64,000 nucleotides of DNA from Bryobacterales bacterium (GTDB taxonomy: Bacteria > Acidobacteriota > Terriglobia > Bryobacterales > Bryobacteraceae), in contig JADZAF010000231.1 in assembly GCA_020852755.1 (NCBI GenBank), forward strand, positions 1-64,000, written 5' to 3'. The translations under genes were made by a program, and so were the position numbers. Shown in pieces: positions 1-64,000 of this stretch (the stretch's first letter is position 1; every line of letters begins with the position of its first letter). The notes under the pieces are model-generated. The model did not search any database. It saw nothing but the letters and a program-made list of their open reading frames with translations, and was not told where the DNA came from.

Positions 1-161
1 CTCCGGCCCAAAACGGCAGAACCGTGTAGATCGAGCCGCAACCGGAGGAAGCGGCCGCGCTCGGCCCGCTCCGCCGCCTCCAGGGTGCCGGGAGCGGCGG
101 GAGAGAAATTGGACAGCTGAAAACGCGGCCCGGAAATGGCGTTCAGAGACCCAGGGGGCAC
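1..161 (-). CDS. possible partial CDS at window edge, unrecognised
   Basis: Reading leftwards from a GTG at 161 there is an open frame that runs off the window without a stop (53 codons). The translation contains segments such as SGPRFQLSNFSP and GRFLRLRLDLHG, which look protein-like, and a weak GCGGGA lies just before the GTG. No family is recognised. If real, it is divergent from the transpeptidase gene that starts at 276. It could equally be open only by chance in GC-rich DNA, so it is a weak call. Confidence 0.22.
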   Translation of the reverse strand, partial: MPPGSLNAISGPRFQLSNFSPAAPGTLEAAERAERGRFLRLRLDLHGSAVLGR

Positions 162-231
162 TCCCGCTCGCCGCCGGGCTCGTGCCGGGTTATGCGGGCC
201 GGTCTCGCTTCAGCCTTCCCGCTTTCGACGG

Positions 232-254
232 TATAATGTAAGAAACAGTACATT
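232..254 (+). promoter_or_regulatory. -10 box TATAAT overlapped by a palindromic operator
   Basis: A perfect TATAAT lies at 232-237. It is overlapped by an inverted repeat with 6-bp arms, AATGTA (235-240) and TACATT (249-254), separated by 8 bp. The arrangement would let a dimeric repressor block the promoter of the transpeptidase gene that starts at 276. The -35 region is poor (TTCAGC near 209-214). The repressor is not identifiable from this window. Confidence 0.5.
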
Positions 255-275
255 CTTGGGAAGTTTGGATTTACC

Positions 276-1013
276 GTGTTCCTCAGGAAGTCTTTCTTTA
301 TCCTGCTTTTGTCCGGCCTTATGGCTTTTCCGCCCCTGCCCGGCGGTTCCCTGGAGCCGGCCGGCCCGGAAACGCGCTTCCGGAGACTGCTCGACGCGGC
401 TCCCCGCGTCCAACCCGCGGCCCTGCGCACGGCGTTGACAGCCTTGGACTCGCTCCGTAACAGCGGCGCGCCGGTCCGCTCCGATCTTCTGGTTCTGATC
501 GACTACAGCCGGCCCTCCACCGAGCCGCGCCTGTGGACCTTCGACCTGGAGCGCAACCGCCTCCTGTTCGAAGAACTGGTGGCTCACGGAAAGAACAGCG
601 GACAGAATCTGGCCGTACGCTTCTCCAACCAGCCGGGAAGCCGGATGTCCAGCCTGGGCCTGTTCGTCACCGCCGGCAGCTACTACGGGCGGAACGGATA
701 TTCGCTGCGGCTGGAAGGCCTGGAACCCGGCATCAACGACCGGGCCATGGAGCGGGCCATCGTAGTCCATGGCGCCGGCTACGTCAACAGCCAGCTGGGG
801 CGCCGCATGGGACGGATCGGGCGGAGCTGGGGCTGCCCTGCCGTGCGCACGGCGGCAGCACGCCCGCTCATCGATACCATTCGCGGCGGAGCGCCGGTTT
901 TCGCGTACTATCCGCAGCCGGAGTGGCTGCGCGGTTCGAAGTTCCTCCGGTCCGGGCCCGCCGTGCAGGCGGCCGGGCTTCAATCTCCGGGCCGCGGCGC
1001 TTCCGGAAGCTGA
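276..1013 (+). CDS. murein L,D-transpeptidase catalytic domain protein (YkuD_2 type)
   Basis: The 245-residue protein begins at GTG with an N-terminal hydrophobic segment (FFILLLSGLMAF) that fits a Sec signal peptide, so it probably acts in the periplasm. The catalytic signature of the YkuD_2 branch is visible: HGAGYV near residue 165, then SWGCPAV at 184-190, with Cys187 as predicted nucleophile. Family members form or remodel L,D cross-links in peptidoglycan, or are uncharacterised relatives of such enzymes. Length is normal for the family. The 3' end overlaps by 34 bp the end of a second, differently built L,D-transpeptidase on the other strand. A TATAAT box with a palindrome lies about 40 bp upstream. 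Family assignment is secure; the exact substrate is not. Confidence 0.85.
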   Translation: MFLRKSFFILLLSGLMAFPPLPGGSLEPAGPETRFRRLLDAAPRVQPAALRTALTALDSLRNSGAPVRSDLLVLIDYSRPSTEPRLWTFDLERNRLLFEELVAHGKNSGQNLAVRFSNQPGSRMSSLGLFVTAGSYYGRNGYSLRLEGLEPGINDRAMERAIVVHGAGYVNSQLGRRMGRIGRSWGCPAVRTAAARPLIDTIRGGAPVFAYYPQPEWLRGSKFLRSGPAVQAAGLQSPGRGASGS

Positions 1014-1738
1014 ATCGACGCCTGCCACCACTCCGGCCGGAGCCAGGGACCCGGCGACTGGAAATCGTAGCTGCCCAGGATCAGGACCGGTGTGCCTGCC
1101 CGGCTGCCTCCCTCTTCACCCCAGCGGTAGAGCCAGATGGCGTCGCGATCCAGCAGGCGGATACAGGCATGGCTGGCGGGCCGGCCCGGCAGGGGATGCT
1201 GGTGCAGCGCCAGCCCGCGCCGGGGCTCGAAATTGAAGTACCAGCGCATCAGCCAGTCCTGGTTGATGCTGCTGCGCCGCTCGGGCGAGCGCCAGCTCAG
1301 GTGGAACAGCCCTTCGGGGGTGGGACTTTCCTCGCTTCCGGAGCTCACCGGACCCCAGCGCACCAGCTGCCCGCATTCGTAGCCGCCGAAGACCTGGGCG
1401 GCCAGATCGACGACCAGCGCTTTTTCATGTCCGGCCGCCCACGAGGAGAACTCCGGCAGGGGGGAGTAAGCCAGTTCGTCGAGATCCCACCGGTCGGGCA
1501 CGATCAGGGCGGGCAGGCGCCGCAGGTGCCGGCGGTCGGCACGGTTCAGCTTCTCGAGAAGCGCGATCTGCCTCCGAGTGAAGCCTTTGAGCGAAACCGG
1601 CTGGATCTGAAAGTAGCGTACCTCCCGGCCGCGGGCGGCGGCCTCTTCGAGCGGCGGAGCCTGCGCCCACAAACGCGCGCCCAGGCTGATTAGAGCCGCG
1701 ATTAATCTCAGATACGGGTCCTGGCTCCCTCGGCGCAT
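980..1738 (-). CDS. L,D-transpeptidase, YkuD family
   Basis: The 252-residue protein starts at the ATG at 1738, chosen because GGGAGGG lies 6 bp upstream and a signal peptide (RLIAALISLGARLWAQA) follows; a TTG at 1771 is the alternative. The YkuD core includes the histidine of LALHQHPLPG and the catalytic segment SHACIRL at 189-195, with Cys192 as predicted nucleophile. Most family members have S-x-G-C-x-R here, so Ala in place of Gly just before Cys is unusual. The W-x-Y-x-F segment and a terminal PVLILG strand fit the fold. It probably cross-links peptidoglycan or anchors a protein in the periplasm. It converges on another transpeptidase-type gene with a 34-bp 3' overlap. Confidence 0.82.
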   Translation of the reverse strand: MRRGSQDPYLRLIAALISLGARLWAQAPPLEEAAARGREVRYFQIQPVSLKGFTRRQIALLEKLNRADRRHLRRLPALIVPDRWDLDELAYSPLPEFSSWAAGHEKALVVDLAAQVFGGYECGQLVRWGPVSSGSEESPTPEGLFHLSWRSPERRSSINQDWLMRWYFNFEPRRGLALHQHPLPGRPASHACIRLLDRDAIWLYRWGEEGGSRAGTPVLILGSYDFQSPGPWLRPEWWQASIQLPEAPRPGD

Positions 1739-1861
1739 TCCGAACCCTCCCAGCCCGGCGGCTGCCGGCAAATGCCCGCTCCGACTGACGCCTGGCTTAC
1801 TCTTCTCCAGAGCAAGACGCAGGCCGCTGTACGGTCCTTCACCGGCCGGGCGGGCGGAGGT

Positions 1862-1867
1862 TATGCT
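1862..1867 (+). promoter_or_regulatory. possible -10 box (TATGCT)
   Basis: TATGCT lies 46 bp before the chosen start of the hybrid histidine kinase in the gap between two divergent genes. No clear -35 box is seen. The call rests on the hexamer and its position alone. Confidence 0.3.
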
Positions 1868-1913
1868 ACACTCGTCACCCGGGCGTGGGTGGTCACGCAG
1901 GAGGAAACTGGAT

Positions 1914-4247
1914 ATGCCGTGTGCCGCGCCGGAGCCTTCCCTTCTCGCCGCGCTCGAGCAGCTCGGCGCGCACGATCACTTGTGCTCGATCTACGAGACC
2001 GAGGACGAGCAGTACGCGGTCGCAATCCCCTTCATCCGGATAGGCCTGGAGCGCAGGGAAAAGTGCGTCTATATCGCCGACGACCACCATGTGTCCGGCC
2101 TTCACGGGCGCTTGCGCCAGGCCGGCGTGGACGTAGAGGCTGCCTTGCGCTCGGGCGCCCTGGTGGTCCTGACCAAGAAAGACGCCTACCTTCGCAACGG
2201 CCGCTTCGATCCCGAATGGATGTTCACTTTCTGGCGGGAGGCGGCCGCGGAGGCCAAAGCGCAGGGCTTCGGATCCCTGCGAGGGACCGGCGAAACGGAA
2301 TGGGTGCTGCGCGGCGCGCCGGGGATGGAACGCTGGATGGAGTACGAGAGCCGGCTCACCCGCGCCATGGCGGAGACCGACTGTTTCGCGCTGTGCCAGT
2401 ACAACTCGCGGCTCTTCCCCCCGCAGGTGATTCTGGACGTCATCCGCACGCATCCCATCGTGATCTACCGTGGAACGCTGTGCCGCAATTTCTACTACGT
2501 CCCCGCCGAGGAGTTCCTGAATGACAACCCGGCCGGGCGCGAAGTGGATCGCTGGCTGACCAACATTCGGGAACGCGAGCTGATCGAAAGCGCCTTGCGG
2601 GAGCAGCGGGACGCGCTGCAGCAGGCCCGGGCGGAACTGGAGGCGCGCGTGCGCGAGCGCACCGCGGAACTGACCGACGCCAACCGGCAGCTGCAGGCCG
2701 AGATTCTCGAGCGTCGCCAGATGGAGGAAACCCTGCGCGACCGCGAGGAATGGCTGCAGCTCGCGCAGAAGGTCGCCGGCCTGGGTATCGCCGACTGGAA
2801 TATCCCCGCCAACCGCGCCCGCTTCTCCGAACAGTTCTTCCGGCTCTACGGCCTGGAACCATCCGAGCGCACCTTCAACTTCGAAGAGTGGATCGAACTC
2901 GTGCATCCGGACGACCGGGAACGGGTGCGGCGCCAGTTGAGAACCGCCCTGGAGGCCCGGCGCCCGGGGCAGGCCGAGTTCCGTGTCGTCTGGCCGGATG
3001 GAAGCGTTCACTGGATCGGCGCCAGGGTCTCGGTGTTCCACGACGGGCAGGGCAATGCCGTGCGCCTGCTCGGCACCAGCATGGACGTGACCGAGCGGCG
3101 GGCCAGCGAAGAGGCCCAGTACAACGCGCAGAAGCTCGAAAGCATCGGGCTGCTGGCCGGCGGCGTGGCCCATGACTTCAACAACCTGCTAACCGGGGTC
3201 CTGGGCAATGCCAGCCTGCTGCAGGACGAGGTGCCCTGGCCGGCCAGAGACAAGGTGGAGGCTATTATCCACAGCGCCGAAAAGGCGGCCGACCTCACCC
3301 GCCAGCTTCTCGCCTATGCCGGCAAGGGGCGTTTCATGGTGCAGCGGATCGACCTGGGCGGCATGCTGCTCCGGATGCAGGACCTGCTCCGCCTGACAGT
3401 GCCGAAGTCGATCGCTCTGCAGCTTGAGCCGGCCGGCTCAGCGCCTGAGGTCGAGGCCGACCTGGGCCAGATCCAGCAGATCGTGGTCAACCTGGTGATC
3501 AACGCAGCCGAAGCGATCGGGGAAGCCGCCGGCGGCATAATATCCATCAGCGCCTCCTCCCTGACCCTGGATCCGGCGCAGGCCGGCCGCTATCAACCTG
3601 GTGTCGAACCGGGCTCCTACGTCGCGCTGCAGGTGGACGACAACGGCTGCGGTATGACGGAGGCCACCAAATCCCGGCTCTTCGAACCTTTTTTCACGAC
3701 CAAGTTCTTCGGCCGCGGGCTGGGCCTCCCGGCCGTCGCCGGCATCGTGCATTCCTACCGGGGGGCGGTGGAGGTTCACAGCGAGCCGGGGAAAGGGTCC
3801 TCGTTCCGGATCCTGCTGCCCGCGCTCGAAACCGGCGTCCCGCCTGCCGTCAGGGGAGCGCGCAGCGCCGCCGGCATCATGGTCGTGGACGACGAGCCTT
3901 CGGTGCGCGAGTTCATGCAGAACGTGCTCAAGCGGCGAGGCTACCGGGTGATCACCGCGCCCGGAGGACGGGAGGCGCTCTCCCTGCTCGAACAGCACGC
4001 CGATATCGGCCTGGTGGTGCTGGACGTGATCATGCCCGGAATCAACGGCGGCGAGACGCTGCGAACCATCAAGGAGAAGAAGCAGAGCGTGAAGGTGCTG
4101 GTAACCAGCGGGCACGACCAGGCTGAAGCCGAGCGTCTCTGCGCCATGGGAAGCGCGGACGGCTTCATCCAGAAGCCCTACACCGCGCGAAAGTTCGCCG
4201 AGGCCGTGGCCGAGGTGCTGGGCCGGAAGGCGTCCCCTCCCGCATGA
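1914..4247 (+). CDS. hybrid sensor histidine kinase with MEDS and PAS domains
   Basis: The 777-residue start at ATG 1914 is preferred because AGGAGG lies 8 bp upstream; an earlier ATG at 1863 has none. Order of parts: a MEDS (DcmR-type) sensor domain in the first 190 residues (HLCSIYETEDEQ), a charged coiled coil (about 215-275), a PAS fold (WIELVHPDDRER), then a histidine kinase with H-box GGVAHDFNN (His420), N-box NLVINAAEAI, G1 VDDNGCGM, F-box FEPFFTT and G2 GRGLGL, and a C-terminal receiver with VVDDEP, phospho-acceptor Asp704 in LDVIMPG and Lys in QKPY. No membrane segment is seen, so it is probably cytoplasmic. No response regulator gene is adjacent, so the phosphorelay partner lies elsewhere. 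Ligand unknown; MEDS domains were named from methanogen/methylotroph sensors. Confidence 0.92.
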   Translation: MPCAAPEPSLLAALEQLGAHDHLCSIYETEDEQYAVAIPFIRIGLERREKCVYIADDHHVSGLHGRLRQAGVDVEAALRSGALVVLTKKDAYLRNGRFDPEWMFTFWREAAAEAKAQGFGSLRGTGETEWVLRGAPGMERWMEYESRLTRAMAETDCFALCQYNSRLFPPQVILDVIRTHPIVIYRGTLCRNFYYVPAEEFLNDNPAGREVDRWLTNIRERELIESALREQRDALQQARAELEARVRERTAELTDANRQLQAEILERRQMEETLRDREEWLQLAQKVAGLGIADWNIPANRARFSEQFFRLYGLEPSERTFNFEEWIELVHPDDRERVRRQLRTALEARRPGQAEFRVVWPDGSVHWIGARVSVFHDGQGNAVRLLGTSMDVTERRASEEAQYNAQKLESIGLLAGGVAHDFNNLLTGVLGNASLLQDEVPWPARDKVEAIIHSAEKAADLTRQLLAYAGKGRFMVQRIDLGGMLLRMQDLLRLTVPKSIALQLEPAGSAPEVEADLGQIQQIVVNLVINAAEAIGEAAGGIISISASSLTLDPAQAGRYQPGVEPGSYVALQVDDNGCGMTEATKSRLFEPFFTTKFFGRGLGLPAVAGIVHSYRGAVEVHSEPGKGSSFRILLPALETGVPPAVRGARSAAGIMVVDDEPSVREFMQNVLKRRGYRVITAPGGREALSLLEQHADIGLVVLDVIMPGINGGETLRTIKEKKQSVKVLVTSGHDQAEAERLCAMGSADGFIQKPYTARKFAEAVAEVLGRKASPPA

Positions 4248-4251
4248 ACCG

Positions 4252-4391
4252 TGGGTTGCGGCCGAGCGGCCCGTGGGCTTGCAGCCCAAGGTGAGCAAAT
4301 CCGGCGAGCCGTTTCCGAGCCGCGACCGAAAGCTGCTGGATCTCTCCTCGCGTTCCCGGCCGCGGCACGCCCGGTCCCCCGAAGAGAGCGG
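4252..4391. repeat. copy of a dispersed GC-rich intergenic repeat with hairpin
   Basis: The gap between the convergent kinase and alcohol dehydrogenase genes holds a perfect hairpin (TGGGCT-TGC-AGCCCA, 4274-4288) and, at 4309-4365, the ordered motifs CCGTTTCCGAGCCGCGACCG, CCTCGCGTT and GGCCGCGG. The same three motifs recur in the same order and nearly the same spacing at 29096-29156. It may also end transcription from both sides, but no T-run follows the hairpin. Confidence 0.55.
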
Positions 4392-5645
4392 TCAGTTCAC
4401 GTTGCGGATCAGGCTGAGGTTGCCCGTCCTGGCCGCTTCCAGCACCGGCCCCATGTAATCGTCGATCATGGCCGCCGTCAGCGGGACCGGCATGTTCTCC
4501 AGCTTCATCTTCAACTGGGGATCCTTGGCCGCCGCCAGCGCGCGGGTGATGTGTGCCGGGGTGAAGCCCGGCACGTCCCCCAGGCGGGTGGGCACGCCAA
4601 CCTTGACCTGGAACGCCAGCAGCGCCTCGGCCACCGCCATCCCCAGGTCGCGCCCGTGCAGGTTCCGGGCGTCGATGCCGCACACCTCGGCCACCAGCTG
4701 CAGCGGCTCCTCGATGGCAGGCGCGAAGAACACCGTGTAGTAGGGGTTCAACATCGCGCAGGCCCGTCCGTGGCTCAGGATGTCAATAAGGGAAAAGCTG
4801 GTCAGGTGCCCGCCGTTGGTGCCGCCCAGCATGATGGCGTAGCCGCCCAGGTCGGTGGCCAGGCCGAGGCCTTCGCGGCCCTCCAGGTTGGCCGGCTCCT
4901 TCAGGACCTCGGGCAGGTACCGCAGCACCAGGCCGATGCCGGTCCGCGCCACCTCCCGCATGCGGCCGTAGTACGGCTTGCCGATCGCGCCATAGAGCAC
5001 TTCCAGCGAGTGCGCGATACCGTCGAGCCCGCCGTCGATGGTAAGCGAAGCGGGCGCGCCGGTAGTGACCCCGTAGTCGAAGATGGCCCGGGCGGGCACG
5101 ATGGCTTCGTCCACGATCAGCTTCTTCTGCCCGGTCGCCAGATCGGTGATGTTGGAGTACTTGGTCAGATGGGCGCTGGAACTGGCGGCGGTCTGAATGG
5201 CCACGTGCGGGTGGAGTTTCTTCCCGCCGGCGGCCAGCCCCTTGGTCACCAGCCCGGTCCCGAAATAATCGTCGATCGTGCCGCCCAGCGTGCGGAGCAC
5301 TTCGGCGGCCTTGGCGGCGTCGATGGTGCTGCCCCCTCCGAAGCTCACGATCACATCGGGCTGCGCCGCCTGGATCTCGCCCGCGATGCGCGACAGGTCC
5401 TCTCGGGGACAGTTGGGCCGCGCCCCGTCAACCACTTTCAGCACTTCCACGCCGCTCTGAGCCAGGGCTCCCGTGATGCAGGCGCCATGCGGCTCGCCGC
5501 CCGGAAACACATCCCGCACCAGCAGGGCCTTCTGTCCCAAGGCGGCCGCGAACGGCCCCACCCTGGAAAGCACCCCGAACCCATGAGCATAGGAATCGCC
5601 CTTGAACTCGCGAATCAGCGCGCGCGCTTTGTCGAAATCGGCCAT
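4392..5645 (-). CDS. iron-containing alcohol dehydrogenase
   Basis: The 417-residue protein has the NAD(P)-binding motif FGGGSTIDAAKA (near 103-114) and the metal-binding set of the Fe-ADH family: Asp and His in DGGLDGIAHSLE, and the histidines of GGHLTSF and LSHGRAC. These enzymes interconvert alcohols and aldehydes or ketones, or act on lactaldehyde-, glycerol- or butanol-type substrates; the substrate cannot be told here. It has no signal peptide and should be cytoplasmic. A TATAAT box ends only 6 bp before the ATG, so the mRNA may be leaderless. It lies downstream of two CxxCH proteins on the same strand, separated by a 99-bp gap with a repeat. Confidence 0.93.
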   Translation of the reverse strand: MADFDKARALIREFKGDSYAHGFGVLSRVGPFAAALGQKALLVRDVFPGGEPHGACITGALAQSGVEVLKVVDGARPNCPREDLSRIAGEIQAAQPDVIVSFGGGSTIDAAKAAEVLRTLGGTIDDYFGTGLVTKGLAAGGKKLHPHVAIQTAASSSAHLTKYSNITDLATGQKKLIVDEAIVPARAIFDYGVTTGAPASLTIDGGLDGIAHSLEVLYGAIGKPYYGRMREVARTGIGLVLRYLPEVLKEPANLEGREGLGLATDLGGYAIMLGGTNGGHLTSFSLIDILSHGRACAMLNPYYTVFFAPAIEEPLQLVAEVCGIDARNLHGRDLGMAVAEALLAFQVKVGVPTRLGDVPGFTPAHITRALAAAKDPQLKMKLENMPVPLTAAMIDDYMGPVLEAARTGNLSLIRNVN

Positions 5646-5651
5646 GGGTTA

Positions 5652-5657
5652 ATTATA
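5652..5657 (-). promoter_or_regulatory. -10 box TATAAT placed for a leaderless transcript
   Basis: On the minus strand a perfect TATAAT is followed by 6 bases (TAACCC) and then the ATG of the alcohol dehydrogenase at 5645. Transcription normally starts 6-7 bases after the -10 box, so the start would fall on the ATG. The candidate -35 (CTGATG) is weak. Confidence 0.5.
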
Positions 5658-5659
5658 AG

Positions 5660-5735
5660 TCGTCAGCCGCCGGCCATCAGCCGCCAGGTCCGGTCCCTTT
5701 CCCGACGGCTGACAGCCGGTGACTGAGAGCTGAAG
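5660..5735. repeat. short CTGAC/GTCAG-type iterated intergenic repeat
   Basis: The gap contains several copies of a CAGCCG/CGGCTG unit in both directions: GTCAGCCG (5662-5669), ATCAGCCG, then CGGCTGAC (5706-5713), ACAGCCGGTGACTGA and AGCTGAAGG. The first and third can pair as 8-bp arms. It resembles a small palindromic intergenic repeat and could serve as a terminator for the gene on its right. Confidence 0.45.
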
Positions 5736-5744
5736 GCGTGCTCT

Positions 5745-7094
5745 CTACCTCTTCACCGGCAGGTACGCCCCGCTCTGCGTTTCCAGCCCGCCGACGCTCA
5801 GCACTACGGGAACGTCGCCGTCCGGGACCGAGTCGGGAAGCCTGAGGTTGAACTGGTAGAAGCCCGGGGCCTCCGCCGAGAGTCCGGCATAGAGTATGTT
5901 CTCCCGTGCCAGGGTCGTGCCGCCGATCCGGATCGTGTAGGGATCGCGCAGCGGAGCGAGGTCCCAGGGAAACTCGCCCGGCTGGTAGACCGGCTCGGTG
6001 AAGCCGAAGCCCGTCCCGTAGAGCACCACTACGTCACCCGGCTTGGCGGGAACTCCGCTCGGGACCACCGAGGGATTAGCCACGATGGAGTAGTTGCTCG
6101 AGGCGTTCCGCGCCGCCAGGGCCCGGCCGTCGAAGGTGAAGAAGGCCGGCGAGTATTGCTGGATGTCGATCCGGAACGGCGCGCTGCGCTTCTCGTTGCG
6201 CCCGCCCGGGTCGCGGATCACCCGCACCTCCACGGGACCTCCGCCCAGCAGGAAGGGCGCCTGCGCGTTGATCTGGTTGTTCTGCACGTAGAACACCGGC
6301 GCGCGCTTGCCGTCGACCTCCACCGCCACGCAGGCCAGCTGGGTCGGGACCTTGCCCTCCACCAGGTCGGTCTTCCGGGCGCCGTACTTGTCGCTGGAAT
6401 CCGCGAACGAACTGCCGTACAGGGAAATGATGGTGTTGGAGGAGATCAAGGCCTTGCCGGCGGCCGCGTCGCCCACCCCGCTGACGCTGGGTGTGCCCGA
6501 ATCCTCGCAGGGCTCGGCCTCGACTCTGCGCATGGCGGTGTAGATGTGGTCTCCGGCGTTGGTGCCGTCATTGTTGGCGGCATTGCCGGCCGCGTAGAAG
6601 ACCACGTCGCCGACATTGTTGGCCGGGGCCGTCCACTCGACCTCGAACTCCCGGCGGCCCGAAGTGCCCGGAGCCGTGGCCGCGGCCGAGTGGCTGGCGA
6701 ATTCCGGGGCGCCGCCGCACCCGTTCATGTCCCCAGCCGGCACGAAGCGGTTGTCCGGAGGGCAGCGCACCAGGGTGCCGGCATTGGCGGTGAAGGCTCC
6801 GGCCGGCTTGGTTTCATCGCTGGCCAGGCGGGCCGTCAACTGGAAACCCCAGCGCAGCGCGGCCGGATCCTCCACGATGACCCGGATGGTTTGCCGGCGC
6901 CCGGGATGATACCCGGAGGCGTTGATGGTCACCTTGCCCGGCCCTTCGTTGACGGCCATGCCGCGGTGGCAGGCGGTGCAGTTGAGCCCGCCGTCAACGG
7001 GGGCGCCGGTTCGCATGACGGGCGGGCCGGTGCTGCGGCCCAGCAGGACCGCGGGAATAGCCGCCCAGAGCAGCAACTGGAACGTTGTTCGCAT
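5745..7094 (-). CDS. secreted CxxCH protein with TIGR03437-type C-terminal domain (second of a tandem pair)
   Basis: The start at ATG 7094 is set by AAGGAGAT 7 bp upstream and by the signal peptide that follows (LLLWAAIPAVLLG). The 449-residue protein has a mono-haem motif CTACH near residue 35 within a region resembling the choice-of-anchor V domain (RTGAP...CTACH, then a Reelin-like beta domain with RWGFQLTAR). The C-terminal half has the landmarks of the TIGR03437 domain (LYGSSF, INAQAPF, VVLYGTGFGFTEP, QFNLRLPDSVPDGDVPV). It is probably exported and may carry one covalent haem, though a single CxxCH does not prove this. It is a diverged duplicate of the gene directly upstream, 5 bp away, and probably co-transcribed with it. 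Function unknown. Confidence 0.85.
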   Translation of the reverse strand: MRTTFQLLLWAAIPAVLLGRSTGPPVMRTGAPVDGGLNCTACHRGMAVNEGPGKVTINASGYHPGRRQTIRVIVEDPAALRWGFQLTARLASDETKPAGAFTANAGTLVRCPPDNRFVPAGDMNGCGGAPEFASHSAAATAPGTSGRREFEVEWTAPANNVGDVVFYAAGNAANNDGTNAGDHIYTAMRRVEAEPCEDSGTPSVSGVGDAAAGKALISSNTIISLYGSSFADSSDKYGARKTDLVEGKVPTQLACVAVEVDGKRAPVFYVQNNQINAQAPFLLGGGPVEVRVIRDPGGRNEKRSAPFRIDIQQYSPAFFTFDGRALAARNASSNYSIVANPSVVPSGVPAKPGDVVVLYGTGFGFTEPVYQPGEFPWDLAPLRDPYTIRIGGTTLARENILYAGLSAEAPGFYQFNLRLPDSVPDGDVPVVLSVGGLETQSGAYLPVKR

Positions 7095-7099
7095 GTGCG

Positions 7100-8434
7100 T
7101 TATCTCCTTACTGTGATCACGATGTTCTCCGGCGACCGCACGCCACCGACCTCGGCCACCACGGGCAGGTCCCCGTCCGGCGCCGACTCCGGAATCCGGA
7201 TGACGATCTGGTAGAGCCCGGCCGAGCCCTGCGTCAGAGCGCCGCCGAGAAACTCCGCCGTCTGCCCGCCGACCCGGATCACCGGCGCCTCGGCGAGCGT
7301 CGTCGCCTGGTCGACCACCTGCCCGGCGGGAATCGCGGGATTCGTCGGCCCGAAACCGGTGCCCCACAGGATGATGACCTCTCCCGGCTTGGCCGGCGTG
7401 GTGGTCACGCCCGGGAAGGTGTCGGCCTTGGCGCGCCAGTTGAAGTTCGCGTCGGTCGCCACCGCCTGGTTGCCCGGCCAGGGGAAGAAGCCCGGCGAGA
7501 AGCGCTGCAGGTTGCCCATCACGGCGTCGCTCTTCACCCCGTTGACAGTGACTTCCACCGGCACCGGGCCGGTGCTGTCGTCCGAGGGAGCCTGCACGTT
7601 GATCTGCCCCGGAGAGATGTAGTACACCGAGGCCGGTTTCCCGTTGATGGTCACGCTGACTCCGTCCAACGAGGTCGGCAGTTTCCCGTTGACGATTTCA
7701 TCGGCTTGCCACACCCGGGTATTGCTTCCAAAATTGGACCCCTTGATGGTGACCCAGCTTCCGGCCGCGATGCCGGGCTGGAACGTGGCGCCGTTCACCA
7801 CCCCGCCTTCCGCGGAAATCGAGGGCTTCTGGCTTGCGGCCTGCGGAGCAAGCGTGTAGCTGCGTGTGTAGATGCGGTCGCCGCTGTTGAAATTGTTGCC
7901 ATTGGCGGCGTTGCCCGCCACGTAGATCACGATGTTTCCCACGTCGGTGGAAGGTGGAGTCCAATCGAACTCGAAGGCGGCCGACTGGCGTGTTCCGCTG
8001 CGGGTTCCGGCCTGGGTGTGCTCGATGTACTGAAGCGGAGTGGCGGCCGAGCAGGTTTGCTGATTCAGGCCCGAGTCCGCGCAGATCACCTGGCTGTTCG
8101 CATCCGCCGGAGTGAATGACCCGGCCTGCGAGGCGGCGTCCGCCGCCCGGCGGGCGGTAAGTTGAAAGCCCCAGCGCACCTGGTCGGGGTCCGAAACCAC
8201 CACGCGCAGCCGCTGAGTGGCGCCCGGGGTGTAGTTTTCACCGCCGGGAAACTCCACCCGCACGCTGCCGGGCCCCGAATTCGCCGTGCCGGCATGGCAG
8301 GCGGTGCAGGTCCCTTTTTCACCCGGCGCCCCGGTATGGCCCGGCTCGGGCCCGGAGGCAAAGGCGTAAACCAGAAACGGCAGCGCCGCCGCAATGGCGA
8401 CACTCTTGGCGTAGAAAACGTAAGTTCTTTTCAT
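7100..8434 (-). CDS. secreted CxxCH protein with TIGR03437-type C-terminal domain (first of a tandem pair)
   Basis: ATG 8434 is preferred over 8458 because a clean signal peptide follows (AKSVAIAAALPFLVYAFA). The 444-residue protein has HTGAPGEKGTCTACH near residue 40, the pattern of choice-of-anchor V domains, then RWGFQLTARRAAD and a beta-rich segment ending in DRIYTRSYTL. From about residue 195 the TIGR03437 features appear: VVNGATFQPGIAAGSWV, INVQAPS, ILWGTGFGPTNP and LYQIVIRIPESAPDGDLPV. Such C-terminal domains are a hallmark of Solibacter-like Acidobacteria and probably serve in surface display. The CTACH motif could bind haem c. It leads a two-gene unit with a paralogue 5 bp downstream. 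Confidence 0.86.
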   Translation of the reverse strand: MKRTYVFYAKSVAIAAALPFLVYAFASGPEPGHTGAPGEKGTCTACHAGTANSGPGSVRVEFPGGENYTPGATQRLRVVVSDPDQVRWGFQLTARRAADAASQAGSFTPADANSQVICADSGLNQQTCSAATPLQYIEHTQAGTRSGTRQSAAFEFDWTPPSTDVGNIVIYVAGNAANGNNFNSGDRIYTRSYTLAPQAASQKPSISAEGGVVNGATFQPGIAAGSWVTIKGSNFGSNTRVWQADEIVNGKLPTSLDGVSVTINGKPASVYYISPGQINVQAPSDDSTGPVPVEVTVNGVKSDAVMGNLQRFSPGFFPWPGNQAVATDANFNWRAKADTFPGVTTTPAKPGEVIILWGTGFGPTNPAIPAGQVVDQATTLAEAPVIRVGGQTAEFLGGALTQGSAGLYQIVIRIPESAPDGDLPVVAEVGGVRSPENIVITVRR

Positions 8435-8597
8435 AGGATTCCGCCCAGAACACCCCAAGTCTACGAAAAGAGGCGGCAGCAGCCGTGTTAATTCTGGCGT
8501 TACAAGTTGAAAATTCAGGGGTTGCGGGAGTCTTTCGGGCCCCCGGCGGAGGCTGGATCCGGCGGCGGGACGCGGGACGCGCCGTGCGGGCGCCCGC

Positions 8598-8603
8598 TAC
8601 ACT
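8598..8603 (+). promoter_or_regulatory. possible -10 box (TACACT) for the sigma factor/secretion operon
   Basis: TACACT lies 60 bp before the TTG start of the ECF sigma gene in the 229-bp gap between divergent genes. If the operon is self-activated by its own ECF factor, a different promoter type would be expected as well; no such motif can be named from sequence. Confidence 0.3.
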
Positions 8604-8663
8604 AAAGGATTACGCGTCAGACTTTTTTCGATCTGCCCGCGTCTTTCTGCAAGGAGCCGGAAT

Positions 8664-9200
8664 TTGATCTTTCGGGCCGTCGAGGATGCCGACCTCATCC
8701 GGAAGGCACGCCGGGGAGATGTGGAGGGCTACAACTTCCTCATCTCCCGTTGGGAAAAACGTGTCTTCAACTATCTGCTGCGCATGGTCGGCAACCGCGA
8801 GGACGCCCTCGACCTGACCCAGGACGTGTTCCTGAAAGCCTATCAGAACCTGAGAAAACTCGAGGATCCGGCGCGCTTTCCGGCCTGGCTTTTCCGGATT
8901 GCGCACAATGAGGCCTATTCTATGTTTCGCAAAAACCGGCCGGAAACCGAGGAGCTGCCCCTGAACCGGGCGGCCGAGGTCTTTCCCCTCGAATTGTCCC
9001 TCGCCGTCAACGGAGCGCTCGGGCGCCTTTCCCCCGAACAGCGCGAGGCGGTGGTTCTGAAGATCTACCAGGGCTTCAAGTTCGAGGAGATGGCCGAGAT
9101 CCTCTCCTGCCCGGTGTCCACCGTGAAGTCCCGGGTGTACACCGCGCTGGACGTGATGAAAGCCGAACTGGCTCCGGTGAAAGAGCGGGGTGAGAAATGA
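8664..9200 (+). CDS. RNA polymerase sigma factor, ECF family
   Basis: The TTG start is supported by AAGGAG 8-13 bp upstream. The 178-residue protein has sigma region 2 (about 20-85: RVFNYLLRMVGNREDALDLTQDVFLKAY, given here in two parts in the family as RVFNYLLRMVG and DALDLTQDVF) and region 4 (about 125-170: LSPEQREAVVLK and CPVSTVKSRVYTAL). It would direct RNA polymerase to a small regulon in response to a released anti-sigma factor. The next gene overlaps by 4 bp and encodes a membrane anti-sigma factor. The two sit at the head of the type II secretion operon with no gap, which suggests that secretion genes are among the targets. Confidence 0.93.
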   Translation: MIFRAVEDADLIRKARRGDVEGYNFLISRWEKRVFNYLLRMVGNREDALDLTQDVFLKAYQNLRKLEDPARFPAWLFRIAHNEAYSMFRKNRPETEELPLNRAAEVFPLELSLAVNGALGRLSPEQREAVVLKIYQGFKFEEMAEILSCPVSTVKSRVYTALDVMKAELAPVKERGEK

Positions 9201-9757
9201 CGTGTTCACCGCATGACCTGCGGGATTACCTTCTGAATGAGCTGAAGGCCGGCGAGCGCGAGGAGGTGGAACGCCACCTGAAGACGTGCCTGAGCTGCGG
9301 GGTGGAACTGGAACGGTTGCAGGCCACCCGGTCGGCCTTGCTGGCGTTTCCCGAGGAAGAGATCCCGCGCCGTATCGCCTTCGTCTCCGACAAGATCTTC
9401 GAACCGCCGGTGTGGCGCGGCTGGCTGCGCTTTGCGTGGCTGCAGGTGGCGATCGCCGCCGGCATGGTGCTGGCCATCCTGTACCGGCCGCTGCCGCCCC
9501 CGGCGCCCGTTACCGTTCAGAACGCGTTCGACCCGGCCCAACTGCGGGCCGAGATCGTCCAGGAGGTCGCCCGGGCGGTGGCGGCCAGCGAGGAGCGCCA
9601 GGCCAAACGCACGGCGCAGCTGCTGGCCGCGGCCGAAAAGCGCTACGCCTTCCAGCGCCAGGCCGACCGCCTGGCGGTCGAGGAGTACGTCGACGTCCTC
9701 AAGAAGCGGCTGAACGTCACCTATATGGCCCTGGCCGGACGCGAGGTGCGGCAATGA
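9197..9757 (+). CDS. membrane-anchored anti-sigma factor with zinc-finger (ZAS) domain
   Basis: The 186-residue protein starts with an anti-sigma zinc-finger domain: His6 or nearby plus HLKTCLSC (residues 31-38), the H-x3-C-x2-C pattern that binds zinc and clamps ECF sigma factors. A single transmembrane helix follows at about 79-95 (LQVAIAAGMVLAILY). The outer part is a charged helical segment (EIVQEVARAVAASEERQAKR) that may be a coiled coil, the likely signal-sensing region. Its ATGA overlap with the sigma gene makes it the cognate partner. Release could be by proteolysis or by oxidation of the zinc site. Confidence 0.88.
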   Translation: MTCSPHDLRDYLLNELKAGEREEVERHLKTCLSCGVELERLQATRSALLAFPEEEIPRRIAFVSDKIFEPPVWRGWLRFAWLQVAIAAGMVLAILYRPLPPPAPVTVQNAFDPAQLRAEIVQEVARAVAASEERQAKRTAQLLAAAEKRYAFQRQADRLAVEEYVDVLKKRLNVTYMALAGREVRQ

Positions 9758-10278
9758 GACGGCTGCTGCCGGCCGTGGCCGCGATGGCGGCCCTGCTGCA
9801 CGCCGGCGCCATCAAGCGCAGCGTCTTCATCGACCTGGAGCACAAATTCGACGACCGCATCGAGAGCGTCACCCGCGACGACCCCTTCTGGCTCATGGTG
9901 AACACCAGCGGCGTATACCTGGAAGGCTACGGCGCCGTCTTCACGGCCCAGGTCAACCTGGTTTCCACCCCTACCGTCAGCCCCTTCCGCCAGACCATCC
10001 CCAAGGAAGACGTCGTCAAAGTGCATGCCAGGAAGCTCCAACGCCTGCCGGTGCTCAAGCAGCACATGCGGGAAAGCCTGGTGGGCATGGCGGCGACGCT
10101 GGACGATGTGCCGGCCAACGAGCAGATCGCCCTGGCCGTCTCGCTCTTCTATTTCGGCTGGGAGGATACCTCGGGGCTGCCCAGCCAGGTGCTGATGCAG
10201 GGCGAGCGCCGCAAGCTGATCGATCTGCAGGCGGGCCGCGCCACCCCGGAGGCCGTCCTGAAGGTGCGGGAGTTCTGA
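9754..10278 (+). CDS. small secreted protein of unknown function, secretion operon
   Basis: The 174-residue protein overlaps its neighbours on both sides (ATGA with the anti-sigma gene, TGATG with gspE), so it is surely part of the operon. An N-terminal signal peptide (LLPAVAAMAALLHAGA) points to export. The rest is a mixed alpha/beta sequence with VYLEGYGAVFTAQVNLV and a helical C-terminal half. No family is recognised. Its place between anti-sigma and gspE suggests a role in sensing the envelope state or in secretion, which is inference from position only. Confidence 0.75.
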   Translation: MRRLLPAVAAMAALLHAGAIKRSVFIDLEHKFDDRIESVTRDDPFWLMVNTSGVYLEGYGAVFTAQVNLVSTPTVSPFRQTIPKEDVVKVHARKLQRLPVLKQHMRESLVGMAATLDDVPANEQIALAVSLFYFGWEDTSGLPSQVLMQGERRKLIDLQAGRATPEAVLKVREF

Positions 10279-11912
10279 TGCGCCTGGGCGAAATGTTGAT
10301 CGAGCGCCGGCAGATCCAGCCGGAGGATCTCGATCGCGCCCTGGAGCTGCAGAAGGAGCGCGGCGATAAGATCGGCAAAATCCTGGTGGACCTGGGGTTC
10401 ATCGCCATGCGCGACGTGCTGGCCGCGCTGTCCCAGCAGCTCTCCATCCCGCTCCTGGCCCTGGATTCCCCGCCGCCCGCGGCCCCGGAGATCGACGGCC
10501 TTGCGCCCGCCTTCATGCGCCAGTGCCGCTTCATTCCGGCCGCCCTGGAGGACTCCACCCTCATTGTGGCCATGGCCGACCCGCTGGACTTCGAGACCAT
10601 CTCGGCGCTGCGCGGCTTTACCGGCCTGAAGATCAAGACCGCACTGGCCGCCGACCAGGAGATCCTGGACGCACTCAACAAGTACTACGGCGAGGCGCAG
10701 CAGGCGGCCGAATCCGATCTGGAGGCGGGGGCGGGCGGCGAGGACCTCGAGCAACTGCGGGACATGGCCAGCGAGGCCCCGGTCATCCGCCTGGTCAACA
10801 CCATGATCGCCCAGGCCGTGGAGAAGCGGGCCAGCGACATCCACATCGAGCCCTTCGAGCGCGAGTTCCGCGTCCGCTACCGGGTGGACGGCGTGCTCTT
10901 CAACCAGGAACCGCCGCCCCGGGAAATGAAAGCCGCCATCATCTCGCGGGTCAAGCTCATGGCCAAGCTGAACATCGCCGAGCGGCGCCTGCCGCAGGAC
11001 GGTCGCATCAAGATCAAGACCCTGGGCCGCGAGGTGGACCTGCGTGTCTCCACGCTGCCCACCCTTTACGGCGAAAGCGTGGTAATGCGCCTGCTGGACC
11101 GCTCCCAGGAAGAGTTGTACGACCTGAAGCGGCTGGGCTTCGACGAGCACATGCTGGCCCGCATGGAGCACTTCACCTCGCTGCCCCACGGCATTTTCCT
11201 GGTCACCGGACCCACGGGCAGCGGCAAGTCCACTACCCTGTACTCGGCGCTCAAGCGAATCAATATCCCGGACAAGAAGATCATCACCATCGAGGACCCC
11301 GTCGAGTACCAGATGGACGGCATCAACCAGATCCACGTCAATCCGCAGATCGGGCTGACCTTCGCTTCCGGCCTGCGCCACATCGTGCGCCAGGATCCGG
11401 ACGTGATCATGGTGGGCGAGATCCGCGACCGCGAGACCGCCGATATCGCCATCCGGGCCGCGCTTACCGGCCACTTCGTGTACTCGACCCTGCACACCAA
11501 CGACGCGCCCAGCGCCATCACCCGCCTGGCCGATATGGGGGTGGAAAACTACCTGCTCACTTCCTCGCTGGTGGGCGTTCTGGCGCAGCGGCTGGTGCGC
11601 GTCATCTGCCGGCATTGCCGGGCGCCGGCGGGCAGGCGCATGGCGCCGGACGGCGAGCCGGTCGATTGCTACCGCGGGGACGGCTGCGAGCGCTGCTCGG
11701 GCACCGGCTATTCCGGCCGGATCGGCATCTTCGAGCTGATGGAGATGAACGAGGAGCAGCGCACCCTGATCATGTCCGGTGCGGACGCCTCGCAAGTCAC
11801 GCTGGCCGCGCGGCGCTCCGGCATGCGCACGCTGCGCGAAGACGGCTGGATGAAGGTCCGGAAGGGCATCACCACCGCCGAAGAGGTCATGCGGGTCACC
11901 CAGGAATTCTGA
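10278..11912 (+). CDS. gspE: type II secretion system ATPase GspE
   Basis: The 544-residue cytoplasmic ATPase drives pseudopilus assembly. An N-terminal MshEN-type domain (LGEMLIERRQIQPEDLDRAL) precedes the ATPase core. Walker A is GPTGSGKSTT at about 311-320, the Walker B region is PDVIMVGEIRDRETAD, and the His box is FVYSTLHTNDA. A tetracysteine zinc module (CRHC near 443, CERCSGTGY near 470), typical of GspE/PilB, is present. It starts with TGATG overlap to the upstream gene and ends with the same overlap to gspF. It could also be called PilB-like, but the gspF-to-gspD gene order supports the secretion assignment. Confidence 0.95.
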   Translation: MRLGEMLIERRQIQPEDLDRALELQKERGDKIGKILVDLGFIAMRDVLAALSQQLSIPLLALDSPPPAAPEIDGLAPAFMRQCRFIPAALEDSTLIVAMADPLDFETISALRGFTGLKIKTALAADQEILDALNKYYGEAQQAAESDLEAGAGGEDLEQLRDMASEAPVIRLVNTMIAQAVEKRASDIHIEPFEREFRVRYRVDGVLFNQEPPPREMKAAIISRVKLMAKLNIAERRLPQDGRIKIKTLGREVDLRVSTLPTLYGESVVMRLLDRSQEELYDLKRLGFDEHMLARMEHFTSLPHGIFLVTGPTGSGKSTTLYSALKRINIPDKKIITIEDPVEYQMDGINQIHVNPQIGLTFASGLRHIVRQDPDVIMVGEIRDRETADIAIRAALTGHFVYSTLHTNDAPSAITRLADMGVENYLLTSSLVGVLAQRLVRVICRHCRAPAGRRMAPDGEPVDCYRGDGCERCSGTGYSGRIGIFELMEMNEEQRTLIMSGADASQVTLAARRSGMRTLREDGWMKVRKGITTAEEVMRVTQEF

Positions 11913-13120
11913 TGGCCACCTACTTCTTCAAAGCCGTGGCCGCGGACGGCAAGCTGCGCAGCGGCAGTTTCACGGCCGACAACGACCGGAGCGTGGCCCG
12001 CGAACTGCGCCGCCAGGGACTGACTCCGGTCTACGTCGGCTTGGAGCAGAAGAAGGGGTTTGAGCTGCGCCTGCCCGCTTTTCGCATGGGCAAGCGCCGC
12101 GACGTCCTGTTTTTTACCCAGGAACTTTCCACCCTGCTGAACGCCGGCGTGCCGGTGGACCGCGCGCTTTCGATCACCAGCGAGCTGAGCGAGCGGCCGG
12201 TCTTCCGCGCGGTGGTGCAGGACGTCTTGCGGATTCTGAAGGCCGGCCGCTCGCTGGCCGACTCCCTGGCCCAGCACCCGCAATACTTCGGCGAGTTGTA
12301 CGTGAACATGGTGCGGGCGGGGGAAGCCGGGGGCAGCCTAGCCGGCGTTTTCGAGCGGCTGGCGGAATTCGAGCGCTCCCGGGACGAGCTGCGCGGCTAC
12401 ATCATCTCCTCCATGATCTACCCGGCGCTGCTGGTATTGGTGGGCCTGGGCTCGGTGCTGCTGCTGATGAATTTCGTGGTGCCGCGCTTCGCCGCCGTCT
12501 TCCAGGAGTCGCGCATGCAGATCCCGCTGCCCACCAAAATCATGCTGGAGACCAGCCGCATCGTGCGCGCCTGGTGGTGGATTGCGGCGCTGGCCGGCGC
12601 CGCGGTCTTCGCGGCCTTGCGGTTCTACATCTCCACCCGGGCGGGCCGTTTGTGGTGGGACGGGCTGCGCCTGCGACTGCCCCTGCTGGGAGACGCGCTC
12701 CTGAAGGCCGAGACGGCGCGTTTCGCCCGCGCCATGGCGACCCTGGTGGCGAACACCGTGCCGCTGGTGCAGTCCATCGGCATCGCCGGCGCCATCCTGA
12801 ACAATCGCAAGATCGCCGGGTCGCTCGAAACCGTGGCCCAGGGAGTCAAGCGGGGCGAAGGCATTGCCGCTCCGGTTCGAAAGACCGGCGTCTTCCCGCC
12901 CCTGGCGGCGCACCTGTTGACGGTGGGCGAGGAAACCGGGCGGCTGGATCAGATGTTCGCCCAGATGGCCGACATCTACGAGGCCGACACCCGCGCGGCC
13001 ATCAAGCGCTTCACCTCTTTGTTCGAGCCCCTGATCATTCTCACAATGGGTCTGCTGGTGGGCGCCCTGGTGCTCAGCATGCTCCTGGCCATCACCAGCA
13101 TCAACGAAGTGACGGTGTAG
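11912..13120 (+). CDS. gspF: type II secretion system inner membrane platform protein GspF
   Basis: The 402-residue protein starts at the ATG that overlaps the gspE stop. It has two repeated T2SSF domains: one around 65-190 (FFTQELSTLLNAGVPVDRAL and GGSLAGVFERLAEF) and one around 270-395 (FARAMATLVANTVPLVQSI and GEETGRLDQMFAQMA). Membrane helices lie after each domain (ISSMIYPALLVLVGLGSV and PLIILTMGLLVGALVLSML). It forms the inner membrane base to which GspE docks. Length is standard for the family. Confidence 0.95.
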   Translation: MATYFFKAVAADGKLRSGSFTADNDRSVARELRRQGLTPVYVGLEQKKGFELRLPAFRMGKRRDVLFFTQELSTLLNAGVPVDRALSITSELSERPVFRAVVQDVLRILKAGRSLADSLAQHPQYFGELYVNMVRAGEAGGSLAGVFERLAEFERSRDELRGYIISSMIYPALLVLVGLGSVLLLMNFVVPRFAAVFQESRMQIPLPTKIMLETSRIVRAWWWIAALAGAAVFAALRFYISTRAGRLWWDGLRLRLPLLGDALLKAETARFARAMATLVANTVPLVQSIGIAGAILNNRKIAGSLETVAQGVKRGEGIAAPVRKTGVFPPLAAHLLTVGEETGRLDQMFAQMADIYEADTRAAIKRFTSLFEPLIILTMGLLVGALVLSMLLAITSINEVTV

Positions 13121-13122
13121 AG

Positions 13123-13557
13123 ATGAACGAACGCAAACGCAGAAGACAGGCCGGCGTGACCCTGATCGAAATGCTGGTCGTGGTCACCATCATCGCCCTG
13201 TTCGCGGCCCTGGTGGGCCCCAGCATGTTCCGGCAGAGCGACAAGGCGCGCGTCACCGCGGCGCGGGTCCAGATCAACAATTTCCGCGGGGCGCTGGGCC
13301 AATACAAACTGGACACGGGCGTCTTTCCGACCACCGAGCAGGGACTCGCGGCGCTGCGCGCCCGGCCCGAAAACGTGAACCAGTGGCAGGGACCGTACCT
13401 GGGGCAGGACGTGCCCGCCGACCCCTGGGGCCGGCCGTACGTCTACCGCTACCCGGGCGAGCACGGCGACGAGCCCGATATCGTCAGCTACGGGGCCGAC
13501 GGGCAGGCCGGCGGCGAGGGCATCAACGCCGACATCGTGAGCTGGAAGTCGCAGTGA
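13123..13557 (+). CDS. gspG: major pseudopilin GspG
   Basis: The 144-residue protein has a type III (prepilin) signal: basic leader ending in G, then VTLIEMLVVVTIIALF, with cleavage predicted between Gly11 and Val12 and Glu5 of the mature form present. The C-terminal part has the GspG pattern, including DTGVFPTTEQGLAALR, WQGPYL, DPWGRPYVYRYPG and DIVSYGADG with acidic residues for calcium. It builds the pseudopilus that pushes substrates through the secretin. The prepilin peptidase is not in the window. The start lies 2 bp after the gspF stop. Confidence 0.95.
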   Translation: MNERKRRRQAGVTLIEMLVVVTIIALFAALVGPSMFRQSDKARVTAARVQINNFRGALGQYKLDTGVFPTTEQGLAALRARPENVNQWQGPYLGQDVPADPWGRPYVYRYPGEHGDEPDIVSYGADGQAGGEGINADIVSWKSQ

Positions 13558-14039
13558 GCAGGCTCCATCGCCAGCCCGGCCGCCGCGGCGTCACCCTGGT
13601 CGAGATGATGGTGGTGGTGGGCATCGTCAGCCTGCTGGCCGGAATCTCCTTTCCGGCCATCTCCTCCGGTATCGACACCCTGCGCCTCTCCTCGGCCTGC
13701 GATGCCGTCGCCACCTTCCTGAACGGGGCCTTAAACCGCGCCGAGCGGCGGCAGCAGGCGGTGGAGATCTCAGTCCTGCCTTCCGAGAACCGCATGTGGA
13801 TCGAGTCCACCGAGCCCGGCTTCCGGCGGCAGCTGGAATTGCCCGAAGGCGTGCGCATCGCGGCCGTGCTTCCCGCGCTGCCCGTGGAAATCCAGGGACC
13901 GCGCCGCTTCATCGTGCTGCCGGGAGGGGTGGCGCCGCGCCTGGGCGTGGAGTTGCGGAACCGCCGCGGCGTTCGGCGCACCGTGCAGGTGGACCCCATC
14001 ACCGGAGTCCCCGAAATCCGCTCGCCGGAGACGGAATGA
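13554..14039 (+). CDS. gspH: minor pseudopilin GspH
   Basis: A GTG start overlaps the gspG stop by 4 bp, giving 161 residues. The prepilin signal is RRG / VTLVEMMVVVGIVSLLAG, with cleavage after Gly12 and the mature Glu5 present. The rest matches the GspH layout: a helix (LRLSSACDAVATFLNGALNR split around Ala-Cys) and a beta-rich C-terminal part (VEISVLPSENRMWIE, RRFIVLPGGVAPRLGVEL). The place between gspG and gspI fits. The C-terminal domain is diverged, so the H assignment relies partly on order. Confidence 0.85.
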   Translation: MSRLHRQPGRRGVTLVEMMVVVGIVSLLAGISFPAISSGIDTLRLSSACDAVATFLNGALNRAERRQQAVEISVLPSENRMWIESTEPGFRRQLELPEGVRIAAVLPALPVEIQGPRRFIVLPGGVAPRLGVELRNRRGVRRTVQVDPITGVPEIRSPETE

Positions 14040-14437
14040 ACCGGCGCGGCTTCACCCTCCTCGAGATCCTGGTGGCCTCCACCATCATGGGGCTGGCCGT
14101 GGTCGGCATGCTTTCCGGCATCTCCGGTTCGCTCCGCAATGCCTCGCGGCTGACCGGTTACGACCGGGTCGTGCTGGTGGCCCGGGCGCGCATGGATGCC
14201 CTGCTGGTGGACCTCACGCTGCCCAGGTTCAGCGTCCTCCAAGGCGAATTCGAACCCGTGCTGCTGGGCGGCGCGAAGGGCGGCTGGCGCGCGCGGGTGA
14301 CGCCTTTCGAGACGCCGCCGGCCGGGGCCAGCCGGCCGCAGGCGCTGGAGCGGATCGAGCTGGAAGTGTGGTGGATGTCCGGCGAGGAGCGCCGCACCTT
14401 CACCCTGGAGGGCTTTCGGAGGGTGCGGTTTCCATGA
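14036..14437 (+). CDS. gspI: minor pseudopilin GspI
   Basis: The 133-residue protein begins at ATG overlapping the gspH stop. It has a very short leader (MNRRG) and the prepilin motif FTLLEILVASTIMGLAVVG with mature Glu5. The remainder (YDRVVLVARARMDALL, then a beta-rich domain with ERIELEVWWMSGEERRTF) fits the small GspI fold. GspI starts the GspI-J-K tip complex of the pseudopilus. Confidence 0.88.
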   Translation: MNRRGFTLLEILVASTIMGLAVVGMLSGISGSLRNASRLTGYDRVVLVARARMDALLVDLTLPRFSVLQGEFEPVLLGGAKGGWRARVTPFETPPAGASRPQALERIELEVWWMSGEERRTFTLEGFRRVRFP

Positions 14438-15171
14438 GGCGCGGGCGCCAGTCCGGTATCACCCTCATGGAGGTGCTGATCGCCGTCTCTCTGCTCAGCC
14501 TGGTGGCCGTGGGAATGCTCACCGCCATGCGCATCGGGCTGAGCGCGCTGGACCGGACCAACCGGAGACTGATATCGAACCGCCGGGTGACCGGCGCGCA
14601 GCGGGTGCTGGAACAGCAGATTGCCGGGTTCATGCCGGTCATCGCCCTGATGCAGCCCGGGCCCGGAGCGCCCGGAGACAAAGCACCGTTCTTTCACGGC
14701 GAGCCGCAGTCCATGCGCTTTGTTTCGAGTTATTCGCTGCAGGAGGCCTCGCGCGGGTACCCGCGCATCCTGGAGTTCCAGGTGATCCCGCGCGACGACG
14801 GCGAGGGCGTGCGGCTGGTGGTGAACGAGCACATCTACACCGGGCCCGCCAGCGCCGGGCGGTTCTGCATGGGCCGGCGTCTCGACCCGCTCTCGAATAC
14901 GCCGGTGGCCCTGTTTCGGCCCATCGCCGTCGGCCCCGGCTCCTTCGTCCTGGCCGACCGGCTGGCCTTCTGCCGCTTCTACTACCTGACTCCGCCCGCC
15001 GGACCTGCGCCCAACACCTGGCAGCCGGCCTGGACCCGGGCCGTGTGGCCGCGGGCCGTGCGGATCGACATGGCCCCGCGGGAGGACGAAAACACCAACC
15101 TGCGCCCTGTGGCGGTCACGGCTCCCCTGCGCGTGGACCGCTTCCCGATTTTCGACTATGTCGACTACTGA
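14434..15171 (+). CDS. gspJ: minor pseudopilin GspJ
   Basis: The 245-residue protein starts at ATG overlapping the gspI stop. The leader MRRGRQSG is followed by ITLMEVLIAVSLLSLVAVG, a prepilin signal with mature Glu5. The C-terminal domain is the largest of the four small pseudopilins, as expected for GspJ (LEQQIAGFMPVIA, FVSSYSLQEASRGYPR, FCRFYYLTPP). It overlaps gspK by 14 bp. It is predicted to sit at the pseudopilus tip with GspI and GspK. Confidence 0.87.
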   Translation: MRRGRQSGITLMEVLIAVSLLSLVAVGMLTAMRIGLSALDRTNRRLISNRRVTGAQRVLEQQIAGFMPVIALMQPGPGAPGDKAPFFHGEPQSMRFVSSYSLQEASRGYPRILEFQVIPRDDGEGVRLVVNEHIYTGPASAGRFCMGRRLDPLSNTPVALFRPIAVGPGSFVLADRLAFCRFYYLTPPAGPAPNTWQPAWTRAVWPRAVRIDMAPREDENTNLRPVAVTAPLRVDRFPIFDYVDY

Positions 15172-16201
15172 TTGCGGCGCGCGTTCTCAAGGCGCCCTGC
15201 CGGCTCCCGTACCCCCGCCGCTTCCGCGCGGGCGCTCCCGGGGCGGAGGCGCCCTCCTGGCCGTGCTGTGGCTGGCGGCCGCGCTCTCGGCGATCGCGCT
15301 CTCGCTGGCCACCACCATCCAGGGCGAAACGGAACGCACTTCCACCGCCGTGGACGGCCTGAAAGCCTACTACCTGGCCACCGGCGCCCTGGACCGCGCC
15401 ATCCTCTACGTTTCCTGGGGTCCGCTGGCGCCCCTGCCGGGCGGCTTCTCCCGTTATTACTCACCCGCCATGCCGGTTCTCTCGATGGAATTCCCGACCG
15501 GCATCGCCCAGGTGGAGGTGATTCCGGAAGCCTCCCGCATGGACATCAACAAGACCTCGCCGGAGGACCTGTTCCGCCTGCTGCTGAACCTGGGGGCGCC
15601 CCCGGAGCAGGCCCGCGAAGTAGCCCTGGCCATCGCCGACTGGCGCACCCCCTCCGGGGGGCTGACCGGCTTCGATCAGTTTTATCAGACCCTGACTCCG
15701 TCTTTCCGCGCCCGCCACGCGTCTTTTGAAGAGATCGAGGAATTACTGCTGGTCAAGGGAATGACGCCGGAACTCTATTACGGGACGTATGAACGCGATG
15801 CCGGGGGGCGCCTGGTCCCCCGCGGGGGCCTGCGGGATTGCGTCTCGGTCTTCGGCGCCACCGACCGCTTTGACGTCAACACCGCCCACCCGGCCGTCCT
15901 GGCCACCGCCGGCCTGACCCCGCAAGCCGTGCAGGCCATCGTGGAAAGGCGCCGCGCCACCCCCTTCCGCTCGGCGGACGAAGTATCGGCCCTGTTCCGC
16001 GCCGGCGGCCCCGGCTTCGACCGGCTGCGCGTGGGCGGCAACTCCATCTTCACGCTGCGCGCCTCGGCCCGCGTCCGGCTGCCCAACGGAAACCTCTCCG
16101 ATTTGCGGAGGACGGTCTCGGCCATGGTGAAGTTCATGCCCGCCGAGTACGAGATCCCGTACCACATCCTGCGCTGGTACGACCAGGATTGGAGCCGCTG
16201 A
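15158..16201 (+). CDS. gspK: minor pseudopilin GspK
   Basis: The 347-residue protein has a long N-terminal leader before a hydrophobic helix (ALLAVLWLAAALSAIALSLA) and, unlike the other pseudopilins, lacks Glu5, as is known for GspK. Helical K-type features follow: MDINKTSPEDLFRLLLNLG, ADWRTPSG, FEEIEELLLVKGMTPELYYG and a helix-hairpin-helix-like DVNTAHPAVLATAGLTPQAV. GspK caps the pseudopilus tip. It ends in TGATG overlap with the next gene. Confidence 0.92.
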   Translation: MSTTDCGARSQGALPAPVPPPLPRGRSRGGGALLAVLWLAAALSAIALSLATTIQGETERTSTAVDGLKAYYLATGALDRAILYVSWGPLAPLPGGFSRYYSPAMPVLSMEFPTGIAQVEVIPEASRMDINKTSPEDLFRLLLNLGAPPEQAREVALAIADWRTPSGGLTGFDQFYQTLTPSFRARHASFEEIEELLLVKGMTPELYYGTYERDAGGRLVPRGGLRDCVSVFGATDRFDVNTAHPAVLATAGLTPQAVQAIVERRRATPFRSADEVSALFRAGGPGFDRLRVGGNSIFTLRASARVRLPNGNLSDLRRTVSAMVKFMPAEYEIPYHILRWYDQDWSR

Positions 16202-17562
16202 TGTCCGCCGGCCAGCCCGCCGTCGCCGAACCACGGACCGCGGCCCGTGCGCGGAGCGCGTCCGGCCTCCGCAAGTGTCTGGCTTTCGGAACCGGTGTCG
16301 GCATCCGGTTGGGGAAAACGGATCTCGAAGCGTTGATCGTACGCGTGCGCCCGGGCGGAGCGAGCATACTTGCCGCGGCCTCGATCGAAGGCTTCCGCGA
16401 GCGCCCGGCCGCCGAATGGGGCGCCGAGTATTCCCGGTTTCTGACCCGGAACGGCGCCGGCCACCTGGCGGCCACCGTGCTGCTGCCGCGCCGCGAGGTG
16501 ATCGTGCGCCAGCTGTCTCTGCCCGGCGTGGCTCCCAAGGACATCCCCGCGGCCATCGGTTTTCAGATCGACACCCTGCATCCCTATGGGGAGGACGACG
16601 CGGCCTATGCCTGGACGCGGCTCGGCGACAGTGGCGCGGTGCTGCTCGGCATCGTGCGCCGCGGCCTGCTGGAGCGCTACCTGGAGATGTTCGCCGAAGC
16701 GGGCGTGGCCGTGGCCTCCCTCACCTTCTCGGCCGCCGTCCTGCACGCCGCTTCCCGGCTGTTGACGGTCCCGCCCGGGGAAGGCTTCCTGGCGGCCGGC
16801 GAGGAGCGCGAAGGGACGGTCGAGATCTACGGCGAAAGCCCGTCCCGCCTGGTGTTCTCGGCCGAGTTCGATGAAACGCCGGAGCGAGCGGCCGCGCTGG
16901 CCCGGGCCGAGCTTCGCCTGCCGGAGGACGCGGCGCCCGCCGCTTTCAATGAGTTTCTGCCCGCGCCGGCCGCCCGGCCGGAGGATTGCGATCTTTCCCG
17001 CAACGCACTGCCGTATGCAACGGCGTTAGCCGGGGCTTGTCCCCGGCTCGCGCCGGCGGCAAACCTGGTGCCGGAGGAGCGCCGCAGCGCCAGTTCGCGG
17101 GCGATGTTCATTCCCACGGCCATCCTGGCCGTGCTCCTGATTTTCACCGCGGCAGCCGCCCTGGGCTATTCGAAGATTCGCGACCGCCGCTACCTGGCCC
17201 GGCTGGAAGCCGGGATCGCGCAAATCGGCCCGCAGGCCCAGCGCGCCTCCAGTCTGGACTCGGAGATTGAAAGGACACGGGCCCGCGCGCGCCTGCTGGA
17301 CGATTTTCGCGCACGGTCCAAGGCCGACCTGGACGCCTTGAACGCCCTCACCCTGCTCCTGGCGCCGCCCATCTGGGCCAATTCCGTGGAACTGAGCCGC
17401 GACGGCATGCAGATCGGCGGCGAGGCCGAGCAGGCCGCCGCCCTGCTGCAATTGATCGACAGTTCCCCGTTCTTCCAGAACTCGCAGTTCACGGTCCCGA
17501 TCGCGCGGGGACAGGGCGGCGAGATCTTCCGCATTCGGGCGGACCGGGAGGGACGCCGGTGA
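16201..17562 (+). CDS. gspL: GspL-type assembly protein (PilM-like plus PilN-like parts)
   Basis: The ATG at 16201 overlaps the gspK stop (TGATG) and is preferred over a TTG 12 bp earlier, giving 453 residues. The N-terminal two-thirds look like the actin-like domain of PilM/GspL (TGVGIRLGKTDLEALIV, LPRREVIVRQLSLPGV, PKDIPAAIGFQIDTLHPY). One transmembrane helix follows at about 300-320 (FIPTAILAVLLIFTAAAAL), then a coiled coil and a small PilN-like periplasmic domain. GspL links the GspE ATPase to the membrane complex. Its sequence is diverged; the call rests on architecture and operon position. Confidence 0.82.
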   Translation: MSAGQPAVAEPRTAARARSASGLRKCLAFGTGVGIRLGKTDLEALIVRVRPGGASILAAASIEGFRERPAAEWGAEYSRFLTRNGAGHLAATVLLPRREVIVRQLSLPGVAPKDIPAAIGFQIDTLHPYGEDDAAYAWTRLGDSGAVLLGIVRRGLLERYLEMFAEAGVAVASLTFSAAVLHAASRLLTVPPGEGFLAAGEEREGTVEIYGESPSRLVFSAEFDETPERAAALARAELRLPEDAAPAAFNEFLPAPAARPEDCDLSRNALPYATALAGACPRLAPAANLVPEERRSASSRAMFIPTAILAVLLIFTAAAALGYSKIRDRRYLARLEAGIAQIGPQAQRASSLDSEIERTRARARLLDDFRARSKADLDALNALTLLLAPPIWANSVELSRDGMQIGGEAEQAAALLQLIDSSPFFQNSQFTVPIARGQGGEIFRIRADREGRR

Positions 17563-18149
17563 CGCTCAACAGCCGCGACCGCCGGGCGCTGATCCTGCTG
17601 GGGGCGGCTTTGCCTCTCATCCTCCTCCTGCGGGCTTTCATGGGGCGCGAAACCGCCTCGGCAGCCGCCGCTCCGGTCGAGGATATCCCGCGCGCGGAGA
17701 AGCGCCTGGAGCGCTTGCGGCAGCTGGCGGCGGGAGTGCCGGCGAAGGAGGCCGTGCTGAAGGCGGCCGCGGCCGAACTGGCCGGGCGGGAAAAAGGGAT
17801 TCTCAAGGCGGAAACGGCTGCCCAGGCCCAGGCCGAATTGCTGCAGGTCGTCCGGCGGGTGGCACAGCGCGAGGGCATCGACGTGCGGGGCGGCGAGTTC
17901 GGGCCGGTGCGCGCCCTGGGAGACGACTACGGCGAGGTGACGGTGGCGGTCACCTTCGAGTGCCAGATCGAAAGACTGGTCAATCTGCTGGCCTCGCTGA
18001 CGGCCGAGCCGCAACTTCTGGCCACCCACGAGATCCGCATCGCCTCGGCCAATGCCAAGGACAAGACCGTGGGGATCCGGCTGGCGCTGAGCGGCGTGGT
18101 GCCGCGCCAGCTGGTCCCGGCCAGGAAAGGAGTGGCGGCGCTGTTTTGA
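17559..18149 (+). CDS. gspM: GspM/PilO-like assembly protein
   Basis: A GTG start overlaps the gspL stop by 4 bp; 196 residues. One N-terminal membrane helix (ALILLGAALPLILLLRAFM) is followed by a coiled coil (EKRLERLRQLAAGVPAKEAVL) and a ferredoxin-like periplasmic domain (AQAELLQVVRRVAQREGID and VTVAVTFECQIERLVNLLASL), the layout of GspM (T2SSM_b) and PilO. It would pair with the GspL-like protein in the inner membrane. The sequence itself is weakly conserved. Confidence 0.8.
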   Translation: MTLNSRDRRALILLGAALPLILLLRAFMGRETASAAAAPVEDIPRAEKRLERLRQLAAGVPAKEAVLKAAAAELAGREKGILKAETAAQAQAELLQVVRRVAQREGIDVRGGEFGPVRALGDDYGEVTVAVTFECQIERLVNLLASLTAEPQLLATHEIRIASANAKDKTVGIRLALSGVVPRQLVPARKGVAALF

Positions 18150-18865
18150 AACGCAAGCTGCTTTTGCTGAACCTGGTGCTGGTGGCGCTGACGGCGCTGG
18201 CCGGCTGGCGGCTGCGCCAGCAGTACCTGGCCGCCCAGGCCAGAGAACAAGCGGTGTTGGGACGCAGGGTGCCGGCGCCGGCGGCGCCCCCGGCCGCGAA
18301 ATCCGCGCCGGCGCAGCCGCTGACCGCGGCGGGTTACATCGAGATCGCGCAGAAGATGCTGTTCTCCAAGGACCGCAACCCGACCGTCATCGTGGAAGCC
18401 GCTCCGCCGCCGCCCAAGCCCATGCCGCCCTTGCCCGGGTTGCACGGGGTGATGAATTTCCCCGACGGGCCGGTGGCCATGCTGAGTGAACAAGGCGCCG
18501 CCCGGCACCGCGGAGTGCGCATCGGCGAATCGATTGGAGAGTTCAAGCTGCTGGCCGTCAACGACAGCGAGATCACCTTCGAATGGGACGGCCAGACCAT
18601 AGTGAAGGACACACGGGAACTGCGGCAGAACAACGAGCCGCCCCCGGAGACCGCCGCTCGCACCCCCGCGCCGGCGTCCGCGCCCGCCCCTACCGCGCCG
18701 CCCGCCCCTCGCGGGCAGCCGGTTCCGGGCGTGAGCATTGGAGGCGGCATCAAGGCCTGCCAGCAGGGAGACACTTCGCCCCCGGGGACCGTCGCCCAAG
18801 GCATGCGTAAGGTGGTGACCGAGAGCCCCTTCGGCCAGGTCTGCCGTTGGGAGCCCGTGCAATAA
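18146..18865 (+). CDS. GspC-like linker protein with cysteine-containing tail
   Basis: A TTG start overlaps the gspM stop; 239 residues. An N-terminal membrane helix (LLLLNLVLVALTALAGW) is followed by a Pro/Ala-rich stretch and a compact beta domain (LPGLHGVMNFPDGPVAML, VRIGESIGEFKLLAVNDSEI), like the homology region of GspC or PilP that contacts the secretin. After a second Pro/Ala linker comes an unusual tail with two cysteines (KACQQGDTSPPGT and FGQVCRWEPVQ) that may form a disulfide. The position just before gspD supports a GspC role. The tail has no family I can name. Confidence 0.72.
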   Translation: MKRKLLLLNLVLVALTALAGWRLRQQYLAAQAREQAVLGRRVPAPAAPPAAKSAPAQPLTAAGYIEIAQKMLFSKDRNPTVIVEAAPPPPKPMPPLPGLHGVMNFPDGPVAMLSEQGAARHRGVRIGESIGEFKLLAVNDSEITFEWDGQTIVKDTRELRQNNEPPPETAARTPAPASAPAPTAPPAPRGQPVPGVSIGGGIKACQQGDTSPPGTVAQGMRKVVTESPFGQVCRWEPVQ

Positions 18866-18880
18866 AAGTCAGGAGCCGGA

Positions 18881-19348
18881 ATGATGAGAAGCCTGAAGCT
18901 GTTACTGCCAGTCCTGCTGTGCGCCGCCTTGCCGGCGAGCGCCGAGAATGCCGCCCGAACCAAGGCGGCCAAGCCGAAACCAGCCCCCGCGGCTCAACTT
19001 CAGATCCCGAAGGGCGCCGTGCAGGTGGATGCGGCCACCTACCGCTTCACCGACGAGCAGGGCCGCAACTGGATCTACCGGCGGACCCCCTTTGGCGTTG
19101 CCCGCGCCGAGGAGCGCGCGCCCTCCGCCGAAGAAACCGCCCAGAAGGCCAAAATGATCGAGCTGACCAAGGCCGTCGAGCGCGGCGACGAGATTCACTT
19201 CGAACGGCCTGGACCGTTCGGCACCTATCGGTGGCAGCGCAAGAAGACTGACCTGAACGACATCGAGAAGGCAGCCTGGGAGCGCGACCGGACGAGCGCC
19301 GGGAAGAGCAATGCGAGCAGCTCCGCGGCCCGGGCGAGCCAGGAGTAG
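18881..19348 (+). CDS. small secreted protein of unknown function, secretion operon
   Basis: The 155-residue protein starts at ATG 18881 (a second ATG follows at once), with AGGAG about 7 bp upstream. The signal peptide is LKLLLPVLLCAALPASA. A Lys/Pro/Ala-rich stretch leads to a short domain (YRFTDEQGRNWIYRRTPFG), then a charged helical tail. No family is recognised. It lies between the GspC-like gene and gspD, 4 bp before the gspD start, so it may be an accessory or pilotin-like protein; it lacks a lipobox, so a classical lipoprotein pilotin is unlikely. Confidence 0.7.
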   Translation: MMRSLKLLLPVLLCAALPASAENAARTKAAKPKPAPAAQLQIPKGAVQVDAATYRFTDEQGRNWIYRRTPFGVARAEERAPSAEETAQKAKMIELTKAVERGDEIHFERPGPFGTYRWQRKKTDLNDIEKAAWERDRTSAGKSNASSSAARASQE

Positions 19349-19352
19349 AGGG

Positions 19353-21728
19353 ATGCTTTCCATCCGAGCCGGATTGACCAGTCTCTGCGTGGCGGCTCTG
19401 CTGGCGGCCCAGCCGCGCCCGCCGGTTCTCGTGCTGCCGCAGTCGCAGCAACCGGCCCCGGAGAAACCGGCGGCGCAGCCGCCCGCCGCGCCGCAACCGT
19501 CGCCCCAGCAACCGGGCGCGCCCAAGCTCCCGGCTCCGGTCAGAACCGCGACCGCCGAGCCCGCCCGGCCCGCCGCCACGCCCGAAGGCGGCTTCAACCT
19601 GAATAACGCCTCTCTGGTCGAGGTCATCGACATCCTGGCGCGCCGGCTCAAGATCAACTACATCCTCGACCCGCGCGTCAAGGGCGGCGTCACCATCAGC
19701 ACGTACGGAGAGATCAAGCCTACCGACGAGTGGCAGCTTCTGCAGACCATCCTGCGGATCAACGGCGCGGCCATCGTGGAGGTCGGCAGCCTCTACCGCA
19801 TCGTGCCGACAGCGGAAGTGGCGCGTCTTCCGATCACGCCCACGGTGAACGCCAAGGAACTCCCCAGAGGCGAAGAGATGATCCTCAACCTCGTCTTCCT
19901 GAAGTACGCGACGGTGAGCGACCTCGAGAAACTGCTGGAGCCTTTTCTGGGCGAAGGCGCCAAGATGGTCAGCTACGATCCGGCCAACCTGCTGCTGATC
20001 CTCGATAACTCGCGCAACATGCGCCGCACCATGGAGCTGATCGCCATGTTCGACAGCGACACCTTCGCGGGCCAGCGCGTGCGCCTGTTCGAGGTGGAGA
20101 ACGGCCGGCCCAGCGATATCGCCGACGAGCTGACCACGGTCTTCAAGGCCTTCGCGATGTCCGAAAAATCCGCCTCGGTCAAGTTCATGCCCATCGACCG
20201 CATCAACACCATCATCGCGGTGGCCCCCAATCCCGGCGCCTTCGACGAGGTCGAGAAGTGGATCAAGAAGCTGGACGTGGCCGTGAAGGCCCCGGCCGGC
20301 GCGGTGAGCAACTACGCCTACCGGCTGAAATACGGGCGGGCGGAAACCCTGGCGATGGCCATTATGCAGCTCTACATGGGATTCATGGGCTATCCCGTCT
20401 ACGGCATGGGCATGGGCATGATGGGCGGCTACGGCATGGGCGGTTACGGCGGCTATGGCATGGGCGGCGGCTATGGCATGGGCGGCTACGGCATGGGCGG
20501 GGGCTACGGGATGGGCGGGGGGTACGGCGTGCCTCCGGTGGGCGCCATGGCCGGCTACGGCATGGGAGGCATGGGAGGCATGGGCGGCTATGGCATGGGC
20601 GGCTACGGCATGATGGGCATGAGCCCCTACGGCATGGGCGGTTATTACGGCTATTCGCCGCCCGCCGGACCGCTGGCCAGCTCGGCCTCCTCCACCGCGG
20701 CAGCCGCCAAGGCTTCCGGGCAAGGCACGCCCGGCGCCGCCGGCTCAGCGGGGACGGATCTCACAGGCTCGTACCTGGGAGCGGGCGCGGCCGGGGGCGC
20801 CCTGCCAAGGATCCCGCACGTGATTCCGAATCCGTTCGACAACACGCTGCTGGTCCAGGCCACTCCGCAGGAATGGGAGCAGATTCGCGACCTGCTGCGA
20901 CAGCTCGACGTTCCCCCGCGCCAGGTCCTCATCGAGGCCAAGATCTACGAAGTATCCATGACCGGTGCTTTCGCCAGCGGCGTGGCGGCCGCGCTGCAGA
21001 AGCAGAACAACAACCTCCAGTCCGGCAGAGGCATTCTGCCCCGCATCGTGGAGGCCAGCGGGTCCGCCAGCGGCGTGGCCCTGACCGGGTCCATCCTGGT
21101 CGGGCAGGCGCGCGAACTGCTGGCCACCATCACCGCCTCGGAGGAGTCCCGGAAATCGAGGATCATCTCCGCGCCCAGCGTCATTGCCACCGACAGCATC
21201 GCGGCATCCATCAACGTCGGCGTCGAGGTTCCCACCCTGAGTTCCACCGCTGCCAGCAACGTGCAGACGGGCGGCAACACGGCGTTCTACAACACGGTAC
21301 AGAACCGCAACAGCGGCGTGACGTTGAGCCTGCTGGCGCGGGTCAATTCCAGCGGGGTGGTCACCATGGAGATCGACCAGGAGGTGAGCGCCCCCCAGGC
21401 GGCTCCCGCCAACGTTCCCACCATCGAGAACTCCCCGTCGTTCTCCAAGCGCAACGTCAAGACCGTGGTCACGGTTCAGGACGGGGACACCATCGCCATC
21501 GGCGGCATCATGCAGGAAACCAATACCCAGAGCTCGGCGGGGATACCCCTGCTGCAGCGCCTGCCGGGCATCGGGGCCGCATTCGGCAACCGCTCCTACA
21601 ACAAGGAACGCACGGAACTGATCGTATTCCTGACGCCCCGCGTCATCTACGACACCAACCAGATCGCCGACGCCACCGAGGAATTGAAGTCCAAGCTGCT
21701 GCGCGTGCAGAAGCTGATCAGGGAATAA
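19353..21728 (+). CDS. gspD: type II secretion secretin GspD with Gly-Tyr-Gly-Met repeat insert
   Basis: ATG 19353 is chosen because AGGAG (19341-19345) lies 7 bp before it and a signal peptide follows; 791 residues. Domains: a Pro/Gln/Ala-rich leader region, an N0 domain (about 83-155, FNLNNASLVEVIDILARRL), N1 (about 165-235), N2 (about 240-315) and N3 (from 320), then the secretin barrel with NRNSGVTLSLLARV, VQDGDTIAIGGIMQ and RTELIVFLTPRVI. The N3 domain is split after LAMAIMQLYMGFMGYP by about 90 residues of GYGMGG-type repeats (DNA 20386-20660) and a Ser/Ala/Gly linker before N3 resumes at HVIPNPFDNTLLV. It forms the outer membrane pore of the system. No S-domain for a pilotin is evident at the C-terminus. 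Confidence 0.95.
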   Translation: MLSIRAGLTSLCVAALLAAQPRPPVLVLPQSQQPAPEKPAAQPPAAPQPSPQQPGAPKLPAPVRTATAEPARPAATPEGGFNLNNASLVEVIDILARRLKINYILDPRVKGGVTISTYGEIKPTDEWQLLQTILRINGAAIVEVGSLYRIVPTAEVARLPITPTVNAKELPRGEEMILNLVFLKYATVSDLEKLLEPFLGEGAKMVSYDPANLLLILDNSRNMRRTMELIAMFDSDTFAGQRVRLFEVENGRPSDIADELTTVFKAFAMSEKSASVKFMPIDRINTIIAVAPNPGAFDEVEKWIKKLDVAVKAPAGAVSNYAYRLKYGRAETLAMAIMQLYMGFMGYPVYGMGMGMMGGYGMGGYGGYGMGGGYGMGGYGMGGGYGMGGGYGVPPVGAMAGYGMGGMGGMGGYGMGGYGMMGMSPYGMGGYYGYSPPAGPLASSASSTAAAAKASGQGTPGAAGSAGTDLTGSYLGAGAAGGALPRIPHVIPNPFDNTLLVQATPQEWEQIRDLLRQLDVPPRQVLIEAKIYEVSMTGAFASGVAAALQKQNNNLQSGRGILPRIVEASGSASGVALTGSILVGQARELLATITASEESRKSRIISAPSVIATDSIAASINVGVEVPTLSSTAASNVQTGGNTAFYNTVQNRNSGVTLSLLARVNSSGVVTMEIDQEVSAPQAAPANVPTIENSPSFSKRNVKTVVTVQDGDTIAIGGIMQETNTQSSAGIPLLQRLPGIGAAFGNRSYNKERTELIVFLTPRVIYDTNQIADATEELKSKLLRVQKLIRE
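20386..20660 (+). repeat. tandem GGCTAYGGCATGGGC-type repeat coding for GYGMGG units
   Basis: Within gspD, about 275 bp are made of imperfect 12-18-bp units reading GGCTACGGCATGGGC or GGCTATGGCATGGGC. They encode alternating GYGM and GG blocks, with only Gly, Tyr, Met and a few Pro/Ser/Val residues. The units vary at synonymous positions, so the repeat is kept at protein level rather than being a fresh DNA expansion. Confidence 0.9.
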
Positions 21729-21735
21729 ATGCAAA

Positions 21736-21834
21736 GCGGGGCGGATCGTGAAATCCGCCCCGCGCCGCGTCGTAAGGGTTTGACCCTATGACAGTGTCGT
21801 AATGGTCCCCTTCGCTTCGGGGTACAAAGGGACT
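21736..21834. terminator. hairpin cluster between convergent genes, likely bidirectional terminator
   Basis: Just after the gspD stop a perfect 11-bp stem (GCGGGGCGGAT, 21736-21746; pairing at 21753-21763) closes a 6-base loop. Then come AGGGT-TTG-ACCCT (21775-21787), the near-palindrome TATGACAGTGTCGTA (21787-21801) and a weaker stem GTCCCCTT/AAAGGGAC (about 21805-21833). There is no T-run, so it may need Rho or act through structure alone. The GACAGTGTC palindrome could instead be a protein-binding site. Confidence 0.6.
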
Positions 21835-21900
21835 ATAGCACCGCCGGAGCGACAGCCGCAACCCGCGCCCGGCTTTCCTCCACGCTTCTGCGGATCCTGC

Positions 21901-22473
21901 CTACCGCCGCTCTTTTACTGACAGCGTGAACTCGCTGCCGGGGGCGAAGCTGAGGTTGGGCCCCTGAGTGGCCACCTGGATGAAGATGAGAGAGCCGGCC
22001 GCGCCCACGCCCGCCCCGATGGCCGCGCCTCTGGCCCCTCCCGCGATGCCGCCGATCAAGGCTCCGATCCCGGTGGCTGCGGCTGCTTTCCCCACGTTGC
22101 TCTTCTTCTCGATGATGCGGCCTTCCTCGTCCACGTTCTGGTTCCCCTTGGAGTTCTGGAAGGACACTACCTGGGCTTCGATCGGAATGGCCTTGCCGCC
22201 GTGGTTGAGGGTCTGAAAGGAGAAGTTCAACACCGACTTGCCCCGCACCTTCCCTCCGCTCTTGGACTCCTTCACCTCCCCCTCCACGATGTCGCCCTTG
22301 AACATGTCCGGGGTGACTGCCTGGGCGGTGATCTTGTCGCCTTTGCGGTTGGTTTCCGTGCTCAGCGGAGACAGCAGCTTCACCCGGAATTCCGTATCGG
22401 GGGCGATGGTTTGAGCCCCGGCAACCAGGCCCGACAGCAGCAGCGTGCAGACTACCGCGCATTGAGTCTTCAT
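21901..22473 (-). CDS. secreted glycine-zipper protein of unknown function
   Basis: ATG 22473 is preferred because GAGG lies 9 bp upstream and a signal peptide follows directly (VVCTLLLSGLVAGAQ); 190 residues. The middle is a beta-type domain (FRVKLLSPLSTETNRKGD, ITAQAV, GDIVEGEVKESKSGGKV). Residues about 130-165 form a glycine zipper (GIGALIGGIAGGARGAAIGA), typical of envelope proteins that insert in or line a membrane. No specific family can be named. It lies 11 bp downstream of the zinc-ribbon gene and is probably co-transcribed. Confidence 0.78.
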   Translation of the reverse strand: MKTQCAVVCTLLLSGLVAGAQTIAPDTEFRVKLLSPLSTETNRKGDKITAQAVTPDMFKGDIVEGEVKESKSGGKVRGKSVLNFSFQTLNHGGKAIPIEAQVVSFQNSKGNQNVDEEGRIIEKKSNVGKAAAATGIGALIGGIAGGARGAAIGAGVGAAGSLIFIQVATQGPNLSFAPGSEFTLSVKERR

Positions 22474-22484
22474 GAACCCGTACC

Positions 22485-23501
22485 TCATTTCAATACTACC
22501 CATTCAATTGTCACCACGGAACGGCGATTCACCCGGCTGCGCAGGACCAGGCGTTTCCAGCCGCTCTGCGGACCGGGACTTTCGGCCACTCCCACATCGT
22601 TGGGCGAGACCGTAACCATCACGGGCACGCCGGGCAGCTCTCCCTGCACGGTCCCCGAGGAAGCCTGCGAACCCTGGATCGTTACGGTCGCTTCCCTGTT
22701 GAGCTGGCCGGACCAGATCAGGGTTCCGCTGGCGGGTCCGGAGTAGGCGGGTTTGGCCGGCTGGGCCGCCGGAACGGCTGCAGGGGCGGGCGCGGCCGGC
22801 GCCGTGGTGTCCGGACGGAAGATCTCGACGCGGGGACGGGCGGCGGGCGCCGCTGGGACTGACGGCGCCGGCTGGCTCTCCGTACGGAGCGGTTCGGGAA
22901 CACTCGCCGGAACCGGCGCAGGGGCGCTTGGCGGTATGGCAACCGCTTGTGGCGCGGGCGGCTTCGCCGGAGATGTCGCGGCGGCCGCCGGACGGCGCAC
23001 GGCGGGCGGCGGCGCCGGAGCGGGCTCCGCCGGTGTCGGGGTGGGCGCAGGGGCTTCCGGAATTACGGGCGGAGCCGGCTGGGGCACGGCCGGCGCTTCC
23101 GGCGGTGGAGCGGGAGTTTCAACCGCCGGGCCCTGCCGCGCGAACTTCGAATACGCCAGGTAACCGGCTGCGCCGAGAACCGCACAGCCCAGCGCCAGTC
23201 CGAGAATCGGCAGCGGACCGCCGCGCCTCTTCGACGGCGGCGCCGGAGCCGCGACTGCCGGCACGGCTTTCACCGGGGCGGCCGGAGCCGCGATCGCAGA
23301 CGCTTCGGCTTCCAACGCCGCGCCGCAGGCCCGGCAGAAGCGGGTGCCTTCTGCCGCCGCTGCTCCGCACCGCCGGCACACCGCTCCCGGTCTGGTCCCT
23401 TCAACCCCCGGCGTGGCGGCTGAGGGGGCCAGGCTCGCGCCGCAAGTGAAGCAGAACCTGGCCGTCTCCCGGTTTTGCGAACCGCACTTGGCACATGTCA
23501 T
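22485..23501 (-). CDS. double zinc-ribbon membrane protein with Pro/Ala-rich linker
   Basis: ATG 23501 is supported by GAGAGGAAG upstream; 338 residues. The N-terminus has two zinc ribbons, CAKC...CFTC (3-20) and CRRC...CRAC (about 42-59). A membrane helix follows at about 98-116 (ILGLALGCAVLGAAGYLAY), then about 140 residues very rich in Pro and Ala (PAPTPTPAEPAPAPP), and a final beta domain of about 80 residues (GTLIWSGQLNREATVTI to VVTIEWVVLK). The ribbons would face the cytoplasm and the long linker would carry the end domain outside. The end domain is unrecognised. The neighbour downstream is a secreted glycine-zipper protein. Confidence 0.8.
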   Translation of the reverse strand: MTCAKCGSQNRETARFCFTCGASLAPSAATPGVEGTRPGAVCRRCGAAAAEGTRFCRACGAALEAEASAIAAPAAPVKAVPAVAAPAPPSKRRGGPLPILGLALGCAVLGAAGYLAYSKFARQGPAVETPAPPPEAPAVPQPAPPVIPEAPAPTPTPAEPAPAPPPAVRRPAAAATSPAKPPAPQAVAIPPSAPAPVPASVPEPLRTESQPAPSVPAAPAARPRVEIFRPDTTAPAAPAPAAVPAAQPAKPAYSGPASGTLIWSGQLNREATVTIQGSQASSGTVQGELPGVPVMVTVSPNDVGVAESPGPQSGWKRLVLRSRVNRRSVVTIEWVVLK

Positions 23502-23620
23502 CGCACTTCCTCTCCCGTCACGGCAACTCCGCGGGACAAGAGTGTACGATAGCACCCGGAAGAAAACAGTGGCGGCCCTGCGTCTCCCCGGAGTGGAAGC
23601 GCGGCGCGCAGGCGCGCCTC

Positions 23621-24286
23621 CTACTCTCTCTGATCCCGGACCGGCCCCTTCTCCGAGCCGCCCGCCATGATGCGCACGTTCCTGGCGATGTCCACCAGCA
23701 CGAGCGTGCCTTCCGCCAGAAAGTAGGAGATCACCAGGAAGGTGAATGAGGAAACGGCCAGGTAAATCAGGAAAAACAGCCCGCCGATAAAGGAGGCTTC
23801 CGTCCGCACCGCCGGCAGCAGCGTTCCCAGCCCGCCCAGCATCCGCAGGGGGTTGAACCCCGCCAGCCACACGAAGACGCATCCGCCGATTCCCACTGCC
23901 AGCCCCAAAGTCGCGTAAATCTCGCCCGCCGCGCGAAACAGGATGGAGATGATCGGCAGCACCGTGTAGGCGGAGTGCCGCAGCGAGGCGATCCCGGCCG
24001 CGCGGTAGAAGTGGATCTGGGTGATGGCGATCACCGCCACCAGCAGGATGACCGCCAGCAGCAGCCCCCCCGCCACCGTGGCCATTCCCTCCGGCCCCTC
24101 CCCCGCGAACGGGAGCGCGAAGCGCAGCACCGCGAAGACGGCGATCAGTCCGCCGGCCAGCACCAGCAGGCCCAGGATCCGCAGCGCCCAGGCCACCAGG
24201 TCGCGGATGATGTTGCCGTCCGTGAGCGCATTCAGGACGGGGTGAAAGAAGTTGGTGATCGACGTATGGTTCTCCTTTCCGCGCAC
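23621..24286 (-). CDS. multi-pass membrane protein of unknown function
   Basis: The 221-residue protein has about five hydrophobic segments (ILGLLVLAGGLIAVFAVL, VAGGLLLAVILLVAVIAIT, LGLAVGIGGCVFVWLAG, FIGGLFFLIYLAVSSFTFLV). The GTG start at 24286 is the only candidate near the N-terminus, with a weak ribosome site. It lies 3 bp after the stop of the glycosyltransferase gene, so translation may be coupled. No family is recognised. A role with the glycosyltransferase in envelope glycan or lipid modification is inference from position. Confidence 0.7.
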   Translation of the reverse strand: MRGKENHTSITNFFHPVLNALTDGNIIRDLVAWALRILGLLVLAGGLIAVFAVLRFALPFAGEGPEGMATVAGGLLLAVILLVAVIAITQIHFYRAAGIASLRHSAYTVLPIISILFRAAGEIYATLGLAVGIGGCVFVWLAGFNPLRMLGGLGTLLPAVRTEASFIGGLFFLIYLAVSSFTFLVISYFLAEGTLVLVDIARNVRIMAGGSEKGPVRDQRE

Positions 24287-24289
24287 TCT

Positions 24290-26113
24290 TCAGGAGGGCG
24301 GTTGAAGGCCGGAAACCCGGTTCGTGAACAGGAACTTTCCTCCGCTGGCGGCCACCGCGTGCAGGCTGCCCTTGCCCACCAGTTCCTCCAGCCGGGGTAC
24401 CCGCGGACCGTTGGCCACGAGGTAACAACGTTCCGGCCCCAGCCAGAGACGCCGGAAGCCGGCATCGTCCAGAAAGACGTCCGGAGCGCCCGGGGCATAG
24501 GAACCATATTCCAGGTTATTGACCCGCCCGTTCAACAGCAGCGCTCTCCGGTTGGCGTAAAAAAAGATGGACGAGAAGGCATAGTACTGATCGTCCACGA
24601 TCAGCCGGCCCGCCGGAGCGCGCTCCAGGGCCTGGGCCAGGGGCCGCGATCCCATGTAGGGATCGAATACGACCAGGGCCATCCGCGCCGCCACGAAGAA
24701 GAGCGTCATCATGACCGCCAGGCTGGACCAGGCCCGCTCGCCGCGCCACAGGAAGCCGCCCAGCACGCCGGCCAGCAGGGCCGCTCCCGCTACGGCGAGC
24801 GGCGCCTTCAGGTAAGCGAAAGCCGTCAGCGTCAGGTCGCGCATGTGGCCCAGCGAAAGGGTGTACACCTCGGGGTTCTGGGTAAGCGCCGCCGCGATGT
24901 CCCCGGGGGCCGGAACGTCCCACACAAGCCAAAGCAGCGTGACGACCGCCAGCAGGGCGGCGGAGGCTACAGCCGCCGCCAACCGGGTTCCCCATTCCAC
25001 CCAGCGGCCCCCCGCAGCCAAAGCCGAACCGATCAACAGGGCCAGCGCCGGGTAGGCCGGCATCGAGTAATACTCCTGGGTGGTGGAGAAGGTGAAGAAC
25101 AGCAGGATGAAGCCCGTCCAGCACAGCGCCATGAATCGCGTCCGGGAGGCCCGGTCGCGCGGCCGGTAACCGAGTTTCGCCGCCGCCGGCAGATAGACGC
25201 TCCAGGGGAACAGCCACAGGAGGTGAAACAGCCAGAACTGCAGGCGCGGCACGGTATTGTAGTCGCGCGGATATCGCAGGTTCAGGAAGCGGAGCACCTG
25301 CTCATTGATGAAATAGAACCAGAAGAACCCGCGATACCGCCCCGGCTCGCTGCGCAGGGTGAAATCGAGATACGGGGGATTACGCAGCGCGGCCAGCACA
25401 TGCCAGGGCGCTGCAATAGCCAGCAGCAGCGCCACGCCGGAGAACGGCCGGAGAATCCTCCAGGTCTCGCGCCGCAACAGCCGGCCGGTGAGCAGCAGGT
25501 AGAGTCCGGCGGCGCCGGCGGGGAAGACCAGCGCGATCAGGCCCTTCAACAGGAGCCCCACCCCGGCGCAGGCCCAGAACAGGTAAATCCAACGCGGCCG
25601 CTCCTCGAGCGCCCGGAGAAAAGCCCACATGCCGGTGGTGACCGCCAGGGTCAGAATCACGTCCGGAAACAGCACCCGCGTGAAGAGAAACAGCCCGACG
25701 CAGGTGGCCAGGGCGATGCCCGACCAGGTACCGGCCCGGGCGCCGAATGCCCAGGTCCCGAAACAGGCCGTCACCCAGCAAAGCAGCGCGGCCGAGAGCG
25801 CGATGGGAAGGCGGGCCGCCCAGTCGTGCACGCCGAAGACCATGTAGGAAACGGCGATCATCCAGTACTTGAGCGGAGGTTTTTCCAGATAAGCGACGCC
25901 GTTCAGCCTGGCCGTGACCCAGTCGCCCGACTCCAGCATGTTCCGGGAGATCTGTGCCTGCACGGCGTCCACATCGTCCATAAGGCCCGGGGGGCTGGCG
26001 ATGCCTGCCAGGAACACGGCGGCCGCGAAAAGGATCACGGCGAAATGGCCACGCCGGCTCGCTTCAGCCTTAGCGGGCTGGCCTGCCCGCACTGCTCCCT
26101 GGGTCTGCTCCAT
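24290..26113 (-). CDS. ArnT/GT39-type membrane glycosyltransferase
   Basis: The 607-residue protein has a dozen or so hydrophobic helices and the signatures of the PMT/ArnT clan: an acidic motif in the first outer loop (LMDDVDAVQAQISRNML), GDWVTARLNG and YLEKPPLKYW. Later segments include PDVILTLAVTTGMWAFLRAL and TFSTTQEYYSMPAYPALALL. A soluble C-terminal domain of about 120 residues follows. Family members move a sugar from a polyprenyl-phosphate carrier to lipid or protein on the outer face of the inner membrane; ArnT itself adds aminoarabinose to lipid A. No arn genes are here, so the sugar and acceptor are unknown. Confidence 0.88.
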   Translation of the reverse strand: MEQTQGAVRAGQPAKAEASRRGHFAVILFAAAVFLAGIASPPGLMDDVDAVQAQISRNMLESGDWVTARLNGVAYLEKPPLKYWMIAVSYMVFGVHDWAARLPIALSAALLCWVTACFGTWAFGARAGTWSGIALATCVGLFLFTRVLFPDVILTLAVTTGMWAFLRALEERPRWIYLFWACAGVGLLLKGLIALVFPAGAAGLYLLLTGRLLRRETWRILRPFSGVALLLAIAAPWHVLAALRNPPYLDFTLRSEPGRYRGFFWFYFINEQVLRFLNLRYPRDYNTVPRLQFWLFHLLWLFPWSVYLPAAAKLGYRPRDRASRTRFMALCWTGFILLFFTFSTTQEYYSMPAYPALALLIGSALAAGGRWVEWGTRLAAAVASAALLAVVTLLWLVWDVPAPGDIAAALTQNPEVYTLSLGHMRDLTLTAFAYLKAPLAVAGAALLAGVLGGFLWRGERAWSSLAVMMTLFFVAARMALVVFDPYMGSRPLAQALERAPAGRLIVDDQYYAFSSIFFYANRRALLLNGRVNNLEYGSYAPGAPDVFLDDAGFRRLWLGPERCYLVANGPRVPRLEELVGKGSLHAVAASGGKFLFTNRVSGLQPPS

Positions 26114-26196
26114 GGCTCAAACGTTCATGATCCTATATCGGAACCGGCTGCCGAAACCCGCGCCACCGGCGTCAACCGGCCCGCCTGCGCGGACCT

Positions 26197-27480
<1,284 letters not shown>

Positions 27481-27581
27481 AGCTTTCCAGGTATAGCATG
27501 CCGTCCCAGGCCGTAGACCGGCCGGGGCCAAAGGGAGCGGCTCCGGCGATTCCATCGCCCGGTCCGGCGCCGCGGCCGGAG

Positions 27582-28979
27582 TCACTCGCCCGTGATCCGG
27601 ATCGACCCCAGACGGTACCAGCCGTCCGGCTCGCGCCCCTCGATAGCCAGTTTCACGGCCGGCCGGCCCGACAGCGGATCGAGAAGGGCGATCGAGAGCG
27701 TGTATTCGCCGGGCTTCACCTCCGCTGGCACGAACACCGCGCCGTCATACAGGCTGTCTCCCGGAAGCCAGGAGCGCACGTCCGCTCCGGTGGTAAGCAC
27801 CGCCTCACCCCCGCCGTTCTTGAGCCGCAGCGCCAGCGGGAACCTCCGGTAGCAGGGCGCCACGCCCTTGTTTTCCCACCAGGATGTGAAGTCCAGTTTT
27901 CGGTTCCTGCCCGCCACGACGGGATACGTGAACTTCCTCAGCACGAAGCGGTAGCCCATCTTCTTGAGCCAGCGGTTCACCTGCGGCTGCCACTCGCGGG
28001 GCACCGCCGAGGACTTGGCGTTGAACGACGAGATGTGCCACTTCAGCGACTGCTCGATGATGTAGTCGATGTCCCAGCCCTTGTCCTTCCAGGTCTGCAT
28101 CACCCAACAGGCTTCCATGGTGACGGGCGAGCGCTGCCAGGCATCCCGCAGGCCGAAGTTGATGATGGCCTGCGGGTAGTAGTCGAACATGTGGTTCCAG
28201 TTGGGGTTGAAACCGCCCATGTCGCCCAGGCAATCGACCCGCCAGCCGACCTTCCCCTTCTCATTCGCGTATCCGTTGGTCTTGCTGTCGGTGGGTTGAA
28301 TGGCCAGAGGAGTCTCCATGAAGGACTCCAGGTAGGCGTCCAGGAGCGCCTCGCGGACCGGCTGCGACAGCCGCGCCGAGCCGGACCCTTCACCCCAGGC
28401 GCCGACGATCGAAATGTCTACCAGTTCGAGTCCGGGGTGGCCGTCGTAGCGCTTGCCCACGGCCCGCACCATGCGGCCGAAATAGCGTGCGTAGTTCGGG
28501 TTCTCCGGGTCCACCCGCCACTTCCTGTCCGGCAGTTCCCGCTTCGGGTCCTCGCCGGTCAGCGCGCGGTACCAGTCGGGAACGTCGTTGTCCTTGCCGG
28601 TGCCGTAAGGCGCGATGCGCAGCATGAGGGTCTGGCCCCGCGAGCGGGCCGTGTCCAGCGCGTTGTCCAGGAGATCCCACCGGTACTTGCCGTTCTCCGG
28701 TTCGACGAACTTCCAGTAGACGCGGAAGTAGGCGATCGACGTCAGGGGGTGGTCCTTGTTTTCCAGGCTTCCCTTGAACTCCTGGTACTGAATCGGATAG
28801 CCCTCGGTCCAGCGCGTGCCGGCGTTCAGATCGTCGCCGTTGAAACGCTGGAAGGTCATGAAGCCGATGCCGGGATTGATCAGAACGTCGTCGATCTCCC
28901 GGGGCCGCACGGTCGCGATGTCCTGGGCCGGAGCGGCCAGGCAAGCCGAGAGGAAAGCCAGCAGCGCACGGTACCGCAT
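27582..28979 (-). CDS. DUF4832-type secreted protein, likely (beta/alpha)8 glycoside hydrolase relative
   Basis: ATG 28979 is used because a signal peptide follows (ALLAFLSACLAAPAQ); 465 residues. The sequence shows a barrel-like start (LINPGIGFMTFQRF, FRVYWKFVEPENGKYRWDLLD, TLMLRIAPYG) and motifs seen in DUF4832/GH42-like proteins (VDISIVGAWGEGSG, with a Glu in the place of a catalytic acid, and VDCLGDMGGFN). A C-terminal beta domain follows (WWENKGVAPCYRRFPLALRL), which matches the DUF4832 region. Activity has not been shown for the family as far as I know. It sits 101 bp upstream of the fucosidase on the same strand, in a glycan locus. Confidence 0.78.
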   Translation of the reverse strand: MRYRALLAFLSACLAAPAQDIATVRPREIDDVLINPGIGFMTFQRFNGDDLNAGTRWTEGYPIQYQEFKGSLENKDHPLTSIAYFRVYWKFVEPENGKYRWDLLDNALDTARSRGQTLMLRIAPYGTGKDNDVPDWYRALTGEDPKRELPDRKWRVDPENPNYARYFGRMVRAVGKRYDGHPGLELVDISIVGAWGEGSGSARLSQPVREALLDAYLESFMETPLAIQPTDSKTNGYANEKGKVGWRVDCLGDMGGFNPNWNHMFDYYPQAIINFGLRDAWQRSPVTMEACWVMQTWKDKGWDIDYIIEQSLKWHISSFNAKSSAVPREWQPQVNRWLKKMGYRFVLRKFTYPVVAGRNRKLDFTSWWENKGVAPCYRRFPLALRLKNGGGEAVLTTGADVRSWLPGDSLYDGAVFVPAEVKPGEYTLSIALLDPLSGRPAVKLAIEGREPDGWYRLGSIRITGE

Positions 28980-29010
28980 ACGGAGCAGTCTACTGCTTTC
29001 CTGCCGCCGG

Positions 29011-29190
29011 CAATGGGACACGCTTCCGGGGTCCGGGTTTGAACCGGGATCCCCACGGGCCGGTGGCCCACCCAAGCCGAGGAACTCGGGGAGCGCCGTT
29101 TCCGGGCCGCGACCGTACGGAGGGGTCGAATGTTCCCTCGCGTTGTTGGGCCGCGGGCCTGCGAGGATCCCGGTTAGAAACCCGCTGCAC
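29011..29190. repeat. long imperfect inverted repeat, dispersed intergenic element
   Basis: The 213-bp gap holds two inverted arms of about 45-60 bp. The left arm starts CGGGTTTGAACCGGGATCC (29036) and the reverse complement of the right end reads CGGGTTTCTAACCGGGATCC (right end near 29187). The inner part carries the motif set CCGTTTCCGGGCCGCGACCG (29096-29115), CCTCGCGTT and GGCCGCGG shared with 4309-4365. The transcript of either strand could fold into one long hairpin. Confidence 0.6.
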
Positions 29191-29192
29191 CG

Positions 29193-30146
29193 CTACGCCG
29201 GCTCAATGGTATAGGGCGGATCGAACTCCGGCACATTCGCGTGCCGCCCGGCGATCCACCGCAGCGCGTAGACCATGGCCGGATCGGTCTTCCCGCCGCT
29301 CAGGTTGTTGGGCAGCACCTCGAGCAGGGCGTGCGCCAGCGGGTCCCGGTAGTAGTCGATGTCGGGCTCCACCTTGACGCAGTCCACGCCGCCGGTGGTG
29401 GTCCTGTCGTTTTCGTGGAAGGTGATCTGCACGTTGGCCTCTCCGAACTGCACCTGCTTGAAGCTGCAGGTGGCGCCGGGGTGGAAGAAGCCGGAGCCAA
29501 CCTCGGGAGCGAAAGAGCCCTGGTCGGCGGCCAGCTTCACCTGGTCCACCAGTTGCGCGTCGGCCCAGGCGAAGAAGCGGTCCTGATCCAGCGTCTCGTC
29601 CCAGATCAGCTGCTTGAAGTAGTTCACAGGATTGCCCACCGGCAGGGCTACGGCCTCCAGAGCCGCGAAGATGTTCAACAGTCCCGCCAGGGTGGCCGGG
29701 CGCTGTTCCATCAATTGCTCATATCGATCCCGGGCGGCGGCGGCCGATGCCGCCCCGCCGGAAAGCAGTGCGAACAGCCCGGGGTGGCTGGACTTGAGCT
29801 GCGTCCAGCGCGCCTTGCTGAAATTGTAGACGCTCTCCCTGGGCAGCAGGATCAGGTTCACCGATTGCAGCACCCGGGTCGAGATCCTCACCGGGGTGAA
29901 ACCCGCCTGGCGATAACCGTCGGCCGAAGCGATCACCGTGTAGTTGTCCGCCAGGTTGCCGGAGACCGGCAACTCGCGGAACAGCACCGTGGACTTCTTG
30001 TGAAAATCGGCGTGAACCTGGACCTGGTTGCCATCCAGTATGCGTATCAGCAGGTCTTTGCCCGCGGGGAACGCTTTGCGAGTCCCGTCAACGACGTTGA
30101 CCAGGATGCTGGCGGTAGCAGAAACAGCTCGAGCGGCAGTAGACAT
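29193..30146 (-). CDS. hypothetical protein with N-terminal carboxypeptidase-regulatory-like fold
   Basis: The ATG at 30146, preceded by GGAGAGAAGGGG, gives 317 residues. The first 100 residues resemble a beta-sandwich of the prealbumin/carboxypeptidase-regulatory type (SILVNVVDGTRKAFPAG, DNYTVIASADGYRQAG). The middle is helical (GLLNIFAALEAVALPVG) and the end is alpha/beta (FFHPGATCSFKQVQFGEANV, VDCVKVEPDIDYYRD). There is no signal peptide. I do not recognise a family. It is divergent from the SIMPL-domain gene, with TATAGT as possible -10 at 30167-30172. Confidence 0.65.
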   Translation of the reverse strand: MSTAARAVSATASILVNVVDGTRKAFPAGKDLLIRILDGNQVQVHADFHKKSTVLFRELPVSGNLADNYTVIASADGYRQAGFTPVRISTRVLQSVNLILLPRESVYNFSKARWTQLKSSHPGLFALLSGGAASAAAARDRYEQLMEQRPATLAGLLNIFAALEAVALPVGNPVNYFKQLIWDETLDQDRFFAWADAQLVDQVKLAADQGSFAPEVGSGFFHPGATCSFKQVQFGEANVQITFHENDRTTTGGVDCVKVEPDIDYYRDPLAHALLEVLPNNLSGGKTDPAMVYALRWIAGRHANVPEFDPPYTIEPA

Positions 30147-30166
30147 AGCCCCTTCTCTCCAAGGCA

Positions 30167-30172
30167 ACTATA
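30167..30172 (-). promoter_or_regulatory. possible -10 box (TATAGT)
   Basis: TATAGT on the minus strand lies 20 bp before the start of the hypothetical gene, in the 90-bp gap to the divergent SIMPL gene. No convincing -35 box is seen. Confidence 0.35.
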
Positions 30173-30224
30173 TCATGGGCCGCAAGCGTCCCCCTCCGGC
30201 CAGCGCAGCACAAGCGCCGGCGCG

Positions 30225-30230
30225 TATACT
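30225..30230 (+). promoter_or_regulatory. -10 box TATACT placed for a leaderless transcript
   Basis: TATACT is followed by 6 bases and then the GTG of the SIMPL-domain gene at 30237, the distance at which transcription usually begins. The gene also has no ribosome site. The -35 region is not recognisable. Confidence 0.42.
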
Positions 30231-30236
30231 AAGGCC

Positions 30237-30971
30237 GTGCCTGAAAGAAACAGTGGTGTCTGGCTGCCGGCCGCGCTCCTGCTGGCCTTGGGACTGGTCG
30301 CGGGCGGGTTCGCCATCCGGTCCGGCATCCGGAACTTCCGCACTGGCGACCGCTACGTGACCGTGAAAGGCATCGCCGAGAAGGAAGTCAAGGCGGACCT
30401 CGCGCTGTGGCCCCTGCGGGTGACCGCTACCTCCAACTCGCTCCAGGAAGCCCAGGCCCGCATGGCCAAAGACACGGCCACCGTCCGGAAGTTCTTCGAA
30501 TCGGGCGGCCTCCCCGCCGGCGCCATTCAGATTCAGGGCGTGGAAGCTACCGACCTTCTGACTCAGACGTACCGCCAGGGGGTTCCGACCAGCCGTTTCA
30601 TCGTCGGACAGACCCTGATGGTCCGAACCGGGGATGTGGACCGTATCGCGGCGCTCGCCGAGCGCGTGGGGGAAATCGTCGCGGCCGGAGTGGTGATGTC
30701 GGCCGAGGGCGCCCCGCAGGGCCCCTTCTACCTGTTCACCAGGCTCAACGACATCAAGCCGGCCATGATCGCCGAGGCGACCAGGAACGCTCGGGCGGCG
30801 GCCCAGCAATTCGCCGCCGATTCGGGCTCCTCGCTGGGACCCATACGGCAGGCCTCGCAGGGGCTCTTTCAGATCCTGCCCAGAGATGCCGCGCCCGGCC
30901 AGACCGAGGAGAAACAGATCCTGAAAACGGTGCGGGTGGTTTCGACCGTGGACTACCTGCTCAGCCGCTGA
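30237..30971 (+). CDS. SIMPL (DUF541) domain protein
   Basis: The GTG at 30237 gives 244 residues. One N-terminal membrane helix (LPAALLLALGLVAGGFAI) anchors a periplasmic SIMPL domain: YVTVKGIAEKEVKADLALW, VTATSNSLQEAQARM, IQIQGVEATDLLTQTY, and a C-terminal ARAAAQQFAADSGSSLG. SIMPL proteins bind or shield outer-envelope partners in a poorly understood way and are related to Omp28/BP26 channel-like proteins. The start codon sits directly after a -10 box. It is divergent from a hypothetical gene and is followed by a hairpin at 31113-31172. Confidence 0.88.
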   Translation: MPERNSGVWLPAALLLALGLVAGGFAIRSGIRNFRTGDRYVTVKGIAEKEVKADLALWPLRVTATSNSLQEAQARMAKDTATVRKFFESGGLPAGAIQIQGVEATDLLTQTYRQGVPTSRFIVGQTLMVRTGDVDRIAALAERVGEIVAAGVVMSAEGAPQGPFYLFTRLNDIKPAMIAEATRNARAAAQQFAADSGSSLGPIRQASQGLFQILPRDAAPGQTEEKQILKTVRVVSTVDYLLSR

Positions 30972-31099
30972 CCGCCGTCCGGCGCGTTATGCTACTATTC
31001 TCCGGCAGCGGCCGTGGTGAACTGGGTCTGCGGCAAAAGGACTGTCCGGCGGGACAAGTGCACCGCGCCTGGCTCAATCGCGCATGGAAGAAGGCGGCG

Positions 31100-31175
31100 C
31101 GCCGTGTCACCCCGCTCCCCACGGGCACGGTTTGACGGCGTACTGCCGAACCACGACCGCGGGAAGCGGTACAGC
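31100..31175. repeat. intergenic hairpin repeat between SIMPL gene and glycan operon
   Basis: Arms of about 22 bp (CCGCTCCCCACGGGCACGG, from 31112, and CCACGACCGCGGGAAGCGG, to about 31170) pair with some mismatches around a 14-base loop. The right arm resembles the GCCGCGACCG part of the other intergenic repeats. It may end transcription of the SIMPL gene and isolate the operon that starts at 31202. Confidence 0.45.
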
Positions 31176-31201
31176 AGGTTATGTGGAGATCGGGAGGCGC
31201 A

Positions 31202-32476
31202 ATGATTTCGCGGCGTGAATTTGGATTGGGCGGCGCACTGGCTGCGGCCGCTCCGGCGGTCCGGGCGGCGAAAGCCGGCGAGCTGCCCTTGAAGCAGCTG
31301 CGGGAGCGGTTCCGTTCCTATCTGTTCGACGATTACCTGCCCTTCCTGGACCGTCACGTCATCGACCGCCAGTACGGCGGCTTCATCTGGAACGTCACGC
31401 CCCAGGGCAAGGTGGTCAGCACCGGCAAGCGCATCTGGTACGAGGGCCGTGGCATCTGGGTTTACTCGTTTCTCTATAACGAGTTCGGGCGCGAGGCGAA
31501 GCACCTGGAAGTGGCCCGCAAGTCCATCGAACTGCTCATGAAAACCAGGCCCGGGGGCGACGCCTTGTGGCCCGTTTCCATCGACCGCGAAGGACGTCCG
31601 GCCGCTCCGCCCGACCGCGAGATCTACGGAGACCTGTTCATCGCCGAAGGACTGGCCCAATACTACCGGGCCACCAGGGAAGAGCGCTGGTGGAAAATGG
31701 CCACCGATATCGTGCGCAAGTGCGTGCGCATTTACGACCGGCCGGACTACAACCCGCAGATCGGCCAGACCTACCTGGGCAAGGGCGCCCGGCTGTTCCC
31801 CGGCGCCCGTATCAACGGGGTCTGGATGGTGCTGGTCCGCTGTGCCACCCAGATGCTGCGCGTGCGGCAGGATCCCGAAGTGGAGGCCCTGGCCACGCGC
31901 TGCCTGGACGCCGTCCTCCGGCATCACTACAACCCGCGCTTCCGGCTGATCAACGAACTGATCAACCACGACATGTCCCGGCCGGACAACGAGTACGAAC
32001 AGTTCGTTTACGCCGGCCACGCCATCGAAACCCTCTGGATGTGCCTGGACGAAGCCATACGGCGCAAGGACCAGAAGCGCTTCCAGTTCATCGCCGAGGC
32101 CTTCGAGCGGCACTGCGAAGTGACCTGGGACCGCGTCTACGGCGGGCTGTTCTGCAACCTGCGCAACGTGGACGCGAACGACTGGGTGATGAACAAGGTG
32201 CTCTTCCCGCAGCAGGAGGCGCTGATCGGCGCGCTGATGCTGGTGGAGCACACCGGCAGCCCCTGGGCGGCGGAATTTTTCACGCGCCTGTTCGCCTACA
32301 CCACCGAAAAATTCCCCATGCACCGCTATGGCTCGCCCCTCTGGCAGGTGACCGGGAACCGCTTCGTGGACCACGACCCGCACATGGCGCGGGTGGAGAA
32401 CTACCACCAGCCGCGCTTCCTGATGCTCTGCCTGCTGGCGCTGGACCGCATGATTGAACGGACGAAAAAAGCATGA
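31202..32476 (+). CDS. AGE-family sugar epimerase/isomerase
   Basis: ATG 31202 has GGAGG upstream; 424 residues. The N-terminus looks Tat- or Sec-like (ISRREFGLGGALAAAAPAVRAA), which would place it outside the cytoplasm. The rest is an (alpha/alpha)6 barrel of the N-acylglucosamine 2-epimerase family: YGGFIWNVTPQGKV, KRIWYEGRGIWVYS, EIYGDLFIAEGLAQYY, PDNEYEQFVYAGHAIET and VENYHQPRFLM. The conserved His residues of the active site are in line with GHAIET and the late MHRYGS segment. Members convert GlcNAc/ManNAc, cellobiose or mannose/fructose; the substrate here is unknown. It is first in a six-gene glycan operon. Confidence 0.88.
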   Translation: MISRREFGLGGALAAAAPAVRAAKAGELPLKQLRERFRSYLFDDYLPFLDRHVIDRQYGGFIWNVTPQGKVVSTGKRIWYEGRGIWVYSFLYNEFGREAKHLEVARKSIELLMKTRPGGDALWPVSIDREGRPAAPPDREIYGDLFIAEGLAQYYRATREERWWKMATDIVRKCVRIYDRPDYNPQIGQTYLGKGARLFPGARINGVWMVLVRCATQMLRVRQDPEVEALATRCLDAVLRHHYNPRFRLINELINHDMSRPDNEYEQFVYAGHAIETLWMCLDEAIRRKDQKRFQFIAEAFERHCEVTWDRVYGGLFCNLRNVDANDWVMNKVLFPQQEALIGALMLVEHTGSPWAAEFFTRLFAYTTEKFPMHRYGSPLWQVTGNRFVDHDPHMARVENYHQPRFLMLCLLALDRMIERTKKA

Positions 32477-33783
32477 GCAACCTGACTGCCGGTTTCGAAA
32501 GAGTCTGCATCACGCCTCCCGCCGGCGTTCCTCTGGCCGGCTTCGCGGCGCGGCTGGACGTTTCCAGAGGCGTGCACGACGACCTGTTCGCCCGCGCCCT
32601 TGTGCTGGACGACAGCGTGAACCCGGTGTGCGTACTGAGCGTGGATGTCCTGGCGCTGCCCGCGGCATTCGTGCAGCAGGTGCGCACGCGGATCGCGGCC
32701 CGCACCGGTATGAATCCTTCGGCCATGCTGGTAGCCTGCACCCACACCCACGCGGCCCCGGTTACCATCCGGACCTTCTTCAATCCGGAGGAGACCGTGG
32801 ACGCCGCCTATATGGAATGGCTGGCAAACGCCATGGAGCAGGCGGCCGCGGCGGCCTTCGAGCGCCGCGCTCCGGCCCGCGCGGGGGTGGGAACCGGACG
32901 CGTCACCGGCCTGGGAGTGAATCGCAGGACCCCGGACGGCAAGCCGGTGGACGAGGAGATCGGCATCCTCAAGGTGGAAGATGCGGACGGGCGGCCGCGC
33001 GCGGTGCTGGTCAACTACGCCTGCCATCCAACCGTATTGGGACCCGACAACCTGCTGGCGACCGGCGATTTCCCCGCCACTACCATCCAACATCTCGAAG
33101 GCGCCCTGGGGCCGGGCTCTTTCGCGTTGTACCTGAACGGCACGCAGGGCAACATCGGTCCAGGGCACTCGTCCGAAGGGAGCGCCATCGGCATCATTGC
33201 CCCCGGCCGGACCTTCGAGCGGGCGGCCGAATTGGGCGGCAAGCTGGCGAGCGCGGTCCTGGAAGCGTTGCCGGCGGTCGTAACCGCCGCCGGGTTGCCG
33301 CTCGGCGCCCACAGCCTGTCCGTGGATCTGCCGCTCAAGGCCTACCCGCCGCCCGGGGTGGCCTGGGAGCGGCTGGAGGAAGCCGGGCGGCGGTTGTCCG
33401 CGCTCAAGCCGGGCAGCGAGGAACACAACAAGGCCAAAACGGCCCTGCTCTACGCTTCGATTGAAAACTACTACGCCAGTGAAACCGCCGGGATGAACGG
33501 CTGCCTGCCGGTCGAACTGCAGGGCGTGCGGGCGGGCGGCGCCGCGTTCATCGGCCTGCCGGCCGAGGTCTTCGTCGAAACGGGCTTGCGCATCAAGCGC
33601 GGCGTCCCGCACCGCGTCTTCCTGGCGGGCCTGGCCAACGGCTACATCGGCTACCTGCCCGATCGCGCCTCCTACACGGCCGGCGGGTACGAAGTGGTTT
33701 CGGCGAAAGTCAACGAGCAGGCCGAGGACCGCCTGGTGGAAGGTGTGCTCGAGCTCGAAAGGCGGTTATTCTCTAAGTCATGA
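32473..33783 (+). CDS. neutral/alkaline ceramidase-like hydrolase
   Basis: The ATG overlaps the stop of the epimerase gene; 436 residues, shorter than the true ceramidases (about 650) because the C-terminal domain is missing. The metal-binding motif THTHAAP is at 90-96, and NYACHPTVLG follows near 185. The segments AGFERVCITPPAGVPLAGF and GDFPATTIQHLEG fit the PF04734 domain. The protein has no signal peptide. Because it is in a sugar operon, a role as an amidase or deacylase acting on glycans seems more likely than ceramide cleavage, but that is inference. Confidence 0.83.
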   Translation: MSNLTAGFERVCITPPAGVPLAGFAARLDVSRGVHDDLFARALVLDDSVNPVCVLSVDVLALPAAFVQQVRTRIAARTGMNPSAMLVACTHTHAAPVTIRTFFNPEETVDAAYMEWLANAMEQAAAAAFERRAPARAGVGTGRVTGLGVNRRTPDGKPVDEEIGILKVEDADGRPRAVLVNYACHPTVLGPDNLLATGDFPATTIQHLEGALGPGSFALYLNGTQGNIGPGHSSEGSAIGIIAPGRTFERAAELGGKLASAVLEALPAVVTAAGLPLGAHSLSVDLPLKAYPPPGVAWERLEEAGRRLSALKPGSEEHNKAKTALLYASIENYYASETAGMNGCLPVELQGVRAGGAAFIGLPAEVFVETGLRIKRGVPHRVFLAGLANGYIGYLPDRASYTAGGYEVVSAKVNEQAEDRLVEGVLELERRLFSKS

Positions 33784-34802
33784 GAAAAATCCGGGTCGGC
33801 GTCGTGGGCGCCGGCATCATGGGGCAGCAGTACGCGCGCATCTACGGCTGCCACCCGCTGGCGGAGGTCACCGCCATCGCCAGCCGCGGCGAAAAGCGTC
33901 TGAATGAGACCGCGGACAAGTTGGGGATTCCAGCACGCTATACCGATTTCGGCAGGATGCTGGCGGAGGCGCCGCTGGACGCGGTCTGCGTGGCCACGCC
34001 CGACTACGCCCACTTCCCTTACGTGAAGGCCGCGCTCGAGGCCGGCAAGCACGTGCTCTGCGAAAAACCTTTTACCACCGATCTGGGCGAAGCCGACGAA
34101 CTGCTGGCGCTGAGCCGCGGCCGCCCGCAACTGAAACTCCAGGTCGCCTACAATCATCGCTGGCTGAACTCCTACTACCACGGCTTCGCGGCCATCCGGA
34201 ACGGCTCGATCGGCAAACCCCTGGCCGGCTTCGCCCGCAAGAACGACACCATCTGGGTGGCGTCCGAGATGATCGATTGGGCCGCCAGGACCACCCCCAT
34301 GCACTTCCTCGGGTCGCACGATATCGACCTGATGCGCTGGTTCTTCGGCAGCGAACCGGTTGAGGTGAGGGCCTACGGGGCGAAGAGCGTGCTGGCCGGG
34401 CGGGGTATCGATACTTACGACGTGATCCAGGCGCAGGTGAAATTCTCGGGCGGCGAATTCGCCACCTTCGAAGCGGCCTGGATCTACCCCAACACGTTCC
34501 CCACCATCGTGGATTCCTTCGTCGAGGTGCTGGGCGCTTCCGGCCACCTGCACTTCGACCGCAAGCGCGAGTCCATCGAGATGAGCACGCCCGCGGGCTT
34601 CACCTTTCCCAAGACCCTGCTTGCCCATGACACCTTCGGCAAGCTGCGCGGCGCGTTCGTCGAATGCCTGGGCGATTTCCTGGACGCCATTCTGAAGGAC
34701 GAGGAGCCCAAGGTGACTGCCTTCGACGGCCGGCAGGTGACCGCCGTGCTGGACGCAGTGACGCGATCGCTCGAATCCGGGGCCGCCGCCGGGGTGCGCT
34801 GA
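33780..34802 (+). CDS. Gfo/Idh/MocA family oxidoreductase
   Basis: The ATG overlaps the previous stop; 340 residues. The Rossmann motif is VGVVGAGIMGQQYA at the N-terminus, the EKP motif is CEKPF near residue 100, and the C-terminal substrate domain has YNHRWLNSYY and HFLGSHDIDLMRWFFG with the conserved HDID-type segment. It should oxidise or reduce a sugar or inositol-like substrate with NAD(P) in the cytoplasm. It is in a glycan operon between the ceramidase-like gene and a symporter. Confidence 0.93.
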   Translation: MRKIRVGVVGAGIMGQQYARIYGCHPLAEVTAIASRGEKRLNETADKLGIPARYTDFGRMLAEAPLDAVCVATPDYAHFPYVKAALEAGKHVLCEKPFTTDLGEADELLALSRGRPQLKLQVAYNHRWLNSYYHGFAAIRNGSIGKPLAGFARKNDTIWVASEMIDWAARTTPMHFLGSHDIDLMRWFFGSEPVEVRAYGAKSVLAGRGIDTYDVIQAQVKFSGGEFATFEAAWIYPNTFPTIVDSFVEVLGASGHLHFDRKRESIEMSTPAGFTFPKTLLAHDTFGKLRGAFVECLGDFLDAILKDEEPKVTAFDGRQVTAVLDAVTRSLESGAAAGVR

Positions 34803-34805
34803 GGC

Positions 34806-36587
34806 ATGAACCGCACCCTGGTCCTGGCCGACCACATCGTCATCGCCGGCTACTTCGTTCTGCTGGCCTGCATCGGCGTCTACTTCTGGCGCCGGATGCG
34901 CCATGTAGGCGACCTGTTCACCGGTGGAAACCGCATCCCCTGGTGGCTGGCCGGGGTTTCCTTCTACCTGACGGCGTACAGCGCCTTCATGTTCGTGGCC
35001 TACTCCGAAATGGCCTACCGCTACGGCCTGGTGGCGGTAACTCTGGGGTGGAGTTCAGCCGTCGCCATGGCGGTGGGCACCTGGTTGCTGGCCGGACGCT
35101 GGCGCCGGGCGCGCATCATCAGCCCGGTGGAGTTCCTGGAGGCGCGTTACAGCCCGCAGATCCGGCAGGCCCTGGCCTGGGCCGGGCTGCCATTGAAGCT
35201 GGCCGACGACGGTTTGAAGATCTACGCCACGGGCATCTTCGTCTCCGTGGGCATGGGCTACGATCTGAAACTCAGCGTCATCGTCTGCGGCATCATGATG
35301 ACGCTCTATACCTTCATGGGCGGGCTGTGGGCCGTCGTGGTGACCGACTACGTGCAGTTCGTCATCCTCACGCTGGGTGTGGCCGTGCTGTTCCCGCTGG
35401 TGTTTTCGCAGATGGGCGGAGTGGCGGCAGGCTTCGAGACGCTGGCCCGGGAAACGCCTTCCGGGTTTCTCTCCCCCGTGAACGCGCCCTTCTCGCTGCT
35501 CTACGTGTTCGCGTTCTATCTGCTGGTGCTGCTCAGCTACAACGGCAACTGGGCCTTCGCGCAGAAATTCTACAGCGTGCGCAACGAGCGCGAATCGCGC
35601 AAGGCCGGCCTTCTGGCCACCTTCTTGAAGATCGCCGGCCCGCCGCTGTTCATCCTGCCCGCCATGGCCGCGCGCCATTTGATGCCGGAACTGGCCGAAC
35701 CGCCCAACTCGCCGCAATTTACCTACGCGGCGCTGGCGCTTCGCTATCTTCCGGCCGGCATGATGGGCCTCATGATCGCGGCCATGTTCTCCGCCACCAT
35801 GTCCACGCTGAGCGGCGATTTCAACGTCATCGCCAGTGTGCTCACCCAGGACATCTACCACCGCCTGCTGGACAGGAACGCGTCGCAGCGGCGGCTGGTG
35901 CTGGTAGGGCGTCTGGCCACGCTGCTGGTGGGCGCGATCACGGTAGGCATCGGGGTCTACCTGGTGACCACCGCGCGGCGCGGCCTGTTTGAGATCATGG
36001 TCACGCTGTTCGGGCTGTTCGTGGGCCCCATGCTGATACCGATGCTGGCCGGGTTGCTGACCCGGAAAGTCACCTGGCGCGGGGCGGCGGCGGGCATCGC
36101 TTCGGGATTCAGCTGCGGGATCGGAATGTACCTGCTGAAGACACTGGTCCTGGCCCAAAGGCCGGGCATGGATCCCAACTGGCTGCGCTACGATTACGAA
36201 GCCGTCAGTATCCTGGCCAACTTCACAGCCACCCTGTTGGGAATGGCCGTGGCCACCTGGCTGGAGAAGCCCAGCGACGCGGAGCGCGCCCGCATCGACA
36301 GTTTCTTCGCCCGCCTGGCCACCCCCATCGAACCGGCGGCGCAGAAACCCGGCGAAGCGTTTTCGCCCTTCTACATCATCGGCTGGATCACCATCGGCGT
36401 GGGCGCGGTTCTGGCGGTGGCCGGCATGACGGTGGCGGCCGGAAGCGGCCGCAACATCAACCTGGGCGTAGGGGGGCTGCTGTGCCTGACGGGCGCCGCT
36501 TTCCACGTGCTGAACCGCAGGTTCCTCCGCATGCAAGCGGAGGCCCTGCCACCCCCGCAATCGACCGCCGGCACGCCCGGCGCCTGA
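34806..36587 (+). CDS. sodium:solute symporter (SSS family)
   Basis: The 593-residue protein starts 3 bp after the dehydrogenase stop. It has about 13-14 membrane helices and SSS-family sequences: DLFTGGNRIPWWLAGVSFY, YSAFMFVAYSEMAYRYG, YTFMGGLWAVVVTDYVQF and MIAAMFSATMSTLSGDFNV, where the Ser/Thr-rich region fits the sodium site. The last part has PGMDPNWLRYDYEAVSIL and a cytoplasmic loop before the final helices. It probably imports the sugar or uronic acid released by the exported enzymes of this operon. The exact substrate is unknown. Confidence 0.92.
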   Translation: MNRTLVLADHIVIAGYFVLLACIGVYFWRRMRHVGDLFTGGNRIPWWLAGVSFYLTAYSAFMFVAYSEMAYRYGLVAVTLGWSSAVAMAVGTWLLAGRWRRARIISPVEFLEARYSPQIRQALAWAGLPLKLADDGLKIYATGIFVSVGMGYDLKLSVIVCGIMMTLYTFMGGLWAVVVTDYVQFVILTLGVAVLFPLVFSQMGGVAAGFETLARETPSGFLSPVNAPFSLLYVFAFYLLVLLSYNGNWAFAQKFYSVRNERESRKAGLLATFLKIAGPPLFILPAMAARHLMPELAEPPNSPQFTYAALALRYLPAGMMGLMIAAMFSATMSTLSGDFNVIASVLTQDIYHRLLDRNASQRRLVLVGRLATLLVGAITVGIGVYLVTTARRGLFEIMVTLFGLFVGPMLIPMLAGLLTRKVTWRGAAAGIASGFSCGIGMYLLKTLVLAQRPGMDPNWLRYDYEAVSILANFTATLLGMAVATWLEKPSDAERARIDSFFARLATPIEPAAQKPGEAFSPFYIIGWITIGVGAVLAVAGMTVAAGSGRNINLGVGGLLCLTGAAFHVLNRRFLRMQAEALPPPQSTAGTPGA

Positions 36588-36595
36588 CAAACCCT

Positions 36596-39500
36596 ATGAA
36601 AAAGAAGCACTGGCTGACCGAAACCGTACTTCTGGCCTTGATGGCCGCAGCAGGCCTGGCCGCACCGAAACCGGTGCTGGAGCCCTTTACCCTGCGACAG
36701 GATTTTCAGGAGAATACCCTGGGCCAGTGGGCCAGTTACCCACCGGTGCAGGACGTGGGCTACGAGCCGTCCCTCTCTCCCACCTCGGAGTTCGGGGCTC
36801 CCGGCGGGCGCTCGCTGATGCGCATCGTCCGGCCGGTCTGGCCGGGGCCTTTCCGCTTCGGTTTCATCCGCCGTATGGACGCCGCTTCCTCAGCCTCCAC
36901 GCGGATCGGCTTCTCTTTCCTCCTGAAGCCGGCCAGGAAAGGTGACCGCATCGAGATCGGCATTGCGGGAGGCGACGGCCGCCAGTACACGGCGTTCAGC
37001 GAGGTCGCGGGAAACGGCTGGAGGCGCGCCGAAGCGGTCTTTCCCACACTGCCGGAAGGCATCGAAATCGAAGCGGTCTACATTGTGGCGGCGGTGAGCC
37101 AGGGCGACCCCGATACCGACCATCGCTTCCTGATCGACGATTTCACCTTGCAGGCCTCCCGCGAGTCGCGCTTCACTATCACCACTCCGCGCAGCGTAGC
37201 CATCTTCCCCTGGAAGCCCCTGGTCAGCGCCCGGATCTACCAGCCCGGGGAAACGATCCGCATCCAGGCATCCGCCGGTGTGCCGTTGAAGAACTCCGAG
37301 TGCGTTCTGAAGGACCAGGACGGGCGCCCGGTGGCTCGCGGCGCGGCCGGCAGCTTCAGCCACACGGTGGCGGCTTCCGGCCCTACCGGAGTGTGGCGCG
37401 CGGAGCTGCGCGGAACCGCGAGCGACGGGCGTGAGATCCGCACCGATCTCCGCCTCATCGTGCGGCCCCGCCAGGCGGCGCATCCGCGCCTGTACTTCGA
37501 CGCGGGCAGCCGCGAACGCCTGGCCGCCCGGGCCCGCGACCCGCGCACTGCTTCCGTCTGGGCCGCTCTCATGAAGACCGCCCGGAGTTCCCGGACATCC
37601 GGACCGGTAGCCCACGGCGGCGCCATCTTCGCCATGCTCGACAAAGTACATCTGCTGCCCACCCTGCCCGGCTACTTCCATCTGCTGAACCGCGCCGCTT
37701 CGCGCATTCTCTACAACTCGCTGGCGGCCTGGGTGGAGGGCGACACCGAGGCGCGCGATGCGGCCAAGGGGGCCTTGCTCGACGTGGCCCGCTGGGAGCT
37801 GTGGGCTCCACCGTGGTTCGAGGCGCACGGCCAGCACACCTACTACCCGGCCGGACAGCTCAGCTCGGACGTGGCCCTGGCCTACGACCTGCTGTACCAC
37901 GATCTGTCGGAATCCGAACGGCGGCTGGTCCGCGCCGCCCTGGCCGGCCGCGGCATCGAACGCACCTTCCGCGAATACGTCTACGACAACCGGATCATGG
38001 TCAACACCAGCAACTGGCTGGGCCACACCGTAGGCGGGGCCATCCTTGCGGCCGCCGCCATCCAGGATGACGAAGACCACCCGGAACTGGCCGTCTGGCT
38101 GGGCGGGCTGCTCTTGAAGATGGAAGACCACCTGGCCGCCAGCTACCTGGACGACGGCAGCTACGGTGAGGGCATCAGCTACCAGGAGTTCGACATGCTG
38201 ACCACCACGACCGCGCTCACGGCGCTGGAGCGGGTCTACGGCATCGATTACTGGAAGCGCTCGCACATCCTCAAGTCGCTCACCTTTCCCCTCTACACGC
38301 TGGCGGAGCCGGTCAGCGCGGGTTTCGACATGGGCGACAGCCATTCGCCTTCGGGCTACACCAGCGCCCCGATCGTGGCGCGCTCCGGCGATCCGGTGCT
38401 GCGCTGGTATTACGACCGCTTCACCCACCGCTCGCTGCTCGACTTCCTCTTCTTCCCCGAATCCGGCGAGGCGCGCCCGCCCACGGCGCTGCCGCCGTCG
38501 CGCGTCTTCGACAGAAAAGGCAATGTCGTGTTTCGTTCCGGGTGGGGCGCCGACGACTCCATCCTGCTGTTTCGCGCCGGACCGAATTTCAATCACAACC
38601 ACGCCGACCAGGGCTCGTTCCTTCTGCGGGCGCTGGGCGAGAACTTCGCCGTGGAGGCCGGGTCGGCGGACTACTATAAAGATCCCTATTACGGCAACTT
38701 CTTCTCGCAGGCCGCCGGGCACAACACCATCCTGGTGGACGGCAATCCGGCCAGCCAGGAGGTGGCGGACACTCCCCAGTTCGCCGCGCTCAATGCTCAT
38801 CCGCGCCTGCTGGACGCGGTGACCAGCAGCTTTCACGACGCCCTGGGAGCGGAGATCGCCCCGGTCTACCGCGACCGCCTGGAGCGCTTCACCCGCCGCA
38901 TCGTGTACGTCAAGCCGCGCTACTTCGTGATCCATGACCAGTTGGCGGCGAAGGGCGGGCAGGCCCGCTACGACTGGCTGCTCCACGTCAACGACCGCAG
39001 CCGGTTCTCGATCACGCCGGGCCGGGCCCTGTATCGGGCGGAGAAGGCGGCCATGGACGTCCGGATCTTCGAGCCGTCCTCCGCGGAGATCAAGCTGCAC
39101 GACGGGCATCTGCGGTACTCGGTTTTCAATCCGGCCAGCCCCGATAAGGTGCCGGGACAGCCAGGCGTGCTGGCGGTGGCCGCGGGCCCGGCCGCCGCGG
39201 CTCAGTTCCTGGTGGTCGTGGCGCCGGCAAGAACGCCGGAAGCAGCCGCGACGGTTGCCGGGGCTCTGCGGAGCGTGAGCGGAGCGGGCTGCACCGGGGT
39301 GGCGGGCGGCAGCGACCTGGTGATGTTTCGCACGGGGGCGGGCGAGTGCCGCTACCAGGACTGGGTCACGGACGCGGCGGCATGGACATCCACCGCCGAC
39401 GTCCTCTCGGGCGAGATCGCCACCCGCATCGCGCGGGGCGGTGAAACCCTGTTCTCGAGCGACCGGCCGGTGAGCTTCGCCGCCCGCGTGGGCGCCCAAT

Positions 39501-39610
39501 CCATCACCCTGGCGACGGTGTCCGAGGGCGAGGCGCGCCTGCGCATCCACGGCGCCGCCGTGACCGTCCCCGCGGGCCGGCACGAGACCACGCTGCGGAG
39601 ATCGCAATGA
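36596..39610 (+). CDS. exported heparinase II/III-like polysaccharide lyase
   Basis: ATG 36596 is used because a signal peptide follows (ETVLLALMAAAGLAAP); 1004 residues. N-terminal beta domains (about 25-300) precede an (alpha/alpha) toroid, which has VNTSNWLGHTVGGAILAAA and DDGSYGEGISYQEFDM. The C-terminal beta-sandwich has the heparinase II/III signature: FNHNHADQGSFLL, FAVEAGSADYYKDPYYGNFF and AGHNTILVDG. These enzymes cleave uronic-acid polysaccharides by beta-elimination. The N-terminal part is longer than usual. The substrate may be a heparin-like glycan, alginate or ulvan-type polymer. It is co-transcribed with a symporter and hydrolases. Confidence 0.9.
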   Translation: MKKKHWLTETVLLALMAAAGLAAPKPVLEPFTLRQDFQENTLGQWASYPPVQDVGYEPSLSPTSEFGAPGGRSLMRIVRPVWPGPFRFGFIRRMDAASSASTRIGFSFLLKPARKGDRIEIGIAGGDGRQYTAFSEVAGNGWRRAEAVFPTLPEGIEIEAVYIVAAVSQGDPDTDHRFLIDDFTLQASRESRFTITTPRSVAIFPWKPLVSARIYQPGETIRIQASAGVPLKNSECVLKDQDGRPVARGAAGSFSHTVAASGPTGVWRAELRGTASDGREIRTDLRLIVRPRQAAHPRLYFDAGSRERLAARARDPRTASVWAALMKTARSSRTSGPVAHGGAIFAMLDKVHLLPTLPGYFHLLNRAASRILYNSLAAWVEGDTEARDAAKGALLDVARWELWAPPWFEAHGQHTYYPAGQLSSDVALAYDLLYHDLSESERRLVRAALAGRGIERTFREYVYDNRIMVNTSNWLGHTVGGAILAAAAIQDDEDHPELAVWLGGLLLKMEDHLAASYLDDGSYGEGISYQEFDMLTTTTALTALERVYGIDYWKRSHILKSLTFPLYTLAEPVSAGFDMGDSHSPSGYTSAPIVARSGDPVLRWYYDRFTHRSLLDFLFFPESGEARPPTALPPSRVFDRKGNVVFRSGWGADDSILLFRAGPNFNHNHADQGSFLLRALGENFAVEAGSADYYKDPYYGNFFSQAAGHNTILVDGNPASQEVADTPQFAALNAHPRLLDAVTSSFHDALGAEIAPVYRDRLERFTRRIVYVKPRYFVIHDQLAAKGGQARYDWLLHVNDRSRFSITPGRALYRAEKAAMDVRIFEPSSAEIKLHDGHLRYSVFNPASPDKVPGQPGVLAVAAGPAAAAQFLVVVAPARTPEAAATVAGALRSVSGAGCTGVAGGSDLVMFRTGAGECRYQDWVTDAAAWTSTADVLSGEIATRIARGGETLFSSDRPVSFAARVGAQSITLATVSEGEARLRIHGAAVTVPAGRHETTLRRSQ

Positions 39611-40797
39611 GGCGGCGGGAACTGCTGCAGGCCGCGGCTATCCCGGCCATCCAGCGGCCCAAGCCCAAGAGCGAGTACGACTACGTGGACTGGGACTGGG
39701 AGCGCTGGCGGCAGATTACCGGCGAACGCCGGCCCGCCGTCACTTCGGATCAATCGGGCAAGGCCGAACTGGCGGCCCTGGTTCCCCGCAACGGCACGCT
39801 GGCCGGATGGCAGGCAAGCCGGCAGGCCATCCAGCACGTGCTGGGCGTTTTCCTGGGCGCTCCGCCGCAGTCCAAGCCGAAACCGGCCGCCAGAGTGCTG
39901 GAGGAAACGCGCCAGGAGGGTTACACCCGGCGCAAGATCGCCTATGAGAGCGAACCGGGCGAGATGGTGCCCGCCTACCTGCTGGTTCCCGATGGCCTGC
40001 GCGGCCGGGCGCCTGCGGTTCTTTGCCCGCACCAGACCATACAGGCGGGCAAGAAATCGCCCGCGGGCCTGGCCGACGACCCGCAGCAGCACACCGCGCT
40101 GGAACTGGTGAAGCGCGGTTACGTCACCTTCACCTGGGACGCGCTCTGCTTCGGCGAGCGGCACGACTTCGCCACCGGACATTATGGCGAGGCCATGCCG
40201 TTCTACCGCAAGCACCCGCGCTGGTCGCTGCTGGGCAAGATGGTGTGGGACCTGAGCCGCGGCATCGATTACCTGGAGACGCTCGACTTCGTCGACGCCC
40301 GGCGCATCGGCTCCATCGGCCACTCGCACGGCGGCTACACGACGCTGGCCGGAATGGCGCTGGACGCGCGCATTGCGGCGGGCGCCAGCAACTGCGGCCT
40401 GGATACCTTCCGCCTCGACGGCAACACCTTCCGCTGGTCGCGCGCCACGGCCCTGCTGCCGCGGCTCGGCTTCTACATTTCGAGCCCGTATATCAACATG
40501 GATTCCTACCGCGCGACGCCGGATTCCGAGGTGGTCCAGACGCCTTTCGACATGCACCAACTGGTGGCTCTCGCCGCCCCGCGCCCCCTGCTGCTGACCA
40601 CGTCCGACGAGGATTTCGTCTTTCCCAACGGCGGCTGGAGCGCACGGCAGACCGTGATGCGTCTGGAGCCGCTGTACGCGCTGTACAAGCACCCGGAGCG
40701 CCTGGCCGCGCATTACTTCCGGGGCGGGCACGGGTTCCCCACGGACGTGCGCGGGCGGGCCTACGCCTGGCTCGACCGTTGGCTCAAGCAGTCGTAA
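39607..40797 (+). CDS. alpha/beta hydrolase (acetyl xylan esterase/dienelactone hydrolase-like)
   Basis: The ATG overlaps the lyase stop by 4 bp; 396 residues. The nucleophile elbow is IGHSHGG (Ser240), with a later Asp in TTSDEDFVFP and His in GGHGFP near 376 as the other triad members. MVPAYLLVPDGLRGRAPAV is typical of the Abhydrolase_7/BAAT-like esterases that act on carbohydrate. The N-terminus (MRRRELLQAAAIPAIQ) is weakly Tat-like and it may be exported. It probably removes acetyl or other ester groups from the glycan before or after lyase action, an inference from the operon. Confidence 0.85.
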   Translation: MRRRELLQAAAIPAIQRPKPKSEYDYVDWDWERWRQITGERRPAVTSDQSGKAELAALVPRNGTLAGWQASRQAIQHVLGVFLGAPPQSKPKPAARVLEETRQEGYTRRKIAYESEPGEMVPAYLLVPDGLRGRAPAVLCPHQTIQAGKKSPAGLADDPQQHTALELVKRGYVTFTWDALCFGERHDFATGHYGEAMPFYRKHPRWSLLGKMVWDLSRGIDYLETLDFVDARRIGSIGHSHGGYTTLAGMALDARIAAGASNCGLDTFRLDGNTFRWSRATALLPRLGFYISSPYINMDSYRATPDSEVVQTPFDMHQLVALAAPRPLLLTTSDEDFVFPNGGWSARQTVMRLEPLYALYKHPERLAAHYFRGGHGFPTDVRGRAYAWLDRWLKQS

Positions 40798-40828
40798 GGG
40801 GCGGCCGCCCGCCGGAGGTTGGCTGACT

Positions 40829-41683
40829 ATGCGCTTGCTGCGCTTTTTCGATGAAGACGGAACGGTTCACCTCGGAGCGCGGTCCGGAGATACCGTGCTC
40901 GACCTAGGCCATCGCAGCCCGCTGGCGGTCGCCGGCCCGGAGGACTTCTCCGGCGCGCGCCGGGTTCCCGCGGCCGGCCTGCGCCTGGATGCTCCCATTC
41001 GGGAAGTGCCCAAGCTGCTCGCGCTGGCCGGCAATTACCGCAAGCACATCGAGGAGAGCGGCCTGGCACGGGACGCGGCTGGGCCGATCATGACGCCCCA
41101 GGTCTTCTGGAAACCTTCGACCGCGATCAACGCGCCGGACGGGGCCATTCCGCTGCGGCCGCACAACGTGTTCCTCGACTGGGAAGCCGAACTGGCGGTG
41201 ATCATCGGACGCCGCGCCAAGGACCTCTCCGAATCCGATGCCATGGCGTGCGTCTTCGGCTACTCCGTGATCAATGACATCAGCGAGCGTCGCTTCAATT
41301 CGAGGATCGAGCACCGCAGGCTGAGGGAATCGGACCGGTTCTTCGACTGGCTCATGGGCAAGTGGTTCGACGGCTCCGCGCCGCTGGGTCCCGAGATTGT
41401 GACCGCGGACGAGATCCCCGATCCGCACAACCTCGACATTCGCCTGTGGCTTAACGGAGAACTCATGCAGAACTCCAACACCCGGCACATGATCTTCAGC
41501 ATCCCGAAGACCATCGCCGCCATCACCGCGGTGTTGACGCTGGAGCCGGGGGACATCATCGCCATGGGCACCCCGGAAGGCGTGGGCCATGCGAGGGGCG
41601 TCTCACTCCAGCCCGGCGACCGGATACGGGCCGAGATCGAAGGCATCGGGGCGCTGGAGAATGTGGTTTCCGAGTCCCGGTGA
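40829..41683 (+). CDS. fumarylacetoacetate hydrolase family protein
   Basis: ATG 40829 has GGAGG upstream; 284 residues. FAH-family features are LALAGNYRKHIEES, DWEAELAVIIG (metal-binding acids), GYSVINDISER and IIAMGTPEGVGHARG. Such enzymes cleave or decarboxylate acylpyruvates or dehydrate 2-keto-3-deoxy sugar acids. The place directly after the glycan operon suggests a role in breakdown of sugar acids, such as 2-keto-3-deoxy acids. Its last 81 bp overlap the end of the lipoprotein gene on the other strand. Confidence 0.9.
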   Translation: MRLLRFFDEDGTVHLGARSGDTVLDLGHRSPLAVAGPEDFSGARRVPAAGLRLDAPIREVPKLLALAGNYRKHIEESGLARDAAGPIMTPQVFWKPSTAINAPDGAIPLRPHNVFLDWEAELAVIIGRRAKDLSESDAMACVFGYSVINDISERRFNSRIEHRRLRESDRFFDWLMGKWFDGSAPLGPEIVTADEIPDPHNLDIRLWLNGELMQNSNTRHMIFSIPKTIAAITAVLTLEPGDIIAMGTPEGVGHARGVSLQPGDRIRAEIEGIGALENVVSESR

Positions 41684-42472
41684 GAAGATGTCCCCGGCCG
41701 CCGGAACCGGAATCAGGTTGACGAAACACCAGGGCGAGGGCAACGGATCGCAGGCCTGGAGCCAGTAATACGGATTCGGCCGTCCCTGAAGGCTGGCCTC
41801 GATGAGCCGTTCGAGCACGCTGCGCGCCGGTTCGTCGCGGGCCGCAAAGAACACCTCCTCCAATCCCCACGGAACGCCGGCAACGAACGACTGGCAGCAG
41901 TTCACCCGCAGCCCGGTTTGTGCGGACAGCGACTCCGCCATCAGCCGGGCCGACTCGGCGAGGGGCCGTTTGCCGGCCGGGATGGTGACGCGCCGGTCGA
42001 GCAGCGGCACGATCTTGACCGATCGGCCGAACTGATCGCGCGCGTGGGTGGGAACAAGGGTGAAGGAGCGGTTTCCGGCCTCCAGCCGGTATGCGAAGGA
42101 GAAGCGGGCATTGGCTTGCGCAACCAGGCTCTCCAGCAGGGCGCGAACATTCCGCGGAGAGCCGCCGGGCCGCAGGGCGAATTCCACTTCCAGACGGCCC
42201 CCGCGCGGCACCAGAATCCGCCGCCTCGGATTCGGAACACGTGAAACCTCTTCGGTCACGTCCTTCACGTCGTCCTTGTGGATGTAGGGAGGGTCCTCCA
42301 CATTCACCCGCAGGCCGAACTGCGTTGCCAGCGCCTGAGCCGCGGCATGCAGCGGACGCGGGCTATCGGAAACCAGCCGCGCGCGCGAGCCCTCGCGCTC
42401 CACGCGCGCTTCGGGTGATGGCGCCGCGGCAAGCGCGCACCCGGCTACGGCCAGCGAAAACCAGCGCAGCAC
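41603..42472 (-). CDS. predicted lipoprotein of unknown function
   Basis: A GTG at 42472 gives 289 residues that begin with a lipoprotein signal (LRWFSLAVAGC, lipobox VAGC). An upstream ATG at 42619 would add a compositionally poor stretch. The mature protein has two similar-looking alpha/beta blocks (PLHAAAQALATQFGLRVNVED and PLAESARLMAESLSAQTGLRV), with later Cys pairs (NCCQSFV, ACDPLPSPWC). The first block has some likeness to STN/secretin N0-type folds, but I do not assign it. The end overlaps the FAH gene by 81 bp. It lies close to a ThuA-like gene on the same strand. Confidence 0.6.
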   Translation of the reverse strand: MLRWFSLAVAGCALAAAPSPEARVEREGSRARLVSDSPRPLHAAAQALATQFGLRVNVEDPPYIHKDDVKDVTEEVSRVPNPRRRILVPRGGRLEVEFALRPGGSPRNVRALLESLVAQANARFSFAYRLEAGNRSFTLVPTHARDQFGRSVKIVPLLDRRVTIPAGKRPLAESARLMAESLSAQTGLRVNCCQSFVAGVPWGLEEVFFAARDEPARSVLERLIEASLQGRPNPYYWLQACDPLPSPWCFVNLIPVPAAGDIFSPGLGNHILQRPDAFDLGPYPVAGLE

Positions 42473-42499
42473 CTGAAATTGGACGCCGCGAGCCGCCCG

Positions 42500-42625
42500 G
42501 CGGTTCCCCGCTTCACCGATCGTCTGGGCCCGATGAGCGTCGGCGAGCGCAGGCAGCCACCGGCAAGCGGTTGTCTGTGCCCGCGGCTCGGAAGCCGCGC
42601 GGGCCGCAGGCCGATGCATCCCGTC
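42500..42625. repeat. possible copy of dispersed intergenic repeat
   Basis: The gap between the ThuA-like gene and the lipoprotein gene contains CGCGGCTCGGAA (42582-42593), the reverse complement of the TTCCGAGCCGCG core found at 4313-4324. Around it lie short inverted segments (GCGGCTCGGAAGCCGCG forms a 6-bp-armed hairpin). The remaining sequence is too diverged to align by eye. Confidence 0.35.
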
Positions 42626-42635
42626 TGTCCCGGGT

Positions 42636-43556
42636 CTACGGGTGGATAGCTTTGCGGGCTTCCTCGAGGTTGAAGCCTTCCGGGGGCCGGCCTTCCTGGT
42701 TGGCGAGCAGGTCGGCCCAGTCCGGGGTCTTCGAGCGGAAACCCGCGGCGGGCACTTCGATTCCGGCAATCCAGGCGAGGGCGTTGAGCAGCAGTGTCCG
42801 GTAGTCGTCGTCCAGGAACGACCAGTGGTAGTGGGCGCCGGTGAAACCGAAGCCGCGGCCTCCGCCGGGACGCTCGTACGCCCAGGCGGTATGCTCGGGC
42901 CGCCCTTTGCGCGCGCGCACGAATTCGTTGCCGGAGTGCGGTCCGAACTTGCCCTCGCGCGTGCTCTCCGGCGGTTTGGCGGTCAGGATGGGAGTGATGC
43001 CGCGCAGGCCGTCCACGAAGCGCATGTGATAGTACCACTCGTCGCGGATGGCGAAGGGACGGACTCCGCGGGTGATGGGATGCTGCGGCAACTTCTCAAA
43101 GCGTGCCGTCCAGAAGGGATTCACCGACCACCAGGTTTCGTAGTAGCCGCCGATCCACTCCAGGAACCGGCTGCCCGGCTGACCCTTTGGGACCACCAAC
43201 GCGTAGTGCAGGACCGCCAAGCCGGCGCCCCGCCGCATCAGCCGGTCCACCGTTTCGAGGTGAGGCAGGATGGGATGCGCGTCGCCGCCGTCCATATAGA
43301 CGACGACCGCGCTCGCCCCGTCGAAGAATGCCGGATCCGGGGGCCAGCCGTTCGGGTGAACCGCCGTTTCCACACCCGGCACGGCGTCGCGCATCCACCG
43401 GGCGAGAAACTGGCAGCCTGTATTGTGGGCGTGCTGGCCGAAGCCGTGCGTCTTGATCCCAGCCACGAATACGACCCGCTTGTTCGGCCCGGCGGCGGGA
43501 AGGACGGCGAGTCCGGAAGCCGAGAGCAGAAAAGAGCGCCGCGACGTTTCGGTCAT
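42636..43556 (-). CDS. ThuA-like domain protein
   Basis: ATG 43556 gives 306 residues with a Tat/Sec-like start (TSRRSFLLSASGLAVLPAAG). The ThuA domain (a class I glutamine amidotransferase-like fold) covers most of the protein: RVVFVAGIKTHGFGQHAH, VVVYMDGGDAHPI, GAGLAVLHYALVVPKG and PITRGVRPFAIRDEWYYHMRF. Cys is not at the amidotransferase nucleophile site, as usual in ThuA. Related proteins are linked to trehalose or other sugar use, often in glycan clusters. The neighbour upstream on the same strand is a PEP mutase/isocitrate lyase family gene, 10 bp away. Confidence 0.88.
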   Translation of the reverse strand: MTETSRRSFLLSASGLAVLPAAGPNKRVVFVAGIKTHGFGQHAHNTGCQFLARWMRDAVPGVETAVHPNGWPPDPAFFDGASAVVVYMDGGDAHPILPHLETVDRLMRRGAGLAVLHYALVVPKGQPGSRFLEWIGGYYETWWSVNPFWTARFEKLPQHPITRGVRPFAIRDEWYYHMRFVDGLRGITPILTAKPPESTREGKFGPHSGNEFVRARKGRPEHTAWAYERPGGGRGFGFTGAHYHWSFLDDDYRTLLLNALAWIAGIEVPAAGFRSKTPDWADLLANQEGRPPEGFNLEEARKAIHP

Positions 43557-43566
43557 AGGCCGTAGC

Positions 43567-44439
43567 TTACTCCGCCTGGCCGTGCCAGCGCCGCTCGCGC
43601 TCGCGGATCTCAGGCAACCCGACCAGGGCGTTGAACTCGTCGAAGCGCAGCATGGCGGCGGCTGAAGCCTGGGTGGTTCCCTCCCGGCGCAGCCCCCGCA
43701 GAAGCGTCTGGGCGGCCCGGGCGATGGTGTAGGTGAGCGCGGTGGGATGGGCCACGCAGGCGAAGCCAATCCCCTGCAATTCCGCCGCGCTCAGCGCCGG
43801 GGTTCTGCCGCCCGGCACCATGTTGGCCATGTTCGGCGCCCGGATTTCAGTCGTGATGCGGCGCATCTGGTCGACCGATTCGGGCGACTCGATAAACGAC
43901 ATGCCGGCTCCAGCTTCCAGGTAGCGGTGCATGCGTTCAATGGCGCGGTCCAGGCCCTCGATGACCAGCGCGTCGGTGCGGGCCATAACCACCAGATCGG
44001 GATCCAGGCGTGTGTCCACCGCCGCCTTGATTTTGGCCACCATCTCTTCGGCCGGAATCAACTGCTTGCCGGACATGTGGCCGCAGCGCTTGGGCGAGAC
44101 CTGATCCTCGATGAAGAGCGCCGCCACGCCGGCCCTCTCGAACTCGCGAACGGTACGCGCCACGTTGGTGACATTGCCGTGGCCGTTGTCGCCGTCGGCG
44201 AACACCGGTATCTCGACCGCGTCCACGATGCGCCTGGCGCAGTCCACCATTTCGGTCAGGGTGAGGAGGCCGATGTCGGGCGCGCCGAGGTAAGCCGCGC
44301 TCGAGGCGTAGCCGCTGACGAACACCGCCTGAAACCCCTCGGCCTGCGCGATGCGCGCGCAGAGCGGGTCCGGCACACCGGGGATCACCAGGATGTCCGG
44401 CGCCTGGATGTACTGCTTGAGCAGAGTGGTCTTCTTCAA
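43567..44439 (-). CDS. PEP mutase/isocitrate lyase family protein (methylisocitrate lyase-like)
   Basis: The TTG start at 44439 is the only one near the N-terminus; 290 residues. Family features are PGVPDPLCARIAQAEGF, VSGYASSAAYLGAPDIG, the metal-binding IPVFADGDNGHGN and KRCGHMSGK (about 116-124), whose Cys and His are the lyase active site motif. IESPESVDQMRRI and MVPGGRTPALS follow. It cleaves a C-C bond in 2-methylisocitrate-like acids or decarboxylates oxaloacetate; the exact substrate is unknown. No other methylcitrate genes are near. A -10-like TACACT lies on the minus strand at 44463-44468. Confidence 0.88.
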   Translation of the reverse strand: MKKTTLLKQYIQAPDILVIPGVPDPLCARIAQAEGFQAVFVSGYASSAAYLGAPDIGLLTLTEMVDCARRIVDAVEIPVFADGDNGHGNVTNVARTVREFERAGVAALFIEDQVSPKRCGHMSGKQLIPAEEMVAKIKAAVDTRLDPDLVVMARTDALVIEGLDRAIERMHRYLEAGAGMSFIESPESVDQMRRITTEIRAPNMANMVPGGRTPALSAAELQGIGFACVAHPTALTYTIARAAQTLLRGLRREGTTQASAAAMLRFDEFNALVGLPEIRERERRWHGQAE

Positions 44440-44496
44440 ACCGCAAACCCCCGAAGGGATCAGTGTACGAAAACCGGCGGGGACACTTCAGCCTTC

Positions 44497-44520
44497 GCAG
44501 GCTCCGCCGCCGGAGCCCGC
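44497..44520. terminator. GC-rich hairpin downstream of the small secreted gene
   Basis: GGCTCCG (44500-44506) and CGGAGCC (44511-44517) form a perfect 7-bp stem with a 4-base loop, extended by two more pairs after one mismatch. It lies 30 bp beyond the stop of the minus-strand gene at 44550 and upstream of the next minus-strand gene. There is no T-run, so it is only terminator-like. Confidence 0.45.
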
Positions 44521-44549
44521 AGCGAGGCGCCGGGGACCGGCCTTTTACT

Positions 44550-44921
44550 TTAGCGGCCCCGCTTCGCCACGAACTGGCGCGGCTCGCCCTGCCCGCCTTC
44601 CCGCTTCATTTGGATCTCGTCGCCGGAAACCTTGCCGCTGTAGTTCCACTGGATGGTGTTTCCGCCGCGCTCCATGGTCACGGTGAAAGAGATGGCATCC
44701 CCGCTGATCTTTCCATCGGCGATGGGGATCTCCCGACCCTGGCGGCCGGTCATTGAGCCGGTCAGGGCGCCGCCATCCTGTTTGAAGGTGAAGACGGTTT
44801 CGCGGGTCTGGCCGTCACGGCCGGGGACTTGCGCAACCCACTTGCCGGTGAGGTCCGCGGCCAGGACGATGGCGGAGAAGACGCTGAGACAGGCAAGGAC
44901 GAGAAGGATCCTTTTAGGCAT
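44550..44921 (-). CDS. small secreted beta-barrel-like protein of unknown function
   Basis: The 123-residue protein has a signal peptide (ILLVLACLSVFSAIVLA). The mature part (DLTGKWVAQVPGRDGQTRE, VFTFKQDGGALTGSMT, ISGDAISFTVTMERGG, IQWNYSGKVSGDEIQM) reads as a small antiparallel beta barrel, a pattern common in acidobacterial secreted proteins. I know no function for it. A 163-bp gap separates it from the oxidoreductase operon on its right. Confidence 0.75.
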   Translation of the reverse strand: MPKRILLVLACLSVFSAIVLAADLTGKWVAQVPGRDGQTRETVFTFKQDGGALTGSMTGRQGREIPIADGKISGDAISFTVTMERGGNTIQWNYSGKVSGDEIQMKREGGQGEPRQFVAKRGR

Positions 44922-45084
44922 AGTGATGGGAAGGACGCTCGCCGGCGAGACAAATGTTACCTGGCGGCGGTGCCTGCCTTGGCCGTGGGCGGGCGGCAGG
45001 CACGCCGCCGCACCACGCTGAAGCCCGCGCCGCGAGGGGCGGGGCAGGCCCTGAACCTGCCCCGCATATCGGAAAGGCCGCCGG

Positions 45085-45306
45085 TTATAGGGCCTGGTAG
45101 CAGTTACGGGCGGCGTTGCACTCGTAGTCGTCGACCAGCTTGCCGTCGGGACCGAGGCAGATGTGCGTGTGCTGGCACCAGAAGAGCCGGTCGTTGCTGC
45201 GTGGGACCGTGGGGTCCCACTCCGCCTCGATGAACATGCCCTTCCAGCGCAGGTTGGCGCAGCGTTCCGCGCCGATGTTCACCAGTCCGGGTTGTTCCAT
45301 GTTCAT
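45085..45306 (-). CDS. small cysteine-rich protein in the aldehyde oxidoreductase operon
   Basis: The 73-residue protein starts at an ATG that overlaps the stop of the FAD-subunit gene by 4 bp, so it is the fourth gene of the operon. It has five cysteines (Cys16; C-x4-C in CQHTHIC at about 44-49; Cys63; Cys68) and a tryptophan-rich first half (NLRWKGMFIEAEWDP). There is no signal peptide or membrane segment. I recognise no family. It may bind metal or assist cofactor insertion, but this rests on position and composition only. Confidence 0.65.
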   Translation of the reverse strand: MNMEQPGLVNIGAERCANLRWKGMFIEAEWDPTVPRSNDRLFWCQHTHICLGPDGKLVDDYECNAARNCYQAL

Positions 45307-46286
45307 GCCCTCCCGCGGGCCGCTTGCAGCAGGGCCCGCTTGACGGCCACCCGAGCCAGTTGCACCTTGTAGGCGTTCTGGCTGAGCGGCGTAGCCCCGG
45401 CCAGCGCGGCTTTACCCGCCTCCGTGGCCGTTTCTTCATTGATGGCCTTGCCGGCCAGCGCCTGGGCAGCCTCTTCGGAAACCCAAGGCGTGGGGGCCAC
45501 GTGGCCCAGCACCACCCTGGCGCCGGCTACCGTGGCGCCCTTCATCCGCAAAACCACCGAAGCCGCGGCCAGCGGCCAGTCCAGAGCCTGGCGCTGCCTG
45601 ACCTCGTAGGTGGCGCTGCGCGTGACGGCCGAGGGTATGACGATCCCGGTGACGATCTCGTTCGGCAGCAAAGCAATTTCCCGGCTGGAGTCGTTCTGCG
45701 GGGTCACGAAGAACTTCTCCACCGGAACGTCCCGGGAGCCGGACGCCGAGGCGAGTTTCACCGTGGCGTTGTAGGCGATAAGCGCGGGCCCCAGCAGCGA
45801 GGCGCTCACGAAGTAGGCCGGGCCGCTGTTGCCCAGAATGGCGTGGTACTGATTCTCCCCGCCCGGCACCAGCGCCTGGCCGCCGGCGTCCCTGGCGAGC
45901 AGCCCGAAGCCATTGCGGAAGTACCAGCAGCGCGGCCGCTGGCAGAGGTCGCCGCCCACGGTGCCCATATTACGGATCTGCGGGCTGGCGATACCGCGGG
46001 CCGCGTCGGCCAGGGCGGGATAGGTCTTGCGGACCAAGGCACTCTGGAGCAGTTCCTCCAGGGTGACGGCCGCGCCGATGCGCAAGCCCGCCTTGGTGCT
46101 CTGGATGCCTCCCAGCTCCTTGACGTTCTTGATATTCACCACCCGCCGGGGAGTGTGGATCTCATCCTTCATTAAAGGCAGCAGGTCGGTGCCGCCGGCC
46201 AGCACGTCCACTTCGCCCCAGCGGTTGCCGAGCAGAGAGAGGGCCTCCTGCAGGGTTGACGGATTGGCGTATTCGAAGGCTTGCAT
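45303..46286 (-). CDS. FAD-binding subunit of molybdenum aldehyde oxidoreductase (PaoB/YagS-like)
   Basis: The ATG overlaps the stop of the large subunit gene; 327 residues. The FAD-binding part has VLAGGTDLLPLMK and MGTVGGDLCQRPRCWYFRN; the cysteines in the latter match those that hold an extra 4Fe-4S cluster in PaoB-type subunits. IVTGIVIPS and VLGHVAPTPW belong to the C-terminal CO dehydrogenase flavoprotein domain. It passes electrons from the molybdenum and iron-sulfur centres to FAD. The subunit order A (49067), C (48424), B (46286) is unusual: the E. coli order is paoA-paoB-paoC. Confidence 0.92.
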   Translation of the reverse strand: MQAFEYANPSTLQEALSLLGNRWGEVDVLAGGTDLLPLMKDEIHTPRRVVNIKNVKELGGIQSTKAGLRIGAAVTLEELLQSALVRKTYPALADAARGIASPQIRNMGTVGGDLCQRPRCWYFRNGFGLLARDAGGQALVPGGENQYHAILGNSGPAYFVSASLLGPALIAYNATVKLASASGSRDVPVEKFFVTPQNDSSREIALLPNEIVTGIVIPSAVTRSATYEVRQRQALDWPLAAASVVLRMKGATVAGARVVLGHVAPTPWVSEEAAQALAGKAINEETATEAGKAALAGATPLSQNAYKVQLARVAVKRALLQAARGRA

Positions 46287-48424
46287 CAGGCAGTCCTCCC
46301 TTCCAGCGCAGCCAGCACGCGTGCGGGCGTTAAGGGAACATTGGTGACGCGCACGCCGATGGCGTTGGTCACGGCATTGGCGATGGCCGTGATGGTGGCG
46401 ATGGAGGGCGGCTCGCCCAGTCCCACCACCCCGCGCTGGTCGTGTTCGGGCTCCATATTCAAATGCACCACAAGCTGCCCGATATCGCCGATGCCGGCAA
46501 GCTTGTAGAACTCCATGTCGGCATTCAGCACCCGGCCGGTCTGCTCATCCATGACGCGCTCTTCGAAGAGCGCGCCGCAGACTCCCGCCATGATCATGCC
46601 GCCGTAGCACTGGCTTTCGGCCGTCTTGGGGTTGATGATGAGGCCGCAATCCTGCACGGCCACGATCTTGTTGATGGTCACCAGTCCGGTCTCGGTGTCC
46701 ACGGAAACGTCGGCGATCTGCGCGCCGCCGACGCCGCCGGTATTCAGGCCGCCCGGCTGCTTGGGATTGTTCTCGCCCATCTCGGTGATGGTCTTGACTC
46801 CCAGCTTCTGGCAGGCCGCCTTCCAGGCAAGGCCCTTGGCCGGGGCGCCTTTCACCTGGATGCGGCCCTCGACCGCCTCCAATTGTTCGGCCGGCGCGCC
46901 TATGGAATCGGCCACCGATTCAAACAGTTTGGCGAGGGCGTTCATGGTCGCCTTGCGGGTCGAGGAGGAGACGCCGCCCACGGTGGTGGAGCCGCCCGAA
47001 GTGCCGGAGGGCGGGAATGCCGTGTCGCCGATCTTGACCTTGATGGCGCCGACCGGCAGGCCGAGGGTCTCCGCCGCCGTCTGGGCAATGATGGTGCGCG
47101 TTCCGGTGCCGATATCCTGGCTGGCCAGTTCCACTTCAACGCTGCCATCGGCGTGGATATTGCAGCGGCACTGGCTGGCATGGCCCGCGCCGCCCCAGGT
47201 ATGGACGGCCAGACCGAGGCCGCGCTTGACGGTTCCCGGTCCCGACTGCCCGCGCGGATGCCAGCGCTTCTTCCACTCGATCAGCTCGGCGGCTTTGTCG
47301 AGCTGCTGGCGGTAGACGGCGGCGCGCGCGGTCACATCGGCGTTCTTCTTGAACAGCTCCAGCGGGTCCATGTTGAGCTTGGCCGCCAGGTCGTCCATGG
47401 CCGCCTGGGTGATGTAGCAGGCCTGCTGGTGGTTGGGCGCCCGCCAGGCGCGCGCTCCCTGCGCGTTGATGGAAACCGCCTGGTGAGTCTGCCGCTGATT
47501 GGGAATATTGGTGTAGACGTAAGGGATCGGAGGCCTGCCGCCGCCGCCCACGCCGCCGCTGGCCCAGCTCTGGGACTCCCAGCCGAGGATGGTGCCGTCC
47601 TTCCTGGCGGCCAGGCGGACTTTCGCGTAAGCCGAGGGGCGCACCCCGCCGATCTGCAGCTCAGTAGCGCGATCCAGGAAAACTCTGACCGGCCGGCCGC
47701 CGCTTTTCTTGGACAACTGGGCGGCGGCGACACCCCAGCGGTCGGCGGCGAACTTGCTGCCGAAGCCTCCGCCCATGTGGTCCTGGTGGACGGTGACGTT
47801 GCCGACGGGGACTTTCAGGGAGGTGGAGATGTCGGAGCGGATGCCGGTCAGCGCCTGGGTGGAGGCCCAGTGGGCAACCTGGTCGCCCTGCCACTCCATG
47901 ATCCCGCCGTGGGATTCCAGGGTGCAGTGCGTGATCACCGGGATGCCGTAATACCCTTCGTGGACCACATCGGCCTGCTTGAAGGCCTGGTCCGGATCCC
48001 CGGTTACCTGTTCGCCCGCCGCGCGGGCGCGCGAGCCGGCCTTGTTCAAATCTTCGTCCTTAACGAAGTGGGGCAGCACTTCGTACTGCACTTTGATCTT
48101 GCGGAGGGCGTCCCGCGCCTGGTCCTCGGTAGCGGCGGCCACGGCGACAATTTCCGTTCCGGCCCATTGAATCTCGGTGCCGGGGCCGGAGACTACTTCG
48201 ACAGCGGTGACACCTGGCGACCGCTCGGCCTCGGCGGTGTCCAGGCTGGTGACGCGCGCATGGGCGTGCGGAGAGGTCAGGATAGCGGCGTAAAGCATTC
48301 CGGGGCGCTGCACATCGGAGCTGTACTTGGCCCGGCCGCTGGCTTTCTCGGGGCCGTCCAGGCGGTCCATGCGCCGGCCCATGACCTTGCGCTTCGCTTT
48401 GGGGGGCCAGCTATAGTCAGGCAC
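46286..48424 (-). CDS. molybdopterin-binding subunit of xanthine dehydrogenase family aldehyde oxidoreductase
   Basis: The GTG start overlaps the iron-sulfur gene by 8 bp; 712 residues, typical of PaoC/YagR-like large subunits. Features: VMGRRMDRLDGPEKASGRAK at the start, DHMGGGFGSKF, GARAWRAPNHQQA, the C-terminal ADVSVDTETGLVTI, and GLGEPP (668-673), where Glu671 is the catalytic base. It oxidises aldehydes (or N-heterocycles) at a molybdenum-cytosine-dinucleotide-type site. It probably acts in the periplasm as the partner of a Tat-exported small subunit. No XdhC-type chaperone gene is in the window. Confidence 0.93.
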   Translation of the reverse strand: MPDYSWPPKAKRKVMGRRMDRLDGPEKASGRAKYSSDVQRPGMLYAAILTSPHAHARVTSLDTAEAERSPGVTAVEVVSGPGTEIQWAGTEIVAVAAATEDQARDALRKIKVQYEVLPHFVKDEDLNKAGSRARAAGEQVTGDPDQAFKQADVVHEGYYGIPVITHCTLESHGGIMEWQGDQVAHWASTQALTGIRSDISTSLKVPVGNVTVHQDHMGGGFGSKFAADRWGVAAAQLSKKSGGRPVRVFLDRATELQIGGVRPSAYAKVRLAARKDGTILGWESQSWASGGVGGGGRPPIPYVYTNIPNQRQTHQAVSINAQGARAWRAPNHQQACYITQAAMDDLAAKLNMDPLELFKKNADVTARAAVYRQQLDKAAELIEWKKRWHPRGQSGPGTVKRGLGLAVHTWGGAGHASQCRCNIHADGSVEVELASQDIGTGTRTIIAQTAAETLGLPVGAIKVKIGDTAFPPSGTSGGSTTVGGVSSSTRKATMNALAKLFESVADSIGAPAEQLEAVEGRIQVKGAPAKGLAWKAACQKLGVKTITEMGENNPKQPGGLNTGGVGGAQIADVSVDTETGLVTINKIVAVQDCGLIINPKTAESQCYGGMIMAGVCGALFEERVMDEQTGRVLNADMEFYKLAGIGDIGQLVVHLNMEPEHDQRGVVGLGEPPSIATITAIANAVTNAIGVRVTNVPLTPARVLAALEGRTA

Positions 48425-49067
48425 GAGGACCTCCTTTCATCGCCTTGGAGGCTTCCAGCACGGCCTGCCGCATGCCCACGTAGGTTCCGCAGCGGCACAG
48501 ATTGCCGCTCAGGCCATGCTCGATCTGCTGCATGGTGGGATTGGGGTTCTTGTCCAGGAAATTCTTGGCCGCCATGACGAAGCCCGGCGTGCAATAGCCG
48601 CATTGCTGCGCGTCGTGGCGCACGAAGGCAGCCTCCACCGGGTGCAGCCGGCTGCCCGTGGACAGGCTTTCGATAGTCTGAATATTCTTGCCCTGCGCGT
48701 CGATGGCCAGTACATTGCAAGCGTAGACAACCTTCCCCGCCATGATGACGGTGCAGGCCCCGCAGGTTCCCCGGTCGCACACTTTCTTGGCGCCGGTCAG
48801 ATTGAGATGATTCCGCAAGGCGTCCAGCAGGGTGACGCGCGGCTCAACGTTGAGTGCTTGCGGTTTGCCGTTGACTTGAAGCGTGATGGATACGGCGCCC
48901 GGGCCGGCTACGCCGGCCGCCGCCGCGGGCGGTTCGGCTAATGCTTCTTCATGCAGAACGGCGCCCCCGAGCGCTCCGCTCCCGATGCCCACGCCGCGAA
49001 TGAACCCGCGGCGCGAGAAGCCGGACCGGAGTCTCTTGGGATCACCAGGTTCTTTCGGCTGATTCAC
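48417..49067 (-). CDS. 2Fe-2S subunit of periplasmic aldehyde oxidoreductase (PaoA/YagT-like)
   Basis: A GTG start at 49067 lies 6 bp after AGGAGG; 216 residues. The N-terminus holds a Tat signal (SRRGFIRGVGIGSGALGG). The ferredoxin-like domain has CDRGTCGACTV and an earlier DALRNHLNLTG; the second domain has CGYCTPGF and CRCGTY, which bind a second 2Fe-2S cluster. It carries electrons between the molybdenum centre and FAD. The Tat signal would export the whole folded complex. It is the first gene of the operon. A possible -10 TATAGT is at 49133-49138. Confidence 0.93.
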   Translation of the reverse strand: MNQPKEPGDPKRLRSGFSRRGFIRGVGIGSGALGGAVLHEEALAEPPAAAAGVAGPGAVSITLQVNGKPQALNVEPRVTLLDALRNHLNLTGAKKVCDRGTCGACTVIMAGKVVYACNVLAIDAQGKNIQTIESLSTGSRLHPVEAAFVRHDAQQCGYCTPGFVMAAKNFLDKNPNPTMQQIEHGLSGNLCRCGTYVGMRQAVLEASKAMKGGPRA

Positions 49068-49132
49068 CAGACACCTCCTCAGTTCTCGCCCTCACAAGCG
49101 AATGAAAACCACTGCGACCACGAAACGTGAAC

Positions 49133-49138
49133 ACTATA
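49133..49138 (-). promoter_or_regulatory. possible -10 box (TATAGT) for the aldehyde oxidoreductase operon
   Basis: TATAGT on the minus strand lies 65 bp before the GTG start of the 2Fe-2S subunit, ahead of a good ribosome site (AGGAGG at 49074-49079). No -35 consensus is recognisable. Confidence 0.38.
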
Positions 49139-49189
49139 GCACCCCGGCGAGGGGGATCGCAAAATCAGGTTGCGGCTGAAAAAGCGGGC

Positions 49190-49330
49190 CCTGAGAGCGC
49201 CGCGAGGGGGGGCCGGACGGGAGTACTGCCGCTCCCCGCGTTCGGACCCAAACGGGGGAACGGTGCAACCCGAACCGCGATTCACCACTCCCCTTGGGCG
49301 CGGCTCGGAAAGATTCCGGTTCAAGCTCAC
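49190..49330. repeat. copy of the dispersed GC-rich intergenic repeat
   Basis: The gap before the ADP-ribosylglycohydrolase gene contains CGCGGCTCGGAAA (49299-49311), the reverse complement of the 13-base core TTTCCGAGCCGCG seen at 4312-4324, with similar flanks (CTCCCCTTGGGCG). The neighbouring CCGCTCCCCGCG at about 49230-49243 is a further partial match. It is on the opposite strand to the copy at 4.3 kb. Confidence 0.5.
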
Positions 49331-49419
49331 CAGAACTTGACTTGCGGGCCGGACCGGTGACATGATTCTGCGGCGCCGCTACGCTCGTGGCGGAGAGGCG
49401 CTGGAAGGAACCGGTAGCA

Positions 49420-50658
49420 ATGATGCGCAGGACCCTGTTGGTAGGAATTCCTCTTCTGATGACGGCTTGGGCGGCCGCCGCGGCCGGACCGGTGCGGCGC
49501 CTGCCGGCCAGGGAATACCTGGAGAAAATGAAGGCGGGATGGATCGGCCAGATCATCGGTGTCTCCTGGGGCGCTCCCACGGAGGGCAAGTTCAAGACGA
49601 TTGTCCCGGCGGAGAAAGTCCCGCCCTTCGACGAGAACCTGGTGAATAACGCCTTCAACCAGGACGACCTGTACGTGGAAATGACCTTCCTGCGCACCCT
49701 GGAGCAGTTCGGATTCGACGTGCCCATCCGCCAGGCCGGCATCGATTTCGCCAACAGCGAGTACAACCTCTGGGTAGCCAATGCGGCCGGCCGCTCCAAC
49801 CTGAGGAAGGGCATCGCGCCGCCCGATTCCAGCCACCCCAGCTTCCACAGAAGCTCCGGGGCCATCGACTACCAGATCGAGGCGGATTACTCGGGGCTGA
49901 TCGCGCCCGGCATGCCGGACGTCGCCATCGCGCTGGGCGAGAAGTTCGGCCGGTTGATGAACTACGGCGACGGCGTCTACGCCGGGCAGTTCATGGGCTG
50001 CATGTACGCGGAGGCCTTTTTCGAGAGGGACATCATCAGGATCATCCGGGCGGGCTTGCGGTGCATCCCGCCGCAGAGCATGTACGCCGAAATGGTGCGC
50101 GACATGCTCGGGTGGCATAGAAAGTACCCCAAGGACTGGGAGAAGACCTGGACGCTGATCGTCGAGAAGTACCGCAACAACAAGGACTACTACGTGAGCC
50201 CGTTGGATGTGAAGCAGGAGGGCGCCTTCGCCCTGCTGGGGCTGCTGTACGGCGGCGGCGATCCCGACCGGACGATCATTCTCTCGATGCGCGGGGGCTC
50301 GGATTCCGATTGCAACCCGTCCAGCGCCGCGGGAGTGCTGTTCACCAGCCTGGGACTGAAGAAGCTGCCGCCGCGGTTCTATGGCAAGCTCGACGAAACC
50401 CGGGTGTTCAGTTACACGGCCTATAACTTCCCCGGCCTGCTCGCGGTGTGCGACCGCCTGGCCCGGCAGGCCCTGGTCCGCTCCGGCGGGCGCGTTGAGA
50501 GGAAGGGCGGCGAGGAGATCTTCGTGATCCCGGTGAAAGCGCCGGCGCCCAGCCAGTTCGAGGACATCAAGAAGCCCGGGCCCCCGGCGGGGAGCGTTTT
50601 CACCGGGCAGGAGCGCGCGCGGATCAAGGTGCGGGACAAGCCCCGGCAGGCCAAGTGA
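49420..50658 (+). CDS. exported ADP-ribosylglycohydrolase family protein
   Basis: ATG 49420 has AAGGAA upstream and is followed by a signal peptide (RTLLVGIPLLMTAWAAAAA); 412 residues. Family features are MKAGWIGQIIGVSWGAPT, the acidic FNQDDLYVEM in place of the usual TDDT motif, and RGGSDSDCNPSSAAGVL, which holds the third metal-binding aspartate pair. DYSGLIAPGMPDVAIALGEKFG lies between. These enzymes bind two divalent metals and remove ADP-ribose or cleave related bonds, but export makes ADP-ribose an unlikely substrate; a glycan or nucleoside bond seems possible. Function is thus not fixed. Confidence 0.85.
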   Translation: MMRRTLLVGIPLLMTAWAAAAAGPVRRLPAREYLEKMKAGWIGQIIGVSWGAPTEGKFKTIVPAEKVPPFDENLVNNAFNQDDLYVEMTFLRTLEQFGFDVPIRQAGIDFANSEYNLWVANAAGRSNLRKGIAPPDSSHPSFHRSSGAIDYQIEADYSGLIAPGMPDVAIALGEKFGRLMNYGDGVYAGQFMGCMYAEAFFERDIIRIIRAGLRCIPPQSMYAEMVRDMLGWHRKYPKDWEKTWTLIVEKYRNNKDYYVSPLDVKQEGAFALLGLLYGGGDPDRTIILSMRGGSDSDCNPSSAAGVLFTSLGLKKLPPRFYGKLDETRVFSYTAYNFPGLLAVCDRLARQALVRSGGRVERKGGEEIFVIPVKAPAPSQFEDIKKPGPPAGSVFTGQERARIKVRDKPRQAK

Positions 50659-50764
50659 GGGCGCGCACGGTCGCATTTCCGAGGCGCAGGCCGCGAAGAA
50701 AACCAATGTAGTGAAGGCCAGGGCAGCGGATGGCCCCGGTTCAGAGCCGCTTCACCGCACGGCT

Positions 50765-50770
50765 TATAAT
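50765..50770 (+). promoter_or_regulatory. -10 box TATAAT placed for a leaderless transcript
   Basis: A perfect TATAAT is followed by 7 bases (GATCGCC) and the ATG at 50778 of the gamma-glutamyltranspeptidase gene. An earlier in-frame ATG at 50769 lies inside the box and could not be in such a transcript, so the box decides the start. The -35 region is weak (TTCAGA near 50740). Confidence 0.5.
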
Positions 50771-50777
50771 GATCGCC

Positions 50778-52574
50778 ATGCATGCCCGATGTCTTCCGCT
50801 TCTTTGTCTGGGAACCGCGCTGGTCTTCGGCCAGACGGCCGGCCCGCGGCAGATCACCCGCCCGGTGGTGCGCGGCACCCAGTACGCCGCGGCTTCCATG
50901 AAACCGGAGGCCACCCAGGTGGCCGAGCAGATCCTGCGGGCCGGGGGCAATGCCTTCGACGCCATCGTGGCCGGCCAGGCCGTGCTGTCGATCGTGGACG
51001 CCGCCATGAACGGGGTCGGCAGCGACGCCGTGCTGCTGATCTACGACGCCCGCGCAGGGAAGGTGGTCTCGCTGAATGCCGAGGGCCCCGCTCCGAGACT
51101 GGCCACCATCGACTGGTACAAGAAGAACCACGGGGGAACGCTGCCGGACAGCGACACGCTGCTTTCAGGGACGGTGCCGGGCGTTGTGGACGCGTGGTAC
51201 ATCCTGCTGGACCGCTGGGGCACCATGACCTTCGCCCAGGTGCTGGCCCCGGCCATCGAGATGCTCGAAAAGGGATTCCCGCTCAGCGACCGCCTGGCCG
51301 GCAACATTAACAGTTCCAAGAAACTGCGCAAGTATCCGTCCAGCGTGAGGGTCTACTGTCCGGACGGGAAGCGATGGAAGGGCGGGGACATCTTCCGCAA
51401 CCCTGACCTGGCGGCCACGCTGAGAAAACTGGTCGAGGCGGAGCGGCAGAACGCGGCCAAGGGACGCAGTGCAGCGCTGAAGGCGGCGCGCGACCGGTTC
51501 TACAAAGGCGACATCGCGCGCGAGATGGCGCGGTTCTCGGAGGAGAACGGGGGGCTGTTCCGCTACGAGGATTTCGCCTCCTACACGGCCAAACTGGAAG
51601 AACCGGTCTCCATCACCTATCGCGGCTACCAGGTCTATAAGAACCCCTCGGCCACCCAGGGCCCGGCCGAGTTGTTCCTGCTGAACATCCTGGAGACCTA
51701 CGACTTGAAGGCCCTGGGCCACAACACCGCGGACTACATACACGTCTCGGCGGAGGCGGCCAAGCTGGCCTTCGCCGACCGCGACAAGTATCTCGGCGAT
51801 ATGGATTTCATTCCCATACCCTACCCCGGCCTGCTTTCCAGGCAATACGCCGCCGAGCGCCGCAAGCTGATCGATCCCGAACGGGCTTCCCTCGAGTTCC
51901 GTCCCGGGGTGGCGGAGAAGTTCATGCAGGGCATGCCGCTGCTGGAGCGGCCGCTGGACGTGAACATCAGCGGCAACGCGGACCACGAAGGAGATACGAG
52001 CTACATCGCCGTGGTAGACCGGCAGCGCAACATGATCACGTTCACGCCCAGCCTGCACAGCGGCTTCGGCACGGGCGTGGTGATGGGCAACCTGGGTTTC
52101 ATCCTGAATTGCCGCGGCGACTATTACTCGCTGGTGCCCGGCCATGCGAACGCGCTGGAGCCGGGCAAGCGGCCGCGCAGCACCCTGCAGGGCACACTGG
52201 TGATGAAGGACGGCAAACCGGCCATGGTGCTGGGCAGCCCGGGCGGGGACGACCAGTGCATGCGCACCCTCCAGACCTTCCTGAACATGGTGGAGTTCGG
52301 GATGAACATCCAGCGGGCCATCGAAGCGCCGCGCTGGACCACGCGCAGCTTCCCGGCGTCGCCCTTCCCCCACACCATGTACCCGGGAGACCTGGGGCTG
52401 GAGGACCGGATACCGGAACCGGTGAGCAAGGCGCTGGCCGCCAAGGGGCACAAAGTGCGAAACCAGGGGCCCTGGTCGCTAGGGTCGAACGCCGGGATCG
52501 TGATCGATCCGCAAACCGGAGTGCTGAGCGCGGGAGCCGATCCCCGCGCGGATGCCTATGCCCTGGCCTGGTGA
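50778..52574 (+). CDS. gamma-glutamyltranspeptidase
   Basis: ATG 50778 is chosen from the -10 box position and because a signal peptide follows (LPLLCLGTALVFGQ); 598 residues, a normal length. Large-subunit features are ASMKPEATQVAEQILRAGGN, DAIVAGQAVLSIVDA and SGTVPGVVDAW. The autoprocessing site is HEGDTSYIAVVD with Thr407 as predicted nucleophile of the small subunit; GSPGGDDQ is near the oxyanion region. It transfers or hydrolyses gamma-glutamyl groups in the periplasm. It converges on egtD with a 19-bp overlap of the 3' ends, which brings it next to the ergothioneine genes. Confidence 0.93.
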   Translation: MHARCLPLLCLGTALVFGQTAGPRQITRPVVRGTQYAAASMKPEATQVAEQILRAGGNAFDAIVAGQAVLSIVDAAMNGVGSDAVLLIYDARAGKVVSLNAEGPAPRLATIDWYKKNHGGTLPDSDTLLSGTVPGVVDAWYILLDRWGTMTFAQVLAPAIEMLEKGFPLSDRLAGNINSSKKLRKYPSSVRVYCPDGKRWKGGDIFRNPDLAATLRKLVEAERQNAAKGRSAALKAARDRFYKGDIAREMARFSEENGGLFRYEDFASYTAKLEEPVSITYRGYQVYKNPSATQGPAELFLLNILETYDLKALGHNTADYIHVSAEAAKLAFADRDKYLGDMDFIPIPYPGLLSRQYAAERRKLIDPERASLEFRPGVAEKFMQGMPLLERPLDVNISGNADHEGDTSYIAVVDRQRNMITFTPSLHSGFGTGVVMGNLGFILNCRGDYYSLVPGHANALEPGKRPRSTLQGTLVMKDGKPAMVLGSPGGDDQCMRTLQTFLNMVEFGMNIQRAIEAPRWTTRSFPASPFPHTMYPGDLGLEDRIPEPVSKALAAKGHKVRNQGPWSLGSNAGIVIDPQTGVLSAGADPRADAYALAW

Positions 52575-53545
52575 TCCGGTGGGACCGCCCCCACCCTCCA
52601 CAGGCTGAGGGCGAAGGGCCAGCCGGCATCCAGCCAATGGGCCAGCGGGTCGAAACCGGCTTGCGCGGCCATGGAGGTCAGGCCGGCCAGGTCGAAGCGG
52701 TAGGAAGACTCCGTCCAGATCGTCTCGCCCTCCTCGAGGGTGAAGCGCAGGCCCGCCGCGGGCACTTCCACGTCCTGGCGGCACAGTGAGCGAAGGTGCA
52801 TCTCGACGCGCTGGTGCGCGGCGTCGTAGCGCGCCTCGTGGGCGAACCGCGACAGCGTAAAATTGCCGCCCAGTTCCCGGTTGATGCGGGCTAGCAGATT
52901 CCGGTTGAAAGCCGCCGTGACGCCGGCGGGATCGTCGTATGCGGGCAGGAGCACTTCGGCGGGTTTCACCAGGTCGGCGCCCAGCAGAAGCAGGTCCCCG
53001 GGCGCGAGCAAGCCCCGGACCCGCTCAAGAAAGGCGACGGCCGAGGAGGGGTTGAAATTGCCGATGGTGCCGCCCAGAAACAACACCAGCACCGGCCGGC
53101 CCGGGGGCCGCTCCGCCAGGGCCGCGCGCAGGCCGTCGAGGTAAGAAGCCGTCACCGGCCGGATGACGGCCAGGTGCTCGAGGTCCCTGCGGCACCGCTC
53201 CAGCGCGGAGGGGGAGACGTCGATGGGGCAGTAGACCATCCGGCCGTTCCGGCCGAACGCTTCCAGGACGCGCACGGTCTTGCGGCCCGACCCGCTGCCC
53301 AGTTCGATCAGCAGCCGGGCGCCCTCCGCGCGGGCCGCTATCTCGCCGGCGCTGGCGGCCAGGATCCGCTCCTCCGCCCGCGTCACCCCGTATTCAGGCA
53401 GGTGGCAGATGGCCTCGAACAGGGCGCTTCCGACGTCGTCGTAGAAGTACTCCGGGGAGAGTTCGCGCTGCGGCCGGCTGAGGCCCTCGCGCACGTCCCG
53501 GGCGAAGCGGGCACGGCCCGCTTCCGGAGCCGCAGCCGCGCTCAA
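52556..53545 (-). CDS. egtD: L-histidine N-alpha-methyltransferase EgtD
   Basis: The TTG at 53545 overlaps the egtB stop (TTGA) and has GGAG 8-11 bp upstream; a GTG at 53563 is the alternative. 329 residues, the usual length. Features: SPEYFYDDVGSALFEAIC, the SAM site LIELGSGSGRKT, YCPIDVSPSAL, LFLGGTIGNFNP and a C-terminal HWLDAGWPFALSLW. It makes hercynine from histidine with three methyl groups from S-adenosylmethionine, the first step in ergothioneine synthesis. The next enzyme, egtB, is directly upstream in the same operon. Confidence 0.95.
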   Translation of the reverse strand: MSAAAAPEAGRARFARDVREGLSRPQRELSPEYFYDDVGSALFEAICHLPEYGVTRAEERILAASAGEIAARAEGARLLIELGSGSGRKTVRVLEAFGRNGRMVYCPIDVSPSALERCRRDLEHLAVIRPVTASYLDGLRAALAERPPGRPVLVLFLGGTIGNFNPSSAVAFLERVRGLLAPGDLLLLGADLVKPAEVLLPAYDDPAGVTAAFNRNLLARINRELGGNFTLSRFAHEARYDAAHQRVEMHLRSLCRQDVEVPAAGLRFTLEEGETIWTESSYRFDLAGLTSMAAQAGFDPLAHWLDAGWPFALSLWRVGAVPPDHQARA

Positions 53546-54786
53546 TCCACGCTCCGCACGCACCGAAAGGTCGCGTAGACGTAGGGATAGTCCGCCCGGA
53601 ACCAGTTGCGAAATGAGGGCCGGAGCAGCCGTGCCGCCGTCCGCGGCGAGCCGCCTTTCATGACGAAGTGGGCGTTGTCGAAGAAGCCGGCCGAGTAGGC
53701 CGGGTAGTAGGGGCGGGCACGGAAGCCGGGGAACGGACCGAAGGGCGTCGCGGTCCATTCCCAGCCGTTGCCCACCATCTGGGAGACGCCGAAGGCGCTG
53801 TCGCCGGCGGGGGTAGCGTCCACCGGCTGGGTGTCCCAGTGGTGGAAGTCGAAGTTGCCGCGCGAGCGGCCGGGCGGCTCATCGCCCCAGGGGAACTTCC
53901 GCTCGCCGCCGCCGGGCGTCCCCAGGGCGGCGCGGTGCCACTGCGCCTCGCTCGGGATGGAACATCCGACCCACGCGGCGTAGCTCTCGGCCTGCTGCTG
54001 GGTCACGTAGACCGGGTGATTCAGGGGAAGCGGCTCCCGGCCAAACATGGTGCGCAACTCCCAGTCCCCGTTGGCTTTGACCCAGTAATAGGGGACCGGG
54101 CCGCCGGAGCGCACGAACTCCAGGTAGTCTCCGTTGGTGATCTTGTGGCGGCCGATCAGGAAGGCGGGCACGTCCACCTCGTGGCGCTCGAACTCGTTGT
54201 CCCAGCCGAACGGCTCGCCCTGGCGTAATCCCAGGGTCGCGGGACCGGCCGGAATGCGGATCATCTCCTGGCGCGGCGTTGCACCAGCGGAGAGGACGCT
54301 CGGGGGCCGGGGCGGCCGTTTGCCCTCCAAAGGCAGGTTATGAAGGAGGTAGGCGAAGGTTTCCGCGTGCATCAGGCGGTGCTCGATGGCGGTATCGAGC
54401 ATCTCTTCCGGCACGGCATCGAGGCCGGAATCCAGGAGCCTGCGCGTTTCCCGGTTGTACTCCTCGACGGCTTCCCGGGCGGGCCAGTCGGCAGGGACGT
54501 CGGCCGGCAGCGCATCCGGCCCGGGATCGATGCCGAAAGCGAATAACTCGTCGAAGGCCGGATGAAACGGCGGAAGCCCGAGCCCGCGCCGGGCCATGAG
54601 GTTCCAGTCGAACGCCTCCAGGTGGCCCAGGTAGAAGATCAGGCGGTGGCGTTCCGGGATGGGACGGTCATAGATGGCGCCGGGCGCGACCACGCCGAAC
54701 AGTTCGTCGGTCATCCGGCGCGCCGCCATCAACTCCGAGCGCAGCGCGGCTGCGCGGCCCGCGCCCGGCTGGTGTGCAGTTGCCAT
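53542..54786 (-). CDS. egtB: ergothioneine sulfoxide synthase EgtB
   Basis: ATG 54786 is preceded by GGGGGAG; 414 residues. An N-terminal DinB-like domain holds the iron-binding triad: His55 in YLGHLEAFDW, and His136 and His140 in EHRLMHAETF. The C-terminal FGE/sulfatase-modifying domain has FLIGRHKITNGDY, CSIPSEAQWHRAAL, FPWGDEPP and MVGNGWEWTATPF. It joins hercynine to a thiol (gamma-glutamylcysteine or cysteine) using oxygen. No egtA, egtC or egtE is in the window, and at least one acidobacterial EgtB is known to use cysteine, so that choice is possible here too. A -10-like GATAAT is at 54825-54830. Confidence 0.94.
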   Translation of the reverse strand: MATAHQPGAGRAAALRSELMAARRMTDELFGVVAPGAIYDRPIPERHRLIFYLGHLEAFDWNLMARRGLGLPPFHPAFDELFAFGIDPGPDALPADVPADWPAREAVEEYNRETRRLLDSGLDAVPEEMLDTAIEHRLMHAETFAYLLHNLPLEGKRPPRPPSVLSAGATPRQEMIRIPAGPATLGLRQGEPFGWDNEFERHEVDVPAFLIGRHKITNGDYLEFVRSGGPVPYYWVKANGDWELRTMFGREPLPLNHPVYVTQQQAESYAAWVGCSIPSEAQWHRAALGTPGGGERKFPWGDEPPGRSRGNFDFHHWDTQPVDATPAGDSAFGVSQMVGNGWEWTATPFGPFPGFRARPYYPAYSAGFFDNAHFVMKGGSPRTAARLLRPSFRNWFRADYPYVYATFRCVRSVD

Positions 54787-54824
54787 AGTTCCCAGTCTCC
54801 CCCCAGGAGGTGTGCCTCCAGTCA

Positions 54825-54830
54825 ATTATC
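54825..54830 (-). promoter_or_regulatory. possible -10 box (GATAAT) for egtB-egtD
   Basis: GATAAT on the minus strand lies 38 bp before the egtB ATG in the 62-bp gap after mtgA. No clear -35 box is seen, so egtBD could also be read through from mtgA. Confidence 0.35.
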
Positions 54831-54848
54831 GCTCCAGCCCGGCCGGAG

Positions 54849-55556
54849 TTACCAGCCCAGCCGGCTCATCCTCTCCAGAATGCGGGCGCTGTAGCTCCCC
54901 ATGTCGGCCGGTTTCCGCCGCCTGGGCGAGGGGAGAACGGCGGCCAGCCGCGCGCCCTGCTCCCGGTTCACGCGCGCCGCGGGGATGCCGTAGTGGTATT
55001 GGGCGGCAGCTTCGGCGCCGTAGACACCGGGGCCCCACTCCACCACGTTCAGGTACAGCTCCAGGATGCGCTGCTTGCCGAGAAGGAACTCGGCCGGCGG
55101 CACCAGGGTGAACTCGACGGCTTTCCGCAGCAGTGAAAGCCGGGTGGTAAGGAACAGGTTCTTGACCAGTTGCTGGGTGATGGTCGAAGCGCCGCGGATG
55201 CGGCCGCGCTCCAGGTCCTGCTCGATGACGTTCCGGACCTCGGTCCAGTCGAACCCGCGGTGCTGGAAGAAGCGGCTGTCTTCGGCGGCGACGACCGCGT
55301 GCTGGAAGCTGCGAGAGATGCGTTCGAGCCGCACGAAGCGGTAGCGCTTGCGGTACGGCTGTTTCTGAAACCAGGATTCAACCCGGCGCTCGACCTGCAC
55401 GGCGGTGACAGGCGGCGGAATCCAGCGGACGGCCGCCAGGGCCAGCAGGGCCAGGGCATAGAACATGGCGGCGGCCGCCAGAAGCCCGCGGGCGAGGCGG
55501 CGCGGCAGGCCGGGACGCCGGGAAGATTTCGATCGGGCGGTTCTTGTCGCGGCCAA
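54849..55556 (-). CDS. mtgA: monofunctional peptidoglycan glycosyltransferase MtgA
   Basis: A TTG start at 55556, 5 bp after the stop of the cyclase gene, gives 235 residues. One N-terminal membrane helix (LLAAAAMFYALALLALAAV) anchors a GT51 domain with the key motifs VAAEDSRFFQHRGFDW (catalytic Glu), GASTITQQLVKNLFL and RILELYLNVVEWGPGVYG. No transpeptidase domain follows, so it only polymerises lipid II into glycan strands. It is in a run with proC, a phosphodiesterase and a diguanylate cyclase. Confidence 0.95.
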   Translation of the reverse strand: MAATRTARSKSSRRPGLPRRLARGLLAAAAMFYALALLALAAVRWIPPPVTAVQVERRVESWFQKQPYRKRYRFVRLERISRSFQHAVVAAEDSRFFQHRGFDWTEVRNVIEQDLERGRIRGASTITQQLVKNLFLTTRLSLLRKAVEFTLVPPAEFLLGKQRILELYLNVVEWGPGVYGAEAAAQYHYGIPAARVNREQGARLAAVLPSPRRRKPADMGSYSARILERMSRLGW

Positions 55557-55561
55557 CGCGC

Positions 55562-56722
55562 CTAGACCCCGCGGTTGGCCCGCTTCATGGCGTACATCTG
55601 GCGGTCAGCCTGGTCCAGCACTTCCCGCAGACTCCGCCCGGCCGCCTCGGCGGCGCCCCAGCTCATGGTGATGGGCAGGAGACCCAGGCCGCGCACCTGG
55701 AACTTGAGCAGGCGCTCCTGCAACTGGTGCATACGAGCCTGCACCATGGGGAGGTTGCCGTCGTAGAAGATGATGACGAACTCGTCGCCGCCCCAGCGGA
55801 AGGCCTCGTCTTCTTTCCGGATGGACGAGCGGATGAGATGGCCGATGTTGCTGAGCAGTTCGTCGCCGACCATGTGCCCGTGACGGTCGTTGACGGCCTT
55901 GAAGCTGTCGAGGTCGCAGACGGTGACGGCGCCGACAAAACCCGCCTGGCTCTCCAGCCGGCGGGAGAGCGAGGCCTGGTTCAGCAGGCCGGTCAGGCTG
56001 TCGATATCCTGCGAGCGCGAGGTTCGCTTCTGCAGGCGCATGAGTTCCTCGGTCACCTTCCGGACACGCTGGTTCAGCTGACCGATCCACATGGTGATGG
56101 CGGCGAAGGCGAGGGTCGCCTGGAGGGCAAAATCGACCAGGGGGTGGTAGGGAACGTATAGCGACGCCCAGCCGGGACTGCGTCCGGTTACATGAACATA
56201 AAAGAAGATCGAGGCCTGACACCAGGAGGTCACGGCCAGGAGAATCAGGGCTATCCGGAACATTTTCGCACCCGGGGCCTCTATGCCCGGAGCGTCGAAG
56301 TAGGTGAAGAGGAAGAAGCCGCACATCACCAGGGTGTGCAGCGCGTGATAGCCGGCGAACGTGCTTCCGGTGCCGGTCAGGAACACCAGGAGCAGAAACA
56401 GTGGGAACCCCAGCAGCAGGGTCAGGGCGCTGCCGACTATCCGGACTCCCTGGGGGTTGGCCTGGGAGCGGGCCGCGGCCACCAGGGTAAGAGCGAACGC
56501 AAACTCGAAACCGGCCCAGGGAGACAGCCACACGGTGGCCCCGCTGGCAAAGAACCGCAGCGCGGAGAGCAGCGCCAGGGCTTCCGCGGCCCAGGCCAGG
56601 CTCCAGTAGCCGAAGTAGACGGTCCCGGACTCCCGCCGCAGGTACAGGAAGACCAGGCAGAACAGGACTGTGCCGAGCAGATGGCCGTAGAGAAGGGCCG
56701 GATCCGGTACCAGTCCCTGCAC
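55562..56722 (-). CDS. membrane diguanylate cyclase (GGDEF)
   Basis: A GTG start with GGGAGA upstream overlaps the stop of the phosphodiesterase gene; 386 residues. About seven hydrophobic segments form the N-terminal half (LGTVLFCLVFLYL, LALLSALRFFASGATVWL, LLLGFPLFLLLVFL, LALAFAAITMWIG), an unassigned membrane sensor. A short coiled coil leads to the GGDEF domain: DSLTGLLNQASL, CDLDSFKAVNDRHGH, and RKEDEAFRWGGDEF, in which RxxD at 5 residues before GGDEF (311-315) is the product-inhibition site. It makes cyclic di-GMP. The membrane part may sense an envelope signal. Confidence 0.92.
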   Translation of the reverse strand: MQGLVPDPALLYGHLLGTVLFCLVFLYLRRESGTVYFGYWSLAWAAEALALLSALRFFASGATVWLSPWAGFEFAFALTLVAAARSQANPQGVRIVGSALTLLLGFPLFLLLVFLTGTGSTFAGYHALHTLVMCGFFLFTYFDAPGIEAPGAKMFRIALILLAVTSWCQASIFFYVHVTGRSPGWASLYVPYHPLVDFALQATLAFAAITMWIGQLNQRVRKVTEELMRLQKRTSRSQDIDSLTGLLNQASLSRRLESQAGFVGAVTVCDLDSFKAVNDRHGHMVGDELLSNIGHLIRSSIRKEDEAFRWGGDEFVIIFYDGNLPMVQARMHQLQERLLKFQVRGLGLLPITMSWGAAEAAGRSLREVLDQADRQMYAMKRANRGV

Positions 56723-57504
56723 TACTCTCCCTTAATGGTAAGCCGGCGTATGGCTCGCGCCCTGCCGGTCTGCTCGTCCGCGTCGACGACAACGGAATGC
56801 AGTTCCGGCTGCCCCCGGGCCGCATCCATACGGATGGGCAAGCCGGTCAGGAAGCGGCGCAGGCCGGTCTGCTTTTCAACACCGATAATCGAATCGTAAG
56901 GTCCGGTCATACCCGCATCGGTCTGGTAAGCCGTGCCGCCCGGCAGAATCCGCTCGTCGGCTGTCGGGATGTGGGTGTGGGTTCCGACCATGGCCGAAAC
57001 GCGGCCGTTCAGATGCCACCCCATGGCCATTTTCTCGCTTGTCACTTCGGCATGGAAGTCCACAAAACGGATTTTCACCGCCGGATCGAGGGATTCCAGC
57101 AACTGGTCCGCCCGGCGGAAGGGACATTCGGTCGCAGGCATGTATGTGCGGCCCTGCAGGTTGATCACCGCGCAATGCACTCCGTTGTTGGCGCGCACCA
57201 CCAACAACCCCTGTCCCGGCAGTTCCGCGACGTAGTTGGCGGGGCGCAGCAGGCGCGGCTCGCGGGCCAGGTAATCGTAGATCTCGCGCTTGTCCCACAC
57301 GTGATTGCCCGAGGTGAGCACGTCCAGACCCATGGCGAACAGCTCGTCGGCGATGGGGGCGGTGATGCCGAAGCCTCCGGCCGCGTTCTCGGCGTTGGCG
57401 ATGGAGAGTTCGATTTCCTGGCTTTCGACAATGTGCTGCAAGTGCTGGGCGACCATGCGGCGGCCGGCCGAGCCGAAGATGTCGCCGATAAACAGTATGT
57501 TCAT
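56722..57504 (-). CDS. YmdB-like metallophosphoesterase (TIGR00282 family)
   Basis: ATG 57504 starts directly with the family motif MNILFIGDIFGSAGRRM; 260 residues, the normal length. Metal-binding motifs follow: IANAENAAGGFG, LTSGNHVWDK, FVDFHAEVTSEKMA and AMVGTHTHIPTADE. Bacillus YmdB is a cAMP/cyclic nucleotide phosphodiesterase that affects RNA levels and biofilm choice. The gene is next to a diguanylate cyclase, and the overlap of the stop with the GTG of that gene suggests coupled translation. Whether it acts on cyclic nucleotides here is unknown. Confidence 0.93.
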   Translation of the reverse strand: MNILFIGDIFGSAGRRMVAQHLQHIVESQEIELSIANAENAAGGFGITAPIADELFAMGLDVLTSGNHVWDKREIYDYLAREPRLLRPANYVAELPGQGLLVVRANNGVHCAVINLQGRTYMPATECPFRRADQLLESLDPAVKIRFVDFHAEVTSEKMAMGWHLNGRVSAMVGTHTHIPTADERILPGGTAYQTDAGMTGPYDSIIGVEKQTGLRRFLTGLPIRMDAARGQPELHSVVVDADEQTGRARAIRRLTIKGE

Positions 57505-57559
57505 GAGGTATTGCAGGACTTCACAACGGGTTAGGTTAACACGCGGGCCGTGCCCGGCG

Positions 57560-58411
57560 TCAGTCCTGGCCGTCTCCGTCAAACTGGGCCAGCAGCGCCC
57601 GGGTGCGTTCGACCGAGGCGTGGGTGGCGGTCTCGATGGCCGAGATCAGCATGGAGCGCAGGCCGTGCTTCTCCAGTTCGTGTATGGCGGATATGGTGAC
57701 CCCGCCGGGAGTGATCACCTGGTCGCGCAGCACGGCCGGGTGCAGCATGCTCTCCCGCACCTGCTTGGCGGCGCCCAGGACGGTCTGCTCGGCCAGGCGG
57801 GTGGAGATTTCCCGCGAGAGGCCCATTTTCAACCCGCCCGCGATCAGCGCCTCGATCACCATGTAGACGTAGGCCGGCCCGCTGCCCGAAAGGGCGGTCA
57901 CCACGTGCATGAGGTCTTCCTCGACGAAGACGGCGACTCCGACGGCGCGAAAGATCTCCAGGACGAGATTGCGCTGCTCCGGCGAGCAGCAGCCGTTGGC
58001 GGCGACCGCGGTGGCGCCCTCCTCGACCACCACCGGGATGTTCGGCATGGCCCGGAAGACGGGCATGCGGCGGGCCGCGATCTTCTCGATCAGCGCGATG
58101 GGGACGGCGGCGGCCAGCGACAGCAGGATCTGCTCGTCCCGCAGCACGTCGCGGATTTCCTTGAGGACCTTGGGCAGCGTGGCGGGCTTGACCGCCAGCA
58201 CGATCAGATCGGCTTCACGGGCGGCTTCCGGGTTGCATCCGGCCGTCGCCCGGATGGAGAAGCGGGAGGCCACTTCGGCCGCCCGCTCCTCGCTTCGCAC
58301 GGTGGCCCAGATCCGCTCGCGCTGCGCAACGCCGGTCTTGAGAATGCCGCCGATCAGCGCGGCGCCCATGTTGCCGGCGCCCAGCACCGCGATCTTGAGT
58401 CCGGAACTCAT
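57560..58411 (-). CDS. proC: pyrroline-5-carboxylate reductase ProC
   Basis: The ATG at 58411 overlaps the ilvD stop by 4 bp; 283 residues. The Rossmann motif is [16 protein letters not shown], followed by [16 protein letters not shown] and [15 protein letters not shown]. The family signature [19 protein letters not shown] and the terminal [18 protein letters not shown] (Val where Thr is usual) are present. It reduces pyrroline-5-carboxylate to proline with NAD(P)H in the cytoplasm. It is one of a series of co-oriented genes from ilvD to mtgA. Confidence 0.95.
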
Positions 58412-60081
58412 GCCTGGAACTTCGAGGTTACCGCGCCCTCCGAGGCCGAGGCCACCAGGGCGGCGTACTTGGCGAAGACGCCGGTGGTGTAGCGGGGCGC
58501 GGGAGGCTTCCAGCCGGCCAGGCGCCGTTCCAGGTCCGCGGCCGGGATCTCCAGGTCGATCACGCCCGCTTCCGCGTCGATCCTGACCGGATCGTTCTCA
58601 TGGACCGCGGCGATGGGCCCGCCGTTGGCGGCTTCCGGGGAGACGTGGGCGATCATGAAGCCGTGCGTGGCGCCGCTGAAACGACCGTCGGTCACCAGGG
58701 CGACGCTCTCCGAGAGCCCGGCCCCCACGATGGCGCCGGTGACGCCCAGCATCTCCCGCATGCCGGGCCCCCCGCGCGGTCCTTCGTAACGGATGATGAC
58801 CACGTCGCCGGGATTGATCCTGCCTGCGGTCACGGCGGCCATGGCCGCTTCCTCGCATTCAAACACCCGGGCGGGCCCGCGGTGCACTTTCCTGTCGTGC
58901 CCGGCCAGCTTGATCACGCAGCCCTCGGGAGCCAGGCTGCCGCGCAGGATGGCGAAGCCCCCCCGGGTCTTGAGCGGGCGGTCGAGCGGCCGCACCACCT
59001 CCTGGCCCGGGGTTTCCCGCACCTCGGACGCTTCCTCGGCCAGGGTGCGTCCTGTGCAGGTGATGGCGGACCCGTCCAGGTGTCCGCCATCAAGCAGGCG
59101 CCGGGCGATCAGCCCGATGCCTCCGGCTTTGTCCACGTCCACGGCCACGAAGCGCCCGCCCGGCTTCAGATCGACCAGGACCGGGGTGCGGTCGCTGATG
59201 GCCTGGAAGTCATCGATGGCCAGCGGCACGCCGGCGTCGCGCGCCATGGCGATGAGGTGCAGCACGGCGTTGGTGGAGCCGCCGCTGCCCGCCACGCCCG
59301 CGATGGCGTTCTCGAACGCTTTCCGGGTGGCGATGTCGCGCGGTTTGCGGTCCTTCCGGACGCAATCCAGAATGACTTCCCCGCAGCGGCGGGCGACGTC
59401 GTGCTTGCGGGGATCCACCTGGGGAACGGCGTTCATGCCCATGGGCGAGAGGCCGATCAGCTCCATGACGGTGGCCATGGTGTTGGCGGTGAACTGGCCC
59501 CCGCAAGCGCCCGCGCCGGGACAGGCGTGGTCTTCGATTTCCTTCAGCTCCTGATCGCTGATGCGGCCGGCCGCATTGGCTCCCACGGCCTCGAACACGT
59601 CCTGGATGGTGATGTCCCGCCCGTGGTGCTTGCCGGGCAGAATCGACCCGCCGTAGAGAATGACGCCGGGCACGTTCAGCCGGAGCAGGGCCATGGCGGC
59701 GCCGGGAATGGTCTTGTCGCAGGCCACCAGGGCCACGACCCCGTCGAACATATGGCCGCGCGCCACCAGTTCGATGGAGTCGGCGATCACCTCGCGGCTG
59801 ATGAGCGAGGTCTTCATGCCTTCGGTTCCCATGGTCACGCCGTCGCTGATGGCGATGGTGTTGAACTCCATGGGCGTGCCGCCGGCCGCGCGGATGCCCT
59901 CTTTCACTTTGACGGCCAGCTCGCGCAGATTGTAGTTGCACGGCATGGTCTCAATCCAGGTATTGGCGACGCCGATAACCGGCTTGGCCAGATCTTCATC
60001 GCTGAAGCCGATGGCTTTCAGCATGGCGCGAGCGGGTGCACGATCGCGCCCCTGACTGATCGTGTAGCTACGCAGTTTCAT
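58408..60081 (-). CDS. ilvD: dihydroxy-acid dehydratase IlvD
   Basis: ATG 60081 is preceded by AAGGGA; 557 residues. Hallmarks are [55 protein letters not shown] (iron-sulfur cysteines) and [12 protein letters not shown]. It dehydrates 2,3-dihydroxy acids in valine and isoleucine synthesis. Homologues also act on sugar acids, but the match to the IlvD pattern ([15 protein letters not shown]) favours the amino acid enzyme. It overlaps proC by 4 bp and is the first gene of a long minus-strand run. Confidence 0.95.
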
Positions 60082-60241
60082 GGGGATGTCCCTTATCTTA
60101 ACCCAGGCGGCCCGGCCGGCCGGCGGCGCCGGCAGGAACGGGAGACGCGCCCACCGGCCTGCGACCGGAAAAACGGCCGGATTTCTTCTCACGCGGTTCC
60201 CCATGCCGCTCCCTCCGGCCGCGGCCCTGTAGGCACGGTGT

Positions 60242-60259
60242 TACCGTTTCCGGACGGTA
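60242..60259. promoter_or_regulatory. 6-bp-armed inverted repeat in divergent gap
   Basis: TACCGT-TTCCGG-ACGGTA is a perfect inverted repeat with a 6-base palindromic centre in the 286-bp gap between ilvD and the TIR gene. It may be an operator or a small hairpin. The rest of the gap shows no clear promoter. Confidence 0.3.
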
Positions 60260-60367
60260 CGCGGGGAACCGCGGATTTCGTGTCGGACAGCCCGCCGGCA
60301 ATGGTTGACTTCCGCTTTCCGGACGAGGATGATCTCACCTGGACGGTTTCCAGCCTGCGAGGTGAGC

Positions 60368-61405
60368 GTGTACCCGTATCGCATCTTCATCAGCTACAGC
60401 CGCGAGGATCGCGCCCTCGCGAAAACCATGGCGAAGATCCTCGAATCGGCCGGATTCATCCCTGTCTGGGACCACGAGATCCGGCCCGGCCTTCGCTTCA
60501 GCGAGGCGATCCAGCGGGGCATCGCCACCGCTCACATCTTCATGCCGCTGATCACGGAGCGGTCGCAGCAGCGCCCCTGGGTCCACCAGGAGACCGGCTA
60601 CGCCGTCGGCATCAACGTCCCGGTCGTGCCCGTCGCGGTGAACACGCTGCCCGGGGAGATGATCGCGGAATTGCAGGCGGTGACCGTCCAGCCGGACTTG
60701 TCCGACCTGGCCATGCGCCTGCGGGAGGCCGATTTGGACCGCATCGTACGGCGCCCGCCGCCGCCACCGCTGTCCGGGACCCAGGTCGCCGAAGCCGCGG
60801 AACAGCGCACCGCCTGGCTGGTCCGGTACGCCAACTGGCTGCTCGACAACGGCCGCTACGGGAGGCTGCGGCAGCGGGCGTTGTTCTCTTCGCTTTCGAT
60901 CCCCGACCGGGACCCCCGCGATCCGGTTTGGGACCGCTTCGACGCCCTATCCCCGAAAAGCCCGGAGCTGAGGCAGTTGTTCCGCGAAGAGAGAATCGCT
61001 CTGGAGCGCCACGCGCGGATGCAGGGATGCACGCTGATGCTGGCGCCGCACCTTGACTGCACGCCTGAAGGCGCCGCCGCGCACCGGGTCCAGATTGAAA
61101 CCTTGGTCGACTGCCTGGAGTCGCTGCCTCAGGACAGCGTGGAAGTGGTTTTCTCGCCGCGGGTCGATGAAGGCAATATCACCGTCATCGGCGACTGGTT
61201 CGCGGCGCACGCGCTGATCCCGCGCCAGGGCAGGCTTTTCCGGCAGAGCGTTTTCACCTCGCATGCTCCCAGCGTGCTGGAGGTCATGCAGCGGTTCGAC
61301 CAGCAGGTGGCGGAGGCCCGGGCGGGTGACAGCCTGCCCGCCGGCCTGCGCCTGGAGCGCGCCATCGGGCAATTGCGCCGGCGCTTGAATGCCCTGACCT
61401 CTTAG
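60368..61405 (+). CDS. TIR-domain protein with unrecognised C-terminal half
   Basis: The GTG at 60368 is preferred because GAGG lies 5 bp upstream and the TIR domain starts at once; an ATG at 60305 would add 21 poor residues. 345 residues. The TIR domain covers about 1-125: YRIFISYSREDRALAKT, PVWDHEIRPGLRF and RPWVHQETGYAVG, in which Glu75 is at the place of the catalytic Glu of NAD-cleaving TIR enzymes. The second half (about 140-345: YANWLLDNGRYGRLRQ, TLMLAPHLDCTPEG, VEVVFSPRVDEGNI, FTSHAPSVLEVMQRFD) is not recognised. Bacterial TIR proteins often act in phage defence by NAD depletion. No partner defence gene is adjacent. Confidence 0.85.
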   Translation: MYPYRIFISYSREDRALAKTMAKILESAGFIPVWDHEIRPGLRFSEAIQRGIATAHIFMPLITERSQQRPWVHQETGYAVGINVPVVPVAVNTLPGEMIAELQAVTVQPDLSDLAMRLREADLDRIVRRPPPPPLSGTQVAEAAEQRTAWLVRYANWLLDNGRYGRLRQRALFSSLSIPDRDPRDPVWDRFDALSPKSPELRQLFREERIALERHARMQGCTLMLAPHLDCTPEGAAAHRVQIETLVDCLESLPQDSVEVVFSPRVDEGNITVIGDWFAAHALIPRQGRLFRQSVFTSHAPSVLEVMQRFDQQVAEARAGDSLPAGLRLERAIGQLRRRLNALTS

Positions 61406-61424
61406 TTTTTGTTGTCCGGCCTGA

Positions 61425-61430
61425 TATAAG
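61425..61430 (+). promoter_or_regulatory. possible -10 box (TATAAG) placed for a leaderless transcript
   Basis: TATAAG lies 7 bases before the ATG of the sulfatase at 61438, in a 32-bp gap after the TIR gene. It fits the same spacing seen at 5652, 30225 and 50765. The -35 region is weak. Confidence 0.38.
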
Positions 61431-61437
61431 GGATCTG

Positions 61438-62742
61438 ATGCACCGCCGCGATTTTCTGAAGATTGCCGGGGGCGCCGCCGGAATGGCTTGCCCCGCCCGC
61501 GCCGCCCAGCCTCCCAACGTGGTTGTGTTCCTGAGCGACGACCTGGGGTTCGCCGACCTGGGATGTTACGGCGTCCGCGACATCCGCACCCCGCACATCG
61601 ATTCCCTGGCCCGGGAGGGAGTGCGCTTTACTCAGTGCTACTCCAACGGCCCGGTTTGCACACCGACCCGGGCCGCCCTGATGACCGGCCGCTACCAGCA
61701 GCGCTTCGGGCTGGAATGGGCGCTGGGACCCGGACAGAAAGGGTACGGTTTGGAACCGCACAACCCCACGATCGCCCGGCGGTTGAAGGAGGCCGGCTAC
61801 CGTACGGCGCTGTTCGGCAAATGGCACCTCGGCTACGAACCGGAATACGGTCCCAACCGCCATGGATTCGACGAGTTCTTCGGCCTGCTCAGCGGCAACA
61901 TCGACTTCTACTCGCACAGGGAAATCAACGGCGAGCCGGACCTCTACGAGAACACCACGCCGGTGGAACGGCCGGGCTACATGACCGAGTTGATCGCCGG
62001 ACGGGCGGAACAGTTTGTGGATCGCAACGCGCGCGGCCCGTTCTTTCTTTACGTGGCTTTCAACGCGGTGCACTGGCCGTTCCAGGCGCCCGGCCGGCCC
62101 GGAGACGCGCGCTCCCGCGCTACCTGGTTTCAGGGTTCCCGGGCGGACTATGCGCGGATGGTGGAAAGCATGGATGCGGGCGTCGGGCGTGTGCTGGGCG
62201 CTCTCGACCGGCGGGGTTTGAAGCGAAACACGCTGGTGATTTTCACCAACGACAACGGAGGCGAACGGCTTTCCAGCAACCTCCCCCACTTTCATCACAA
62301 GGCCACCCTGTGGGAAGGAGGCATCCGGGTGCCGGCGCTGGCCCGCTGGCCGGGACGGCTGCCGGCCGGCCAGACCACGCCGCAGTGCGCCATCTCGATG
62401 GATTTCTCGGCCAGCATTCTCTCGGCCGCGGGTGTGCCCCGGCCGCCCGAACTCGATGGCATGGACCTCCTGCCCGTGCTGGAGGGCAAGCAGCCGGTGA
62501 CGGACCGCACCTTCTTCTGGCGCATCCAGCGGGCCGACCGCAGGCAAAAGGCGGTGCGGCAGGGGAACTGGAAGTACGTGCGGGACGGGTCGATCGACCT
62601 GCTGTTCGACCTGGCCCGGGACCCGGCGGAGCGCAGCACCCTCGCCTACCGGCAGCCCGAGGTGCTGGCCCGGCTGCGCTCGGCCCTGGAGGAGTGGGAG
62701 AAAGAACTGGCGCGCAATCCCCCGCCCCGGCAGATCCTGTGA
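61438..62742 (+). CDS. Tat-exported sulfatase
   Basis: The 434-residue protein starts with a Tat-type leader (HRRDFLKIAGGAAGMACPA). Type I sulfatase features are VVFLSDDLGFADLG (metal ligands), the modification motif VCTPTRAALMTGRY (Cys74, to be turned into formylglycine), LFGKWHLGYEPEYGP and FTNDNGGERLSSN with metal-binding Asp-Asn. The leading residue is Cys, so the maturing enzyme would be FGE-like or an anaerobic radical enzyme; neither gene is in the window (the FGE-like part of EgtB serves another reaction). It would remove sulfate groups from exported glycans, which fits the carbohydrate locus. Confidence 0.94.
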   Translation: MHRRDFLKIAGGAAGMACPARAAQPPNVVVFLSDDLGFADLGCYGVRDIRTPHIDSLAREGVRFTQCYSNGPVCTPTRAALMTGRYQQRFGLEWALGPGQKGYGLEPHNPTIARRLKEAGYRTALFGKWHLGYEPEYGPNRHGFDEFFGLLSGNIDFYSHREINGEPDLYENTTPVERPGYMTELIAGRAEQFVDRNARGPFFLYVAFNAVHWPFQAPGRPGDARSRATWFQGSRADYARMVESMDAGVGRVLGALDRRGLKRNTLVIFTNDNGGERLSSNLPHFHHKATLWEGGIRVPALARWPGRLPAGQTTPQCAISMDFSASILSAAGVPRPPELDGMDLLPVLEGKQPVTDRTFFWRIQRADRRQKAVRQGNWKYVRDGSIDLLFDLARDPAERSTLAYRQPEVLARLRSALEEWEKELARNPPPRQIL

Positions 62743-62809
62743 GGACTGGCAGTGGATGCCGCGTGCCGGGGGCAGCGGTTGGATTCCGGTCCCGGGGCGA
62801 ACATGATCT

Positions 62810-63982
62810 TCAAGGGAGCCGGGAGTTTGAGGGAGCGGTCCGGGCGTTTCGCCCCACTCGCGTGATGGCCGTCTGCAGCAGCGCGATCATGCCCGCGTTG
62901 GCGGCGGCCAGGCACAGGGCGGTGCGCAGGCCCCAGGCTTCGGCCGATTGCCCCACCGCCCAGGGCAGCGACATCCCGCCGGTGAGCGCCACCGCGAACA
63001 GGATGCCGAACACCGTCCCGGAGTAGCTCTCGAAGGCGCTGCCGGCCAGCCCGAGCGTGGTCGGGAAGATCGGGGAGAAACCGGCCCCGACGACGAGCAG
63101 GGCCAGGGCCGCCGTCCAGGTCTGGGATGCGGCCACCAGAAGCAATACACCGGCGGCCGCTATCACCGCGCTCGCCAGCACCACCTTCGATCCGCTCACC
63201 CTCAGCAGCAGCCGGGCGGAAACCACGCGGGCCGCCAGCAGCGCCGCCCAATACGCGGCCAGCAGGTAGGAGGCGCCCGCGATGGAAATGCCGAGCTCCC
63301 GTGTCAGGTAGGTGGAGATGAAGCCGCCCATGATGAATTCGTTGCCCGACTGGAAGAAGAGCAGGAAGGCGAACAGCAGCACCAGGGGGTGGCGCGCCAG
63401 CCGCCCGATCTCGGAAAAAGCCACGCCTTCGCTGTGTTTGGGCGGCGGAAACCGGAGAACGGCGGCCAGCAATCCGGGCAGCGCGGCGAGGAGGGCGGCG
63501 CCGAACAGGATGGGGGCCAGCCCGACGGCGCCGATGAGCGATCCGATCAGGAAGGGCACGAACAGGGCGCCGAATCCGAGAAACATCCCCAGCAGGTTGA
63601 GCGCGGCGTTTCTCCTGCGGGGATCGGAATGCAGATCCGAGATCAGGGTGTTGGCGCCCCCGTTGAGCGCGCCTCCGCCAGCGCCCAGCAGGATGGCCGC
63701 CAGCACCAGTCCGGGGTAAGCGGCGGCGGTGGCGAACCCCCACAGCGCGATCCCCACCAGCAGGGGGCCCGCAGCCAGCGGCAGTTTCTTGCCGAAGCGG
63801 TCCATCAACGGCCCCAATCCCAGCATGGTCGCGAGCATGGTCAGGTTCATGGCGAAGAACAGGCTGCCCGCCTGTCCCAACGGCAGGTCGATCTTCTGGG
63901 AAACCAGCGGCAGGATCGCGCCCAGCAGCGCCATCACGATGCCGAACACGAACATGCCGGCGTAGGCCGCCGCGCTCAGCAT
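62810..63982 (-). CDS. MFS transporter, possibly partial at the window edge
   Basis: The 390-residue protein has about 12 hydrophobic segments (AGMFVFGIVMALLGAILPL, VLLFAFLLFFQSGNEFIMGG) and the MFS loop motif LGLGPLMDRFGKKLP between helices 2 and 3. Features such as GGGALNGGANTLISDLH and GTGFSPIFPTTLGLAG-like segments fit the FucP/sugar-type MFS group. The ATG at 63982 has no strong ribosome site and the frame stays open to the window end, so the true start may lie outside. The solute is unknown; a sugar is possible given the locus. Confidence 0.85.
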   Translation of the reverse strand: MLSAAAYAGMFVFGIVMALLGAILPLVSQKIDLPLGQAGSLFFAMNLTMLATMLGLGPLMDRFGKKLPLAAGPLLVGIALWGFATAAAYPGLVLAAILLGAGGGALNGGANTLISDLHSDPRRRNAALNLLGMFLGFGALFVPFLIGSLIGAVGLAPILFGAALLAALPGLLAAVLRFPPPKHSEGVAFSEIGRLARHPLVLLFAFLLFFQSGNEFIMGGFISTYLTRELGISIAGASYLLAAYWAALLAARVVSARLLLRVSGSKVVLASAVIAAAGVLLLVAASQTWTAALALLVVGAGFSPIFPTTLGLAGSAFESYSGTVFGILFAVALTGGMSLPWAVGQSAEAWGLRTALCLAAANAGMIALLQTAITRVGRNARTAPSNSRLP

Positions 63983-64000
63983 CAGGCGCCCCGCCGGTGC

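Follow-up and report, generated by a model that had tools for sequence, protein, structure and literature searches.

A putative ECF-sigma switch at the head of a type II secretion operon in Acidobacteriota

The window (the whole stretch of DNA analysed, 64,000 nucleotides) carries genes for a sigma factor and an anti-sigma factor immediately in front of genes for a type II secretion system (T2SS), raising the question of whether this sigma factor governs secretion or only adjoins the secretion genes. To our knowledge, the control of T2SS building in bacteria is poorly known except in a few pathogens, while Acidobacteriota are a phylum abundant in soil. The features of the gene run are as follows:

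8619–8644, plus strand: putative ECF-type promoter of the operon, with -35 GACTTTTTT (8620–8628) and -10 CGTC (8640–8643)
8664–9200, plus strand: gene for an ECF sigma factor, TTG start
9197–9757, plus strand: gene for a ZAS-type membrane anti-sigma factor (C3, H27-x3-C31-x2-C34; one TM helix; 70-residue periplasmic helix)
9754–10278, plus strand: gene for protein X, 174 aa, exported, without known family, the proposed periplasmic partner of the anti-sigma factor
10278–11912, plus strand: gspE, the T2SS ATPase (TIGR02533, 639.9 bits, cut-off 630.25)
11912–13120, plus strand: gspF (369.3 bits, under the TIGR02120 cut-off of 424)
13123–13557, plus strand: gspG, major pseudopilin
13557–15171, plus strand: minor pseudopilins gspH/I/J, several overlapping genes with prepilin-like N-termini, named from position
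15158–16201, plus strand: gspK (T2SSK match)
15699–15724, plus strand: putative second ECF-type promoter, within the gspK coding sequence, CGTCTTTCCGCGCCCGCCACGCGTCT
16189–17562, plus strand: gspL-like gene (PilN match; weak T2SSL)
17559–18149, plus strand: gspM (T2SSM_b match)
18146–18865, plus strand: gene for a gspC/PilP-like inner-membrane protein, named from position alone, with no Pfam match
18881–19348, plus strand: gene for a 155-aa exported protein of unknown kind
19353–21728 (open frame from 19311), plus strand: gspD secretin (TIGR02517, 413 bits, cut-off 351)

The gene run and its conservation

A preliminary description, made from the sequence alone, had sigma, anti-sigma, X, and gspE following each other with overlapping codons, and the coordinates, the domains, and the junctions (ATGA, ATGA, and TGATG, with overlaps of 1–4 bases) indeed bear this out. 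Such junctions make it probable that the four head genes are translationally coupled; the sigma/anti-sigma pair, which had been called fused, is so only figuratively, as the two genes are separate. The secretion genes belong to a T2SS, with GspE, GspG, and GspD exceeding the curated cut-offs and gspF, gspK, and gspM lying in the same operon. From gspF the run continues through gspD to 21728, so that sigma, anti-sigma, X, and gspE head a full gsp operon. The 155-aa exported protein encoded before gspD (18881–19348) has no family match and occurs mainly in the order to which the window belongs. On the minus strand, divergent from the sigma operon, a tandem pair of similar large exported proteins is encoded at 5745–8458; they bear a TACH-type CxxCH motif and have related C-terminal halves.

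The sigma factor (178 aa) consists of regions 2 and 4 only (Pfam sigma70 r2, 1.3e-18, and r4_2, 1.6e-12, both above cut-off), lacking regions 1.1 and 3 as ECF factors do, and in structure comparison it matches SigE/SigW/SigH structures. Its TTG start is preceded by AAGGAG. This rare start codon and the bases next to it (TTGATCTT, 8664–8671) are retained in 61 of 122 upstream regions, and the retained TTG might perhaps limit sigma translation. In the anti-sigma factor (zf-HC2, 4.6e-6, above cut-off), the H-x3-C-x2-C zinc motif precedes a single TM helix at about 71–95, the layout of ZAS proteins; H27, C31, and C34 are invariant in 30 sequences, and the motif is found in 54 of 67 wider relatives.

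The preliminary description had staked its reading on the conservation of this order in Acidobacteria, and the order proved constant: sigma, anti-sigma, X, and gspE lie in this order on one strand wherever the full set was detected, at 162 loci (from overlapping samples, counted as loci and not as independent events). They span several classes of Acidobacteriota, and an arrangement kept so uniformly in order and strand is not due to chance. By sample, the complete order is seen at 66 of the first 69 loci (no anti-sigma was detected at L085 and L099, where a gap of fitting size is present, and L081 stops after X), in 69 of 73 named genome records (four truncated), and at 27 of 29 loci of the phylum sample (two truncated). 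The named genomes were scanned with a closer set of X sequences (A2), since a set of 56 diverse ones (A1) had no sufficiently conserved stretch.

Of 151 relatives, 105 have X; a profile search of 297 genomes drawn from the whole phylum found it in 39. Among 13 family members lacking X, T2SS-type GspE was sought and found absent from 10: six have only a PilB-like match of 46–48%, like G008, and at least four have nothing at the cut-off, although single absences weigh little here because some of the X-less genomes are only 74–90% complete. In the other three (G017, G040, G048), gsp genes are present, and the contigs bearing them end at gspE or gspF. Some T2SS operons of Acidobacteriota (G184, G342) are without the sigma/anti-sigma/X module.

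Putative promoters of the sigma operon and of gsp genes

When two-part words were counted with no preset motif in distinct regions upstream of sigma, GACTT-N15-CGTC was found in 64 of 122, the shuffles giving at most 6. A matrix built from this word finds a site in 121 of the 122 regions, against 0 of 366 dinucleotide shuffles at the same threshold; as the matrix was trained on the same regions, the shuffles and the antisense strand are the fair controls, and over 40 operon loci it gives 62 sense matches and one antisense. The spacing is near-fixed, and the -35 G usually stands about 44 bp before the start codon. Sigma's own operon is thus preceded by a putative bipartite promoter with a CGTC-like -10, as is characteristic of ECF factors.

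The strict promoter pattern occurs a single time in the 7.4-Mb genome of the window, and a stricter one gives 112 matches in 151 genomes, a good number of which lie at the sigma gene or in gspK, compared with 8 for its reversed control. A genome-wide regulon was sought in the window's genome and not found, one-mismatch matches numbering 51 against 94 for the reversed pattern. From their position and rarity, we infer that the site at 8620–8643 and those in gspK would be read by sigma. Covariation between sigma and promoter was also seen, but it follows phylogeny and was set aside as evidence of recognition.

The copy within gspK is characteristic of the window's order; one family (f5) has its second promoter after gspG instead. 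The GspK stretch in which this site falls, SFxxxHAS, is conserved, and the site might have been kept merely for the encoded protein sequence. The codons make that extremely improbable: the serine at position 182, which covers the -35, has the rare codon TCT in every one of 20 sequences (background 11%), whereas other well-conserved serine columns of GspK use TCT at 0–6%, the exception being a column within the -10 itself (43%). Where threonine takes this place, it is encoded by ACT in 3 of 3 cases (background 12%), and for the -10 alanine all 21 of 21 sequences have GCG (background 43%). The Ser-to-Thr change preserves the promoter letters, amounting to a switch between two -35 variants that are both also found at the main promoter. 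The codon pattern thus indicates that the promoter copy is maintained by codon choice.

Operon linkage by itself cannot tell control from proximity. The sigma/anti-sigma/X module could adjoin the gsp genes by inherited linkage, with sigma regulating its own gene and others and incidental read-through accounting for gsp transcription; in some genomes the promoter indeed also stands before a small number of exported-protein genes elsewhere. Gsp genes that have become detached from sigma bear directly on this reading. Three gspF–gspD clusters are separated from sigma, and in two of them (G026, G037) gspF is immediately preceded by a strong site (scores 28.9 and 31.0); in the third (G014, L274) nothing above threshold lies before gspF, the gspK site alone being present. 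A contig of G062 that carries gspL to gspD has a site before gspL (score 22.8). Together with the second copy maintained inside gspK or after gspG, and with the strict pattern matching only once in the window's genome, the copies owned by the clusters of G026, G037, and G062 make incidental read-through very improbable. The detached clusters with a promoter are the best evidence that sigma may act on gsp genes, beyond itself. The link between sigma and secretion drawn in the preliminary description thus stands at the level of sequence, in the gene order, the sigma promoter, the gspK copy, and most of the relocated clusters, and a dedicated ECF-sigma switch probably governs this T2SS.

Two kinds of exported proteins encoded elsewhere deserve mention. 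A protein family of about 175 aa (YLLPMSHGLDQYLANRLT...VVTDPKLADAVFTD, no Pfam match) is found at L276:9617-10159, L345, L351, L353, L357, and G000:C172:10472-10939, and its gene carries a sigma-type promoter in part of the taxonomic family and in roughly half of the genomes checked; the gene in the window's genome (G000:C172) has none, so such targets would be lineage-specific. A 255-aa exported protein of two genera (L349:1628-2392, L355:1657-2421) has the same promoter 37–39 bp upstream. The promoter-to-start distance for both kinds of genes is about 28–57 bp. Two genomes, G049 and G059 (84% and 82% complete), carry the promoter with no module detected.

Protein X

X has a hydrophobic, signal-like N-terminus of the exported type and no match in Pfam, NCBIfam, PDB sequences, PDB folds, or viral folds; its structure model is confident (pLDDT 93.6, pTM 0.86), the best PDB fold having an E of 0.21. 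Scattered Pfam matches of single X members were taken as chance. No STN or FecR match was found of the kind expected for cell-surface signalling of the VreA/FecA type.

Weak profile matches in other classes are X-like proteins of about 230–330 aa that have a C-terminal block and the motif surrounding GAVF in common with X. Their genes are preceded by a sigma/anti-sigma pair at 9 of 9 loci with an upstream region, and gspE follows at none of the seven among these with a downstream region. Such genes standing behind sigma/anti-sigma pairs without gspE suggest that X probably works with the sigma module and is no component of the secretion machine. X-like modules at L401–L410 have no T2SS nearby; the one at L405 adjoins a two-component/efflux-adaptor region, and at L408 the neighbouring genes encode an aminopeptidase and a large exported protein.

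X could instead serve the structure or assembly of the T2SS, as a secretin pilot or pseudopilus accessory would, since it directly precedes gspE at every T2SS locus of this kind, and X and the T2SS are absent together. This is unlikely: some T2SS operons do without X, X has no similarity to T2SS parts, and the proteins sharing its motif stand behind sigma/anti-sigma pairs with no adjoining gspE, in six genomes (G418, G332, G347, G386, G340, G165) alongside the T2SS kind. Judged by its gene neighbourhood, X is most likely a member of the sigma module and would contact the anti-sigma factor.

Within that module, a role as the sensor input is plausible. It is rather doubtful, if less so than a structural role, that X is a co-repressor stabilising the anti-sigma factor as RseB and MucB do, rather than a receptor of the inducing signal; the gene order is identical to rpoE-rseA-rseB, and the anti-sigma factor has a single TM helix followed by a periplasmic helix, but X matched neither the MucB_RseB domain nor its fold. 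The sensor and co-repressor roles are not mutually exclusive. More tentatively than its place in the sigma module, X may found a new exported-regulator family, with a fold not yet described, that works with sigma/anti-sigma pairs in Acidobacteriota; its T2SS version would monitor the secretion machine or its cargo in the periplasm and feed their state back to transcription, a possibility to which we give somewhat less than even weight.

The proposed switch and known systems

As reconstructed from gene order and promoter sites, the switch would work as follows. The zinc-binding cytoplasmic domain of the anti-sigma factor would keep sigma at the membrane until it is freed by a signal in the periplasm, which X would most likely read or relay. 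Freed sigma would transcribe its own operon (sigma, anti-sigma, X, and gspE onward) from 8620–8643 and boost gspL to gspD via the second promoter inside gspK. Since the anti-sigma factor and X would be co-produced with the secretion machine, the loop could shut off once the signal ends. An envelope signal would thus very probably turn on secretion in soil Acidobacteria.

One dedicated secretion switch appears to be used in Acidobacteriota, with a promoter precise enough for target prediction. It would offer a direct handle on the secretion of extracellular enzymes by these bacteria, and X would be an unknown regulator family for study. The gspK site, in turn, appears to be a clear example of a promoter within a coding sequence retained by codon choice. 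A literature search for this arrangement in Acidobacteriota found no report; an existing ECF group with such a neighbourhood is possible.

In the RpoE-RseA-RseB system (AlgU-MucA-MucB), a sigma factor, a single-TM anti-sigma factor, and a periplasmic protein are autoregulated and serve a broad envelope-stress regulon. The Acidobacteriota module has the same gene order, a single-TM anti-sigma factor, and a similar promoter layout, and would likewise be autoregulated, the resemblance of X to RseB/MucB being positional only; the module would, however, act chiefly on one T2SS operon rather than on a wide stress regulon. In Xanthomonas citri, EcfK-PknS controls a T6SS, the kinase acting on the ECF factor through phosphorylation (PMC8999054). 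There, too, an ECF factor encoded in the region of a secretion system acts on its expression, but control is by a kinase and over a T6SS, whereas a T2SS is concerned here.

The preliminary description knew of no characterised case, yet one exists: in Pseudomonas aeruginosa, vreAIR lies immediately upstream of the hxc T2SS genes, and VreI induces hxc (PMC2729926, PMC7035377). VreA, encoded by the first gene of vreAIR, has an STN signalling domain and is dispensable for VreI activation; vreAIR requires PhoB, and a vreA fusion is unresponsive to VreI (PMC2729926, PMC7035377). This PUMA3 (VreA-VreI-VreR) system with Hxc is the closest characterised case, sharing an ECF sigma factor, a membrane anti-sigma factor, and a small exported protein directly upstream of T2SS genes. 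The logic is similar and the parts differ: the Acidobacteriota anti-sigma factor is of the ZAS type and not FecR-like, X has neither an STN domain nor a known fold, the sigma gene has an ECF-type site in front of it, and the operon includes gspE.
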